A stretch of DNA of 48,114 bases. It comes from Candidatus Moraniibacteriota bacterium (GTDB lineage Bacteria > Patescibacteriota > Minisyncoccia > Moranbacterales > UBA11712). The position numbers and the translations under genes are program-made. Shown piece by piece: positions 1 through 48,114 of this stretch (positions are counted from its first letter, which is position 1; each line of letters begins with the position of its first letter). A model generated the notes under the pieces. It was not told where the DNA came from, searched no databases, and saw nothing but the letters and a program-made list of their open reading frames with translations. Location of the stretch: the NCBI GenBank assembly GCA_028695025.1, contig JAQVJV010000005.1:1-48114 (forward strand), given 5' to 3'.

Positions 1-127
1 GTTTCTCTTGGCTCGAAAAATGCCGAAGGCTTTGGAAGAACTGTGAACGAAAACTCAATTCAAGTTTGCAAATGATAGTTTTGTGTTTCGTGAGAGTATT
101 GTTAAAAAGATATTGAACAGTTACTAA
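1..127 (+). mobile_element. 3' end of an IS5/IS4-type insertion sequence (truncated by window edge)
   Basis: The stretch holds a transposase C-terminus and then a terminal inverted repeat. AAAAGATATTGAACAGTTAC (105-124), followed by TAA, is the exact reverse complement of the sequence at 47989-48011 near the right edge. The transposase stop codon lies inside the repeat. The element therefore ends at about 124-127 and has inserted into the gene that follows. The target duplication cannot be checked because the other side of the element is outside the window. Confidence 0.85.
3..116 (+). CDS. IS5/IS4-family transposase, C-terminal fragment
   Basis: Frame 3 reads FSWLEKCRRLWKNCERKL and continues to LLKRY before a TGA at 114-116. 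This is the usual C-terminus of IS5-group DDE transposases, where an ERxFxWL..CRRL motif lies just after the catalytic Glu region. Only about 37 residues are inside the window. The other two frames stop early and do not resemble the family. It belongs to the same element type as the transposase start at 48066. Confidence 0.8.
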   Translation, partial: FSWLEKCRRLWKNCERKLNSSLQMIVLCFVRVLLKRY

Positions 128-3110
128 ATGGTATAAATTTGGATCAATTGATGTTCAGCTTAGTTCTGGCGTTTCGCAGACTATCGCTGGAGCCAATTTT
201 AATTTTCAGGCAGAAATAAAAAACGAAAATGATTTGCCGATTGTTGATGGAAATTTGTATTTGAAATTATTCAAACGGCAGGAGCAATTAGCTGATGGAA
301 GTGTGAATTATTTTGAACAAATCCCTCCTGAAGAGTTGAGAAATAATGCTGACTATTTGATGGATCAATGGGATGCTGCTGAAAATATCAATCTTGATGG
401 GAAAGCGGTTGAGAAGAAGGATTTATCTTATCATCTGTCAAATTATCTTCCTGACGGCGAATATTATATTGTTCCATTTTTCCAATCGGCTCATAAATTC
501 AATTATCTGGGCCTTCCTTTTACCAATGATGTGACTGGAAGCGCATTGAGGTTTACGCTGAAAAACAGTCAGGCGGAGGGAAGCGTTCTTTTTGATATTA
601 ATTCGGTAAAGGTAAATGGCGACCTTTATAATTTTGTGGGATTTATCAAGAGTTATTCGGAAGATGAGGATGTTGTCTTGAATGCCCCGTTAAAAAATAC
701 CACTGGCAAAGCGCAAGATGTAAAGATAACCTGGAATACCTATTATTGGGACAATATGAGAAAAGAAAACCGGATTGATAATCGTAGCGAAAGCGTACAA
801 CTCGCGCCGGGTGAAACGAAAAATCTTGAGTACAAAGTGAAAAAGAACAGTTACCCGGTGAATTATGTGGTGGTGACTGCTGATCAAAATGGAGCAAAGT
901 CTGTTTTGGATATACGTTTTGCGAGGAATACCAAGGAGTTGGTCAGGATAAATTCCCAAGGACTCGACAAATTCCCGTTGCAGAAAGGCGAGGATAGCAC
1001 GATTTATTTGACAGCTCATGCGGTCAAGCAAAATGAAAGTCCTTATGTTCAGTTGCCGGATAAAGATGGCAATTTCTCTGAACAAGATTCTGAACAACTT
1101 CAGAAGGAGTGGGAAAGCAAGCAGGAAAGGTATGCCATACATACAGCTTTGTCGGACGAAGCCGGAAATGTTATTCAAGAGAGTGATTACAGCGGAATTA
1201 TCACCGGTGATGTTATGGGATTTGAACAAAATTTCAAGCCAGATCAGGCTTATAATTATGTTGTGCTGACAACCGAAATAAAAAATAATGAGGGAGAAAT
1301 TATTGATCAAAATGCCACAATCTTTGACTGTTCAAAAATAAACTCCATAAAATGTTCCGCCAATACTGCTCAAAATATCTGGATCGATAAAATAGTCAAA
1401 AGTGTTTTCTTTCTTGCGCTGATCATGTTGCTTGGGGGCTTAGGGCATTACGCCTACAAGAAAAAGAAAAATAATCCCAGTGCTTTTATGCTGGCACTTC
1501 TAATAATATCAGCGGGATTGCTTTTTTGCGGCAGTGCTGATGTCGCGCAAGCGAAAAGCGTGGCGGTTTCTCAGCCGTATGTTCCTTCGCTGGCTTATCT
1601 TTGGGGCGTAACAGGGGGCAAGGCCTGGGCGCCGGTGGGAAATATTTCAGGCACGGTGAAATACTCCTCCACTTCGACTGCAGGTGATGCATATCGCAAT
1701 GTCAGTCCAGGAGACGTGTTCTGGATCGAGGATTCCACGCATACGGATTCAAATTCAATAAGCTGGTATATGACCGGGTTGAGTGGTGATACCCCTCCTG
1801 GTTTCTGGAGGGCTGGAGCAAGCGGAGATAGTTTGCCATATTATCGCTTGCCCTATACTCCAAACCCGTCAAATACGTCCGATGTCGACGTGACCCAATC
1901 CTTGAATCCTCCGGATATCACAATTTCAACCTCTGGCCCCGTGAGTTGCGTCCAAGACGGATATCTTAAATGGCGCTGTACTGTATTGGAAGGTGGCGGT
2001 GAAATCAGTATCAATGTGCGTTATGGATCAACGTATGGTTATTACTATTATAAAAGTAGTGTCACTTGGGATCCGTGTTCATTAGGCGGGCCAGACTGCA
2101 GTGGATCTGGTGATGGTTATGCATGTGTATATCAGTATTGCGAGACTACAGAGACTAATTCCGGTAAACTTCAGTCGAAAATAAGACCAAGTAGAAACTT
2201 CGTGTTTTATTATTCTGGAGGCTGTGATTATTTGTGTACCGCGACTGGCTGTTCCATTCCGGCTACTCGATCATTAGGAGGGCCTAACAGAGGAAGAGGG
2301 GTTTCGTGTGCGGGTGATTATACCATCAATATCCCCGGTCAAGTTATAAATTATCGATATAATGCTGGTCCGGCCAATACCCCGCCAACTTCTCCCCATT
2401 GCATCAATTGCCCGGGCACCCTTAATGTGAATACGGATGGAACGTTTACTATCGGAGGTTCGACTGATGCCGAAGGAGATCAAATAATATATCAAATCGA
2501 ATGGGATCCGGCAGGTGCCCCGGGTTTATACGAGGATAGCAATTCCGGACCGGCAAGCGGCTTTCAATATGCCACTCTCCATCAGTGGATAACTTCGGGC
2601 TTGAAGAGTTTCCGCTTTAGGGCGATTGAAGCCTTGAATCCTTCGAATGCTTCGGCTTGGGTGGATGGAAGTGTAGCTATCTTGGAAATACCTGTCGATG
2701 GTGCCTGTAAAACTCCCCCAAATAATAGTGATTCGTTTTGTCCCGGCGATATTCCAAATCCAGGAACTATGGATGCCGGCGAATTATGTAATTCCTATGA
2801 TCCGGCTAATCCCCCTTCGGTTTCGGGGACTTGGAATTGGACTTGTTCCGGCCAATACGGAGGTTCTTCTGCGAATTGCCGGGCAATCCAGGCTGCATCC
2901 GTTGTGGCAGCTTGCGGATCGGACGTCAATTTCTGCACAGACAACACTTCGAATCCTTGTGTTGCCGGAAATATCTTCAGCGGGTTTTCCAATGAGAATG
3001 CTTATAGTGTCACTTGGACCTGTACGGGAAGGTGCCCCACAACTTCTGTTTCCTGCACTGCTCCCGGCAAAAAAAGTTGCGGTTGGATTGAGACGAATCC
3101 GAGCAACTAA
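117..3110 (+). CDS. Large Cys-rich surface protein, 5'-truncated by IS insertion
   Basis: The frame is open from directly after the transposase stop (117) with no plausible ATG start; the first start-type codon is a TTG at 234. The true N-terminus is therefore probably on the far side of the IS. Using the 958-residue numbering from the TTG: residues 1-380 look like beta-sandwich extracellular modules, ~387-408 is a membrane helix, then KKKKNN, then a second hydrophobic helix ending in DVAQA (~440), which looks like an internal signal peptide with a signal peptidase site. The rest is Ser/Gly/Cys-rich with two Cys modules (DGACKTPPNN..., AACGSDVNFC...). It ends in SCGWIETNPSN, a tail shared with the protein at 24100. 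Probably cell-surface; specific function unknown. A strong terminator follows. Confidence 0.75.
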   Translation, partial: TVTKWYKFGSIDVQLSSGVSQTIAGANFNFQAEIKNENDLPIVDGNLYLKLFKRQEQLADGSVNYFEQIPPEELRNNADYLMDQWDAAENINLDGKAVEKKDLSYHLSNYLPDGEYYIVPFFQSAHKFNYLGLPFTNDVTGSALRFTLKNSQAEGSVLFDINSVKVNGDLYNFVGFIKSYSEDEDVVLNAPLKNTTGKAQDVKITWNTYYWDNMRKENRIDNRSESVQLAPGETKNLEYKVKKNSYPVNYVVVTADQNGAKSVLDIRFARNTKELVRINSQGLDKFPLQKGEDSTIYLTAHAVKQNESPYVQLPDKDGNFSEQDSEQLQKEWESKQERYAIHTALSDEAGNVIQESDYSGIITGDVMGFEQNFKPDQAYNYVVLTTEIKNNEGEIIDQNATIFDCSKINSIKCSANTAQNIWIDKIVKSVFFLALIMLLGGLGHYAYKKKKNNPSAFMLALLIISAGLLFCGSADVAQAKSVAVSQPYVPSLAYLWGVTGGKAWAPVGNISGTVKYSSTSTAGDAYRNVSPGDVFWIEDSTHTDSNSISWYMTGLSGDTPPGFWRAGASGDSLPYYRLPYTPNPSNTSDVDVTQSLNPPDITISTSGPVSCVQDGYLKWRCTVLEGGGEISINVRYGSTYGYYYYKSSVTWDPCSLGGPDCSGSGDGYACVYQYCETTETNSGKLQSKIRPSRNFVFYYSGGCDYLCTATGCSIPATRSLGGPNRGRGVSCAGDYTINIPGQVINYRYNAGPANTPPTSPHCINCPGTLNVNTDGTFTIGGSTDAEGDQIIYQIEWDPAGAPGLYEDSNSGPASGFQYATLHQWITSGLKSFRFRAIEALNPSNASAWVDGSVAILEIPVDGACKTPPNNSDSFCPGDIPNPGTMDAGELCNSYDPANPPSVSGTWNWTCSGQYGGSSANCRAIQAASVVAACGSDVNFCTDNTSNPCVAGNIFSGFSNENAYSVTWTCTGRCPTTSVSCTAPGKKSCGWIETNPSN

Positions 3111-3145
3111 AAAAACAGCCTGTGGATAACCCAAAATATTACGAT

Positions 3146-3173
3146 AAAAAAGCCCCTTTGACGGGGCTTTTTG
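3146..3173 (+). terminator. Intrinsic terminator after the truncated surface protein
   Basis: AAAAAGCCCC, loop TTTGAC, GGGGCTTTTT: a strong GC stem with A tract on one side and T tract on the other, so it could act on both strands. It separates the surface gene from nrdR. Confidence 0.9.
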
Positions 3174-3197
3174 CTTGTGGTAAAATTCTTTATAGAT

Positions 3198-3213
3198 ACA
3201 CAATATATAGTAT
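3198..3213 (+). promoter_or_regulatory. NrdR box upstream of nrdR-nrdD
   Basis: ACACAATATATAGTAT matches 15 of 16 positions of the NrdR palindrome consensus (ACACWATATATWGTGT, from memory). It lies 44 bases before nrdR. This suggests that the ATP/dATP-sensing repressor NrdR controls its own gene and the downstream reductase. NrdR normally binds two boxes about three helical turns apart. I do not see a clear second box at either expected position. Confidence 0.75.
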
Positions 3214-3256
3214 GAAAAGGGATCCATAGGGATATCCTTTATTAATTCTCGAAATT

Positions 3257-3721
3257 ATGCTTTGTCCATATTGCAACTATCCGGACACCAAAGTGATCGA
3301 CTCGCGTGAAACGAGCGACGGGAAGGTGATCCGCCGCCGCCGGGAATGTCTCGCGTGCCAGAAAAGATTCAGTACCTATGAACAGCTGGAACTGCTGAAC
3401 TTCGTGGTAGTGAAAAAAGACGGGCGCAAGGAAGACTACAAGCGGGAAAAATTGGAAAACGGATTGCGAAAAGCGCTCGAAAAGAGGCCGGTGGAAGAAA
3501 GAAAAATTGAAGAAGCGGTGGACGAAATTGAATACAAATTGCAGATCAACCGCAACTGCGAAATTCCCAGCCGGTTGATTGGGAAGCTGGTTCTCGAAAA
3601 ACTGAAAGAGCTGGACGATGTGGCTTATCTTCGGTTCGCATCGGTATACAAAGGTTTTGGCAGTGCGGAGACGTTTGCAAAAGAAGCGGAAAAAATACAG
3701 AACGAAAAAATAAGAAGCTAA
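3257..3721 (+). CDS. nrdR: Transcriptional repressor NrdR
   Basis: 154 residues, the normal length. The N-terminal zinc ribbon has CPYC (3-6) and CLAC (~31-34), followed by the ATP-cone (VVKKDGRKEDYKREKLENGL, from ~50). The family represses ribonucleotide reductase operons when dATP fills the cone. The gene sits 67 bases upstream of nrdD, which begins with its own ATP-cone, and 44 bases downstream of a NrdR box. The ATG has no obvious Shine-Dalgarno site. Identification is secure. Confidence 0.97.
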   Translation: MLCPYCNYPDTKVIDSRETSDGKVIRRRRECLACQKRFSTYEQLELLNFVVVKKDGRKEDYKREKLENGLRKALEKRPVEERKIEEAVDEIEYKLQINRNCEIPSRLIGKLVLEKLKELDDVAYLRFASVYKGFGSAETFAKEAEKIQNEKIRS

Positions 3722-3788
3722 GAAGAAAATTAAATAATTTTATATATTTTTAAAAAATAATTAACTTAGGGGAGGTAAAAACAAAAAT

Positions 3789-5954
3789 ATGATTGCAGTC
3801 AAGAAAGGCCAGAAAATGGTCAAAAAAAACAAAGGTTTTAAAAACCAGGTCACGCGGGTCGTAAAGCGCGACGGCCGGGTGGTGAAATTCGAGCAAGATA
3901 AAATCACAAAAGCAGTGATGAAATCTTTTGCGGAAACCGGCGAAGGAAAGGAAAAAGAGGCGCAAAAAGTTGCCGACAAAGTGGTGCGGCTGCTCAACAA
4001 AAATTACAAAAAAGGCAACGTGCCGGAAATTGAAGAAATTCAGGACTTGGTCGAGCGCGTTCTCATGATTCTCGACTTTGAAGAAACGGCCAAAGCCTAT
4101 ATTCTCTATCGCGAACAGCACCGAAAAATCCGCGAGTCGGAGGAATCGCTCAAGGAAGCGGTTGATCTGGTTGACAAATACATAAAAGAAATCGACTGGC
4201 AAGTGAAGGAAAACGCCAATATGAGCTATTCTCTCCAAGGGCTCAATAATTATATTTCATCCATCGTGAGTTCGAAATATTGGCTCAACCGCGTCTATTC
4301 AAAAGCCATCCGTGACGCGCACGATGAAGGAGATTTTCATATCCACGACCTTGACAAAATTGCAGCCTATTGTTGCGGTTGGGACCTTCAAGATCTCCTT
4401 CGGCGCGGTTTTACCGGTGTTCCGGGAAAAATTGCTTGCAAGCCGCCAAAACACTTGAGGACCGCTCTTGGGCAAATCATAAACTTTTTCTATACCCTCC
4501 AGGGGGAGGTGGCGGGAGCTGAAGCCTTTTCCAACTTTGACACGCTTCTCGCGCCTTTCGTGCGCTATGACGGCCTGTCATACAACGACGTGAAGCAATC
4601 GATGCAGGAATTTGTTTTCAATGTGAATGTGCCGACCCGGGTGGGTTTTCAGACGCCGTTCACGAACATCACCATGGATATGGTGTCGCCGAAAACTTTG
4701 GCCGAAGAAGCAGTGGTCATCGGCGGCGTGCCGCAGCCGGAAAAATACGGAGAATTCCAGGAAGAGATGAATATGATCAACAAAGCTTTTGCCGAGGTGA
4801 TGTCGGAAGGGGATGCCAATGGCCGGGTCTTCACTTTCCCGATCCCGACCTATAATATCACCCCGGATTTCGACTGGAACAATGATAATTTCAAGGCGAT
4901 TTGGGAAATGACCGCCAAATACGGGATTCCCTATTTTGCCAATTTCGTGAATTCCGACATGAGCGTCGAAGACGCGCGTTCCATGTGCTGCCGTTTGAGG
5001 CTCGATAACCGGGAACTTCACAAGCGCGGCGGCGGGCTTTTCGGAGCGAACCCTCTCACGGGTTCCATCGGGGTGGTGACAATCAATCTGCCCCGCATCG
5101 GATATCTTGCGAAGAACAAAAAAGATTTTTACGCGCGCATCGACAGATTGATGGATATCGCGAAAGAAAGCCTTGAGACTAAGAGAAAACTGATCGAAAA
5201 TTTCATGAAAAAAGGCCTTTATCCTTATGCTCGGTTCTACTTGGACGCGATATACAAGCGGCGCGGACAGTATTGGTCAAACCATTTTTCCACGATCGGC
5301 ATTGTTGGCATGAATGAAGCACTGGTGAATTTTATGGATGAAACGACAGCCAGCCCAAAGGGAATCAAATTTGCCGAAGAAGTTCTCACCCACATGCGGG
5401 ACAAAATGGTGAAATATCAGGAAGAAACCGGAAACTTGTACAATCTTGAAGCAACGCCGGCCGAGGGAACCGGATATCGCCTGGCCAGGAAAGACTTGGC
5501 TAAGTTCCCCGATATGATTTTCGCAAACGGACAAGTCACCGAAAAAAACAAGATAGATCCGTATTATACCAATTCTACCCAATTGCCGGTGGGCCATACG
5601 GATGATCTGTTCGAAGCGCTCGAGCTTCAAGAACCGCTCCAGACAAAATATACCGGTGGAACAGTCCTTCACGGGTTTCTCGGCGAGCGCGTCCAAGATG
5701 TGGAAACGACCAAAAAATTGGTGAAAACGGTTTCGGAAAAGTTTTCTTTGCCCTATTTCACTTTGACGCCGACGTTCAGTGTTTGCCCGACGCACGGGTA
5801 TATATCCGGTGAACACCATGTTTGCCCGAAATGCGTTGTTGAGCAAAAATGCGAAGTCTACTCGCGTATCGTCGGCTACATCCGCCCGGTCCAGCAATGG
5901 AATACCGGAAAAGCGACTGAATTCGAGGATCGAAAAGAGTTTGTTGTATCTTGA
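3789..5954 (+). CDS. nrdD: Anaerobic ribonucleoside-triphosphate reductase (class III)
   Basis: 721 residues. N-terminal ATP-cone (~18-108: VTRVVKRDGRVVKFEQDKI) for allosteric control, then the glycyl-radical barrel. The C-terminus carries a zinc site (CPTHGY at ~666 and CPKC at ~679) and the glycyl-radical motif RIVGY (Gly ~696). It reduces ribonucleotides to deoxyribonucleotides under anoxia, using a radical installed by NrdG, which follows. The start is supported by GGGGAGG 12 bases upstream. It is the only ribonucleotide reductase in the window and points to anaerobic DNA precursor synthesis. Confidence 0.97.
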   Translation: MIAVKKGQKMVKKNKGFKNQVTRVVKRDGRVVKFEQDKITKAVMKSFAETGEGKEKEAQKVADKVVRLLNKNYKKGNVPEIEEIQDLVERVLMILDFEETAKAYILYREQHRKIRESEESLKEAVDLVDKYIKEIDWQVKENANMSYSLQGLNNYISSIVSSKYWLNRVYSKAIRDAHDEGDFHIHDLDKIAAYCCGWDLQDLLRRGFTGVPGKIACKPPKHLRTALGQIINFFYTLQGEVAGAEAFSNFDTLLAPFVRYDGLSYNDVKQSMQEFVFNVNVPTRVGFQTPFTNITMDMVSPKTLAEEAVVIGGVPQPEKYGEFQEEMNMINKAFAEVMSEGDANGRVFTFPIPTYNITPDFDWNNDNFKAIWEMTAKYGIPYFANFVNSDMSVEDARSMCCRLRLDNRELHKRGGGLFGANPLTGSIGVVTINLPRIGYLAKNKKDFYARIDRLMDIAKESLETKRKLIENFMKKGLYPYARFYLDAIYKRRGQYWSNHFSTIGIVGMNEALVNFMDETTASPKGIKFAEEVLTHMRDKMVKYQEETGNLYNLEATPAEGTGYRLARKDLAKFPDMIFANGQVTEKNKIDPYYTNSTQLPVGHTDDLFEALELQEPLQTKYTGGTVLHGFLGERVQDVETTKKLVKTVSEKFSLPYFTLTPTFSVCPTHGYISGEHHVCPKCVVEQKCEVYSRIVGYIRPVQQWNTGKATEFEDRKEFVVS

Positions 5955-5969
5955 ACTTAGCTTGGAAAT

Positions 5970-6017
5970 ATCGCCGAAGATTTGAATTTTCTGCAAAAAT
6001 TCCAAATCTTCGGCGAT
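5970..6017 (+). other. Long intercistronic hairpin between nrdD and nrdG
   Basis: ATCGCCGAAGATTT (5970-5983) pairs perfectly with AAATCTTCGGCGAT (6004-6017). The 20-base loop can form an inner GAATTTT/AAAATTC stem. No T tract follows, so it is unlikely to be a simple terminator. It could stabilise the nrdD message or lower nrdG expression relative to nrdD. Confidence 0.7.
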
Positions 6018-6032
6018 TTATGATATATCTTT

Positions 6033-6728
6033 ATGACACTCGGTGGTCTTCAAAAACTGACGCTTATTGACTATCCCGGCCATATCGCGGCGACGGTTTT
6101 TACGGCCGGTTGCAATTTCCGCTGTCCCTTTTGCCACAATCCGGAACTGGTATCGGGCATAAAGTATGACGTATCAAGCGTCCTGGTTGATGATTTTTTT
6201 AAGTTTCTAAACGGACGCGAGGGGAAACTTGAAGGCGTATGCATCACGGGCGGCGAGCCGACGATCCAGCCGGATATTGCGGATTTCATCCGGAAGATAA
6301 AAAATCTGGGATTCAAGGTCAAGCTGGACACGAACGGGACGCGTCCTGACGTTTTACGGACGCTATTTTCCGAAAAATTGGTCGATTTTGCGGCGATGGA
6401 CATCAAAAATACGCCGGAAAAATACGAAAAAACGACGAATGCCAGTTTGGACATCGAGCGTATTAAATTGAGCGTGAACCTTATCCAAAACAGCGGGGCG
6501 GATTATGAATTTCGGACGACGGTCGTTCCGGGGCTGCACGAGGAGACGGATTTCAAGGAAATCGGCCGGTGGCTCAAAGGCGCGAAAAAATATGTCCTGC
6601 AGGAATTTGAAGATAAGGGGAAGGTGCTTAATCCCGGAATGATGAGGAAACTGAAGGGTGAAAAGCCGGATCTGGAAAAAATTGCCAAAAAATTGGAGAA
6701 GTATTTTGAAAAAGTGGAGATACGGTAA
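6033..6728 (+). CDS. nrdG: Anaerobic ribonucleotide reductase activating protein (radical SAM)
   Basis: 231 residues. Radical-SAM 4Fe-4S motif CNFRCPFC (Cys 27, 31, 34), then a glycine-rich SAM-binding segment (CITGGEPTIQP, ~70) and MDIKNTPEKY (~120). It cleaves SAM to make the glycyl radical on NrdD. Its length and the YPG...TAGCNFRCPFCHNPEL pattern fit the longer NrdG subtype (TIGR02495-like) rather than the short E. coli form. It lies 78 bases after nrdD across a hairpin. No clear ribosome binding site is seen. Confidence 0.95.
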   Translation: MTLGGLQKLTLIDYPGHIAATVFTAGCNFRCPFCHNPELVSGIKYDVSSVLVDDFFKFLNGREGKLEGVCITGGEPTIQPDIADFIRKIKNLGFKVKLDTNGTRPDVLRTLFSEKLVDFAAMDIKNTPEKYEKTTNASLDIERIKLSVNLIQNSGADYEFRTTVVPGLHEETDFKEIGRWLKGAKKYVLQEFEDKGKVLNPGMMRKLKGEKPDLEKIAKKLEKYFEKVEIR

Positions 6729-6739
6729 ATTTGAAAAAC

Positions 6740-6810
6740 CAAATTTGAAATTTAAAATCAATGACAAATTAAAATTGAATCACTGAAAATTCATTTCAAA
6801 TTTCAAATTC
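6740..6810. repeat. Palindromic AAATTTGAAATTT-word spacer
   Basis: AATTTGAAATTT (6742-6753) is complementary to AAATTTCAAATT (6798-6809). Between the arms are further variants of the same AT-rich word. The same word family fills the rplC-rplD spacer (35847-35932) and resembles the spacer after map. Confidence 0.7.
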
Positions 6811-6818
6811 TCAAATAT

Positions 6819-7073
6819 ATGCTCAAAAAATTGCTTCTACTGTTTATATTGCTGGTCATAACCGTCTCTTGGCTCGGAGGGATTTGGTCGGTTTCTTTTT
6901 CGCCTTTCACGCTGTCCATCCGAAAACCGGAAAAAGATTTTTTGAAAACAGCGGCCAAAAAGGCAAAAAATTTGATATACCGCGAAGCGACGATCCACAA
7001 TCCGCCGGGCGATATGGTTCCAGATCAAATCGATGATAAAATTTTGAATGAAGTGAAAGAGAGGATAAACTAA
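6819..7073 (+). CDS. Small membrane-anchored or secreted hypothetical protein
   Basis: 84 residues. It begins with a signal-anchor (MLKKLLLLFILLVITVSWLGG) and continues as a short charged, helical segment (KDFLKTAAKKAKNLIYREA). I do not recognise the family. It ends 6 bases before apbE and is likely cotranscribed. A role with ApbE in an extracytoplasmic flavoprotein system is possible, but no FMN-acceptor motif is visible, so this is only suggested by context. Confidence 0.65.
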   Translation: MLKKLLLLFILLVITVSWLGGIWSVSFSPFTLSIRKPEKDFLKTAAKKAKNLIYREATIHNPPGDMVPDQIDDKILNEVKERIN

Positions 7074-7079
7074 TTTTTC

Positions 7080-8036
7080 ATGCTCGCGTCTGTGAAAAAA
7101 GAGATCATAAAATCTGCCTTTCGCGCGCTCGGGACGGAAATTCTGATTCAAATTGCCGTTAATGCTTCCGAAAAAGAAAAAGCCGGGAAGGATATTGAAA
7201 AGGCCAAGGAAATATATCGGCAAAAAGAAAAAATATTTTCCCGTTTTGATCCGGAAAGCGAAATGAGCCGACTCAACCAAAATCTCGGCGTGTGGCAAAA
7301 TGCCTCGCCGGATATCTTGTACCTATCTCAGCGGATTTTGGAATATGGAAAAATCAGCGGGGGATTATACGATCCTCGCATTGTTGAAATCCTTGAGAAA
7401 ATCGGATATGACAAAGATTTTCGAAGTTTGGATTTTGCGAACAAAAAATCCGGCGCGGATTTTGATCCGATAAATTCTGACCTGGCCGAAGATTTGAAAA
7501 TCGACGGCGGGAAAATATTTTTCGGACGAAGGATGGATTTTTCCGGCGTGGCGAAAGGTTATATCACCGATTGCGCCACGAAATTTTTGAAGGAATCGGG
7601 TTGGGAGAATTTTTTGGCCGATTCGGGCGGGGATATGTATGCCGCCGGAAAAAATGCCGAAGGCGAGGATTGGAAAATCGAAGTGGAGGGGGCCGATCCG
7701 GAAAAATTGATGCTCGAAATTTCCGAAAGAGGAGTTGCAACTTCAGGAATCAGCCGCAAAAAATGGGAAATTGCCGGAAAAAAATACCACCATCTCGTGA
7801 ACCCGAAAAATCCGAATGAATATTCCTACGAGCTCCGCACGGTTTCCGTGATTTCTGAAAATGTGGAAAACGCCGACGGTCGGGCGAAAACACTTGTGCT
7901 CATGGGGAAAGAAAAGGGATTCGATTTTGCGGAGCAGAACAAAATCGCCGCGGTGTTTTTGGATTACCGGGGAGATATAAATATCACTTCCGAAGCAAAG
8001 AAATTCGTCTCACCCGAACATTCAATGTTCGGGTAA
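7080..8036 (+). CDS. apbE: FAD:protein FMN transferase (ApbE family)
   Basis: 318 residues. Family landmarks in order: FRALGTEILI near the start, SRFDPESEMSRLN, FSGVAKGYITD (~160), LADSGGDMYAAG (~183), GVATSGISRKKW (~220), HHLVNPKNP (~240) and NADGRAKTLVLMG (~272). The family transfers FMN from FAD to a Thr of target flavoproteins such as redox-pump subunits. No signal peptide or lipobox is visible, although many homologues are exported. The last codons (EHSMFG, stop) are encoded by one half of a perfect palindrome. Confidence 0.92.
   Translation: MLASVKKEIIKSAFRALGTEILIQIAVNASEKEKAGKDIEKAKEIYRQKEKIFSRFDPESEMSRLNQNLGVWQNASPDILYLSQRILEYGKISGGLYDPRIVEILEKIGYDKDFRSLDFANKKSGADFDPINSDLAEDLKIDGGKIFFGRRMDFSGVAKGYITDCATKFLKESGWENFLADSGGDMYAAGKNAEGEDWKIEVEGADPEKLMLEISERGVATSGISRKKWEIAGKKYHHLVNPKNPNEYSYELRTVSVISENVENADGRAKTLVLMGKEKGFDFAEQNKIAAVFLDYRGDINITSEAKKFVSPEHSMFG
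8012..8034. repeat. Perfect 23-bp palindrome across the apbE stop codon
   Basis: ACCCGAACATT (8012-8022), one central C, then AATGTTCGGGT (8024-8034). It encodes the last residues of ApbE and the T of the stop codon. No T tract follows. It may be an mRNA 3'-end structure or a small repeat unit that has become part of the gene end. Confidence 0.8.
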
Positions 8037-8041
8037 ATCGT

Positions 8042-8263
8042 ATGCGAATATATATAAAAGCAATTCCGCGGGCGGGGCGGAACGAACTGAAAAAAATATC
8101 AGAGGAGGAATATCGGGCTTATGTGGTTGCCGCTCCCGAGAAGGGGAAAGCCAACGAAGCGGTTGTGAAATTGTTGGCCGAGTATTTGGGCATTTCTAAG
8201 GCAAAAATAGCCATTGTCGCCGGCCGATCCATCAGGACCAAAATCGTGGATATTGACAAATAG
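8042..8263 (+). CDS. DUF167 / YggU family protein (UPF0235)
   Basis: 73 residues, slightly short for the family. The conserved core is visible: IKAIPRAGRNEL, YVVAAPEKGKANEAVVKLLAEYLGISKAKIAIVAGRSIRTKIVDI. The biochemical role of the family is not established. It starts 5 bases after apbE and probably shares its transcript. The promoter for the next gene overlaps its last codons. Confidence 0.9.
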   Translation: MRIYIKAIPRAGRNELKKISEEEYRAYVVAAPEKGKANEAVVKLLAEYLGISKAKIAIVAGRSIRTKIVDIDK

Positions 8264-8281
8264 CTTTTGAAGGTGTATAAT
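8253..8281 (+). promoter_or_regulatory. Consensus sigma-70 promoter
   Basis: TTGACA (8253-8258), 17-base spacer, TATAAT (8276-8281): a perfect match in both boxes and spacing. It overlaps the end of the DUF167 gene. The predicted leader (about 60 bases) contains a small CCCG/CGGG hairpin before the GGAGG site of the next gene. Confidence 0.9.
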
Positions 8282-8350
8282 AGGTAGGTTGTGAAAAACC
8301 CCCGCAACGACGGGTTAAAAATATAAAATTTATATTTGGAGGCGCTATAA

Positions 8351-8695
8351 ATGCCATTTGCATCACTTAATCTTTTTCCTCATGTTGTTCAGTTTGCCGG
8401 AGCTCAAATAGCACTCGCTTTAGCAAAAAAAAGTGAAAGCTTGCCGGTCATCTATGATACAAGAATTCGGGAATTTACCGAAAGGTTAAGAGGAATCTAT
8501 AAATCAGTTGAATATTATCAGCAAGATCATATTCAACCTTTTATAAATTTTGAAAAAATTAAGTTGATATCCAAAACAGCGGACAGTATCCAGGGATTAA
8601 TTGAGCAACATAGATGGAGTCTCAGTCCGACTGTTGCTGAAGAAATAAAAGGACTGTTAATTGGTTGTGAGCGAGAGATTAGCAGTCTAATATAA
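8351..8695 (+). CDS. Hypothetical helical protein with its own promoter and terminator
   Basis: 114 residues, not recognised. A hydrophobic N-terminal stretch (FPHVVQFAGAQIALALA) is followed by amphipathic helices. GGAGG lies 8 bases before the ATG. A perfect promoter (8253-8281) and an intrinsic terminator (8709-8749) make it a single-gene unit likely to be strongly expressed. The AT-rich codon use resembles the other short hypotheticals at 14-17 kb rather than the flanking comEC gene. Confidence 0.75.
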   Translation: MPFASLNLFPHVVQFAGAQIALALAKKSESLPVIYDTRIREFTERLRGIYKSVEYYQQDHIQPFINFEKIKLISKTADSIQGLIEQHRWSLSPTVAEEIKGLLIGCEREISSLI

Positions 8696-8708
8696 TCAAT
8701 CTTTTTCG

Positions 8709-8749
8709 AAAGGCGGTTGCCGGGAAAATTTCCAGCGGCCGCCTTTTGC
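8709..8749 (+). terminator. Intrinsic terminator after the 114-residue hypothetical
   Basis: AAAGGCGG and CCGCCTTTT form the outer stem, with an inner TTGCCGG/CCAGCGG-like pairing, ending in T tracts. The comEC promoter begins inside it. Confidence 0.85.
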
Positions 8750-8772
8750 TTTATATCCGCGCGGGATATAAT
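8744..8772 (+). promoter_or_regulatory. Promoter of comEC, predicting a leaderless transcript
   Basis: TATAAT at 8767-8772 with a weak TTTTGC 17 bases upstream. The expected transcription start (7 bases after the -10 box) falls on or next to the ATG at 8779. No ribosome binding site is present. The -10 box is perfect and the -35 box poor. Confidence 0.6.
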
Positions 8773-8778
8773 TGAGAC

Positions 8779-10251
8779 ATGACCAAATCGCGCGTGTTTT
8801 TCATTCTTGCCTCAAGCTTTCTTTTTGGAGTTTTTACGGCATCGTTTTTCCTGTCGGTTGTTGGCGGCAGTTTGCTTCTGATTTTAACAGCCGTTGCTGT
8901 TGCTATTTTCATCCTCAATCCCAAAAATCAAACAGCGATAGTCATTTCTGCCGCTGTTTTGTTTTTTACGCTCGGTTTGTGGCGTACGGAAAATTCCATA
9001 AACAACGCAAAATACAATCTGGCAAACGATCGAATCGGCCCCGCCGAATTTCAAGCTGTGGTCATCCGCGAACCGGAAACGGGCGAAAAAGTCCAAAAAG
9101 TGGTCGTGGAAGACGGAAAGAAAGGCAAAATTCTTCTCAACGCCGACATTTTCCCGAAATACGAATACGGCGACCGGCTCCAAGTAAGTTGCATCCTCGC
9201 AGAGCCCAAAAATTTCGATGAAAAGTTTGACTACCGGATGTATCTCGCCAAAGACAAAATATATCGCCTTTGCAGTCGGCCGCAAATCACGGGTCTTGGC
9301 AAAAGCAAGGGAGGAAAAATATATTCGGCGATCCTTGCCGTGAAAAACAAATTCGAGGCAAGCCTCTCGGCCGTTTTTCCCGATCCGGAAGGGGCTTATC
9401 TCAAGGGGCTTCTTCTCGGCGGCAGCAACCGGATGACCGGCGAATTTTCGGACGCTTTTTCGCGGACGGGAACGACGCACACGGTGGCGGTATCCGGATA
9501 CAACGTGACGATCGTTGCCGCTTTTCTTATGGAAGCGGGGATACTGATGGGCCTGTGGCGCCAGCAGGTTTTTTCTTTCGCACTGTTGGGCATAATATTT
9601 TTCGTCCTCGCGACCGGTTCGCCCGCTTCCGCCGTGCGGGCGGGAATCATGGGAAGCCTTGTCATTTGGGCAATGAAAGAAGGGCGGCTCGCCAATTCCC
9701 AAAACGCCATCTTGGCGGCCGCCGGCGTAATGCTCGCTTTCAATCCTCTGCTTTTGCGCTACGACGCCGGATTTCAATTATCGTTCCTTGCGACGCTCGG
9801 GATCGTCTATCTTTCGCCGGCATTTGAAAAATATTTCGAAAAAGCGGGGAAAATCAGCCTCATTAAAGAATCTTTGTTCCTTTCGATCGCCGCGCAGATT
9901 TTCGTTTTGCCGGTCATCCTCAACAGTTTCGAAAACCTTTCCGTCATCTCGCCGCTTGCCAATTTGCTCATCCTTCCGGCAATTCCCTACATCATGCTCG
10001 GCGGATTCGCGGCGGGGATCGCGGGTTTCGTGTTTGCTCCGCTTGGGAAAATCATCGGCTTCTTGCCGTATATCTTGCTAAAATTCGAGCTATTTATTGT
10101 CCAATGGCTCGCAAATATCCCTTGGGCTTCGCTCGAGATCAAAAATTTCGGATGGAAACAGATCGCGGCTTACTACACAATTCTCTCGGGCTTTTTGTTC
10201 TGGTATTATGGAAAAAACAGGATAAAAATAAAACCAGCCGATGAAAAATAG
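8779..10251 (+). CDS. comEC: ComEC/Rec2-type DNA uptake channel protein
   Basis: 490 residues. Two N-terminal membrane segments (~5-45 and ~52-70), an OB-like DUF4131 region (~85-140), then the competence domain from ~200 (GLLLGGSNRMTG..., TGTTHTVAVSGYNVTIVAA) with about eight membrane helices to ~480. The family moves single-stranded DNA across the inner membrane. The C-terminal metallo-beta-lactamase domain of full-length ComEC is absent here and is encoded by the next gene, whose start overlaps this one by 11 bases. DNA uptake in CPR cells is often proposed for nucleotide salvage. Confidence 0.93.
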   Translation: MTKSRVFFILASSFLFGVFTASFFLSVVGGSLLLILTAVAVAIFILNPKNQTAIVISAAVLFFTLGLWRTENSINNAKYNLANDRIGPAEFQAVVIREPETGEKVQKVVVEDGKKGKILLNADIFPKYEYGDRLQVSCILAEPKNFDEKFDYRMYLAKDKIYRLCSRPQITGLGKSKGGKIYSAILAVKNKFEASLSAVFPDPEGAYLKGLLLGGSNRMTGEFSDAFSRTGTTHTVAVSGYNVTIVAAFLMEAGILMGLWRQQVFSFALLGIIFFVLATGSPASAVRAGIMGSLVIWAMKEGRLANSQNAILAAAGVMLAFNPLLLRYDAGFQLSFLATLGIVYLSPAFEKYFEKAGKISLIKESLFLSIAAQIFVLPVILNSFENLSVISPLANLLILPAIPYIMLGGFAAGIAGFVFAPLGKIIGFLPYILLKFELFIVQWLANIPWASLEIKNFGWKQIAAYYTILSGFLFWYYGKNRIKIKPADEK

Positions 10252-11134
10252 GATTCATCTTTTTGCCATTTTGATCCTCATTGCAGTTTTTCTGTATCTA
10301 TCTTACCAAGTTTTTGTAGGCGTTGGACGTCTACAAATCATTTTTCTCAATGTCGGGCAGGGGGATTCGATCCTCATCCAGAAAGGGACGAAACAGATCC
10401 TCATTGACGGCGGGCCGAACGGAAAAACGGAGCTCGCGGAATTGGGAAAACACATTCCTTATTTCGATCGCGAGATTGAGGCGGTGATTGTGACGCATCC
10501 GGATCGGGATCATATAGGCGGGCTTTCGGATGTTGCCCGGAATTATAAAATAGGCAAGGTGGTCGAAACCAAAGCCGAAAAAGATACGGCGGCTTTCGGG
10601 GAGTGGCGGGAAATCATCGCTTATGACGGGGTCGAAACGGTTGAAGCTGTCCGCGGCGACGAAATCAATTTCGGCGGCGTGAAAATCCGGATCCTTTTTC
10701 CTTTCGGGAGTGTTGGAGCGGCCGCCGGCGACGCGAACAATTCTTCGGTTGTCGCGCGGCTCGACTACGGCGGGAATTCCTTCCTTTTCACGGGTGATCT
10801 GGAAACGGCGGGGGAGGGGCAGATTCTCAAAAGCGGCGAAAATATCAACGTCGATGTTTTGAAAATCGGGCATCATGGCTCAAAATCATCTTCTTCGGAG
10901 GAATTTCTCGATGCGGCAAGTCCGGAAGAGGCGGTGATTTCTGTCGGAGTGAAAAATTCCTACGGCCACCCGCACGCGGAGACACTGTCCAAGCTGGAAA
11001 CGAGAAATATAAAAGTGCATAGAACGGACGAAGACAGCGATATTATATACGAATGCAAAAATCCGGAATCGAAGTGCGCCCGCGCGCAGGACTTGACAAA
11101 AGTGAAATTTTGGGCCAAACTGTGGGGAAAATAA
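10241..11134 (+). CDS. ComEC-associated metallo-beta-lactamase (split ComEC C-terminal domain)
   Basis: 297 residues. One N-terminal membrane helix (~5-27), then a metallo-beta-lactamase fold: IFLNVGQGDSILI, ILIDGGPNGK, VTHPDRDHIGGL (HxDxDH metal motif), NNSSVVARLDYGG, FLFTGDLE, KIGHHGSKSS and NSYGHPHAET. These match the ComEC C-terminal domain, proposed to degrade or process the non-transported strand. The overlap with comEC (ATGAAAAATAG) implies translational coupling. Separate channel and hydrolase genes suggest two interacting membrane proteins. Confidence 0.92.
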   Translation: MKNRIHLFAILILIAVFLYLSYQVFVGVGRLQIIFLNVGQGDSILIQKGTKQILIDGGPNGKTELAELGKHIPYFDREIEAVIVTHPDRDHIGGLSDVARNYKIGKVVETKAEKDTAAFGEWREIIAYDGVETVEAVRGDEINFGGVKIRILFPFGSVGAAAGDANNSSVVARLDYGGNSFLFTGDLETAGEGQILKSGENINVDVLKIGHHGSKSSSSEEFLDAASPEEAVISVGVKNSYGHPHAETLSKLETRNIKVHRTDEDSDIIYECKNPESKCARAQDLTKVKFWAKLWGK

Positions 11135-11173
11135 AAAAATCTTTGACAATAAAAGGAAAAAAGGAGAGAAAAA

Positions 11174-11626
11174 GTGAAAAATATTAAAAAAATATTTATC
11201 TTTTTTCTTTTTTGGGTAGGGGTGATGTTTATTTGTTTGTTATTAAAATCATCTCCGAGAATAACGGTTCGCTATATTCATGAACCGTTTAATAGAAGTT
11301 CTTATTTTTCCCAGAAAAATAATCCGGAGGTTGTCGCTAAGATATATGATTATTTCGTATTTGTTCCCGGTGATTTTTTTATCGGCAACGAGTACGAAGG
11401 CGATCCGGTTGTTTATTTTCCCTATGAAAAAGAGGGAAAAGGGAATTGCAAAAAAAACTATTGGGAGGCTTCTGGCGGTTTGGACTGGGAGCATATCCTC
11501 CCTTTTCTTTTCCAGCAAGATAACCGCGTTGGGATTTATACCAATAGTCCTTCCCGCGCCGTGGAAATATTAAAAAAGAAAAGAAGATTTTCATTTTTTT
11601 ATTTTCCGGAAAAATATGAATACTAA
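11174..11626 (+). CDS. Hypothetical membrane-anchored protein
   Basis: 150 residues, not recognised. GTG start preceded by AAGGAG 8 bases upstream. N-terminal signal-anchor (IFIFFLFWVGVMFICLLL), then an aromatic-rich exported part (FVFVPGDFFIGNEYEG, KNYWEASGGLDWEHILPF). Very AT-rich and unlike the comEC genes before it. A terminator-like hairpin follows directly. Confidence 0.65.
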   Translation: MKNIKKIFIFFLFWVGVMFICLLLKSSPRITVRYIHEPFNRSSYFSQKNNPEVVAKIYDYFVFVPGDFFIGNEYEGDPVVYFPYEKEGKGNCKKNYWEASGGLDWEHILPFLFQQDNRVGIYTNSPSRAVEILKKKRRFSFFYFPEKYEY

Positions 11627-11663
11627 AAGCTCTGGACTTGGAGGACCCGGGGCTTGTTTCTTT
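11627..11663 (+). terminator. Probable intrinsic terminator
   Basis: AAGCTCTGG (11627-11635) pairs with CCCGGGGCTT (11646-11655) through nine pairs, two of them G-T, followed by TGTTTCTTT. It starts right at the stop codon of the preceding gene. Confidence 0.6.
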
Positions 11664-11725
11664 GGAAAAATAATCATTATTTTTGCTTTATATTAGCTAA
11701 ATTTTAGCATATATACTTCTCACAA

Positions 11726-11754
11726 TTGACATTGCGCTTTTTTTATGATAAAAT
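11726..11754 (+). promoter_or_regulatory. Sigma-70 promoter for the 215-residue hypothetical
   Basis: TTGACA (11726-11731), 17 bases, TAAAAT (11749-11754). It predicts a leader of about 60 bases before the GTG start at 11824. Confidence 0.85.
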
Positions 11755-11823
11755 AAATGGTTGCGTCGAAAGTGGCGTAAAAAAGTTGTAATTTTAACAA
11801 AAATATCATAGAGGAGACCGGGT

Positions 11824-12471
11824 GTGGAAAAAGAAACCGTTCAAGACATTAAGTTTTTTGGCATAATTATTGCTTTCCTTCTCTTGCTTATTGCCTGTGT
11901 GGCATTGCTCAGTTATGGCTGTTATTTATCCGGGGTGAGTCATGGCAAGAAGGAAAAAGTGGCTCTCTATGAAATGCTTATGGAAGAGCAAAGCAAAGCG
12001 GGAGCTTACGTTATCGCTCATTATGAAAAGGCGATAACAAGCCTCAAGTCCGCTTTCGACCAACGGAAAATAGCGATAGAGACCTACAAGGGCCTCTATT
12101 ATGCCGAGCGGAGAGATCGCCAGCTCAAAGATCGCCAGATCGGCATGATCGAAAATTCGCTGGCCGAACTCTGTCGGCGTTCCAAAATCGAGCCGAATTT
12201 GAAGATCTACTTCAATCGGCAAAAGCTGGAACCGTGGACGCCGATTCGTCTTTTCAATGCCGGTGCGATGCCGGCGGGAAAATTCGTCGACAAAAATGGC
12301 TACATTTTACCGCATCATGTCAAGGCTGGTGAGCGAGCGATTTTCCTCGGTCAATACGACTGCGGTGCGGTGCTGGTTTATTGTTGCGACGGCCAATTTG
12401 CCGGGCGGATCTTGACTTTCGTGCCTTGGAAGACTTATGTCAAACAGGGCGTGTTGGTTTATCACTTCTAG
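11824..12471 (+). CDS. Hypothetical membrane-anchored coiled-coil protein
   Basis: 215 residues, not recognised. GTG start with GAGGAG upstream. One N-terminal membrane helix (~12-36: FFGIIIAFLLLLIACVALLSYGCY), a helical charged region (~45-125) likely to be coiled coil, and a compact C-terminal part (~130-215: PWTPIRLFNAGAMPAGKFVDKNGYILP...YDCGAVLVYCCDGQFAG) that could be a small beta domain. Own promoter. The 49-residue gene after it is probably cotranscribed. Confidence 0.7.
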   Translation: MEKETVQDIKFFGIIIAFLLLLIACVALLSYGCYLSGVSHGKKEKVALYEMLMEEQSKAGAYVIAHYEKAITSLKSAFDQRKIAIETYKGLYYAERRDRQLKDRQIGMIENSLAELCRRSKIEPNLKIYFNRQKLEPWTPIRLFNAGAMPAGKFVDKNGYILPHHVKAGERAIFLGQYDCGAVLVYCCDGQFAGRILTFVPWKTYVKQGVLVYHF

Positions 12472-12487
12472 ATTTAGGGGGGAGAAG

Positions 12488-12637
12488 ATGAAGACTAAAG
12501 AAGTTATTTTTTGGCTATTCCTGGTTTTGGCTGTCTCTTTCGGTATTGGGACAGTTCAATATCGGATGGACTTTGACAGTCCATTTCCGAAGAGTCAGGT
12601 AAGCCAATTTTTTGGAGGGTGCGGTTTAAAACGCTAG
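12488..12637 (+). CDS. Small single-pass membrane peptide
   Basis: 49 residues starting at the ATG at 12488, supported by GGGGGGAG 4-11 bases upstream; the ORF track's earlier start (12437) overlaps the previous gene. One membrane helix (EVIFWLFLVLAVSFGIGTV), then a short polar tail. Not recognised. It ends 11 bases before a strong terminator. Confidence 0.6.
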   Translation: MKTKEVIFWLFLVLAVSFGIGTVQYRMDFDSPFPKSQVSQFFGGCGLKR

Positions 12638-12648
12638 CACCCCTGAAG

Positions 12649-12690
12649 CCGGCCCGTTTGCTGAAATCTAGCGAACGCGGCCGGTTTTTT
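12649..12690 (+). terminator. Strong intrinsic terminator
   Basis: CCGGCC...CGTTTGCT pairs with AGCGAACG...GGCCGG (with one G-T pair and small offsets) and is followed by six Ts. It ends the 11.8-12.6 kb unit. Confidence 0.9.
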
Positions 12691-12781
12691 CTTGCCCAAA
12701 ATAGATATGTTTGCTAATATCCAGTTGTTAGCTGGAATGGCTAATGCGTTTTTATAATCAAATAAATTTCTTGAAAACTGT

Positions 12782-13861
12782 ATGAAGTACGAAAAAGAAT
12801 TCCCACTGTTCAAAACAAAAGTGGAAGGACTCGACAAAAAGTTCGATTTAAACGATGTCGAGCAAAGAAAAGAATATTTTTTGGCGAAAGCCGGGTCTGA
12901 AATTGAAAAAATAAAAAAATACATTGATGAAGGGAAAACTTTTATAGTTTATCTTCTCGGGAAGAAAAATGCCGGAAAGGGAACCTATACAAAACTTTTG
13001 ATGGAAATTTTCGGACGGGATAAAATAGCCCATCTCTCTGTCGGTGATATCGTTCGTGATATCCATGCTTCGATGGAAGACCCGGAGAAGAAAAAAGAAC
13101 TTATCGAATATCTTGAAAATAATTACAGGGGATATATCACGCCTGATCAAGCTATTGACGCGCTTCTGGGGCGAGATCAGAAGAATCTTCTTCCAAATGA
13201 ATTCATCATGGCGATGGTGAAGCGTGAGATTGATAAAATCGGCAAAAAAATCATTTTCATCGACGGCTTTCCAAGAAATCTTGATCAAGTCTCATACTCT
13301 CTGTTTTTCAAACAACTTGTCGACTATCGCGAAGATCCCGACATTTTCATCGCGATTGATATTCCGGAAGCGGTAATTGATGAACGGATGAGGTGGCGGC
13401 GGGTTTGTCCGATTTGCCATACGCCACGTAATTTGAAACTTTTCACAACCAAAGAAGTGGAATATGATGAGAAAGGCAAGCAATTCTATCTTATTTGCGA
13501 CAACCCTGATCATGAGCGCTCCCGGATGTTTGGAAAAGAAGGCGATGAAATGGGAATTGAATCAATTCGAGACAGGCTGGAACTCGATGACAAGCTTATT
13601 GAAAAAATATTTTCTTTACATGGAATCAAGAAAGGCTTGATTAGGAATGCTGTTCCGGTGGAGGTGGCCAGGGATTTTGTTGAAGATTATGAAATTACGC
13701 CAGAATATTATTATGAATACGACGATGCGGAAAAGAAAGCGAAGACTCTTGAGCGGCCTTTTGCCGTTAAAGACGACGAAGGCGTTGAAGTATACAGTTT
13801 GCTGGCGCCGCCAGTGGCTGTTTCTTTAGTTAAGCAATTGGTAAATCTACTGGGTCTATAA
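12782..13861 (+). CDS. Adenylate kinase-like nucleoside monophosphate kinase, extended form
   Basis: 359 residues, much longer than Adk (~215). The P-loop GKKNAGKGTYTK is at ~60-71 after a ~50-residue N-terminal extension. Then HLSVGDIVRDI (NMP-binding region), FIDGFPRNLDQVSY, and a LID with a zinc-like CPIC...CDNPDHE arrangement. About 100 extra C-terminal residues follow the LID. It presumably phosphorylates a nucleoside monophosphate, but the specificity is not readable. A separate adk lies in the ribosomal operon at 46039. Its stop codon overlaps the next start by one base. Confidence 0.85.
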   Translation: MKYEKEFPLFKTKVEGLDKKFDLNDVEQRKEYFLAKAGSEIEKIKKYIDEGKTFIVYLLGKKNAGKGTYTKLLMEIFGRDKIAHLSVGDIVRDIHASMEDPEKKKELIEYLENNYRGYITPDQAIDALLGRDQKNLLPNEFIMAMVKREIDKIGKKIIFIDGFPRNLDQVSYSLFFKQLVDYREDPDIFIAIDIPEAVIDERMRWRRVCPICHTPRNLKLFTTKEVEYDEKGKQFYLICDNPDHERSRMFGKEGDEMGIESIRDRLELDDKLIEKIFSLHGIKKGLIRNAVPVEVARDFVEDYEITPEYYYEYDDAEKKAKTLERPFAVKDDEGVEVYSLLAPPVAVSLVKQLVNLLGL

Positions 13862-14361
13862 TGAAAATCATCCTCATGATGGCGGTGACGGCTGACGGGA
13901 AGATTGCCCGCTCGGCCGATCATTTTCCGGATTGGACTTCAAAGGAAGATAAAAAAATGTTCGCCGAAACGACGAAAAAAGTTGGTGTTGCCATTTTCGG
14001 TGAAAATACTTTCCGTACTTTCCTCAGAGCCTTGCCGGAGCGGTTGAATGTTGTTTTCACGCTCGAAAAAAATCCTCCCAAACAGGAGGGTGTGAAATGG
14101 GTGAGCGGAGAACCGGAAAAAATCTTGAAAGATCTGGAAGATTCGGGATATAAATCGGCCATCCTTGGCGGGGGAGCGGGACTCAACTCGCAGTTTTTGG
14201 AAAAGGGCTTGATCGATGAAATTTGGCTTACCATCGAGCCGAAAATTTTCGGGGAAGGGCTTGGAGTTTTTAGCAAAGAACTAAGCGCGGATTTGAAATT
14301 GCTTGATGTTGAAAAAATAAACGATGATTCGGTGGTGTTGAAGTATGAGGTGGTGAAATAG
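13861..14361 (+). CDS. RibD C-terminal / dihydrofolate reductase-like protein
   Basis: 166 residues. Motifs of the RibD_C/DHFR superfamily: MMAVTADGKIA near the start, FGENTFRTF (~53), SAILGGGAGLNSQFLEKGLIDEIWLTIEPKIFGEG (~98-132). The family binds NADPH and reduces folate or riboflavin intermediates. With no other riboflavin genes nearby it may act as a dihydrofolate reductase, which is an inference. Translationally coupled to the preceding kinase (TAATG). Confidence 0.85.
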   Translation: MKIILMMAVTADGKIARSADHFPDWTSKEDKKMFAETTKKVGVAIFGENTFRTFLRALPERLNVVFTLEKNPPKQEGVKWVSGEPEKILKDLEDSGYKSAILGGGAGLNSQFLEKGLIDEIWLTIEPKIFGEGLGVFSKELSADLKLLDVEKINDDSVVLKYEVVK

Positions 14362-14368
14362 TTGGCAG

Positions 14369-14397
14369 TTGACAATAGTTTTCGATTTGAGTAATTT
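14369..14397 (+). promoter_or_regulatory. Sigma-70 promoter with a 5'-terminal hairpin leader
   Basis: TTGACA (14369-14374), 17 bases, TAATTT (14392-14397). The RNA would begin near 14404, almost at a GCCT-TATCAG-AGGC hairpin followed by TTTTTCTTTTT. The gene at 14454 therefore has a terminator-like element in its leader. Confidence 0.75.
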
Positions 14398-14453
14398 TAA
14401 TAGGCCTTATCAGAGGCTTTTTCTTTTTACAATATTTCCAAGGGGGTGTCGTT

Positions 14454-14801
14454 ATGTGTCTTTATCCAAAGGAAGATCATGGAGTAATTACTGGCGTGAA
14501 TTTGTTAGTAGTAAATAAGTGCTGGGTTTGCGGATTTTGGTGTTTCTCTTCACAGCTTCATCTAAACACTTTTGGATTCAATCAACTGAAGACTGTTCAA
14601 ATTTGCAAACATTGCGCTCAAGAAGCCATGCCAGGAGAAATTTTACTTGCCATTGCAATGAATATCGGCGGTTTTAGGATCGCTTGTGCTACGTGGAATT
14701 GTTATGAAAGGTTTCGCTTGGGGGTGGCGAGCGCCATAAAAAATTTATTCGAGTATAGACAGTGCGAACGTTCATATGATTCCCCTGCGCCGTCTTCCTG
14801 A
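14454..14801 (+). CDS. Hypothetical Cys-rich protein, possible zinc binder
   Basis: 115 residues, not recognised. CWVCGFWC (~24-31) and CKHC (~51-54) could form a four-Cys zinc site. Further Cys residues occur at ACATWNC and QCERS. AAGGGGGTG lies a few bases before the ATG. The gene has its own promoter and a strong terminator, and belongs to the run of short hypotheticals at 14-17 kb. Confidence 0.7.
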   Translation: MCLYPKEDHGVITGVNLLVVNKCWVCGFWCFSSQLHLNTFGFNQLKTVQICKHCAQEAMPGEILLAIAMNIGGFRIACATWNCYERFRLGVASAIKNLFEYRQCERSYDSPAPSS

Positions 14802-14804
14802 CAA

Positions 14805-14844
14805 TTTTGGCCGGGGTTCCTATGGGATTCCCGGCCTTGTTTTT
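14805..14844 (+). terminator. Intrinsic terminator after the Cys-rich hypothetical
   Basis: GGCCGGG (14809-14815) pairs with CCCGGCC (14830-14836), followed by TTGTTTTT. The last Ts are also the start of the next promoter's -35 box. Confidence 0.9.
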
Positions 14845-14871
14845 GACAAAAATAATATTTGGCAATATAAT
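14843..14871 (+). promoter_or_regulatory. Perfect consensus promoter of the attenuated unit
   Basis: TTGACA (14843-14848), 17-base spacer, TATAAT (14866-14871). Transcription should start near 14878-14880, only 2-4 bases before the leader-peptide ATG at 14882. Confidence 0.92.
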
Positions 14872-14881
14872 CAAGACAGTT

Positions 14882-14962
14882 ATGAAAATCATTTTAACCA
14901 AAACCTATTTTTTCTTTTTCTGGTTTAGCCAATCGGCCGGTTTTGGTTTGAGCAGAATTTGA
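14882..14962 (+). CDS. Putative leader peptide with aromatic control codons
   Basis: 26 codons plus TGA, too short for the ORF track: MKIILTKTYFFFFWFSQS..., with Tyr-Phe-Phe-Phe-Phe-Trp-Phe at codons 9-15. The ATG lies 2-4 bases from the predicted RNA 5' end, so it would be read leaderless or nearly so. The run of aromatic codons sits just after one arm of a set of competing hairpins, as in the pheA, pheST and trp leaders of other bacteria. Whether the peptide is translated is inference. Confidence 0.55.
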   Translation: MKIILTKTYFFFFWFSQSAGFGLSRI

Positions 14963-15025
14963 CGGAAAAAGAAAATTATGGACAAACCAAACCCGGCCAG
15001 TGAGGTCGGGATTTTTTATTTTTTT
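14896..15025 (+). promoter_or_regulatory. Candidate transcription attenuator (leader-peptide type)
   Basis: Four segments can pair in mutually exclusive ways. Segment 1 AACCAAAACC (14896-14905) is fully complementary to GGTTTTGGTT (14939-14948). Segment 2 GGCCGGTTTTGGTTTG (14935-14950) pairs 15 of 16 with segment 3 CAAACCAAACCCGGCC (14983-14998). The end of segment 3, CCCGGCC (14992-14998), also pairs with segment 4 GGTCGGG (15004-15010), forming an intrinsic terminator with ATTTTTTATTTTTTT after it. The Shine-Dalgarno site of the gene follows at once (15026). Pairing 1:2 or a ribosome on segment 2 would favour termination; pairing 2:3 would block the terminator. Confidence 0.7.
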
Positions 15026-15040
15026 AAGGAGGTTGGTTCT

Positions 15041-15589
15041 TTGAAAAAAACAGAAAAAGTCTATTTGCGATTAAATTGTTTTCGACAGCTATTTCTTGGG
15101 ATTAATTCACCAGGGATAAATGAAAAAGTTGTTGATTTTATGAAAAATTTAACGGTATCCAATAATACCAAAAGGATGGAATTTAATCCCGAGAAGCTCT
15201 TGGAAGAGTTGGACTTATTAAAAAGAAATAAGGCTATTCCTCTTGATTCATCTTTCGGGTCGGCCGGATACTTTCTTTTTAGTATCGCCGCCCACTGCCT
15301 CTCCAAGGATCCTATTTACGCAAATCACTTGATCCAAATGCTTAAATGGCCGGAAGTGAAATTTGCATGGGATAATAACTCGAGAGCAATTATTATTGCG
15401 ACTGCACTTGTTTCAATGCCCGGAGAATTATCCCAATGTATTCTTCAAGAAGTTGCGTCAATTCTTGAGGAGGATTATCCGGAAATAGACCAGATGATAA
15501 TGCTGGCTATCAATAAGAGATTGCAAGCCAGTAATATCCCAAGAATTGTCCATTTTGGCGATGGCTTCTTGTATGTTTCGGCTGGTTAA
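15041..15589 (+). CDS. Hypothetical protein downstream of the attenuator
   Basis: 182 residues using the TTG at 15041, chosen because AAGGAGG (15026-15032) lies 8 bases upstream; the track's ATG at 14978 falls inside the terminator hairpin region. The protein looks all-helical (for example NEKVVDFMKNL, PEKLLEELDLLKRN, IIIATALVSMPGELSQCILQEVASILEEDYPEIDQM). No recognised domain, membrane segment or catalytic motif. Regulation by the leader suggests a link to aromatic amino acid or charged tRNA supply, but nothing in the protein itself shows this. Confidence 0.75.
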   Translation: MKKTEKVYLRLNCFRQLFLGINSPGINEKVVDFMKNLTVSNNTKRMEFNPEKLLEELDLLKRNKAIPLDSSFGSAGYFLFSIAAHCLSKDPIYANHLIQMLKWPEVKFAWDNNSRAIIIATALVSMPGELSQCILQEVASILEEDYPEIDQMIMLAINKRLQASNIPRIVHFGDGFLYVSAG

Positions 15590-15611
15590 TAATATTTGCC
15601 AGCTAACTAGC

Positions 15612-15645
15612 AAAAGGGCGGAGTGAAAGTACTCTGCTCTTTTTA
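15612..15645 (+). terminator. Intrinsic terminator
   Basis: AAAAGGGCGGAGT pairs with ACTCTGCTCTTTT over 13 positions (two G-T pairs) with loop GAAAGT and a T tract. Confidence 0.9.
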
Positions 15646-15703
15646 CATTGTGGATAACCCGTCTTGACGAAAGGCCTCTTTCGGAGTAATTTAGAATACG
15701 GTT

Positions 15704-15820
15704 ATGAAAAATATTGCCACCGCGAAAAGTTATTCCATTTTGCTGATTCTTGCCCTCGTGCTCATTATTATGAGCGCATCCTTTTCGCTGGCCAGAGTTT
15801 TCCATAAGATAGCCCACTAG
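15704..15820 (+). CDS. Small single-pass membrane peptide
   Basis: 38 residues, below the ORF-track cutoff: MKNIATAKSYSILLILALVL, then IIMSASFSLARVFHKIAH. One clear hydrophobic helix with a positively charged N-terminus. A TAGAAT -10-like box at 15692-15697 lies close to the ATG at 15704, implying a leaderless message, but no -35 box at proper spacing is seen. It may be a membrane micropeptide or a leader for the next gene, which follows a terminator-like hairpin. Confidence 0.45.
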   Translation: MKNIATAKSYSILLILALVLIIMSASFSLARVFHKIAH

Positions 15821-15851
15821 GCAAAAAAGAAACTCGATAGAAAATTCCAAC

Positions 15852-15890
15852 CCGGCGAAAAGGCCGGTGTTTTCTTTGACAATTTTTTTA
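15852..15890 (+). terminator. Terminator-like hairpin just before a Shine-Dalgarno site
   Basis: CCGGC, loop GAAAAG, GCCGG, then TGTTTTCTTTGACAATTTTTTT. The ribosome binding site of the next gene (GAGGAGG) begins about ten bases later, so it either ends the micropeptide unit or attenuates the gene at 15912. Confidence 0.6.
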
Positions 15891-15911
15891 AAAGGGATGA
15901 GGAGGAAGGGC

Positions 15912-16139
15912 ATGGAAAGGCAATGGGAAAAATACTTTAAGCTAATAGTTTTGAATTCGTGGGTTCCTTCGGGCACTATTTGCCCATTTTGCGAATGGGA
16001 AATCTATTCTTCGGAAAAAGGATCCAATGTTTACATTTGTGGTTGTGGAATCCATAAATATGATTTCCTTCAAATTATTGAGTTAGCGATGAACTCCAAA
16101 AATGTTTATGGCAATGGTAAATGGATAATTCCCTACTAG
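15912..16139 (+). CDS. Hypothetical small zinc-ribbon-like protein
   Basis: 75 residues from the ATG at 15912, chosen for GAGGAGG just upstream; the track's 15867 start lies inside the hairpin region. CPFCEW (~24) and YICGCGIHKY (~42) give a CxxC...CxC pattern suggesting a small zinc ribbon. Not recognised. Probably cotranscribed with the 72-residue gene 13 bases later. Confidence 0.65.
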   Translation: MERQWEKYFKLIVLNSWVPSGTICPFCEWEIYSSEKGSNVYICGCGIHKYDFLQIIELAMNSKNVYGNGKWIIPY

Positions 16140-16152
16140 AAAGGTAAATAAA

Positions 16153-16371
16153 ATGGATCAAAATATGTCCGAAGTTGTAGTAAATAGGTTGGTATATCAT
16201 ATTCCAGTTGATTGTCCAAAGCTGGTAGACGGCCAGCCGGCGTGCTCATTGAAATATCTTCTCCAATTTAATTGGGAGTGGATTGAGAGAGGAGTAAGAT
16301 GCCTTTGTTTTTTATGTAAAACGGAAAATTGTTTCCAGAAACAGAGGATGCAAAAAAATTTGGCAAGCTAA
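16153..16371 (+). CDS. Hypothetical small Cys-containing protein
   Basis: 72 residues, not recognised. It contains CPKLVDGQPAC and CLCFLCKTENC; the second cluster could bind metal. AGAAAGG precedes the ATG. A strong terminator follows within 10 bases. Confidence 0.6.
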   Translation: MDQNMSEVVVNRLVYHIPVDCPKLVDGQPACSLKYLLQFNWEWIERGVRCLCFLCKTENCFQKQRMQKNLAS

Positions 16372-16380
16372 TTTCCTTTA

Positions 16381-16430
16381 GGGAAGGCTGATTGCGCCGC
16401 GCCGCAAGTCACATCAGTCTTCCCTTTTTT
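16381..16430 (+). terminator. Intrinsic terminator
   Basis: GGGAAG-G-CTGAT pairs with ATCAG-T-CTTCCC over twelve positions, with a GC-rich loop, then TTTTTTCTTTTT. Confidence 0.92.
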
Positions 16431-16474
16431 CTTTTTCTGTGATAAATTTCAAGCGTAAATATTAAGGAAAATAT

Positions 16475-16606
16475 ATGGCGAGCCTTGAAGAACAAATAGA
16501 AAATATGGCAAAAGATATAGATCGGATGAGGGATACCTTGGATGATTATCGAAGGACTCTTGAAAAAATAGCTGGTCAGGTTAAGAAATTAGAAGAAGGG
16601 AAATAA
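16475..16606 (+). CDS. Small coiled-coil protein
   Basis: 43 residues, missed by the ORF track: MASLEEQIENMAKDIDRMRD... ending KLEEGK. Heptad spacing of Leu/Ile/Met runs through the whole length, so it should form a short coiled coil. AAGGAAA lies upstream. It ends 6 bases before the next ATG, so the two are likely one unit. Confidence 0.55.
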   Translation: MASLEEQIENMAKDIDRMRDTLDDYRRTLEKIAGQVKKLEEGK

Positions 16607-16612
16607 ACTAAA

Positions 16613-16903
16613 ATGGCCATAGAAAAGGAAGCGCAAGTTTTGGAAAAAACAGATTGGGCTGATCCGAAATTGGAGGGCAAAGTCTTTACAAAAAATGGGT
16701 TCAGGGTTGCGGATTTAACTCCTTATGATCCAGATAATATAATGGAAAGGGCGGCCTATGAAGGCTTAAAGGTTTTTTGTGGAAATATAAGCGATGCTGC
16801 CTATCCTTATGGGATATGGGATCAGGATGGAAAAACACGATACGTCCACAATTTTCAAAAAAAAGAAAATTTGTCTGATTTTGATTTAGTTTTGAAGGGT
16901 TAG
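16613..16903 (+). CDS. Hypothetical protein
   Basis: 96 residues, not recognised, no membrane segment. Acidic and aromatic, with the segment DLTPYDPDNIMERAAYEGLK. Close behind the coiled-coil gene. It ends just before the tRNA-like element. Confidence 0.6.
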   Translation: MAIEKEAQVLEKTDWADPKLEGKVFTKNGFRVADLTPYDPDNIMERAAYEGLKVFCGNISDAAYPYGIWDQDGKTRYVHNFQKKENLSDFDLVLKG

Positions 16904-16911
16904 TTTTTCGC

Positions 16912-16980
16912 CGGGCTGTAGTATATCGGTAGTACCCCGGCACTGAATTGCTACGCAATTAGTGCGGGGCAGGTGCAAGA
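16912..16980 (+). other. tRNA-like 5' half carrying a long hairpin (possible tRNA relic)
   Basis: CGGGCTGTAGTATATCGGTA (16912 on) aligns with the first 24 bases of the tRNA-Pro 83 bases downstream with 20 identities, including T8-A9 and the GTA...TAC D stem. Where the anticodon arm should be there is a hairpin: CCCCG-CACT-AATTGC pairs with GCAATT-AGTG-CGGGG (16935-16969, two bulged Gs, loop TAC). No T arm or acceptor 3' strand is found. It may be a decayed tRNA with an inserted palindrome, or a tRNA-like regulatory hairpin. Confidence 0.5.
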
Positions 16981-16994
16981 TGAAGAAATATCAA

Positions 16995-17065
16995 CGGGAT
17001 ATAGTATAACGGCAGTACGCGTGCATGGGGTGCATGTAGCCCCGGTTCAATTCCGGGTATCCCGA
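16995..17065 (+). tRNA. tRNA-Pro (anticodon GGG)
   Basis: Full cloverleaf: acceptor CGGGATA/TATCCCG, T8-A9, D stem GTA/TAC, anticodon stem CGTGC/GCATG with loop ATGGGGT (anticodon GGG), 4-base variable loop, T arm CCCGG-TTCAATT-CCGGG, discriminator A. CCA is not encoded. The ABC transporter ATG begins four bases after the discriminator base, so tRNA and mRNA are probably cut from one transcript or the mRNA starts with tRNA processing. Confidence 0.9.
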
Positions 17066-17068
17066 CAC

Positions 17069-18046
17069 ATGGAAAATGTTATTGAAGTCAAAAATTTGGT
17101 GAAAAAGTTCGGTGAAGTGACGGCGGTGGACGGCGTTTCTTTCGAGGTGAAAAAAGGAGAAATATTCGGATTTTTGGGACCGAACGGTGCCGGAAAATCA
17201 ACGACAATCAGCATGCTTTCAACACTTGCGGAGCCGACATCGGGGTCTGCGGCCATCAACGGTTTCGACGTGAGCGAGAACCGCGACGATGTGCGAAAAT
17301 CTATCGGTCTTGTTTTTCAAGACCCAACGCTTGACGACCGTCTCACGGCTGAGGAAAATCTTCGTTTTCACGCCCGGCTCTATGGTGTTTCCAATGAAGA
17401 TTATGAAAAAAGAGTGGAGGAAGTACTTGACTTGGTTGAACTCAAAGATCGGCGGCATGATTTGGTCCGGACATATTCAGGCGGGATGAAACGGCGGTTG
17501 GAAATAGGACGAGGGCTCATTCATTATCCAGCGGTACTCTTTCTTGATGAGCCGACAATAGGGCTTGATCCGCAGACGCGGGCGCATCTTTGGGAATATA
17601 TCTTGCGGCTCAAAAAAGAAAAAGAAATGACGATTTTCATGACGACGCACTATATGAACGAGGCGGAGTATTGTGACCGGATTGCAATCATAGACCGGGG
17701 GAAAATCGTGGCACTTGAAACTCCAGAGAGGCTCAAGAAAAATATCGGTGGAGACATTATACAAATGAAGAGCGCAGAAAAAGAAAAGCTGGTTCGAGAA
17801 ATCAAGGAAAAATACGATATCGGAGCAAAATCCGGCGAACATGATATTGTGCAGATTGAAGTGGCAAATGCTGAAACATTTCTTCCACGTCTTTTCAATG
17901 AACTTGATACGAAAATCAATTCGATCGAAATGCGCCGGCCGACGCTCGACGACGTTTTTTTGAGCCTTACCGGAAAGCGTATCCGCGAGGAACACGCGTC
18001 GGGAAAAGACGATATCCGGGCGCATATGAGAATGAGAGGGAGATAA
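17069..18046 (+). CDS. ABC transporter ATP-binding protein (DrrA-like)
   Basis: 325 residues from the ATG at 17069; the track's start at 16973 runs through the tRNA and is not credible. Walker A GPNGAGKST, Q-loop FQDP, signature YSGGMKRRLEIGRGL, Walker B VLFLDEPTIGLD, H-loop TTHYM, and a C-terminal DUF4162-like region (~225-310). These match the daunorubicin-type exporter ATPases that pair with an ABC-2 permease. It drives export of an unknown compound with the next gene. No ribosome binding site is possible upstream because the tRNA is there. Confidence 0.93.
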   Translation: MENVIEVKNLVKKFGEVTAVDGVSFEVKKGEIFGFLGPNGAGKSTTISMLSTLAEPTSGSAAINGFDVSENRDDVRKSIGLVFQDPTLDDRLTAEENLRFHARLYGVSNEDYEKRVEEVLDLVELKDRRHDLVRTYSGGMKRRLEIGRGLIHYPAVLFLDEPTIGLDPQTRAHLWEYILRLKKEKEMTIFMTTHYMNEAEYCDRIAIIDRGKIVALETPERLKKNIGGDIIQMKSAEKEKLVREIKEKYDIGAKSGEHDIVQIEVANAETFLPRLFNELDTKINSIEMRRPTLDDVFLSLTGKRIREEHASGKDDIRAHMRMRGR

Positions 18047-18062
18047 TTTTATATTTATATCC

Positions 18063-18842
18063 ATGAATTTTTCAGCCATTTATATAATTTGGGAGCGGGA
18101 AATAATCCGATATTGGAGGGACAAAATCAGGATTGTGACAACGTTCATCCAGCCTTTGATGTTTTTGGCCATCTTTGGTACAGGTCTTCGCTCCACACTT
18201 GCTTCAAGCAGTCTCGGGATTGATTTTCTCAAATTCATGTTCCCTGGAATCATCGCGATGAATGTGATGGGGGTGGCTTTTTTCTCGACAATTTCCACGG
18301 TTTGGGATCGTGAATTCGGATTTTTGAAGGAGATCCTGGTGGCGCCTGTTTCGCGAATATCCATCGTCTTCGGAAAATCTTTGGGAGCGACCGCAATTGC
18401 CGCAACGCAGGCTCTTTTGCTCCTGATTCTTGCGCCCCTAATTGGCCTTTCTTTTCCTTTGAGCATTGTCCCGGAATTGTTTCTTTTCATGCTACTTCTC
18501 GCCTTTACGATTTCGGGACTGGGATTACTCATCGCTTCGCTTATGAAATCGCTCGAAAGCTTCGGGCTTTTGATGCAGCTTTTGGTTTTTCCGATGTTTT
18601 TTCTTTCCGGAGCTTTTTTCCCGCTCCAAAATGTGCCTGGCTGGATGAAGATTCTTTCGGCAGTCAATCCGCTTTCCTATGGAGTAGATGCATTGAGAGA
18701 GATAATTCTGAGAACCCAAATTGCGCCGGGAGAAATTGCCAAAATCATTCTTCGTTCTCCCGTGGAAAATGCCGGATACCTGGTTCTGTTTTCAATCATT
18801 CTCATTTTCGCAGCAGTTGTCGCTTTTAACCGGCAAAATTAA
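18063..18842 (+). CDS. ABC-2 type permease (DrrB-like)
   Basis: 259 residues with six predicted membrane helices. IIWEREIIRYWRDKIRIVTTFIQPLMFLAIFG is the usual N-terminus and FLSGAFFPLQNVPGWMKILSAVNPLSYGVDALREIIL the conserved ABC-2 motif. It forms the exporter with the ATPase 17 bases upstream. Substrate not readable; drug, lipid or polysaccharide export are all possible. Confidence 0.93.
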   Translation: MNFSAIYIIWEREIIRYWRDKIRIVTTFIQPLMFLAIFGTGLRSTLASSSLGIDFLKFMFPGIIAMNVMGVAFFSTISTVWDREFGFLKEILVAPVSRISIVFGKSLGATAIAATQALLLLILAPLIGLSFPLSIVPELFLFMLLLAFTISGLGLLIASLMKSLESFGLLMQLLVFPMFFLSGAFFPLQNVPGWMKILSAVNPLSYGVDALREIILRTQIAPGEIAKIILRSPVENAGYLVLFSIILIFAAVVAFNRQN

Positions 18843-18941
18843 TATTTTCCATATTTATTATAGATGAGGTTGGTCCGGAAAAGCTTTTTTGTTTTTCGTT
18901 ACTCTGCTAAAATAAAAGAAAATAAATGCTAAAGAAAAAAT

Positions 18942-19214
18942 ATGTCCGAAAAAAGAGTTTTCGAGGCCGAACAAGCAAAGGAAATCGGCGAGAAATTGGG
19001 GATCAAATGGGATAAATTTGATGTTGATCAATTTCGTATGGGAATGGATGTGGAGCTCGAACACGGGACCGTTGATTCAAACACTGACGTGACAAATGAT
19101 GATCCTATTCTTACTGGGAAAATCGCCCTAGCGCACCTCAATGAATTTCCGGATTATTATACCCGGCTTTATGCCATGGAAGAGGAAGCGGAAAAATTCT
19201 GGGAAGGAAAGTGA
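18942..19214 (+). CDS. DUF5661 family protein
   Basis: 90 residues. The run IGEKLGIKWDKFDVDQFRMG, then ELEHGT, TNVTNDD-like NTDVTNDDP and GKIALAHLNEFPDYYTRL, is what I recall of DUF5661, common in CPR and some phage genomes, with no known function. The following gene starts 24 bases later. Acidic, no membrane segment. Confidence 0.75.
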   Translation: MSEKRVFEAEQAKEIGEKLGIKWDKFDVDQFRMGMDVELEHGTVDSNTDVTNDDPILTGKIALAHLNEFPDYYTRLYAMEEEAEKFWEGK

Positions 19215-19238
19215 GTTTCAAAAAATAACTTCGAAAAA

Positions 19239-21293
19239 ATGGAGGAAAATAAAAACAAAGAGGCTAATTTGAAGTATCTTTTGGTCATTTCAGCCGCGCT
19301 TGTTGTTTTTGCCGGGCTGTTTTTTGTATACCAAGACCAATGGAAGGGCGTGAGTTTTCCGTTGATTGAGGATAACTTGCCCAATTTGAACCAGCAAAAA
19401 CCGGAGAAAGTGAAAAAGTTTTCTTCGGCGGAGGAATTTAGGGAATATATAGAAAAGGGGAGAAATATTTCCGAACTTTCCGTTGGGCAAGGCATATCCG
19501 GCAGTTTAGGGATGCTTGAAATGCAATCAAATGACGCTTCAAAAGTTCCGCAGGCCACGAGTCTTGCGGCTGTGCCAGAGCGGTTTTCTGTGACCAATAT
19601 TCAGGTGGCCGGCATCGATGAGCCGGACATAGTGAAAACGGACGGAAAAGAAATATATTTTTCCTCTTCCCGGTCGGAATTGGTGCCGCTTCGGGACATG
19701 GATCAATCAAGCAATTCTTCGATACCTTCTCCGATCCGCGACACAGGGGGGACAAAAGCGATCAAGGCTTTTCCTTTGGAAAATTTAGCGCTGGATACAA
19801 AATTGGATAGAAATGGCGATCTTCTTCTTATTGGGAATACGCTCATTATCATTCCTCCTGAAAGATACTACTGGTCAAAGGATGCGAGCATGATATATGG
19901 CTACGATGTTACTGACCCGAAAAATCCCAAAGAGATCTGGAGTATTGAAATGAAAGAATCGGCTTCCATTGCCGCCGCCAGGCTCTATGACGGGAAGATT
20001 TATCTTGCCATAAAGACGGATATTTCCGATGAAAACAATTTTTGCGATATGGAGCCGCTAGTTTGGGATGGAAAGCCTTGGCGCATGGACTGTTCCGAGA
20101 TATACCATCCAGCATCAGTTGTCCCGGTCGACGCGACATACACAGCTATGATTTTGGATCCGGCGACAGGGGAAATCAAGAAAAATGTGAGTTTCGTCGG
20201 ATCAAGCGATTATTCTTCTTCGGTCGTTTATATGTCCGGAAACGCCCTTTATTTCACTTATTATACTCCCGGAGATCGGTTGAAAATTCTCCTAACTTTT
20301 TTCTCTGAAAACAAAAATCTGATTCCGGATTGGCTCTTGGAAAAACTGGAAAAACTGGAAACGTATGATATTTCCGCTTCAGCCAAATCAACCGAGATTG
20401 GAAATCTCATTGGGCGGTACCAGAAATCTCTTTCAAGCGATGACCGCCTCAAATTGAACAATGAAATCGGGAATCGGATGTCTGATTTCTCAATCAAGCA
20501 CAGCCGCGATTTTGGGAGTACTAACATCATAAAGATGCGCAGTGATGATCTTTCAATCAGGGCAACCGGAGTTGTTCCGGGAAAATTGCTCAATCAATTT
20601 TCACTCGATGAATATAACAACAATTTACGCGTGGCGATCACAGCTGGTGAAAATTTTTTCAACTGGGGATTGGGAGCGGGGAATAGCGCGGGAACGGTTA
20701 GCGATGTCTATATTCTCGACGATGATTTGAAGATGAAGGGGTCAGTTGTTGGTCTTGGAAGGGGCGAGAAAATATATGCTGTTCGCTTCATTGGGAACAA
20801 TGGCTACGTTGTCACTTTCAAACAAACTGATCCTTTCTATGTTCTTGATCTCTCGGATTCGGAAAATCCCAAAGAGGCGGGAGAGCTCAAAATTCCGGGA
20901 TATTCTTCATATCTTCATCCAATTGCGGAAAACAGGATTCTCGGGGTGGGAGAGGAAGGCGGAAAAGTGAAAGTTTCCCTTTTTGACGTGGCCGACCCGT
21001 CCAGTCCGGAAGAAATCGCGAAATATAACCTTGATGAATATTGGTCGGGAATTTCCGAAACCCATCATGCCTTTCTCCAGGATGCGGAACATGAAATTTT
21101 CTTTTTGCCGGGATCAAAAGGCGGCTATATCTTTTCCTATACGGAGGACGGCTTCAATCTTGAAAAAACAATTTCCCAGGCAGGCGTGGAGCGGGCGCTG
21201 TATATAAACGACTATTTGTATGTGATCGGCGAAAATGGCCTGGTTGTCCTGGATGAGAAAAATTGGAATAAAGTGAAAGAATTTGATATATAA
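19239..21293 (+). CDS. Membrane-anchored beta-propeller domain protein
   Basis: 684 residues. One N-terminal signal-anchor (~12-30: YLLVISAALVVFAGLFFVY), then a large extracytoplasmic part. TNIQVAGIDEPDIVKTDGKEIYF marks the Beta_propel family (PF09826-type), and blades such as YGYDVTDPKNPKEI, FYVLDLSDSENPKEAGEL and VSLFDVADPSSPEEI repeat along it. Function unknown, probably at the cell surface. The promoter for the next operon starts within its last codons. Confidence 0.88.
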   Translation: MEENKNKEANLKYLLVISAALVVFAGLFFVYQDQWKGVSFPLIEDNLPNLNQQKPEKVKKFSSAEEFREYIEKGRNISELSVGQGISGSLGMLEMQSNDASKVPQATSLAAVPERFSVTNIQVAGIDEPDIVKTDGKEIYFSSSRSELVPLRDMDQSSNSSIPSPIRDTGGTKAIKAFPLENLALDTKLDRNGDLLLIGNTLIIIPPERYYWSKDASMIYGYDVTDPKNPKEIWSIEMKESASIAAARLYDGKIYLAIKTDISDENNFCDMEPLVWDGKPWRMDCSEIYHPASVVPVDATYTAMILDPATGEIKKNVSFVGSSDYSSSVVYMSGNALYFTYYTPGDRLKILLTFFSENKNLIPDWLLEKLEKLETYDISASAKSTEIGNLIGRYQKSLSSDDRLKLNNEIGNRMSDFSIKHSRDFGSTNIIKMRSDDLSIRATGVVPGKLLNQFSLDEYNNNLRVAITAGENFFNWGLGAGNSAGTVSDVYILDDDLKMKGSVVGLGRGEKIYAVRFIGNNGYVVTFKQTDPFYVLDLSDSENPKEAGELKIPGYSSYLHPIAENRILGVGEEGGKVKVSLFDVADPSSPEEIAKYNLDEYWSGISETHHAFLQDAEHEIFFLPGSKGGYIFSYTEDGFNLEKTISQAGVERALYINDYLYVIGENGLVVLDEKNWNKVKEFDI

Positions 21294-21311
21294 AAGGGAT
21301 GAAATTATAAT
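21283..21311 (+). promoter_or_regulatory. Promoter of the ECF sigma operon
   Basis: TTGATA (21283-21288), 17 bases, TATAAT (21306-21311). A GGCGG/CCGCC hairpin lies in the short leader before the ATG at 21360. It overlaps the 3' end of the beta-propeller gene. Confidence 0.75.
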
Positions 21312-21359
21312 AAGCAAGGGCGGTTTACAAGTTCCGCCATCTTTGGTTTTGATCCGAAA

Positions 21360-21944
21360 ATGATCAAGAAAGACGAATGTCTCAACAAAACCGACGAAGA
21401 ATTGGTTGCCCTGACGATTGAAAACCAGGATTTTTTTGCGTGCCTGGTGGATCGCTACACCGACAAGCTCACCCGCTATATCATGCGGATTTCCGCTTCT
21501 AACCGCGAAGATGCTGAAGATCTTCTCCAGGAAATTTTCGTGAAGGCCTATCGCAACCTCAATGATTTCGATCTGGATCTCAAGTTTTCCTCGTGGATAT
21601 ACCGGATTGCCCACAACCAGGTGATCAGTAGCTGGCGAAAGACGAAATCGCGCCCGCAAGTAGTAAAATTTGAAGCTGATGGGGATTTTTTGAAGTTTAT
21701 TGCCGCTGACGAGGATTTGGCCCTTGATACGGAGCGGAAATTTCGGGCCGAAGAGGTGCGGGCAGTGCTTGAAAAACTGGATGATAAATATGAAGAGGTA
21801 CTGGTGCTCAAATTTTTGGAAGGGAAAGATTACAAAGAAATATCTGACATTTTGCAAAAACCGCTGGGAACGGTAGCGACTCTCATCAACCGGGCGAAAA
21901 AACAGCTGAAAACAATCATCGAGGAGGAGAATATTAATTTTTAG
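21360..21944 (+). CDS. ECF-type RNA polymerase sigma factor
   Basis: 194 residues. Sigma region 2 (~25-95: DRYTDKLTRYIMRI...NREDAEDLLQEIFVKAYRNLNDFD...SSWIYRIAHNQVISSWRK) and region 4 (~140-188: YEEVLVLKFLEGKDYKEISDILQKPLGTVATLINRAKKQL). ECF sigma factors direct polymerase to a small regulon and are usually held by a cotranscribed anti-sigma. The next gene, 12 bases on, encodes a membrane protein that could have that role. Confidence 0.93.
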   Translation: MIKKDECLNKTDEELVALTIENQDFFACLVDRYTDKLTRYIMRISASNREDAEDLLQEIFVKAYRNLNDFDLDLKFSSWIYRIAHNQVISSWRKTKSRPQVVKFEADGDFLKFIAADEDLALDTERKFRAEEVRAVLEKLDDKYEEVLVLKFLEGKDYKEISDILQKPLGTVATLINRAKKQLKTIIEEENINF

Positions 21945-21956
21945 GCGGCGAAAAAA

Positions 21957-22721
21957 ATGGAGAAGCTAGGCGACAAAATTCTCGACAAAATCAAGAAAGA
22001 AAAAATCGAACCGCGTCCCAAGTGGCAGTTTCTTCTCCGCGACTGCTCCGTCTGGCTTTTTTTCCTGGTGTCGCTGGTTGTCGGCGCAGTGGCTTTTTGC
22101 GTTTCGCTTTATATTTTCCTGAACAACGATTGGGACCTGTACCAATATTTGCACACGACCCTGGTCGGCCATGTCCTCATTTCCATCCCTTACGTCTGGA
22201 TAGCTATCCTGGTCGCCTTTGTCCTGATCGCCAACTATAATTTCAAATACACCCGCAACGGATACCGCCATGAAACTTTCTTGGTTGTCGGGTTGAGCGT
22301 TGCTGGAAGCCTTCTTTTTGGGGCATTTTTGCACTCGATGGGAATGGGGGAGCGGATTGAGAACGCCGTGTCTGACGGTTTGCCTTTCTATGAAAAAATG
22401 GTTTGCTGCGGCAATCGGAAAGATATTTGGGATCATCCGGAAAACGGCCTTTTGGGCGGGGAAATCACCGATGTGTTTGATCCTGAAAATTTCGAAGTGA
22501 AGGATTTTCAGGGCGCATTTTGGTCGGTCCGGGAAACGGATGATACCATCGAATATGCGCCGCTTCAGATGATTGTCGGCGAAGAAGTGAAGATCATCGG
22601 GGAAAAAGAAGGCCCGGACATTTTTTGGGCGCGGGAAATCCGTCCTTGGAAAGATCGGGGTGAAAAAAGAAAAACGATTGACAGGATAGTTCCGTTCATG
22701 CCGCCCATGCTGAATAATTGA
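21957..22721 (+). CDS. Membrane protein, candidate anti-sigma partner
   Basis: 254 residues. A cytoplasmic N-terminus (~1-30, MEKLGDKILDKIKKEKIEPRPKW), three membrane helices (~33-56, 68-94, 104-127) and a ~120-residue C-terminal part (GEITDVFDPENFEVKDF..., IVGEEVKIIGEKEG) that looks like a small beta domain. No classical zinc anti-sigma HxxxCxxC motif. The role rests on its position directly behind the sigma gene. Confidence 0.75.
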   Translation: MEKLGDKILDKIKKEKIEPRPKWQFLLRDCSVWLFFLVSLVVGAVAFCVSLYIFLNNDWDLYQYLHTTLVGHVLISIPYVWIAILVAFVLIANYNFKYTRNGYRHETFLVVGLSVAGSLLFGAFLHSMGMGERIENAVSDGLPFYEKMVCCGNRKDIWDHPENGLLGGEITDVFDPENFEVKDFQGAFWSVRETDDTIEYAPLQMIVGEEVKIIGEKEGPDIFWAREIRPWKDRGEKRKTIDRIVPFMPPMLNN

Positions 22722-22732
22722 CCTGAAGCAAA

Positions 22733-22758
22733 AAACCCGGCAAACACCGGGTCTTTTA
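22733..22758. terminator. Terminator between convergent genes
   Basis: AAAAACCCGG, loop CAAACA, CCGGGTCTTTT. A and T tracts flank the stem, so it can serve both the sigma operon and the minus-strand gene ending at 22772. Confidence 0.85.
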
Positions 22759-22771
22759 TATTGAAAAATTT

Positions 22772-23404
22772 CTATTCCAAACAACAATCAATGGCTTTTC
22801 GCACCAAATCGCCTAACTTTCCCAAAAATCCGGCGTTTTTGCTTGCGTTGGTGGATGCCGGTTGGCTATTTTCGGCTAAAGAGACTTTCTTCTCCGAAAC
22901 GGAATCGGCTTTGTCGGCATTGTCGATGCTGTCTGGCTGTTTGTCGTGGACATTCAAAGCGTTGTCGCCGATTTTCTTGATATCATCGGTGTTGATAAGT
23001 TTCATGTTGAGCCCCCAGAAGAGAGAATAAAGGTCATAAGCTTTTTCAAAAAGCTCGCGGGCTTCTTCCTTGTTGCCCATGCCTTGTTGCTTGGTTCCCA
23101 CTTCCATGACCCGCATCGAAGCGGCAAGAAGGTGTTTCGAAATGCACCAAACTTCCCCTTCGTATTCTTTGATGATTTTTCGCAAAAGCTCCCCGCGCAT
23201 TTTGCGGACTTCCTGGAGAAGGCCATAATATTCCGGTTTTCCTGTTTTGGCTCCGGTGAAGAAAAAATGTTCTTCGATCGAGACCAGGTTCATAATGGCG
23301 ATAGTAAGGTCCTGGTCCGACGAGAGATCCATTTTGTCGGATTTTTTCATCTCGTCGACGCGCTCGATTAGTTCGTTTATTTTTTGGAGTTTATCTTCGG
23401 ACAT
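22772..23404 (-). CDS. Hypothetical helical protein
   Basis: 210 residues. Mostly helical and charged (MSEDKLQKINELIERVDEMK...), with a low-complexity Ser/Asn/Ala linker (~150-190) and an Ala-rich C-terminus ending AIDCCLE. The middle part (LVSIEEHFFFTGAKTGKPEYYGLLQEVRKMRGELL) looks conserved and I believe similar proteins occur in other Parcubacteria, but I cannot name a family. The promoter lies in a palindromic spacer. Confidence 0.7.
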   Translation of the reverse strand: MSEDKLQKINELIERVDEMKKSDKMDLSSDQDLTIAIMNLVSIEEHFFFTGAKTGKPEYYGLLQEVRKMRGELLRKIIKEYEGEVWCISKHLLAASMRVMEVGTKQQGMGNKEEARELFEKAYDLYSLFWGLNMKLINTDDIKKIGDNALNVHDKQPDSIDNADKADSVSEKKVSLAENSQPASTNASKNAGFLGKLGDLVRKAIDCCLE

Positions 23405-23415
23405 TGTGGTTATGA

Positions 23416-23489
23416 TACAAATATGCGGATCCTATGCAAATCTACAAATTTGAATATTCCCTATATTTGCATTTATTCGTGTATTTGTA
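23416..23489. repeat. Nested palindrome, TACAAATA/ATGCAAAT words
   Basis: TACAAATA (23416-23423) pairs with TATTTGTA (23482-23489), and ATGCAAAT (23434-23441) with ATTTGCAT (23465-23472). The words match those in the rpsS-rplV and rplN-rplX spacers (tacaaatccgcgaat, gtatttgcat). Confidence 0.7.
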
Positions 23490-23496
23490 CTGTTAT

Positions 23497-24021
23497 TTAA
23501 CAAGTATAATACAAAAGCAAGCTGGCGATGATGATAGGGAGGATGGCAAAAACGATTTTTTGTCCCTGGAAAAAAGATTTTCCGTCGTTTTTCTTCCTGG
23601 TGAAGACGTGAATGAATGTGCCAAGAGCAAGCAATAGGCTTCCGAGCGTAATCCCAAAAAGCAATTTGTCGATGCCGCAAATCTGGTGGAAGGGATGTCC
23701 GATTTTTCCTTTGAGCCAAAGGGGAATAAGGATAATGGCATAATAGGCGGCAAAGACGGCGATTTTTCGGCCTTTGAAGCGGATATTTTTCTTGTCGAGC
23801 CAAGTGATGGTCCAAACCGACATGGAAACGATGAGGGCCCCGATCCAAAGTCCGGAAATGGAATCGTCAATTCCCAGCCATTCGGCAAGCCCGAGCCCCG
23901 CACCGACTGCCACAGTGCAAACAGGACAAACAGCGAAAACTTGCTTGGCGGAAAAAACGAAAGATGCTATAATTATAAATAATATCTTTGTCATTGTTTT
24001 TTTGTCTGAATTGATCTTCAT
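23497..24021 (-). CDS. Integral membrane protein with CPVC motif
   Basis: 174 residues. The N-terminus is a hydrophobic signal-like segment (KILFIIIASFVFSAKQVFA) followed at once by VCPVCTVAVGAGLGLAEWLGIDD, then three to four more membrane helices. The CPVC could be redox-active or bind metal. An alternative start is the Met ten codons in (23994). I have no secure function. Transcribed divergently from the surface protein at 24100, sharing a promoter region. Confidence 0.8.
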   Translation of the reverse strand: MKINSDKKTMTKILFIIIASFVFSAKQVFAVCPVCTVAVGAGLGLAEWLGIDDSISGLWIGALIVSMSVWTITWLDKKNIRFKGRKIAVFAAYYAIILIPLWLKGKIGHPFHQICGIDKLLFGITLGSLLLALGTFIHVFTRKKNDGKSFFQGQKIVFAILPIIIASLLLYYTC

Positions 24022-24052
24022 GCTTAGTTCAGGATAATACTAAAATCAATGC

Positions 24053-24081
24053 TTGGCAAATAAAAACTATTCTGGTAAAAT
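24053..24081 (+). promoter_or_regulatory. Promoter of the surface-protein genes
   Basis: TTGGCA (24053-24058), 17 bases, TAAAAT (24076-24081). On the opposite strand TTGCCA (24059-24054) lies 17 bases from TATCCT (24036-24031), a weak promoter for the minus-strand gene that would give a leaderless message. The two -35 boxes overlap. Confidence 0.7.
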
Positions 24082-24099
24082 AAAAAACAAGAACGAAAA

Positions 24100-25065
24100 A
24101 TGAAAAAAACAAAACTCAAAAAATTTTCTCAAAAGAGTACGAAGATATTTTTTTCTGTCGCGCTTTTTATTTTGGTTTTTGGAATGGCAAGCGTGGTGAA
24201 GATCCAGGCGGGCAGTTCTGACAGTGTGACTGGTTGGCTATGGGGAGGAACTGATGATGGTGTCGGCAATACGACCAACGTCGGCTGGATCAGCGCGAAT
24301 AGCACGAACACTGGCGCGCCTGTTTCCTATGGGATCAATGTCCCATCAAGCGATGGAAATGTCAGCGGTTATGCCTGGAGCGAAAACATTGGCTGGATAA
24401 GCTTTAATTCCAGTGATTTGACAGGGTGCCCTTTAGGAACATGCAACGCTAGAAGGGAGGGGGATTATCTTAAAGGCTGGGCAAGGATAATTGGTATCAA
24501 AACCGAGCTGGTTGCGGGAAATTCTGGTGGCTGGGAAGGTTGGATAAGCTTGGATGACAAAAACGGCACCAATAAATACGGGATCCAAATAAGCAAAATG
24601 TTGGGAGTGGGAAGCGGAAGCCACACCTATGCGTGGTCTGATGAGCTCGGCTGGATCGATTTTGGCCAAGCGAAAGTGAAAAATTGTCCGGCGATTTCCT
24701 GCGCGACAAGGCAAGTATGTTCAGGAAGCAGTTTTTCAAGCTGTGACTCCACGTTTTGTAGCCGTCCGTCCGGGGATACGGATGTTTCTTGTTCGCCAAG
24801 CGGGACTTCCTGGACCTGCGACAACGGATGCGGGACTACTATCAATTGTTCTGCAAGTCTCCTGTCAGATGTGGACGGAGCTTGCGGAGATTGGAACGGA
24901 TGCAGTAATCCAACCGGTGATTATTGCTCTTCCGGAACGAGAAGTAATTTGGCTGAAAATAACTACGAATCCAGCTGGGATTGCGAAGGGCAGTGTGGTG
25001 GCACGGATGTTCATTGCTCGGCCAACGGTCTCAAATCCTGCGGCTGGATCGAAACAAATCCATAG
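24100..25065 (+). CDS. Secreted surface protein with GWISF repeats
   Basis: 321 residues. Signal peptide (~20-45). Then repeated units around the word GWIS: VGWISANS, YAWSENIGWISFNSS, GWEGWISLDD, YAWSDELGWIDF. These are typical of CPR surface proteins. The C-terminal half is Cys-rich (VCSGSSFSSCDSTFC..., DVDGACGDWNGCSNPTGDYC) and resembles the Cys modules of the truncated protein at 117-3110. The end SCGWIETNP is shared with that protein. Confidence 0.8.
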   Translation: MKKTKLKKFSQKSTKIFFSVALFILVFGMASVVKIQAGSSDSVTGWLWGGTDDGVGNTTNVGWISANSTNTGAPVSYGINVPSSDGNVSGYAWSENIGWISFNSSDLTGCPLGTCNARREGDYLKGWARIIGIKTELVAGNSGGWEGWISLDDKNGTNKYGIQISKMLGVGSGSHTYAWSDELGWIDFGQAKVKNCPAISCATRQVCSGSSFSSCDSTFCSRPSGDTDVSCSPSGTSWTCDNGCGTTINCSASLLSDVDGACGDWNGCSNPTGDYCSSGTRSNLAENNYESSWDCEGQCGGTDVHCSANGLKSCGWIETNP

Positions 25066-25106
25066 TTTTCGCATAACAATAATTTGTAATACATAACAAA
25101 AATAAT

Positions 25107-25892
25107 ATGAAGAAAATCATTTACTGGTTCTCTGTAGTTGTAGTGGGAATCGCTCTCGGTCTCGCGCTCCAATTCGCGCGGGCTTGGACTGAACCGGTTG
25201 CCACGCCTCCCGGCGGAAATCTGGGAGCGCCGATAAACACGGGAGGCACAACGCAAACCAAATCGGGGGACATTTGCACGACTTATGGGGGAACGACAAA
25301 GTGTTTGAGCAGTTCCGGCGGAGGTTCTCCAAGTGTAAGTATGTGTGTGTGTAGATTAGTTTATTCATATGTATCATGCGGTAATGGGTGGTATACGGAA
25401 GTTCAGAAAAATTGCGGGGAAGGATGGGAAAGTGCCATGACCTTTGGTTTTGCTTCAAACGAATTTCCAAATTGCGCCTGGCAGAATAGCAATATATATT
25501 TCCCTTGCGATGATGATATTTCGCATATTAGTTCAGATTTTCTCTATGAAGGGGATCATAATGCGAGCGCTTGCACGGATGAAGGCGGAGTGGTTGAAGT
25601 TTTAGACGGCGAGAGGGTTTGTCATTTCACGTATAGTTCTCCGAAGTCGGGTTGCCCCAGCGGATGGACAAGATATGGGGATTGGTCGGCAACCAGTAGC
25701 GATTCGGTTTCATGTTCAAGTTGCACGTCCTGCACTGTCACCGGATCACATTCCTGGGGGGATACGCCGGTGGAAAGTTGTGAATATAGTGTACCAACGA
25801 TTAGTGGTAGTGGCATTTCATGTTCATGGGGTTCATGGGCGACAACGACTACTCTTTGCTTGAAGAAGTTAACGGAAGCAGCTTGCTATTAG
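25107..25892 (+). CDS. Secreted Cys-rich surface protein
   Basis: 261 residues. Signal peptide MKKIIYWFSVVVVGIALGLA followed by FARAWTEPVATPPGGNLGAPINTGG, a start I associate with pilin-like or surface proteins of Parcubacteria. The rest is rich in Cys, Ser and Gly (SMCVCRLVYSYVSCGNG, VSCSSCTSCTVTG). Function unknown. It lies 41 bases after the GWISF protein and is probably exported with it. Confidence 0.75.
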   Translation: MKKIIYWFSVVVVGIALGLALQFARAWTEPVATPPGGNLGAPINTGGTTQTKSGDICTTYGGTTKCLSSSGGGSPSVSMCVCRLVYSYVSCGNGWYTEVQKNCGEGWESAMTFGFASNEFPNCAWQNSNIYFPCDDDISHISSDFLYEGDHNASACTDEGGVVEVLDGERVCHFTYSSPKSGCPSGWTRYGDWSATSSDSVSCSSCTSCTVTGSHSWGDTPVESCEYSVPTISGSGISCSWGSWATTTTLCLKKLTEAACY

Positions 25893-25919
25893 GCTTAATT
25901 TTTAATCGAATATTTCTTT

Positions 25920-26468
25920 ATGCAGGAACAAAACATGAAAAAAATATTATGGGGCGTTTCGGCGGTTCTAATGATTCTTGTCGCGGTGATAATTTTCCAG
26001 CAAATGACGCTGTTGAAACTGAAAAAAAACTTCCAGCAAGTCTTTCCCGACATGGACGACGCGGAAAACGTATCTTCTCCGGAGGACGGGACATCTGGTC
26101 AGATAGGGCCGGATGGCTATGATATTGCTGAACCAAGCGAAGTGAAAACTGTGAGAAATAATATTATAAACCAGACCAATATTATAAAAGGAGTGATAAC
26201 AAAAAAGGAAGGAGATGCCCTTTGGGTTGAGGCTGATGTGGTTGATTTGCGAAATCTGGCGAAAGGCGATCTTTCCCCGGAAGGCATGAAGAATCTGCCG
26301 ACTGTGAAAAAGACTTTTGAAGTGGCAATCAACGGCAAGACGGAATTTGAATCAATAACCAAAGATGAATTGGCAAAAGATATGAAAGTTGGGGTGTTTG
26401 CGGAAGAACTTGTTTATAAAGTTGAAAAGTTAACAGCCTTGAAAATCGGCAAATCCGACGAAGAATGA
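25920..26468 (+). CDS. Membrane-anchored hypothetical protein
   Basis: 182 residues. The Met at codon 6 (25935) gives a cleaner start for the membrane anchor (MKKILWGVSAVLMILVAVIIF). An acidic linker (~45-75) is followed by a beta-rich domain (NIIKGVITKKEGDALWVEADVVDL...KTFEVAINGKTEFESITKDEL). Not recognised. Likely the last gene of the surface-protein run. Confidence 0.7.
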   Translation: MQEQNMKKILWGVSAVLMILVAVIIFQQMTLLKLKKNFQQVFPDMDDAENVSSPEDGTSGQIGPDGYDIAEPSEVKTVRNNIINQTNIIKGVITKKEGDALWVEADVVDLRNLAKGDLSPEGMKNLPTVKKTFEVAINGKTEFESITKDELAKDMKVGVFAEELVYKVEKLTALKIGKSDEE

Positions 26469-26558
26469 TTTCCTCCTCTTATGAAAATATTTATTGTTTA
26501 GCGAAGCGAGAGAAATTAAAGCAAGATTCGATTTCCGAGCGAGTGACAACATCAAAAT

Positions 26559-26622
26559 GGTAAATACCCTGTGTCTTGCCGCGGAACCCGCAGGATCCAA
26601 GGCTTGCCCTGGGGTTAATACC
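26559..26622. repeat. Possible palindromic repeat element
   Basis: Ends GGTAAATACCC and GGGGTTAATACC are imperfect inverted repeats. The inside is GC-rich with short complementary words (CTTGCC, GGATCC). It stands out in an AT-rich 185-base spacer with no gene. Copy number elsewhere would decide whether it is a mobile palindrome. Confidence 0.4.
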
Positions 26623-26653
26623 GATTTATTTAAGCGATTAAGTTTCCCTCCAG

Positions 26654-28162
26654 ATGCTTGACAGGGTCAACAGATTTTTCCTGAAATTGGAAAATAGTGA
26701 CATTCCAATATTTTTTTATGTGGTCTCGTTTTTTTTCTTGACGCAATTGAGGAATTTTTTCGAGCAATTTTCGACGGGTGTTCCCATCAGATTTGACATA
26801 TTTCTTCATTATACCCTTTTTTATGTCGCGCTTGCTCCGGCTTTGATCCTTTTTTTCCATCATTTTTCGCGAATTTCAATTGCCAAAACCGCCAAAGTCG
26901 TCTTGGTTTTTTTCGTGATTATAGTTTTGCCTCCAGTCATCGACCTTATTCTGACGAGAGGAGAGGGCGTGTGGATAGGATATCTCAATGATAAAATTTC
27001 ATTGCGGAATTTTTTCTTCGGAGGGCTGTTTTTTTCAAATGATGTCAGTCCGGGCATAAAAATAGAAATTGCCGTAATGCTGGCAGCTTCATTTCTGTAT
27101 TTCCGGTCAAAAAAAAGTTCTCTCTCAAAAGGTGCGTTGCTGTCATTCGGTGTTTATTCCATCATTTTTGTTTTTTCAAGAATACCTTTTCTCCTAAATC
27201 TTTTTTTGTCGCTGGCAGGTTGTGATTATGTTTTTCTTCTTTATGACAAACTTCTTTCCAATTTTTTCAGCATAATTGCTCTTGTTTTGTTCCTGTTCGT
27301 TTTTCGATGCGCGAATCCCGCTTATTTCAAAGCAATTGTAAAAGATTTTCGATATAAGCGGTATCTTTTTTACGCCCTAATGGTTATTCTTGGCGTGGCG
27401 ATTGCCGGATCACAGCGATTCGTTCTGTCTTTTGGGATTGTCCTGGATATCATTCTGTATCTCATTTCGCTTATCTTTGCCTCTCTCTTCTCGATTGTTA
27501 CCAATGATATTACAGATATTGATATCGACCGAATTTCCAACAAAAACCGGCCTTTGGTTACGGGGGCAATCGACCAATATAACTACGAAATCATTGCTTG
27601 GATTTCACTGGCGCTTTCATTGTCCCTCTCGATGTTGGCGGGCGGGTTTTCCGGTTTCTTTTTTATTGTATTGTTTATCGGCGTTTATTTCCTTTATTCC
27701 ATGCCCCCGTTTCGCTTCAAGAGAGCGACCTTTTTTTCAAAAATTGCGATTTCCCTGAATTCATTCGTATTGGTTTTGTCCGGTTATCATCTTTTGACGG
27801 GGACGCTGAAAAATTTTCCTTCCGGGATATGGCCTTTTTTCCTGATTGGCATAACGGCTGCTGCCAATTTTATCGACCTCAAAGATTATGCCGGGGACAA
27901 AAAAGCCGGAATAAAAACTCTGCCCGTTGTTTTTGGCGAAAGAAAAGCGAAATTACTAATCAGCATCTTTTTCATTTTTGCGTATCTGATGCCTTTATGG
28001 CTTCTTAATGACCAAATAAAAGGAAAATTGGTTTCGTCGGCCCTTTTGCTTTTAGCCGCTGTTCAATTTTTTCTGATCAACAGGAAAAAGTACAGCGAAA
28101 GGCCGGTTATGATTGTCATCCTGATCAGTGTCTTGATTATTTTATTTTCCTTTAGGGGGTGA
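26654..28162 (+). CDS. UbiA-family prenyltransferase with extra N-terminal membrane domain
   Basis: 502 residues, all membrane. The C-terminal ~300 residues are UbiA-like: NDITDIDIDRISNKNRPLVTG (~283, first Asp-rich motif) and DLKDYAGDKKAGIKTLPVVFG (~408, second). About 230 residues of additional helices precede it. UbiA enzymes join polyprenyl chains to an acceptor; the acceptor cannot be told. The N-terminal domain may bring its own lipid-handling role. A terminator follows. Confidence 0.85.
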   Translation: MLDRVNRFFLKLENSDIPIFFYVVSFFFLTQLRNFFEQFSTGVPIRFDIFLHYTLFYVALAPALILFFHHFSRISIAKTAKVVLVFFVIIVLPPVIDLILTRGEGVWIGYLNDKISLRNFFFGGLFFSNDVSPGIKIEIAVMLAASFLYFRSKKSSLSKGALLSFGVYSIIFVFSRIPFLLNLFLSLAGCDYVFLLYDKLLSNFFSIIALVLFLFVFRCANPAYFKAIVKDFRYKRYLFYALMVILGVAIAGSQRFVLSFGIVLDIILYLISLIFASLFSIVTNDITDIDIDRISNKNRPLVTGAIDQYNYEIIAWISLALSLSLSMLAGGFSGFFFIVLFIGVYFLYSMPPFRFKRATFFSKIAISLNSFVLVLSGYHLLTGTLKNFPSGIWPFFLIGITAAANFIDLKDYAGDKKAGIKTLPVVFGERKAKLLISIFFIFAYLMPLWLLNDQIKGKLVSSALLLLAAVQFFLINRKKYSERPVMIVILISVLIILFSFRG

Positions 28163-28180
28163 GGGGTTGTATTTTACGAC

Positions 28181-28207
28181 AAAAAACCGGAGATGATCCG
28201 GTTTTTC
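28181..28207. terminator. Bidirectional terminator between ubiA-like gene and rpmB
   Basis: AAAAAACCGGA, loop GATGA, TCCGGTTTTT. It lies between convergent genes. Confidence 0.9.
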
Positions 28208-28227
28208 TATTAAGAATAAAGAATAAT

Positions 28228-28395
28228 TTACTTACTTTCTGTTTTCAGGCACTTTGTGCAGACTTTCAAGCGGCGGTTGCCGATCTTTTTTGACTGCAGA
28301 TTGACGGCGACGGTCCTTTTTGAGGCGATATTGGAATGGGAGCGGGACTGGGATGATTTGGGCCCGCGTCCGCATATTTGGCAAGTTCGGCTCAT
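28228..28395 (-). CDS. rpmB: Ribosomal protein bL28
   Basis: 55 residues on the minus strand, below the ORF-track cutoff; the track shows only a shadow ORF in another frame. The reading is MSRTCQICGRGPKSSQSRSH... and ends KVCTKCLKTESK. Two CxxC pairs (CQIC and CTKC) give the zinc-binding form. NRRLKVCTKCLK and SKRTVAVNLQ are diagnostic. It is alone, away from rpmG, and convergent with the UbiA gene. Confidence 0.93.
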   Translation of the reverse strand: MSRTCQICGRGPKSSQSRSHSNIASKRTVAVNLQSKKIGNRRLKVCTKCLKTESK

Positions 28396-28475
28396 AACGC
28401 GTAACACGTAACACGTAACGCACAGCGAAACATTCGTATCGTTTCGAGTTATGCGTTTCGAGTTATGCGATTAGG
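28396..28475. repeat. CGTAACA-word spacer with direct and inverted copies
   Basis: CGTAACACGTAACACGTAAC on the left and GTTTCGAGTTATGCG twice in tandem on the right (28439-28469). The two sets are partly complementary (CGTAAC and GTTATGCG). It resembles the spacer at 33142-33176. It would form the leader of rpmB on the minus strand. Confidence 0.6.
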
Positions 28476-28545
28476 TTGCTTATTTACAAAACTCACGATA
28501 TCATAAGAAAAGATTTTTAGCAAGAGCGGTGTAATAACAAAAGAT

Positions 28546-29235
28546 ATGCCCGATCTAATTCTTCTCATTATAATCCTCATTATGTCGGCGGTGGTCCACG
28601 AGGTTTCGCACGGCTTTGCGGCTTTTTGGCTGGGGGATCCGACAGCCAAATATATGGGCCGGCTCACGCTCAATCCTCTGAATCATTTGGATCCTTGGGG
28701 GTCGTTTCTCATGCCGGCGCTTCTTTTGCTCCTGTCCGGCGGGCGTTTTTTCTTTGCTTCGGCCAAACCAGTGCCGTATAATCCGTATAATCTCCGCAAC
28801 CAGAAATACGGGCCGGCGATTGTGGGGGCGGCCGGGCCGATGTCGAACATAATAATCGCACTGGTTTTTGGAATATTTCTCCGAATTTTCATGATGGCGG
28901 GTCTTGTTCCGGCAAGTGATGCGATAACTCTCGTCGGCAATATTTTCACCGGTGCTAATCTTGTTGGCTCGGGCATGAGTGTCATTGCGATAATCTTCAC
29001 CATGATTATCTATGTGAATATCCTCCTGGCTATTTTCAATCTCATTCCCATTCCGCCGCTTGATGGCTCAAAACTCTTGTTTGCAATTCTTCCGATGCGG
29101 GAGGAAACGAAAATCCGCCTTGAGCAATACGGCTTGATTTTTGTCATTCCCCTTGTCATCCTTCTTTCCGAGCCGATTTTCACGGTTATTTCCTGGATCG
29201 AATTGATATTTTTCCGAGTTGTTTTAGGAGTTTGA
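28546..29235 (+). CDS. Site-2 protease family (M50) membrane metalloprotease
   Basis: 229 residues, about six membrane helices. Metal motif HEVSH (18-22) in the first helix, and NLIPIPPLDGSKL (~167) supplying the second metal ligand of the family. AKPVPYNPYNLRNQKYGPAIVGAAGPMSN is also conserved. No PDZ domain, so it is the short form. It cleaves membrane proteins, possibly the anti-sigma of the ECF pair, though that is only a possibility. Confidence 0.92.
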   Translation: MPDLILLIIILIMSAVVHEVSHGFAAFWLGDPTAKYMGRLTLNPLNHLDPWGSFLMPALLLLLSGGRFFFASAKPVPYNPYNLRNQKYGPAIVGAAGPMSNIIIALVFGIFLRIFMMAGLVPASDAITLVGNIFTGANLVGSGMSVIAIIFTMIIYVNILLAIFNLIPIPPLDGSKLLFAILPMREETKIRLEQYGLIFVIPLVILLSEPIFTVISWIELIFFRVVLGV

Positions 29236-29260
29236 CGATTAAATTCATTTTTTGTAAAAT
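29232..29260 (+). promoter_or_regulatory. Promoter for the coiled-coil gene
   Basis: TTGACG (29232-29237), 17 bases, TAAAAT (29255-29260). It overlaps the stop codon of the M50 protease gene. The expected RNA start is 3-4 bases before the ATG at 29271, so the message is nearly leaderless. Confidence 0.8.
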
Positions 29261-29270
29261 TATATTTACC

Positions 29271-29633
29271 ATGAAGAAAAAAAATGAAAAAAAGAAAGAA
29301 GAAATGACTCTGCAAAAACTTGCTGGAATGGTTCAAAGAGGATTTATTGAATTGGAAAGTAAAATGAGTACAAAGTTTGATGAAGTTGAGTCTAGATTAG
29401 AAAAGGTTGAATCGAAACTTGACGGAATCGAATCACGATTGGATAAAATTGAATCAAGGCTTATAAACATTGAAAATAGGTTGGATAACGTAATTCTTGA
29501 GATGGCAGATATGCGAAAGGATATTACGAATAAACTGGAAGACAATGTTAGAAAAATTGAACTAAAAAAACTGGAAAAAAGGGTCGCTATCTTGGAAAAA
29601 GTTATCATTGGACAGAAAAAAGTTGACATATAA
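29271..29633 (+). CDS. Coiled-coil protein with heptad repeats
   Basis: 120 residues from the ATG at 29271 (the track's TTG at 29232 is inside the promoter). Basic N-terminus (MKKKNEKKKEEM), then tandem seven-residue units VESRLEK, VESKLDG, IESRLDK, IESRLIN, IENRLDN, then a further helix. A parallel coiled coil is expected. Function unknown; similar proteins are widespread and fast-evolving. The rpsL promoter starts within its last codons. Confidence 0.75.
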   Translation: MKKKNEKKKEEMTLQKLAGMVQRGFIELESKMSTKFDEVESRLEKVESKLDGIESRLDKIESRLINIENRLDNVILEMADMRKDITNKLEDNVRKIELKKLEKRVAILEKVIIGQKKVDI

Positions 29634-29651
29634 TGAATATTTTTATATTAT
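29623..29651 (+). promoter_or_regulatory. Promoter of the str operon (rpsL)
   Basis: TTGACA (29623-29628), 17 bases, TATTAT (29646-29651). The short leader contains GCTA-GTTAGG-TAGC followed by CACTTGTTTTTC, a small terminator-like hairpin just before the rpsL start. Confidence 0.85.
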
Positions 29652-29685
29652 CTATTTTGCTAGTTAGGTAGCACTTGTTTTTCTT

Positions 29686-30099
29686 ATGCCTACAATCAAT
29701 CAACTCAAAAAAAGACCGCGGAAGACTGCGTCGAAAAAATCGAAATCCCCAGCCATGGGGCGGATTTTCAATACCAAGAAAAACCGGCCTTTTGAAACAA
29801 ACAGCCCGTTCAAGCGGGGAGTTTGCGTGAAAGTTTCTACCACAACTCCCAAAAAACCGAACTCGGCGCTTCGAAAGATCGCCCGTGTGCGGCTTTCCAA
29901 TGGGATGGAAGTGACGGCATATATTCCCGGAATCGGCCACAACTTGCAGGAACACTCAATCGTGATGATCCGCGGCGGAAGAGTGCCGGATTTGCCGGGA
30001 GTCCGTTATCATGTCGTGCGGGGAGTGCTTGATTCGGCGGGAGTAAATGAACGGAAGCGGGGCCGGTCGAAGTACGGAGCGAAAAAACCTAAAGAATAA
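29686..30099 (+). CDS. rpsL: Ribosomal protein uS12
   Basis: 137 residues, slightly longer than usual (~124) because of extra residues around [20 protein letters not shown] near the N-terminus. The decoding-centre loop [22 protein letters not shown] is intact with the streptomycin-site Lys, and [13 protein letters not shown] is standard. First gene of the str operon, with its own promoter. No Shine-Dalgarno site. Confidence 0.97.
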
Positions 30100-30227
30100 A
30101 CGCACTGATTTTGCGCAAATTTAAAACAAGTTCCATACAGAAAGCGCAGATTGTATTGTTATGAATAATATATCTGTGTCATCAGCGTCAAATCTGCTTA
30201 AAATCTGTGTTTAATTTGTGAGCCATT

Positions 30228-30695
30228 ATGCCAAGAAGAAAAAGAGTATTTAAGAAAACTTGGAAGATAGATCCGAACTACGGCAGTTTGCTTGTGGGCC
30301 GTTTTGTCGGCCATCTGATGCAAGAAGGGAAAAGAAGCATCGCTGAAAAAGTGGTGAGGGATTCTTTTGACATTATTCATGAGCGTACCAAAAAAGGGGG
30401 CTTGAATGTTTTTGAGCAAGCTATCAAAAACGTGTCTCCCCTCGTCGAGCTCAAATCCCGCCGGGTGGGCGGCGCCAACTATCAGGTTCCGGTCCAGGTG
30501 GCGGGCGACCGTCGGGCGACGCTTGCCATGCGCTGGATAATTTCTGCTGTGAGATCGAAAAAAGGCAAAAAAACCGCGGAAAAATTGGCAGACGAGCTTC
30601 TCGATGCCGCTCAAAAGCAGGGCGCGGCGATGAAGAAACGGGAAGATACCCACCGGATGGCGGAAGCGAACAAAGCATTCGCCCATTTCGCGTAA
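30228..30695 (+). CDS. rpsG: Ribosomal protein uS7
   Basis: 155 residues, normal length. Begins MPRRKRVFKK and contains LVGRFVGHLMQEGKRSIAEK, NVSPLVELKSRRVGGANYQVPVQV and RMAEANKAFAHFA. It binds the 16S 3' major domain. It follows rpsL after a 128-base spacer containing a tgcgcaaat/cagattgtat word mixture. Confidence 0.97.
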   Translation: MPRRKRVFKKTWKIDPNYGSLLVGRFVGHLMQEGKRSIAEKVVRDSFDIIHERTKKGGLNVFEQAIKNVSPLVELKSRRVGGANYQVPVQVAGDRRATLAMRWIISAVRSKKGKKTAEKLADELLDAAQKQGAAMKKREDTHRMAEANKAFAHFA

Positions 30696-30707
30696 AAATA
30701 AAACTCT

Positions 30708-32792
30708 ATGGCCAGACAATACTCAATAGAAAAATACAGAAATATAGGGATTATTGCCCATATTGACGCCGGGAAGACGACAACCACCGAGCGTGTTTTG
30801 TTTTATACCGGAATTTCCCACAAAATCGGGGAAGTGCACGAAGGGGAGGCGACGATGGACTGGATGGAGCAGGAGAAGGAGCGCGGAATAACAATCACTT
30901 CCGCCGCGACCACTTGTTTTTGGAAAGATTGCCAAATCAATATCATTGACACGCCGGGACATGTGGATTTCACGGTTGAGGTGGAACGGAGCCTTCGCGT
31001 TCTTGACGGAGGCGTGGTGGTTTTTGACGGAAAAGAGGGAGTGGAGCCGCAATCGGAAACAGTATGGAGGCAAGCGGACAAGTATAACGTCCCCCGAATG
31101 TGCTTCATCAACAAGATTGACAAAGAAGGGGCGGATTTTGAATATTCTTTCAATTCCATCATCAACCGGCTCAATCCGAACGCGGTGGCGGTTCAAATTC
31201 CCATCGGTGAAAGAGGCGACTTTTCCGGAATAGTCGATCTCATGAGGATGAAAGCGGTGTATTTTGAAGGCCAAATGGGAGAAATTGTGAAAGAGGACGA
31301 AGTTCCGGCGGAACTCTTGGAAAAAGCAAAAGAATATCGCGAAAAAATGGTGGAAAAAATTGCGGAAACGGATGACGCGCTCACGGAAAAATTTTTGGGC
31401 GGGGAGGAAATTCCGATGGAAGATCTGAAGAAAGCTCTTCGCCAAGCGGTGATTGACGTGAAATTATTCCCGGTTTTTTGCGGAACGGCTCTTCGCAACA
31501 AAGGCATCCAGCCGATCCTTGACGCGGTGGTGGATTATCTTCCGTCCCCGCTTGATATTCCGCCGGCGAAGGGAACTGATCCGAAAACCGAGGAAGAAAT
31601 CGAAGTGAAAGCCGACGACAACGAGAAATTTTCCGCCCTTGCTTTCAAAGTGGCAACAGATCCGTTTGTGGGACAGCTCACTTTTTTCCGGGTTTATTCC
31701 GGAACAGTGAAAGCGGGTTCGTATGTCCTCAATTCCACCAAGGGTGAAAAAGAGCGTATCGGGCGGATTCTCCAGATGCATTCCAACCATCGTGAAGAAA
31801 AAGAAGAAATTTATGCCGGCGGCATAGGGGCGCTTGTCGGAATGAAATATACAACCACCGGCGACACGCTTTGCGATCCGGAAAAACCGGTGATTCTTGA
31901 ATCAATCACTTTCCCGGAGCCGGTCATTTCCATTGCGATTGAGCCGAAAACAAAGGCTGATCAGGAAAAAATGGGCATGGCGCTCAAGAAACTGGCCGAA
32001 GAGGACCCGACTTTCCGGGTGCGGACCGACGAAGAGACGGGACAGACCATCATTTCCGGAATGGGCGAACTCCATTTGGATATCATCGTTGATCGGATGA
32101 AGCGTGAGTTCAAGGTGGAGGCCAATATCGGCCGGCCGCAGGTGGCCTATCGCGAAACGATCCGGAAAACGGCCGAAGCGGAAGGGAAATATATCCGGCA
32201 GTCGGGCGGTCGCGGACAATATGGCCACTGCTGGCTTCGGGTGGAACCGATGGAGCCGGGCAGCGGTTTTGAATTTGCAAATGAAATCAAAGGCGGTGTC
32301 ATTCCGCAAGAATATATTCCGCCGATTGAAAAGGGCGTGAAAGAAGCGCTTGACAATGGTGTTGTGGCCGGATACCCGATGGTGGATTTGAAAGTCGCGG
32401 TCTATGACGGGTCATTCCACGAAGTCGATTCTTCGGAAGCGGCTTTCAAAATCGCGGGATCCCTTGCGGTCCAGGAGGCGGTGAAGCGGGCGAATCCTAT
32501 CATCCTTGAGCCGATCATGAAGGTGGAAGTGACTACGCCGGAGAGCTTCATGGGAGACGTGGTGGGCGATCTCAACTCGAAGCGCGGCCAGATCCAGGAA
32601 ATGGAAGATCGGGGAGAGGGGAATGCGCGGGTGAAAGTCATCAAATCGACGGTGCCGCTCGCTTCCATGTTCGGTTATGCCACCCAGCTCCGCTCCATGT
32701 CCCAGGGACGGGCGAATTATTCCATGGAATTCGACCACTACGAGGAAGTTCCGCGAAACGTGGCGGAAGAAATAAAAGGAACTCACAAATAG
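30708..32792 (+). CDS. fusA: Elongation factor G
   Basis: 694 residues. GTPase motifs [19 protein letters not shown] (G1), [10 protein letters not shown] (G2), DTPGHVDF (G3), NKID (G4), then the domain II-V sequence with [36 protein letters not shown]. It catalyses translocation and, with RRF, recycling. 12 bases after rpsG. Confidence 0.98.
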
Positions 32793-32867
32793 AGAACGAA
32801 TATTAAACGAATGTTAGCGAAGAGTTTGTTCTAATTCGTGTTTAATTAGTTTATAATTAGCAAGTTT

Positions 32868-33140
32868 ATGCTTTCAAAGGACCTCAAAGAAATTATAGAC
32901 TTGTCCGGCGGGCGGTATATCATTGTCGAAAACGGGAGTCCGAAATATATCGTCATGAATTTCGACGAATATAAGTCGGCTATTTTCGACCGCAAGTCTT
33001 CCGTCCAATCGCTCACTGAAGAGGAGCTGATTGAAAGAATAAACACCGACATTTCCCTCTGGCGGGAAAAACAGGCCGAAGTGGAAAGCGACGCGCTGAT
33101 TGATGAGATCGAGGAGCTGGAAGATATTGAGTATGTGTAA
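32868..33140 (+). CDS. Small protein with Phd/YefM antitoxin-like N-terminus
   Basis: 90 residues. LKEIIDLSGGRYIIVENGSPKYIVMNFDEYKSAI resembles the second half of Phd/YefM antitoxins; the C-terminal half is an acidic helix (TEEELIERINTDISLWREKQ...). No toxin gene is adjacent. Its place between fusA and tuf suggests it is a stable resident of the operon rather than a mobile module. Confidence 0.65.
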   Translation: MLSKDLKEIIDLSGGRYIIVENGSPKYIVMNFDEYKSAIFDRKSSVQSLTEEELIERINTDISLWREKQAEVESDALIDEIEELEDIEYV

Positions 33141-33141
33141 T

Positions 33142-33176
33142 CATGTAACTTGTAACACGCAACATTTTGTTACATG
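33142..33176. repeat. CATGTAAC/GTTACATG palindrome
   Basis: CATGTAAC (33142-33149) pairs with GTTACATG (33169-33176), with TGTAACACGCAAC in the loop. Same word family as 28396-28475. Confidence 0.65.
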
Positions 33177-33199
33177 TTTTGCGTTTCACGAAAAAATCC

Positions 33200-33228
33200 T
33201 TGACATCTCAAAAACCTTGTGATAAATT
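33200..33228 (+). promoter_or_regulatory. Promoter upstream of tuf
   Basis: TTGACA (33200-33205), 17 bases, TAAATT (33223-33228). It gives a leader of about 185 bases. The leader contains a CCCCTTT-AAAA-AAAGGGG hairpin (~33255-33274) and an AAAGTAT/ATACTTT hairpin (~33303-33321). Confidence 0.8.
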
Positions 33229-33420
33229 TTTATAAGTAAGAAATCCCCTCTTGATCCCCTTTAAAAAAAGGGGGAAAACGGGCGGACTGGACAAAAAATA
33301 AAAAGTATCCTACAATACTTTCACCAACTCAAAACGTATAATTTAATAAACTTCTAATAAAAAACGAATTTGCACAAATTCGAAGTTATGATTTGGGCGG
33401 ATTCGCAAGATAAAAAGAAT

Positions 33421-34614
33421 ATGGCAGCAGCAGTTTTTGAACGAACCAAACCGCACGTAAACGTCGGAACCATTGGACACGTCGACCACGGAAAAACTAC
33501 TCTTACCGCGGCTATTTTGCATGTCTTGAGCTTTTTGGGACAAGCCAAAGAAAAGCCGGTGGATGAAATCGACAAAGCGCCGGAAGAGCGCGAGCGCGGA
33601 ATCACCATCGCGACCGCCCATTGCGAATACGAATCCGAAAAGCGGCATTACGCCCACGTGGACTGTCCGGGACATGCTGACTACATCAAAAACATGATCA
33701 CTGGCGCCGCCCAGATGGACGGAGCTATTTTGGTCGTTTCCGCGACTGACGGCCCGATGCCGCAGACCCGCGAGCATATTCTTCTCGCCCGCCAAGTGGG
33801 TGTGCCGGCAATCGTCGTTTTCCTCAACAAGGTTGATATGGTGGATGATCCGGAACTCGTTGATCTTGTGGAAGCGGAAGTGCGCGAGCTTCTCACCCAA
33901 TATGAATTCGACGGCGACAATGCCTCTGTCATCCGCGGTTCAGCCTTGAAGGCTCTTGAATCCGGAAGCAAAGATGATGAAGCGGCCAAGCCGATCATCG
34001 ATCTCATTGCCGCGCTTGACGAAAAAATTCCGGAGCCGGTGCGCGACGTCGACAAGCCTTATCTCATGCCGATCGAAGATATTTTCTCCATTGAAGGACG
34101 CGGAACCGTGGTTACGGGAAGGATCGAAAGAGGCATCGTGAATGTGAACGACGAAGTGGAAATCGTGGGTCTTCGCCCGACAACGAAAACGATTGTTACC
34201 GGAATTGAAATGTTCAACAAGACTCTTGACAAGGGTCAAGCGGGCGACAACGCGGGAGTTCTCCTTCGCGGAACCAAAAAAGATGATGTTGAGCGCGGAC
34301 AAGTTCTTGCAAAGCCGGGGTCAATCACTCCGCACACTGAATTTGAAACCGAAGTCTATATTCTCACCAAAGATGAAGGCGGACGCCATACCCCGTTTTT
34401 CAAAGGGTACAAGCCGCAGTTCTATATCCGCACCACGGATGTGACTGGGGATGTGACCCTTCCGGAAGGAACAGAAATGGTGATGCCTGGCGACACGGTG
34501 AACCTTGGCGTGAAGCTGATGGCGCCGGTCGCGATGGAAGAAGGGATGAGATTCGCTATCCGCGAAGGTGGAAAGACGGTGGGTGCCGGAGTAGTGACAA
34601 AGATTACGAAATAA
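33421..34614 (+). CDS. tuf: Elongation factor Tu
   Basis: 397 residues from the ATG at 33421 ([21 protein letters not shown]), the normal EF-Tu length; the 17 extra codons in the track are unlike the family. Motifs [50 protein letters not shown] and the C-terminal [36 protein letters not shown]. It delivers aminoacyl-tRNA. Own promoter. Internal Shine-Dalgarno site weak. Confidence 0.97.
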
Positions 34615-34628
34615 GCCTTTTCCATATT

Positions 34629-34727
34629 CTCCCCTCCTGAAAAAGGAGGGGAGTTAGAGATGAAATATTGTTTCTTGAAAGACAGTATTTCGCCTCTAAC
34701 TCTCTCGATTTATATTTAGAGAAGGGT
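34629..34727. repeat. Composite hairpin element after tuf
   Basis: Three hairpins in a row. CTCCCCTCCT pairs with AGGAGGGGAG (34629-34653). GAGTTAGAG and GAAATATTGT pair with ACAGTATTTC and CTCTAACTC (34651-34702). Then TCTC pairs with GAGA. No T tract follows the first stem, so it is not a classic terminator. Nested palindromes of this kind often prove to be small repeat elements. Confidence 0.65.
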
Positions 34728-34757
34728 AGAAAAATTACAGTAATGCGAATTTAAAAA

Positions 34758-35102
34758 ATGGCAACCAAGAAACAGCCGGAAGAAAAATCCGAAGAGGTAA
34801 AACCAAGAATAAGGATCAAGATCAAGGCCTACGATCACAAAGTGATTGATCGGAGTGCCCGCCAGATCGTTGAAACTGCCGAAAGGACAGGAGCGGATAT
34901 TGCCGGTCCGGTGCCCTTGCCGACCCAGATCAAGAAATACACGGTCAACAAGTCCAGCTTTGTTCACAAAGATGCGCGGGACCAGTATGAAATGAGAATT
35001 CACAAGAGACTCATTGATATTTTCAGCCCGACACCGAAAACGATTGACAGTCTCACAAATCTTGATTTGCCGGCGGGTGTGGATGTTGAGATAAAGATGT
35101 AA
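34758..35102 (+). CDS. rpsJ: Ribosomal protein uS10
   Basis: 114 residues, about ten longer than usual through a charged N-terminal extension ([17 protein letters not shown]). The core [39 protein letters not shown] is canonical. First gene of the S10 block. Dense small hairpins separate it from rplC. Confidence 0.97.
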
Positions 35103-35218
35103 TGTTCGGTGATCAAGGATCAGCGAACAGTGATCAGTAAAAATTGTTTAGTTAAAACTAATTTAAGTCCCATTCGGGGATACTGAACTAGTCGAAAAAA
35201 CTTTTTAGGAAGTTTTGG

Positions 35219-35239
35219 CTGGATTTGGTCCAGTTTTTT
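35219..35239 (+). terminator. Weak terminator-like hairpin before rplC
   Basis: CTGGA, loop TTTGG, TCCAG, then six Ts (35234-35239), 17 bases before the rplC ATG. The stem is only five strong pairs. In an operon spacer it might reduce read-through rather than end transcription. An AAAACTT/AAGTTTT hairpin lies just upstream. Confidence 0.5.
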
Positions 35240-35255
35240 ATTTAGAATAATCGCG

Positions 35256-35846
35256 ATGAAATTTATACTCGGAAAAAAACTTGGAATGACGACGATATAC
35301 GACGGGCAGAAAGGTGCGCAAAATGTGACGCTGGTTGAATGTTTGCCGAATGCGGTGACACAAATGAGAAGCGCCGAAAAAGACAAATATGAAGCTGTTC
35401 AAATTGGTTTGAAAAAAGAGAATATCAAGGATAAAAAGACGAAATCCGCAAAGAAAAATTTCCATAAGATAAAAGAATTCAAAGCCGAAGCGAAAGAATT
35501 GAAGGCTGGCGATGAAATCAAGATTGACCAATTCGAAGTGGGCGACAAAGTGAAAGTTTCCGGAACCACAAAGGCCAAAGGGTTTCAAGGTGTGGTGAAA
35601 AGGCACGGTTTTGCGGGGTCTCCCAAGACGCACGGACACAAGCATGACCTCCGGGCTCCCGGTTCAATCGGTTCATCTTTTCCGGAACATGTGATGAAAG
35701 GAAAGAGAATGGCCGGACGGATGGGCGGCGGACGTTCCACTGTCCGAAATTTGAAAATCGTGGAAATTGATAAGGAAAATAATATTTTGTTTCTCAAAGG
35801 CGCGGTTCCGGGGGTGAAGGGGAGGATTGTTGAGGTGGTTGGTTAG
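35256..35846 (+). CDS. rplC: Ribosomal protein uL3
   Basis: 196 residues. MKFILGKKLGMTTIYDG at the start and the long loop region GFQGVVKRHGFAGSPKTHGHKHDLRAPGSIGS (peptidyl-transferase approach) followed by GKRMAGRMGGGRSTVRNLKIVEID. Somewhat shorter than E. coli L3 (209). Confidence 0.97.
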   Translation: MKFILGKKLGMTTIYDGQKGAQNVTLVECLPNAVTQMRSAEKDKYEAVQIGLKKENIKDKKTKSAKKNFHKIKEFKAEAKELKAGDEIKIDQFEVGDKVKVSGTTKAKGFQGVVKRHGFAGSPKTHGHKHDLRAPGSIGSSFPEHVMKGKRMAGRMGGGRSTVRNLKIVEIDKENNILFLKGAVPGVKGRIVEVVG

Positions 35847-35932
35847 AAATTTGAAATTTTTAATTTGAAATTTGAAATGAATTTGAAAATTTAAAATTAT
35901 AAAATTGATTTTAAATTTAAAATTTCAAATTT
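35847..35932. repeat. Palindromic AAATTTGAAATTT-word spacer (rplC-rplD)
   Basis: AAATTTGAAATTT (35847-35859) is the exact complement of AAATTTCAAATTT (35920-35932). The inside is filled with degenerate copies of the same word. It begins at the base after the rplC stop codon and ends 12 bases before the rplD start. Confidence 0.8.
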
Positions 35933-35944
35933 AGAATTTATAAA

Positions 35945-36583
35945 ATGAAGTATTCCGTCCACAATTTGAAAGGAGAGAAAGTGAAAGACATCGAATTGTC
36001 CGAGGGCATTTTCGGCTTGAAGGAAAACGACGCGCTTCTCCATCAGGTTTATGTTTCCCAATACTCCAACCAGCGCCAGGTTTTGGCCCATACCAAGGAT
36101 CGCGCCGAACGGGCCGGATCCGGAAAAAAACCGTGGCGGCAAAAAGGAACCGGAAGAGCGCGGGTCGGATCGGTCCGGACTCCGGTTTGGAGAAAAGGCG
36201 GTATTGTTTTCGGGCCGACCAAAGATCGCAATTTCAAGCGCGATGTGCCGAAAAAAATGGGACAGAGGGCTCTTGCGGTGGCTCTTAGCGGAAAAGTAAA
36301 AGACAAAGAATTGATTTTGGTGGATAGTCTTGTGATGGCTGACGCGAAAACGAAAGCCATGGACGAAGCGATGAAAAATCTCAAGATCAGCGGAAAAGTT
36401 TTGATCGGTTTTTCGGAGAAAGAGGGTGATGTGAAGCGGGCGAGCCGAAATTTGCCAAAGGCGATGAATATCGACTCCAAAAATCTCAATGTGTTCGATG
36501 TTTTGAACCACAAGTTTCTCGTTTTGAGCGAAGAGGGAGTGAAGTTTTTGGAAGATAAATATAAATCGGCTAAAAAGCAATGA
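35945..36583 (+). CDS. rplD: Ribosomal protein uL4
   Basis: 212 residues. RAGSGKKPWRQKGTGRARVGSVRTPVWRKGGIVFGP is the conserved tunnel loop; DVLNHKFLVLSEEGVKFLE ends it. In other bacteria L4 also represses the S10 operon by attenuation, but no E. coli-type S10 leader is evident here. Confidence 0.96.
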   Translation: MKYSVHNLKGEKVKDIELSEGIFGLKENDALLHQVYVSQYSNQRQVLAHTKDRAERAGSGKKPWRQKGTGRARVGSVRTPVWRKGGIVFGPTKDRNFKRDVPKKMGQRALAVALSGKVKDKELILVDSLVMADAKTKAMDEAMKNLKISGKVLIGFSEKEGDVKRASRNLPKAMNIDSKNLNVFDVLNHKFLVLSEEGVKFLEDKYKSAKKQ

Positions 36584-36660
36584 ACAAAGAGCAACGATCA
36601 AAGATCAACGGACTCCTAAAATTATTTGTTCACTGATCTTTGATCATTGACCACTGAAGA
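36584..36660. repeat. GATCAAAGATCA palindrome spacer (rplD-rplW)
   Basis: GATCAAAGATCA (36596-36607) pairs perfectly with TGATCTTTGATC (36634-36645), inside a longer imperfect palindrome (GAACAAAGAGCAAC on the left, ATTTGTTCAC on the right). The whole spacer closely matches the rpsC-rplP spacer. Confidence 0.85.
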
Positions 36661-36663
36661 AAT

Positions 36664-37161
36664 ATGGGCATTTTTGATAAAATTCTAGGAAAAGAAGAAA
36701 AGGAAGAAAAAAAACCGGCAAAAACCGAGAAGAAAACCGAGGTTAAAAAAGAAAAACCTGCGGATATTGTGTCTGAAAAGAAAGAGGTAGCAAAAAAAGA
36801 AGAGCCGAAGAAATCTAAAAAGAAACCGGAAGTAAAGAAAGAAACCAAAGCGCGAAAAGTGTCCAAAAAAGATGAAAATATTGCGCATAAGGTGCTTTTT
36901 GAAAATATTCTTTCCGAGAAATCAACGATGATGGCCGCAGAGAACAAATATGCGTTCAAGGTGGATAAAAAATCAGGAAAGAACCAGATCAAAGAAGCAG
37001 TGGAAGGATATTATGGAGTGCAGGTAACTGGGGTGAATACGATAAAGATCCATCCGAAGAAAAGAATTCACGGACGGACAATTGGATGGAAGAAAGGTTA
37101 CAAAAAGGCAATCGTGACGCTTCGGGAAGGAGATACGATTACAGCGGTGGAAGGCGTGTAA
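36664..37161 (+). CDS. rplW: Ribosomal protein uL23 with long charged N-terminal extension
   Basis: 165 residues against a usual ~95. The first ~70 residues are Lys/Glu-rich low complexity (KKPAKTEKKTEVKKEKPADI...) after MGIFDKILGKEE. The L23 core follows: ILSEKSTMMAAENKYAFKV, IKEAVEGYYGVQVTGVNTIKIHPKKRIHGRTIGWKKGYKKAIVTL. L23 sits at the tunnel exit and docks SRP and trigger factor, so the extension may add contacts there. Confidence 0.95.
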   Translation: MGIFDKILGKEEKEEKKPAKTEKKTEVKKEKPADIVSEKKEVAKKEEPKKSKKKPEVKKETKARKVSKKDENIAHKVLFENILSEKSTMMAAENKYAFKVDKKSGKNQIKEAVEGYYGVQVTGVNTIKIHPKKRIHGRTIGWKKGYKKAIVTLREGDTITAVEGV

Positions 37162-37245
37162 ATTGCATTGAACAAGGATCAAGGAACAGTGATCAATAAT
37201 TAATTTTAAAATATCGTTCTCTGTTTCATAAGCTATTGAATATAT

Positions 37246-38073
37246 ATGCCAGTTAAGATTTATAAAAAAACCAGTCCGGGAAGGCGGCAGATGTCGGTGA
37301 ATAAGCTCGACAAGAATTTTGATGATCCGGAAAAAAGCCTCACCAAATTTTCAAAGCGCCGGAAAGGGCGGGCCAAAGGAACGATTTCCGTGCGTCACAA
37401 AGGAGGCGGACACAAGCGGCTCTACCGCCAGATTGATTTCAAGATGGATAAGATCGGAGTTCCGGCAATTGTTGACCGAATCGAGAAAGATCCGAACCGT
37501 AGCGCCTGCATCGCCCTTCTCAAATATAACGACGGGGAAAAAAGATACAATGTGGCTGTTGAAGGAATGAAAGAAGGAGTGAAAGTGACAACGGCCGAAA
37601 AAGCCAATGTCCGGGTCGGAAACCGGCTTATGATCAAAAATATTCCAGTGGGAACACAGGTGTGCCTCGTGGAAATGTTTCCGGGAAAAGGGGCGCAGCT
37701 TGCCCGTTCAGCGGGTTCTTCGGTTACCCCTATGTCGGTTGAAGGAAACATGGCCCAGATCAAACTGGCTTCAGGTGAAATCAGGAAGGTGAGCGGGAAT
37801 TGTTATGCGACTGTCGGACAAGTAAGCAATTATCTGCACAATACGGTGATAATCGGAAAAGCGGGAAGATCGCGCTGGTTGGGAGTTCGTCCCACCGTCC
37901 GCGGAACAGTGATGAACCCGATTGACCATCCGCACGGAGGCGGTGAAGGCCGCCAGGGAATCGGACTCAAACATCCGAAGACCCCGTGGGGAAAGCCGGC
38001 GCTTGGAAAGAAAACCCGAAAGAAGCATAAGTATTCGAATAAGTTTATCGTTAAAGGAAGAAAGAAGAAGTAA
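37246..38073 (+). CDS. rplB: Ribosomal protein uL2
   Basis: 275 residues, standard length. MPVKIYKKTSPGRRQMSV, HKGGGHKRLYRQIDF and the peptidyl-transferase region GRSRWLGVRPTVRGTVMNPIDHPHGGGEGR. The spacer before it holds a single arm of the gatcaaggatcaaggaacagtgatcaa word. Confidence 0.98.
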   Translation: MPVKIYKKTSPGRRQMSVNKLDKNFDDPEKSLTKFSKRRKGRAKGTISVRHKGGGHKRLYRQIDFKMDKIGVPAIVDRIEKDPNRSACIALLKYNDGEKRYNVAVEGMKEGVKVTTAEKANVRVGNRLMIKNIPVGTQVCLVEMFPGKGAQLARSAGSSVTPMSVEGNMAQIKLASGEIRKVSGNCYATVGQVSNYLHNTVIIGKAGRSRWLGVRPTVRGTVMNPIDHPHGGGEGRQGIGLKHPKTPWGKPALGKKTRKKHKYSNKFIVKGRKKK

Positions 38074-38088
38074 TAAACGCTAAATAAT

Positions 38089-38418
38089 ATGTCGAGATCA
38101 CTCAAAAAGGGTCCCTATGTGGACGAAAAATTGCTCAAGAAGCTGGCTGATAAAAAGCCGGGGGACAAGACCGTCATCAAGACATGGTCGCGTTCTTCAA
38201 CGGTTGTTCCGGAAATGGTCGGGTTCACTTTTGGAGTTCACAATGGAAGAGAGCATATTTCAGTTTTCATAACAGAAGAAATGGTCGGCCACAAATTGGG
38301 CGAATTTTCCCTGACCCGCAAGTTTGTCCGTCATGGTGGAAAGATGCAGAAGGAACAGGAAGCGGCGGCCAAAGCCAAGGCGGCCGAAGTGTCAAAGGCG
38401 GCAAAAGCCAGTAAGTAA
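38089..38418 (+). CDS. rpsS: Ribosomal protein uS19
   Basis: 109 residues. [67 protein letters not shown] are canonical. The last ~20 residues are an Ala/Lys tail ([19 protein letters not shown]) beyond the usual end. Confidence 0.97.
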
Positions 38419-38424
38419 AATAAT

Positions 38425-38474
38425 ACAAATCCGCGAATCTGCATAAGATCCGCATCATTAGTGTTATATTTATG
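38425..38474. repeat. ACAAATCCGCGAAT-type spacer with shared start module (rpsS-rplV)
   Basis: TACAAATCCGCGAATCTGCAT, then GCATAAGAT.CGCATCATTAGTGTTATATTTATG. The last 34 bases match the spacer before rplX at all but one position. The final 17 (TTAGTGTTATATTTATG, including the start codon) also precede rpmC. Confidence 0.8.
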
Positions 38475-39014
38475 ATTGTTTCAGCCAAGCTCAAAAATTT
38501 ACGCAAGTCTCCCCGGAAAGTCCGGCTGGTTTCGAGTTTCCTTAGGGGAATGGACACTGACAAAGCGCAAAGCCAGCTCAAGTTTTTGGTGAAAGGGTCA
38601 GCTCCCCACTTTGAAAAACTGCTTTCAAGCGCGGTTGCCAATGCGGAAAACAATTTTGGCCTTGACAAAAACAATTTATACATAAAAGATATAATAGTTG
38701 ATGAAGGTCCGAAACTGAAGAGATGGCTTCCGCGGGCGCATGGACGGGCGACATTGCTTCTCAAAAGGACTTGCAGCGTGGAGATTGTCCTTGATGAAAA
38801 AGTGAAAGGCAAAGGGCGGAAAAAAGTGGCCAAACAGGAAATCAAAGATGTGAAAAAAACGGGAGTTGAGGAAAAAATCGGAAAAGAAGAAGCAAAAGAA
38901 GAGAAAAAAGAATTAGCCAAGGAGAAAGAATCAAAAGAATTCACGGATGAAAAGAAGAAGGGCGCGGGAGACAAGGGGATCCTCAAAAAAGTGTTTAGGA
39001 GAAAAAGCATGTAA
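38472..39014 (+). CDS. rplV: Ribosomal protein uL22 with charged C-terminal extension
   Basis: 180 residues against a usual ~110. Core: IVSAKLKNLRKSPRKVRLVSSFLRG...FEKLLSSAVANAENNF...LPRAHGRATLLLKRTCSVEIVLDEK. After ~115 residues a Lys/Glu-rich tail follows (KKTGVEEKIGKEEAKEEKKE...) ending RRKSM. Similar in composition to the rplW extension. Confidence 0.95.
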   Translation: MIVSAKLKNLRKSPRKVRLVSSFLRGMDTDKAQSQLKFLVKGSAPHFEKLLSSAVANAENNFGLDKNNLYIKDIIVDEGPKLKRWLPRAHGRATLLLKRTCSVEIVLDEKVKGKGRKKVAKQEIKDVKKTGVEEKIGKEEAKEEKKELAKEKESKEFTDEKKKGAGDKGILKKVFRRKSM

Positions 39015-39026
39015 TTTCAAAGAATT

Positions 39027-39668
39027 ATGGGCCAGAAAGTCAATCCAAAAGGAATAAGGATCGGAATCACGAGCGATTGGAAATCGCGCTGGTTTTCCAA
39101 GAAAAATTTTTCCAAACAGCTCAAAGAAGACGTGGAAATCAGGAAACTGGTTTTTGAAAAGCTCAAAAATGCGGCAGTGGGAAGCGTTGAAGTGGAACGT
39201 TCAGTCGGTTCAATCTTGATTTTGATCAAGTCGGCGCGGCCGGGAATCATCATCGGACGCGGCGGAACCGGAATGGAAGATATCAAAAAGGCTATCAAGG
39301 ACGAATTTTTCCGGCAGAAGAAGGTGAATCTCAAGGTGGAAGTGGAAGAAATCAAGAATATGGAAGAAAATGCGATGGTGATCGCGCAGAATGTGGCCGA
39401 GCAACTGGAAAAAAGAATTCCTTTCCGGCGGGTGCTGAAAACCACTCTCGACCGGATGATGGAAAACAAGCGGATCAATGGAATCAAAGTTGAAATTTCC
39501 GGACGGTTGGGCGGAGCGGATATGTCCCGGCGTGAATGGCTTTCGAAAGGCAATTTGCCGCTTCACACTCTGCGGGCGGATATCGATTTTGCGAAAGCAG
39601 TTGCTCGAACTACTTATGGAGTGATCGGAGTGAAAGTTTGGGTGAATAGGGGGGAGAAATTTGAATGA
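39027..39668 (+). CDS. rpsC: Ribosomal protein uS3
   Basis: 213 residues. MGQKVNPKGIRIGITSDWKSRWF, KH-domain SARPGIIIGRGGTGMEDIKKAI, and SGRLGGADMSRREWLSKGNLPLHTLRADIDFA. 12 bases after rplV. Confidence 0.97.
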   Translation: MGQKVNPKGIRIGITSDWKSRWFSKKNFSKQLKEDVEIRKLVFEKLKNAAVGSVEVERSVGSILILIKSARPGIIIGRGGTGMEDIKKAIKDEFFRQKKVNLKVEVEEIKNMEENAMVIAQNVAEQLEKRIPFRRVLKTTLDRMMENKRINGIKVEISGRLGGADMSRREWLSKGNLPLHTLRADIDFAKAVARTTYGVIGVKVWVNRGEKFE

Positions 39669-39669
39669 A

Positions 39670-39746
39670 CAAAGAACAATGATCAAAGATCAATAGACTG
39701 CTAGATAAATATTGTTCACTGATCTTTGGCCATTGATCGCTGAAAT
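39670..39746. repeat. GATCAAAGATCA palindrome spacer (rpsC-rplP)
   Basis: CAAAGATCA (39684-39692) pairs with TGATCTTTG (39720-39728). The sequence is a near copy of the rplD-rplW spacer, including TTGTTCACTGATCTTTG. Confidence 0.8.
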
Positions 39747-39749
39747 ATT

Positions 39750-40157
39750 ATGTTGATGCCGAAGAAAGTAAAACATAGGAAACACCAGCGCGGAGGAAAG
39801 ATCCGGGGAAATGCCAAGCGGGGAACCGAAGTGAGTTTCGGAAGCGTCGGGCTCAAGTCTCTGGAAACCGGCCTTGTTTCTTCGCGGCAGATTGAGGCGG
39901 CCCGCCGGGCCATGACCAGATATGTCCAGCGCGGAGGAAAGATTTGGATCCGTATTTTTCCGGACAAGCCGATGACCAAGAAAGGGGCGGAAACTCCGAT
40001 GGGAAAAGGAAAAGGGACGGTGGATCATTTCGTGGCGGTGGTGAAGCCGGGCCGGATCATATTTGAAATGGACGGAGTGGCGCATAATATAGCCAAGCAA
40101 GCCATGAAATTGGCAGGAGACAAATTGAATGTGAAGACGCGAGTGGAAGAAAGGTAA
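39750..40157 (+). CDS. rplP: Ribosomal protein uL16
   Basis: 135 residues. [76 protein letters not shown] are canonical. It binds the A-site region of 23S rRNA. Confidence 0.97.
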
Positions 40158-40164
40158 TATAAAG

Positions 40165-40181
40165 TTAGTGTTATATTTATG
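40165..40181 (+). promoter_or_regulatory. 17-base start module before rpmC
   Basis: TTAGTGTTATATTTATG, where the last three bases are the rpmC start codon. The identical string ends at the starts of rplV (38458-38474) and rplX (41101-41117). It has no Shine-Dalgarno motif, so it may be a translation-initiation context or a repeat end. Confidence 0.6.
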
Positions 40182-40367
40182 AAAGCGAAAGAAATCAGGG
40201 AAAAAAATGAAAATGAGCTCAAGAAAGATTTGGTTGAAATGAGGAACAAACTGGCCAAAATGCGGTTTGATATTTCCGGAAAGCAAGTGAAGAACCACCG
40301 GGAGTTTCGCAAGCTCAAGAAAGACATCGCTCGGATACTCACAATTCTCAAGACGCAAAAAACCTAA
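40179..40367 (+). CDS. rpmC: Ribosomal protein uL29
   Basis: 62 residues. MKAKEIREKNENELKKDLVEMRNKLAKMRFDISGKQVKNHREFRKLKKDIARILTIL is a standard two-helix L29. Between rplP and rpsQ as expected. Confidence 0.95.
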   Translation: MKAKEIREKNENELKKDLVEMRNKLAKMRFDISGKQVKNHREFRKLKKDIARILTILKTQKT

Positions 40368-40384
40368 GAAGAATTATATTTTTT

Positions 40385-40639
40385 ATGGAAAAGAAGGCAA
40401 ATAACAATTCAGCAAAGAAGTTTTTGGAAGGGGTTGTCGTGAGCGGCAAGATGGACAAAACGGCTGTGGTGGCAGTGAATATTTTCAAGGCGCACCCGAA
40501 ATATTTGAAGCGATATCTCTCAACCAAGAAATACAAGGCTCATGATCCGGAGAATCGCGCGAAGGTCGGGGAGAAAGTGAAAATCAGGGAAACGCGCCCG
40601 ATGAGCAAGAGAAAGAAATGGGAAATAATTTATGAATAG
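40385..40639 (+). CDS. rpsQ: Ribosomal protein uS17
   Basis: 84 residues. [46 protein letters not shown], then [20 protein letters not shown]. Normal OB-fold S17. Confidence 0.96.
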
Positions 40640-40647
40640 GGAATAGC

Positions 40648-41013
40648 ATGATTCAAGCTGAGACAAAATTGAAAGTAGCTGACAACAGCGGCGCCAAAAT
40701 GATCGAATGTTTCAAGGTGCTTGGCGGAACGCGCAGGCGTTATGCCCAAATCGGAGACGTTATTGTAGCTTCGGTTAAATCGGCGGAGCCGCGGTCGGCA
40801 GTCAAGAAAAAAGCGGTGGTGAAAGCAGTAATTGTGAGGCAGAAAAAATCTTTCCGGAGAAAAGACGGTTCATATATCCGCTTTGACGAAAATGCCGCAG
40901 TGATTGTGGACGGAAAAGACCCGAAAGGAACCCGCATTTTCGGACCGATTGCAAGAGAAATCCGGGATAGAGGTTTCATGAAGATTGTATCTCTCGCGCC
41001 GGAAGTCTGGTAG
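40648..41013 (+). CDS. rplN: Ribosomal protein uL14
   Basis: 121 residues. [48 protein letters not shown] and [28 protein letters not shown]. Standard. AGGGAA lies upstream of the start. Confidence 0.98.
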
Positions 41014-41017
41014 ATAG

Positions 41018-41117
41018 AAATACAAATCCGCGAATATGCGAATCCTGAACTAACATTCGCGCCATTCGCAAATTCGTGTATTTGCATAAGATTCGCATCA
41101 TTAGTGTTATATTTATG
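41018..41117. repeat. Nested ACAAATCCGCGAAT palindrome plus start module (rplN-rplX)
   Basis: AAATACA (41018-41024) pairs with TGTATTT (41077-41083), GCGAAT (41030-41035) with ATTCGC (41064-41069), and GCGAAT (41038-41043) with ATTCGC (41055-41060): a perfectly nested set. The last 34 bases copy the end of the rpsS-rplV spacer. Confidence 0.8.
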
Positions 41118-41420
41118 AAAGTTAGAAAAGGTGACAATGTGAAGATTCTCTCCGGAAAAGATCGGGGAAAGAAAGGAAAAATTTTCCGGGTTTTACCGCA
41201 ATCTGAAAAAGCGATAGTGGAAGGTTTGAATTTAGTGAAGAAGCATGTGCGCCCGCGACGCCAAGGGGAGAAGGGACAGAGAGTTTCTGTTCCGGCGGCG
41301 ATCAGCCTTTCCAGCCTGATGTTGGTTTGTCCGAAATGCGCGAAGGCGACTCGGGTCGGTTTCAAAGTCGGGGAAAAAAGCAAGTTCAGGATATGCAAAA
41401 AGTGCAAAAGCGAAATATAA
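41115..41420 (+). CDS. rplX: Ribosomal protein uL24
   Basis: 101 residues from the ATG at 41115; the track's 41076 start adds 13 codons from the repeat. KOW motif KVRKGDNVKILSGKDRGKKGKIFRV, then GLNLVKKHVRPRRQGEKGQRVSVPAAISLSSLMLVCPKCAKATRVG and RICKKCKSEI. The CPKC/CKKC pairs form a zinc ribbon, found in many bacterial L24 proteins. Confidence 0.96.
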   Translation: MKVRKGDNVKILSGKDRGKKGKIFRVLPQSEKAIVEGLNLVKKHVRPRRQGEKGQRVSVPAAISLSSLMLVCPKCAKATRVGFKVGEKSKFRICKKCKSEI

Positions 41421-41438
41421 CAGCAAACGGTGAAATAT

Positions 41439-41993
41439 ATGACGAGTTTTCTCAAGGAAAAATATAATAAGGAAATTGTTCCGGCCCTCAAAGAGAAATT
41501 TGAGATAAAGAACGTGATGGCGGTTCCAAAAATTTTGAAGGTGTCAGTGAACAGCGGGATCGGGAAATATCAGAAAGAAAAGGAAGCGATGGATGAAATC
41601 GTGAAAGGGATCACCGATATAAGTTCGCAAAAACCGGTATTTTCCAAATCGAAGAAATCAATCTCCGGATTCAAGATCCGGGAAGGCCAGGAAGTGGGCG
41701 TTGCCGTCACGCTTCGCGGAGAAAGAATGTGGCATTTCTTGGAGAGATTAATTGGTTCAGCGCTTCCCCGGGTGAGAGACTTCCGCGGAATTGATCCGAA
41801 AAATGTTGATCGGGACGGAAATTTGAACATGGCGGTCCGGGAGCATCTCGTTTTCCCGGAAATTGTTCCGGAAAGCGTCCATAATATTTTCGGTTTTCAG
41901 GTAAATGTGACGACAAGCGCGAAAACAAGGGAAGAAGGATTGGAATTGTTCCGGTTGCTCGGTTTTCCATTCAAGAAAGAAGATAATCAATAA
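41439..41993 (+). CDS. rplE: Ribosomal protein uL5
   Basis: 184 residues from the ATG at 41439, preferred because GGTGA lies 5 bases upstream; the track's GTG at 41430 adds three residues. MTSFLKEKYNKEIVPALKEKF, KVSVNSGIGKYQKEKEAMDEI, ALPRVRDFRGIDPKNVDRDGNLNMAVREHLVFPEI. It binds 5S rRNA. Confidence 0.96.
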   Translation: MTSFLKEKYNKEIVPALKEKFEIKNVMAVPKILKVSVNSGIGKYQKEKEAMDEIVKGITDISSQKPVFSKSKKSISGFKIREGQEVGVAVTLRGERMWHFLERLIGSALPRVRDFRGIDPKNVDRDGNLNMAVREHLVFPEIVPESVHNIFGFQVNVTTSAKTREEGLELFRLLGFPFKKEDNQ

Positions 41994-42002
41994 TCAACCA
42001 AT

Positions 42003-42188
42003 ATGGCCAAAACTTCCGTTGAAGCAAGAGCGAAAAAAAAGCCCAAATATTCCAGCCGAATCGTCCGGCGCTGTTGGAGGTGCGGGCGGAAAAGGGGCTA
42101 TATGCGCGATTTTGAAATTTGCCGCATTTGTTTCCGGGAGCTTGCGAGTGAAGGCCAGATTCCAGGCGTGAAGAAGTCAAGCTGGTAA
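42003..42188 (+). CDS. rpsN: Ribosomal protein uS14, zinc-binding type
   Basis: 61 residues: [20 protein letters not shown], then [25 protein letters not shown]. Two CxxC pairs make this the short type Z form. Position between rplE and rpsH is standard. Confidence 0.97.
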
Positions 42189-42239
42189 TAACGAAAGTAT
42201 TTGTGTATTTGTAATTATTCGTAATTAGTAGAGAATATC

Positions 42240-42644
42240 ATGTTGGATCCAATTAGCGATATGCTGACAAGAATAAGAAACGCAAGCCGTGCGGGACACG
42301 GTGAAGTTTTGATGCCTCTTTCGAAATTGAAATTCAAAATTGCCGAGATCCTCAAGGAGAAAAATTTTGTGGAAAAAGCGGAAGAAGCAGAAATTGACGG
42401 ATACAAGCAAATTCGGATCTCTCTCAAGTATATCCGCAATGAAAAGGGCGAAAAGATGCCGTATATCCAAGGATTGCAGCGTGTGAGCCGGGAAGGACAA
42501 AGGATATATTCCGGAAAAGACAAATTGCCGATTGTGAGAAACGGTTATGGCTTTGCGATTGTGTCTACTTCAAGAGGCTTAATGACCGGGGATGAAGCGA
42601 AAAAAGCCGGAATCGGCGGAGAAATAATTTGTGAAATTTGGTAA
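42240..42644 (+). CDS. rpsH: Ribosomal protein uS8
   Basis: 134 residues. MLDPISDMLTRIRNASRAGHGEVLMPLSKLKFKIAEILKEKNFV and IVSTSRGLMTGDEAKKAGIGGEIICEIW. Standard length. The spacer before it holds tatttgtgtatttgtaattattcg, a remnant of the ACAAAT word family. Confidence 0.97.
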   Translation: MLDPISDMLTRIRNASRAGHGEVLMPLSKLKFKIAEILKEKNFVEKAEEAEIDGYKQIRISLKYIRNEKGEKMPYIQGLQRVSREGQRIYSGKDKLPIVRNGYGFAIVSTSRGLMTGDEAKKAGIGGEIICEIW

Positions 42645-42652
42645 TAAATATC

Positions 42653-43198
42653 ATGAGTAGAGTTGGAAAAAAACCGATAACAATTCCCGATGGGGTGGAA
42701 GTGAAAATCTCGGGACAAAATATTTCTGTGAAAGGGCCGAAAGGCACCCTCGGTTTTGATTTCCATTGGGATGTTGAAGTGGGTCAGGCGGAAAAGGAAG
42801 TCCGGGTATCAATCAAAAAAGTGACCAAAGAAACCAAGGCGCTTTGGGGTCTCACCCGGGTTTTGATTTCCAATATGATCGAGGGAGTGACCAAGGGGTT
42901 TGAAAAGCAATTGGAACTTCACGGAGTGGGATACCGCATGGCGGTCCAGGGAAAAAAGTTGAATATGGCGCTTGGTTTTTCCCATCCGGTTGATGTGGAA
43001 GTTCCGGAAGGATTAGAGGCAAAGATTGAGAAGAATGTCCTTGCAATCTCCGGAATCGACAAGCAGAAAGTCGGCCAATTCGCCGCGAGCATCCGGGCGC
43101 TCAAGAAGGTGGAGCCGTACAAAGGCAAAGGATTCCGCTATGTCGGTGAAATTGTCCGCAAGAAGGCTGGAAAGAAAGCTGCTGGAGCAGAGAAGTAG
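42653..43198 (+). CDS. rplF: Ribosomal protein uL6
   Basis: 181 residues from the ATG at 42653 (MSRVGKKPITIPDGVEV); the track's start five codons earlier overlaps the end of rpsH. Two L6 domains; C-terminal ALKKVEPYKGKGFRYVGEIVRKKAGKKA. Confidence 0.97.
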   Translation: MSRVGKKPITIPDGVEVKISGQNISVKGPKGTLGFDFHWDVEVGQAEKEVRVSIKKVTKETKALWGLTRVLISNMIEGVTKGFEKQLELHGVGYRMAVQGKKLNMALGFSHPVDVEVPEGLEAKIEKNVLAISGIDKQKVGQFAASIRALKKVEPYKGKGFRYVGEIVRKKAGKKAAGAEK

Positions 43199-43206
43199 AG
43201 ATAATA

Positions 43207-43563
43207 GTGGCAAAAATAACTATGAAAAAGAATTTATCCAGAAAAAATAGAGTAAGAAGAGTGAGGGCAAAAATTGTCGGGACCGCCGAGCGGCCTCGTT
43301 TGTGCGTTTTTCGAAGCCTGAACCATGTCTATGCCCAAGTCATTGATGACTCGGCCGGAAAAGTGCTGGTTTCTATGGATGGCCGCAAGCTGAAAAATTC
43401 TAAGAATAGCATAGAAACATCCGGAAAAATAGGAGAAGAAATCGCGAAAATGTCGATTGAAAAAGGAATCAAATCGGTTGTTTTTGACAAACGCGGATAT
43501 AAATATCACGGCAAGGTGAAAGCGCTCGCGGACGGAGCAAGAAAAGGCGGACTGATTTTTTAG
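43207..43563 (+). CDS. rplR: Ribosomal protein uL18
   Basis: 118 residues with a GTG start; the ATG four codons later (43219, MKKNLSRKNRVRRVRAK) is an equally good alternative. TAERPRLCVFRSLNHVYAQVIDD and VFDKRGYKYHGKVKALADGARKGGL are diagnostic. Binds 5S rRNA with L5. Confidence 0.96.
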   Translation: MAKITMKKNLSRKNRVRRVRAKIVGTAERPRLCVFRSLNHVYAQVIDDSAGKVLVSMDGRKLKNSKNSIETSGKIGEEIAKMSIEKGIKSVVFDKRGYKYHGKVKALADGARKGGLIF

Positions 43564-43573
43564 TAGCTAGTAT

Positions 43574-43647
43574 TTGGTATTTTGTATTTAGTATTTTAGA
43601 GTCCATAAAAAAATACAAAATACAAAATACTAAATACAACATACCAA
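43574..43647. repeat. GTATTTAGTAT palindrome spacer (rplR-rpsE)
   Basis: TTGGTAT (43574-43580) pairs with ATACCAA (43641-43647), and GTATTTAGTAT (43584-43594) with ATACTAAATAC (43627-43637). The arms are made of iterated TATTT/AAATA words. The structure ends just before the rpsE start. Confidence 0.85.
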
Positions 43648-43650
43648 GAT

Positions 43651-44160
43651 ATGGCTAAGAAAAAATTTCAAACCAGAAGGGAAAAACCGGAGTTTGACCA
43701 GAAACTGCTTGATTTGGCGCGCGTCACCCGCGTGGTGAAAGGCGGGCGGCGTTTCCGTTTCCGGGCGACTTTGGTGATCGGCAACCGCAACGGAAAAGCG
43801 GGCGTGGGCGTGGCCAAGGGGACGGACGTGAGTGAAGCGGTGCGAAAAGCGTTCAATGACGCCAAGAAAAATATGGTCCAGGTGAAAAGATTCAATACGA
43901 CCATTGCTTGTCCTGCGGAAGCCAAAGTGGCAAGCGCCCGCGTGATGCTGAAACCCGCCAAAGCAGGCCGCGGTATCGTAGCCGGGGGAGCGGTGCGGGC
44001 CGTAGTGGAACTTTCCGGAATTCGCGATGTTGTCTCCAAATCGATGGGATCTTCGAACAAATTGAGCGTGGCGCGGGCGACTCTCGCGGCGCTGGAAAAT
44101 GTGAAAGTATTGAGCGGACGGTCCGACAAAGGGCAGAAAACGAAAAATAATGATCAATAA
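43651..44160 (+). CDS. rpsE: Ribosomal protein uS5
   Basis: 169 residues. DLARVTRVVKGGRRFRFRATLVIGNRNGKAGVGVAKGTDVSEAVRKAFNDAKKNM and GRGIVAGGAVRAVVELSGIRDVVSKSMGSSNKLSVARATL. Followed directly by rplO; rpmD (uL30), which usually lies between them, is absent. Confidence 0.97.
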   Translation: MAKKKFQTRREKPEFDQKLLDLARVTRVVKGGRRFRFRATLVIGNRNGKAGVGVAKGTDVSEAVRKAFNDAKKNMVQVKRFNTTIACPAEAKVASARVMLKPAKAGRGIVAGGAVRAVVELSGIRDVVSKSMGSSNKLSVARATLAALENVKVLSGRSDKGQKTKNNDQ

Positions 44161-44169
44161 CTCGAAATA

Positions 44170-44589
44170 ATGCAGATTCATCAACTCAAAGTAAAATCAG
44201 CCAAAAAGAAGCAGCGTGTCGGGCGCGGCGGAAGGAAAGGTACCTATGCCGGTCGGGGAATGAAGGGCCAGAAATCCCGCAGCGGGTCGAGCGTCAATCC
44301 GATTTTCGAAGGCGGCCGTTCGACGCTGATCGAACATCTTCCCAAAATGCGCGGTTTCAAGTCACATCGTCCGAAAAACCAAGTAGTAGGCCTTGAACAG
44401 TTGGAAAAACATTTTGCAGATGGAGATATTATCAATCCGCAATCTTTGCTTCAAAAGAAACTTATTGATAAAATAAAAGTGCCGGTGAAAATCTTGAGCG
44501 ACGGGAAACTCAGCAAGAAGCTGACAGTCGAGAAATGCTTGATGTCAAAAACCGCAAAAGAAAAGATTGAAAAAGCGGGGGGAAAATAG
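44170..44589 (+). CDS. rplO: Ribosomal protein uL15
   Basis: 139 residues. MQIHQLKVKSAKKKQRVGRGGRKGTYAGRGMKGQKSRSGSSVNPIFEGG, then PKMRGFKSHRPKNQVVGL. Canonical. 9 bases after rpsE. Confidence 0.96.
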   Translation: MQIHQLKVKSAKKKQRVGRGGRKGTYAGRGMKGQKSRSGSSVNPIFEGGRSTLIEHLPKMRGFKSHRPKNQVVGLEQLEKHFADGDIINPQSLLQKKLIDKIKVPVKILSDGKLSKKLTVEKCLMSKTAKEKIEKAGGK

Positions 44590-44602
44590 TATCTGGCAGT
44601 TA

Positions 44603-44663
44603 GTATCTAGTATCTGGTATATTTTTTAAAAATAAAAAATACCAGATACAAAATACTAGATAC
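44603..44663. repeat. GTATCTAGTATCTGGTAT palindrome spacer (rplO-secY)
   Basis: GTATCTAGTA (44603-44612) pairs with TACTAGATAC (44654-44663), and GTATCTGGTAT (44610-44620) with ATACCAGATAC (44639-44649). Related to the rplR-rpsE spacer in design and words. Confidence 0.85.
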
Positions 44664-44668
44664 AAAAA

Positions 44669-45940
44669 ATGATTGAAAAAATTCTCCAAGTCTGGAAAGT
44701 GAAAGAACTCCGGTCCAAAATCCTTTTTGTGCTCGGGATTCTGGTGGTTTTTCGCTTGGCGGCGAATATTCCCGTTCCGGGCGTGAACGTGAATGAACTT
44801 CGCCAGTTTTTTGAAAACAACCAATTTTTCGGGCTTCTCAACCTTTTTTCCGGCGGCGGTCTTCGCAATATTTCCATCGTGATGCTTGGGGTCGGGCCGT
44901 ATATCACCGCTTCGATCATCATGCAACTTCTCACGATGATTGTCCCACAGCTCGAACAGATTTATAAAGAAGAAGGCGAAGCTGGCCGTCAAAAATTCAA
45001 CATGTGGACGCGCTGGCTCACGGTGCCGCTTGCCGCGCTCCAGACTTTCGGAATGACAAAACTTTTCCAATCCCAAGGAATTTTCACGTCTCTTTCCGGT
45101 TTCCAGCTTCTTACTATCATCATCACAGCGACGGCGGGAACGATTTTTCTCATGTGGCTCGGGGAGCTCATCACGGAAAAAAACATCGGGAACGGCGTGT
45201 CGATCATCATCTTTGCCGGTATTGTGGCCGGGCTTCCGACTTCGCTCACCCAGCTTTTTGCCGTGTGGGATTCGTCGAAACTTTTCACTTATGTTTTTTA
45301 TCTGGCCTTTGCCATCGCAGTCATTGCGGCGGTTGTATTCGTGACGGAAGGCCAGCGCAATATCCCGGTTTCCTATGCCAAGCGGGTGCGCGGTAATCGG
45401 GTTTATGGCGGAACCTCGACGCATTTGCCTCTTCGGGTGAACCAGGCAGGAGTGATTCCGATCATTTTCGCGATGTCGATCATGCTTTTTCCGGGAATGA
45501 TTGCCAATTTTTTTGTGAACGCTTCCAATGAAACGGTGGCGAACATCGCGCTTTCTGTGAGTAACGTTTTCAAAAACCAGGTTTTCTACGGATCTCTTTA
45601 TTTCATCCTTGTCGTCCTCTTCACCTATTTCTATACCGCGGTCACTTTTGACCCGCACCAGATTGCCGAAAACCTGCAGAAACAGGGCGGCTATGTTCCC
45701 GGCATCCGGCCCGGCCAAAACACGATGGAATATCTTTCCCGGGTGCTGAACCGCATCACGCTTGCGGGGGCGATCTTCCTTGGCGCGATTGCCGTTTTGC
45801 CGTTCGTTGTCCAAGGACTTACCAATATCCAATCGCTTACGATCGGCGGAACAGGACTTCTCATCGTTGTCGCGGTGGTGATTGAAATCATGAAACAGGT
45901 CGAATCCCAGATGATCATGCGGGATTACGAGGGATTTTGA
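44669..45940 (+). CDS. secY: Protein translocase subunit SecY
   Basis: 423 residues, ten membrane helices. FRLAANIPVPGVNVNELRQFF, GVGPYITASIIMQLLTMIVPQLEQIYKEEGEAGRQKFNMWTRWLTVPLAALQ, ITEKNIGNGVSIIIFAGIVAGLP and the C-terminal YEGF. It forms the export channel with SecE/G. Last core gene before adk. Confidence 0.98.
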   Translation: MIEKILQVWKVKELRSKILFVLGILVVFRLAANIPVPGVNVNELRQFFENNQFFGLLNLFSGGGLRNISIVMLGVGPYITASIIMQLLTMIVPQLEQIYKEEGEAGRQKFNMWTRWLTVPLAALQTFGMTKLFQSQGIFTSLSGFQLLTIIITATAGTIFLMWLGELITEKNIGNGVSIIIFAGIVAGLPTSLTQLFAVWDSSKLFTYVFYLAFAIAVIAAVVFVTEGQRNIPVSYAKRVRGNRVYGGTSTHLPLRVNQAGVIPIIFAMSIMLFPGMIANFFVNASNETVANIALSVSNVFKNQVFYGSLYFILVVLFTYFYTAVTFDPHQIAENLQKQGGYVPGIRPGQNTMEYLSRVLNRITLAGAIFLGAIAVLPFVVQGLTNIQSLTIGGTGLLIVVAVVIEIMKQVESQMIMRDYEGF

Positions 45941-45978
45941 TGCGCGGATACCGTACAAATTTTTGACGGATTATCGCA

Positions 45979-46006
45979 GATTACACAGATTTTAATCCGT
46001 GTAATC
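45979..46006. repeat. GATTACACAGATT palindrome spacer (secY-adk)
   Basis: GATTACACAGATT (45979-45991) pairs with AATCCGTGTAATC (45994-46006) with one mismatch. Further copies of AATCCGTA follow in tandem to 46020. The words resemble those in the rpsL-rpsG spacer (aaaatctgtgttt). Confidence 0.7.
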
Positions 46007-46038
46007 CGTACTAATCCGTATGTAATCTGATCAAATTT

Positions 46039-46737
46039 GTGAACATAATAGTTCTCGGTCCTCAAGGTTCCGGCAAGGGAACCCAAGCCGAAATTTTGGC
46101 GAAAAAATACAACCTCGAGCATATCGAAATGGGGAAGTTTTTGCGCGAAGTGGCAAAACTGGACACAAAACTTGGCCACCATATCCACGAGACCATCAAC
46201 CTCCAGGGAAAATTGGTCGATGATATCACGCTTAAAAAAGTCCTGCACGTGAAATTGGCCGATTTACCAAGAGAGCAAGGAATAATCTTTGATGGAGTGC
46301 CGCGACGTCAAGACCAACTATCCTATTTCGAAGATGCTATGCGGGAATTTGGGCGAAAAATAGGTGCAGTGATTGATATAAAAATTCCGGATGAAGAATC
46401 AGTCAATCGGATTTCCAAACGGCGCATTTGTCGGAAAAGCGAACATGTTTTGATCCTAGGAAAGGATGTCAAAAGCGAAGAAGAAAAATGTCCGATCTGC
46501 GGAAGTGAAATTTTTCAAAGGATCGATGACACTCCCGAAAGGATAAAAACCCGGCTGGAAATATATCATAAAGACACCAAAGAAGTTCTTGATTTTTATC
46601 GCGATAAGGGATTACTGATTGAAATTGACGGAGTTGGATCTGTTGAAGAGGTGAGCGATAGAATTATGAAAAAAATATCTGCTTTGGTAAAGAAAATTAG
46701 CTTAGAATGTCATCCCGGCCTCCGAGCCGGGATCTAG
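46039..46737 (+). CDS. adk: Adenylate kinase
   Basis: 232 residues, GTG start. P-loop GPQGSGKGTQAEIL (~7-20). The NMP-binding motif reads HIEMGKFLREV rather than the usual HISTGDLLR, and DGVPRR replaces DGFPR. A zinc LID-like CRKSEHV...CPICGSE is present. The last residues (ECHPGLRAGI) are encoded by a palindromic repeat that begins at 46708, so the original C-terminus has been replaced. Confidence 0.92.
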   Translation: MNIIVLGPQGSGKGTQAEILAKKYNLEHIEMGKFLREVAKLDTKLGHHIHETINLQGKLVDDITLKKVLHVKLADLPREQGIIFDGVPRRQDQLSYFEDAMREFGRKIGAVIDIKIPDEESVNRISKRRICRKSEHVLILGKDVKSEEEKCPICGSEIFQRIDDTPERIKTRLEIYHKDTKEVLDFYRDKGLLIEIDGVGSVEEVSDRIMKKISALVKKISLECHPGLRAGI

Positions 46738-46827
46738 GGTAAGATTCTCAGACTGCTATTCTTCTACAATTGATTATTGCTCGGTTTTTATTTTTACCCT
46801 GGATCCCGCATCAAGTGCGGGATGACA
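46708..46827. repeat. MITE-like palindromic element in the adk-map junction
   Basis: 120 bases. The ends TGTCATCCCGG and CCCGCACTTGATGCGGGATG (reverse-complement reading) are imperfect inverted repeats about 35 long, each itself a small hairpin, closing with AGGGTAA/TTACCCT. This TGTCATCCCGG...GGGATGACA design is common among small bacterial repeat elements. It supplies the end and stop codon of adk and creates a false N-terminal extension for map in the ORF track. Confidence 0.85.
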
Positions 46828-46850
46828 AAATAAAACGATTATTAGTGATT

Positions 46851-47621
46851 ATGATTTCTCTCAAGTCAAAAAAAGAAATAGAAGCAATGCGGGAAGGCGG
46901 GCGGATTTTGGCCGAAGTCTTGCGGCGCGTCAGCCATGAAGCAAAACCGGGAACCAAAACATCGGATTTGGATAGGCTCGCTCGCGAGCTTATTTTTTCA
47001 TCCGGCGCGCGCCCAGCTTTTCTTGGCTACAAGCCCGGCGGAAGCGGCGAGGGTTATCCGGCGGCAGTTTGCATTTCAGTGAATGACGAAATAGTCCATG
47101 GTCTTCCGGGAGAAAAAAAGATTCTTTTTGAAGGAGACATTGTGAAACTTGATTGCGGGGTGGAATATAAAAATATTTTCACCGATGCGACAGTGATGGT
47201 CGGGGTGGGGAAAATTTCCAAAAAAGCGGAGAAAATCATGCGGGTCACCAAAGAGTGCCTTGAGTTGGGCATTGGGGAGATCCGGCCGGGCGCAACGCTC
47301 AATGAATATGCAAAAGCGGTGGAAAATCATGCGCGTGAGAAAGGATTTGAAGTAGTGCGGGATCTTGTCGGCCACGGAGTGGGGCACGCCGTCCACGAAG
47401 CGCCGCAGGTTTTCAACTACGCCGACCCGCGGATGAAAAAAATCATTTTGCGCGAGGGAATGGCGCTCGCGCTCGAGCCGATGGTGAATGAGGGAACTTT
47501 TGAAATTGTCCTTTCTGAAGACGGCTGGACCTATCTCACCCGTGACGGGAAGCTGAACGGCCATTGGGAACATACAATTGTTGTCACTAAAGGAGGATGT
47601 GAGATAATTACGGATTTGTGA
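46851..47621 (+). CDS. map: Methionine aminopeptidase type I
   Basis: 256 residues from the ATG at 46851 (MISLKSKKEIEAMREGGRILAEVL); the track's start at 46770 lies in the repeat and encodes FLPWIPHQVRDDK, a typical repeat translation. Metal ligands are visible in KLDCGVEY, TDATVMV, GHGVGHAVHEAPQV, EPMVNEG and HWEHTIVV. It removes the initiator Met. Last gene of the operon. Confidence 0.97.
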   Translation: MISLKSKKEIEAMREGGRILAEVLRRVSHEAKPGTKTSDLDRLARELIFSSGARPAFLGYKPGGSGEGYPAAVCISVNDEIVHGLPGEKKILFEGDIVKLDCGVEYKNIFTDATVMVGVGKISKKAEKIMRVTKECLELGIGEIRPGATLNEYAKAVENHAREKGFEVVRDLVGHGVGHAVHEAPQVFNYADPRMKKIILREGMALALEPMVNEGTFEIVLSEDGWTYLTRDGKLNGHWEHTIVVTKGGCEIITDL

Positions 47622-47655
47622 ATCTTTCTTGTTTGCTGTTATGGAACAGCAAAAT

Positions 47656-47747
47656 TTTCAATGATCAATTTACAATTTTCAAACAATTTTAAAATTTTGA
47701 AATTCAAAATTTATTGAAAATTGAGAATTGTAAATTGAAAACTTCAA
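47656..47747. repeat. Palindromic CAATTTACAATT-word spacer after map
   Basis: CAATTTACAATT (47666-47677) pairs with AATTGTAAATTG (47726-47737), with outer TTTTCAA/TTGAAAA arms and more degenerate copies inside. Same AT-rich word style as the rplC-rplD spacer. Confidence 0.75.
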
Positions 47748-47751
47748 ATTA

Positions 47752-47793
47752 AAAAGCCCCCGGACGTTGCGTGAACGCTCGGGGGCTTTTTTG
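47752..47793. terminator. Strong terminator at the end of the ribosomal operon
   Basis: AAAAAGCCCCCG pairs with CGGGGGCTTTTTT over twelve bases, with an inner CGTT/AACG stem in the loop. A second hairpin, CGAGAGC/GCTCTCG, follows at ~47796-47818. It can act on both strands. Confidence 0.95.
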
Positions 47794-47823
47794 TCGAGAG
47801 CGGGGTCGGGCTCTCGTCAGGGA

Positions 47824-47952
47824 TTACCATTTTCCTTTTCCTCCTTTTATGTGAAGAAAATTTCTGAAAACTACTTTGGTTAAGCCACCCAAGACAACGG
47901 TGCATAAAAACAGAAAAAATATAGCACTGTTGCTTAGCGGCAATGTAGCCAT
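47824..47952 (-). CDS. Candidate small membrane protein
   Basis: 42 residues, below the ORF-track cutoff, in a 445-base stretch otherwise without a gene: MATLPLSNSAIFFLFLCTVV... then KVVFRNFLHIKGGKGKW. One membrane helix followed by a basic tail. TATAAT (minus strand, 47962-47957) lies 4 bases before the ATG, predicting a leaderless message; the -35 box is poor. It could be chance. Confidence 0.4.
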   Translation of the reverse strand: MATLPLSNSAIFFLFLCTVVLGGLTKVVFRNFLHIKGGKGKW

Positions 47953-47988
47953 GTCTATTATAGCCCTAACGGCCAAATAAATTATGGC

Positions 47989-48114
47989 TTAGTAACTGTT
48001 CAATATCTTTTCTTTGATATATACTTCTTTGCAGAGCTTTGTTTAAGCCAAAAACAAACAAAACTATGCAAAGAAAAATGTATCCAAGCGACATTACTCG
48101 CGAACAATTTGAAA
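47989..48114 (+). mobile_element. 5' end of an IS5/IS4-type insertion sequence (truncated by window edge)
   Basis: TTAGTAACTGTTCAATATCT, then TTT, is the exact inverted repeat of the left-edge element end. The transposase start follows 55 bases after the repeat. Same orientation as the left copy. The element begins 368 bases after map, downstream of the terminator. Confidence 0.85.
48066..48114 (+). CDS. IS5/IS4-family transposase, N-terminal fragment
   Basis: MQRKMYPSDITREQFE at the window edge. M-YPSDxTxxxxE is the usual start of IS5-group transposases. The rest is outside the window. Confidence 0.8.
   Translation, partial: MQRKMYPSDITREQFE

Follow-up and report, generated by a model that had tools for sequence, protein, structure and literature searches.

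A conserved extreme C-terminal tag on exported proteins of Moranbacteria and other CPR bacteria, and its likeness to the tails of type IV pilus-tip adhesins

In published models of Myxococcus PilY1.3 and PilY1.1, the C-terminal eight residues form a strand added to the sheet of PilX (PMC11046646), and the same added-strand arrangement is described for four complexes in PMC13190605. The latter paper cites a 2026 preprint in which strand complementation in tip initiation complexes acts as an assembly licence for type IV filaments generally. In Nanosynbacter lyticus TM7x, PilX2 is a pilus-associated protein that has an RCC1 propeller, lacks a PilD-type signal and is needed for host binding (PMC12206443).

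When PilY1 proteins of Pseudomonadota were inspected, the pattern W-x-[E/Q]-[V/I/L/Y/F] was found within the last 14 residues of 18 of 29 tails, against 0.03 expected from the interiors of the same proteins; GRISWRELTQ, GRIAWREVDWDH, TGQLSWHELVAP and SWHELVAP are examples. Here we describe a C-terminal tag of related appearance, starting from two proteins in the window, by which we mean the whole stretch of 48,114 nucleotides that was analysed.

Two tagged proteins and their neighbours in the window

A sequence-only reading of the window had claimed that two different Cys-rich proteins share the ending SCGWIETNP, and examination of both C-termini bore this out. One of them is encoded on the plus strand at 24100-25065. 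Translation and a hydropathy test describe it as an exported protein of 321 amino acids composed of a Sec-type N-terminus, GYAWSENIGWISF-type repeats, a Cys-rich module and the tag. Its N-terminal signal segment (MKKTKLKKFSQKSTKIFFSVALFILVFGMASVVKIQA) spans 24100-24210 and is by the hydropathy test a Sec signal peptide rather than a prepilin leader. The Cys-rich module occupies 24775-25062 and includes the tag CGWIETNP at 25039-25062 (core WIETNP, 25045-25062); the protein ends LKSCGWIETNP, with the stop codon TAG directly after it at 25063-25065. Pfam and NCBIfam profile searches with this protein returned no family, and its AlphaFold2 model, with a mean pLDDT of 38, was too poor for use. The loose pattern W-x-E-[V/T/I/A]-x-P-stop matched once in the window against 0.01 expected.

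The second tagged protein lies on the plus strand at the contig start. The sequence-only reading had placed it at 117-3110, and its ending was right; its start was not, because position 117 is merely where the frame opens after a stop and the earliest possible start is a TTG at 234. We thus annotate it as 234-3110, with at least 958 amino acids. Since the contig begins just upstream of this frame, the N-terminus is missing and export of this protein cannot be judged directly; carriers of the same layout at four other loci (L129, L133, L173 and L212) open with a signal-type segment in the hydropathy test. Region 1-234 offers no plausible start or signal peptide; at this end of the contig the first gene is truncated or frame-shifted in its 5' part. 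The frame closes with KKSCGWIETNPSN, in which two extra residues, SN, follow CGWIETNP (tag and extra residues, 3078-3107; stop codon, 3108-3110). Its Cys-rich C-terminal module (2817-3101) is 48-49% identical to that of the first protein over about 90 amino acids, and the remainder of the two proteins differs. A Pfam search with the second protein gave no match to the PilY1 or DUF6701 domain.

In the middle of the second protein, two membrane-spanning-like segments form a transmembrane hairpin at approximately 1377-1530 on the plus strand, which is common to about 10 other carriers; internal membrane-spanning segments were counted in ten or eleven carriers, this one included. Such a mid-protein pair marks a sub-family comprising 234-3110 and carriers at L106, L124, L129, L133, L166, L173 and L212. 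In this sub-family both halves of the protein should thus be outside, with the tag on a membrane-held protein.

Immediately downstream of the first tagged gene, 25107-25892 (plus strand) encodes an exported protein without the tag, with a predicted mature start of WTEPVATPPGGNLGAPINTG, whose family is found no more than 5 genes away from a tagged gene in 17 loci. Members of this family, also seen at L174 and other loci, share the predicted mature start W-[TV]-E-P...PP.GN..AP[IL]N.G...Q.K, so that W-x-E at the mature N-terminus mirrors the tag. A small membrane protein at 25920-26468 (plus strand) is the third member of a recurring set, and the same set of tagged gene, WxEP gene and small membrane protein is repeated on contig 29 of genome G006. 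On the minus strand, 23497-24021 encodes a membrane protein with a CPVC motif near its N-terminus; in five genomes of the same family it adjoins tagged genes, and in one other genome the distance is six genes. It might have a thiol-related role towards the Cys-rich carriers.

Definition, spread and carriers of the tag

Ends in SCGWIETNP occur only twice in the 0.98-Mb genome, and a backwards-pattern control gave none. A homology search with the Cys module, which was independent of the tag in that no terminal tag was required, returned relatives with the same kind of ends (KTEDWTEVAP, DSNWKEVAP, TCNWREVAP, RMIETRP and similar), indicating that WIETNP is the form taken in one lineage by W-x-E-[V/T]-x-P-stop. 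The commonest form is W[K/R]EVAP. The SCG prefix, which the sequence-only reading had included in the shared ending, and the Cys module do not belong to the tag, because carriers in Woesebacteria are almost devoid of Cys near it.

Across 122 genomes of the order to which the window genome belongs, that of Ca. Moranbacteria, the DNA pattern for W-x-E-[V/T]-x-P-stop gave 147 matches compared with 57 for the reversed pattern (the sum of the control columns). A true stop was present in 127 of the 147; among these, V follows Glu in 79 and VA precedes Pro in 46. About one third of the genomes of the order lack a match, though nearly all have PilX. Over 381 genomes drawn from the phylum there was no overall excess of the pattern, and clear single cases were seen outside the order. 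When 84,980 species were scanned for W[K/R]EVAP ends, 57 stretches were returned, in which long-frame matches belong to Moranbacteria, Woesebacteria, a few other CPR and two Desulfurellales/Hippea records. The remaining matches outside CPR are for the most part short chance frames, and those of the tag pattern in Clostridia, Acidobacteria, Heimdallarchaeota, Thermoplasmatota and similar groups were discarded as such. One contig labelled Bdellovibrionales (L138) has a CPR-type tag together with PilX and PilM genes, most likely through a binning error. The search for CPR carriers that the sequence-only reading had suggested thus finds W-x-E-[V/T]-x-P ends to be widespread in Moranbacteria and recurrent in Woesebacteria and a few other CPR. 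A literature search for sorting signals of Patescibacteria and for the string WKEVAP returned no matching publication.

The position of the motif was then counted over 118 loci with 1,166 predicted proteins and 377,060 residues. W-x-E-[VITA]-x-P occurred 108 times, 104 times at the last residue, once each at one and two residues before the end, and twice internally; because the pattern by which the loci had been picked included the stop, the design itself raises the terminal count, and the internal count serves as the unbiased background. By a crude hydropathy test, a Sec-type hydrophobic start is present in 83 of 86 complete carriers; applied to 1,050 other proteins, the test finds one in 444. 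After removal of the tail, the 90 distinct carriers formed 51 clusters at 50% coverage and, with a loose cut, 24. Among the domains that they carry are the adhesin-type PKD, Ig-like, TSP1, VWA and RCC1, together with Big and CARDB, besides beta-solenoid and Cys-rich types, and DUF7305 was detected in a Woesebacteria carrier group by domain search. Close to its N-terminus, one tagged protein (L195, 7906-9951) carries a Hint domain, of the intein-like, self-splicing kind (Pfam E 2e-8), which is unusual for a surface protein. The module preceding the tag is conserved within each family and unrelated between families.

Within the tag itself, W, E and P are invariant by selection through the search pattern; at the other positions, 86 of 88 tags have V or T after E, 52 have N or G before W, and 65 have K or R after W. 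None of the carriers has a basic tail after the motif, and in all 90 the last 60 residues are free of hydrophobic segments. Cumulatively, a conserved extreme C-terminal tag on different exported proteins is strongly supported, and the existence of a conserved C-terminal docking or sorting tag is close to certain. Neither of the refuting outcomes named by the sequence-only reading, an internal motif in an ordinary domain or a restriction to recent paralogues, came true.

The tail was also viewed in a structural model. For a Woesebacteria carrier family (alignment of 11 sequences), AlphaFold2 predicted a beta-solenoid core with pLDDT of 84-96 and a tail whose last 11 residues fall below 50; WKEVAP is nearly invariant in Woesebacteria carriers despite this predicted disorder. 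An end that is conserved and yet predicted to be disordered has the appearance of a binding peptide. A fold search with the solenoid gave weak matches only, and the best of them, the Thermus pilin ComZ (E 0.12), is a hint only.

Pilus genes and the possible function of the tag

Several tagged genes are found among pilus genes, whose names were assigned by reading sequences. At Woesebacteria locus L118 the tagged gene is followed by pilX, pilM, pilN and pilO, thus lying within a minor-pilin operon. Two tagged genes precede pilM, pilN, pilO, pilB, pilT and pilC at L212, pilM adjoins a tagged gene at L189, and at L203 a PilX-like pilin is itself tagged, ending SWKEVNP. In Desulfurellales (L119), an MshQ-like protein that matches DUF6701 to the last position of the model (E 1e-117) ends VIEWKEVAP, and its gene adjoins pilB, a pilin and pilC. 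In the window genome, pilC is found on contigs 20 and 24 and the tagged genes on contig 1, outside a minor-pilin operon. Linkage between tag and pilC in the 41 tag-bearing genomes was not above chance: a tagged gene lies less than 10 kb from pilC only in G032 and G035, and within about 23 kb in G103. An apparent enrichment of pilM near tagged genes was dropped, as it was partly due to ftsA next to ftsZ. As the pilus machinery, including PilM, is universal in the order, its co-occurrence with the tag is uninformative.

PilX-like minor pilins were found in 119 of the 122 genomes of the order, some in V-W-X sets beside ligA with no PilY1 or adhesin gene. The PilY1 propeller (PF05567) was found in none of the 122, whereas the same search was positive in 32 of 120 Pseudomonadota. 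This makes the tagged proteins natural candidates for the missing tip adhesins of the order. Most genomes of the order also have four matches to T2SSF half-domains, i.e. two PilC proteins, which by sequence suggests two type IV pilus systems per cell. Two such systems per cell have been reported for some Saccharibacteria.

From sequence and by analogy with PilY1, we lean towards reading the tag as a portable C-terminal docking strand for a type IV pilus-tip complex, a pilus partner that we infer. Carriers would first be exported by Sec, and the tail would keep an extended form up to the point at which it joins an open sheet edge of a PilX-like minor pilin, as an additional beta-strand, in the priming or tip complex of the pilus. 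The large N-terminal domains would thereby be displayed at the pilus tip, by which ultrasmall CPR cells hold on to their hosts. Bacteria that lack PilY1 would have kept a PilY1-type C-terminal plug on varied adhesin domains, giving interchangeable tips. A bolder version, that CPR use W-x-E-[V/T]-x-P as a universal portable plug loading many interchangeable adhesins onto pilus tips, uncoupled from the PilY1 propeller and the minor-pilin operon, is plausible to us, though we stop a little short of believing it.

Against the pilus reading stand the distance of most tagged genes of the order from pilus genes, the genomes that have PilX yet no match to the tag, the internal membrane-spanning segments, which are odd for a pilus-tip protein, and the differing register of the Myxococcus strands. 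The scatter of carriers through the genome, mostly unlinked to pilus genes, would be expected if the tag served general retention, docking exported proteins on some other envelope partner that they share (an S-layer or cell-wall protein, for example), and if its likeness to PilY1 tails reflected convergence on a strand-pairing peptide. Carriers are many and diverse, closer to what a general surface-display tag would mark, and some have membrane hairpins; the mid-protein hairpin is easier to reconcile with envelope anchoring than with a pilus tip, except if these carriers act before pilus extension. We nevertheless judge this rather unlikely, in view of the tag on a PilX-like pilin (L203), the MshQ-type protein beside pilB, the pilX-pilM operon of Woesebacteria and the specificity of the PilY1 tail signature; no candidate S-layer partner was found. 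It is improbable that the tag is instead the substrate signal of a dedicated processing protease or transpeptidase by which the C-terminus is cut or joined to an anchor. A short, near-invariant signal at the extreme C-terminus of exported proteins would suit such an enzyme, but the carriers have neither the C-terminal hydrophobic segment (0 of 90) nor the basic tail, known sorting families are unmatched, and conservation reaches the terminal Pro, leaving nothing to cleave off. Nor was any protease or ligase seen to recur among the neighbours of tagged genes, contrary to the co-occurrence that the sequence-only reading had suggested looking for. Its broader proposal of a sorting, anchoring or cleavage tag is thus partly supported: the tag is borne out, and nothing speaks for cleavage or for the work of a ligase.

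The motif depends on a free C-terminus, and free C-termini are what PDZ-type domains recognise, so the tag might also be a C-terminal degron or serve quality control, with a PDZ-type protease or chaperone recognising it outside the membrane. We find this highly improbable: there would be little sense in conserving a destruction tag on structural surface proteins, the carriers are a single class of adhesin-like proteins and not exported proteins at large, and no neighbouring enzyme recurs. That the tail is no tag but an element packed within a conserved C-terminal domain of its own protein is barely credible any longer and already largely refuted, for although the preceding module is also conserved within each family, these modules are unrelated between families and the tail is disordered in the confident solenoid model.

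CPR surface proteins are mostly without annotation. Six residues by which adhesin-like proteins can be recognised in sequence alone provide a list of candidate host-contact proteins for many uncultured genomes. If the tag is a pilus-tip plug, it would explain how pili without PilY1 are capped, and modular tip exchange, if true, could underlie the host specificity of CPR episymbionts. The tag would also point to the W-x-E tail as a conserved functional part of PilY1 and MshQ adhesins generally.

Comparison with known systems

Short conserved C-terminal signals on otherwise different exported proteins are also a feature of LPXTG/sortase, PEP-CTERM/exosortase and type IX substrates, which differ from the tag in having longer signals (a membrane helix plus basic tail, or a beta domain). 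The sequence-only reading did not recognise the tag as any of these, and we agree. LPXTG sortase substrates were rejected because there is no such motif in the sequence and no C-terminal hydrophobic segment in any of the 90 carriers; PEP-CTERM/exosortase substrates, because there is no match to an NCBIfam sorting family and no C-terminal membrane helix in the same 90; and a type IX C-terminal domain, because none appears among the Pfam and NCBIfam matches listed for the window proteins and the scanned carriers, the list of one carrier scan covering its 25 commonest families. With no hydrophobic segment among their final 60 residues, the carriers cannot have the layout of classical sortase or exosortase substrates.

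One tagged carrier resembles TM7x PilX2 in also having an RCC1 propeller domain; PilX2 differs in being described as a minor pilin with a pilin-like N-terminus (PMC12206443). With MshQ (DUF6701, PF20419) the likeness lies in the tail, as the Desulfurellales member ends in the exact CPR tag and Aeromonas MshQ ends VIYRREVLH, whereas DUF6701 is absent from the window proteins and, among the matches listed for the carriers scanned, was seen only at L119.

Like the tagged proteins, PilY1/PilC (PF05567) proteins are large Sec-exported adhesins with a variable N-terminal part and, in 18 of the 29 inspected, W-x-[E/Q]-[V/I/L] at the extreme C-terminus. The PilY1-type tail W-x-[E/Q]-[hydrophobic] covers W[K/R]EVAP and also WIETNP, the window version having T for the hydrophobic residue. 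By contrast, CPR carriers lack the propeller, their tag ends exactly in Pro and sits on many unrelated domains, and their genes are mostly outside a minor-pilin operon; membership of the tagged proteins in the PilY1 family was rejected because the defining propeller domain is absent. The Myxococcus strands end LQNVYELP and SKVLIYAP, in a register not identical to that of the CPR tag. With these differences, the closest parallel to the tag is the C-terminal strand of type IV pilus-tip adhesins, which by analogy would imply docking rather than cleavage, and the best explanation of the tagged proteins is probably that they work like PilY1.
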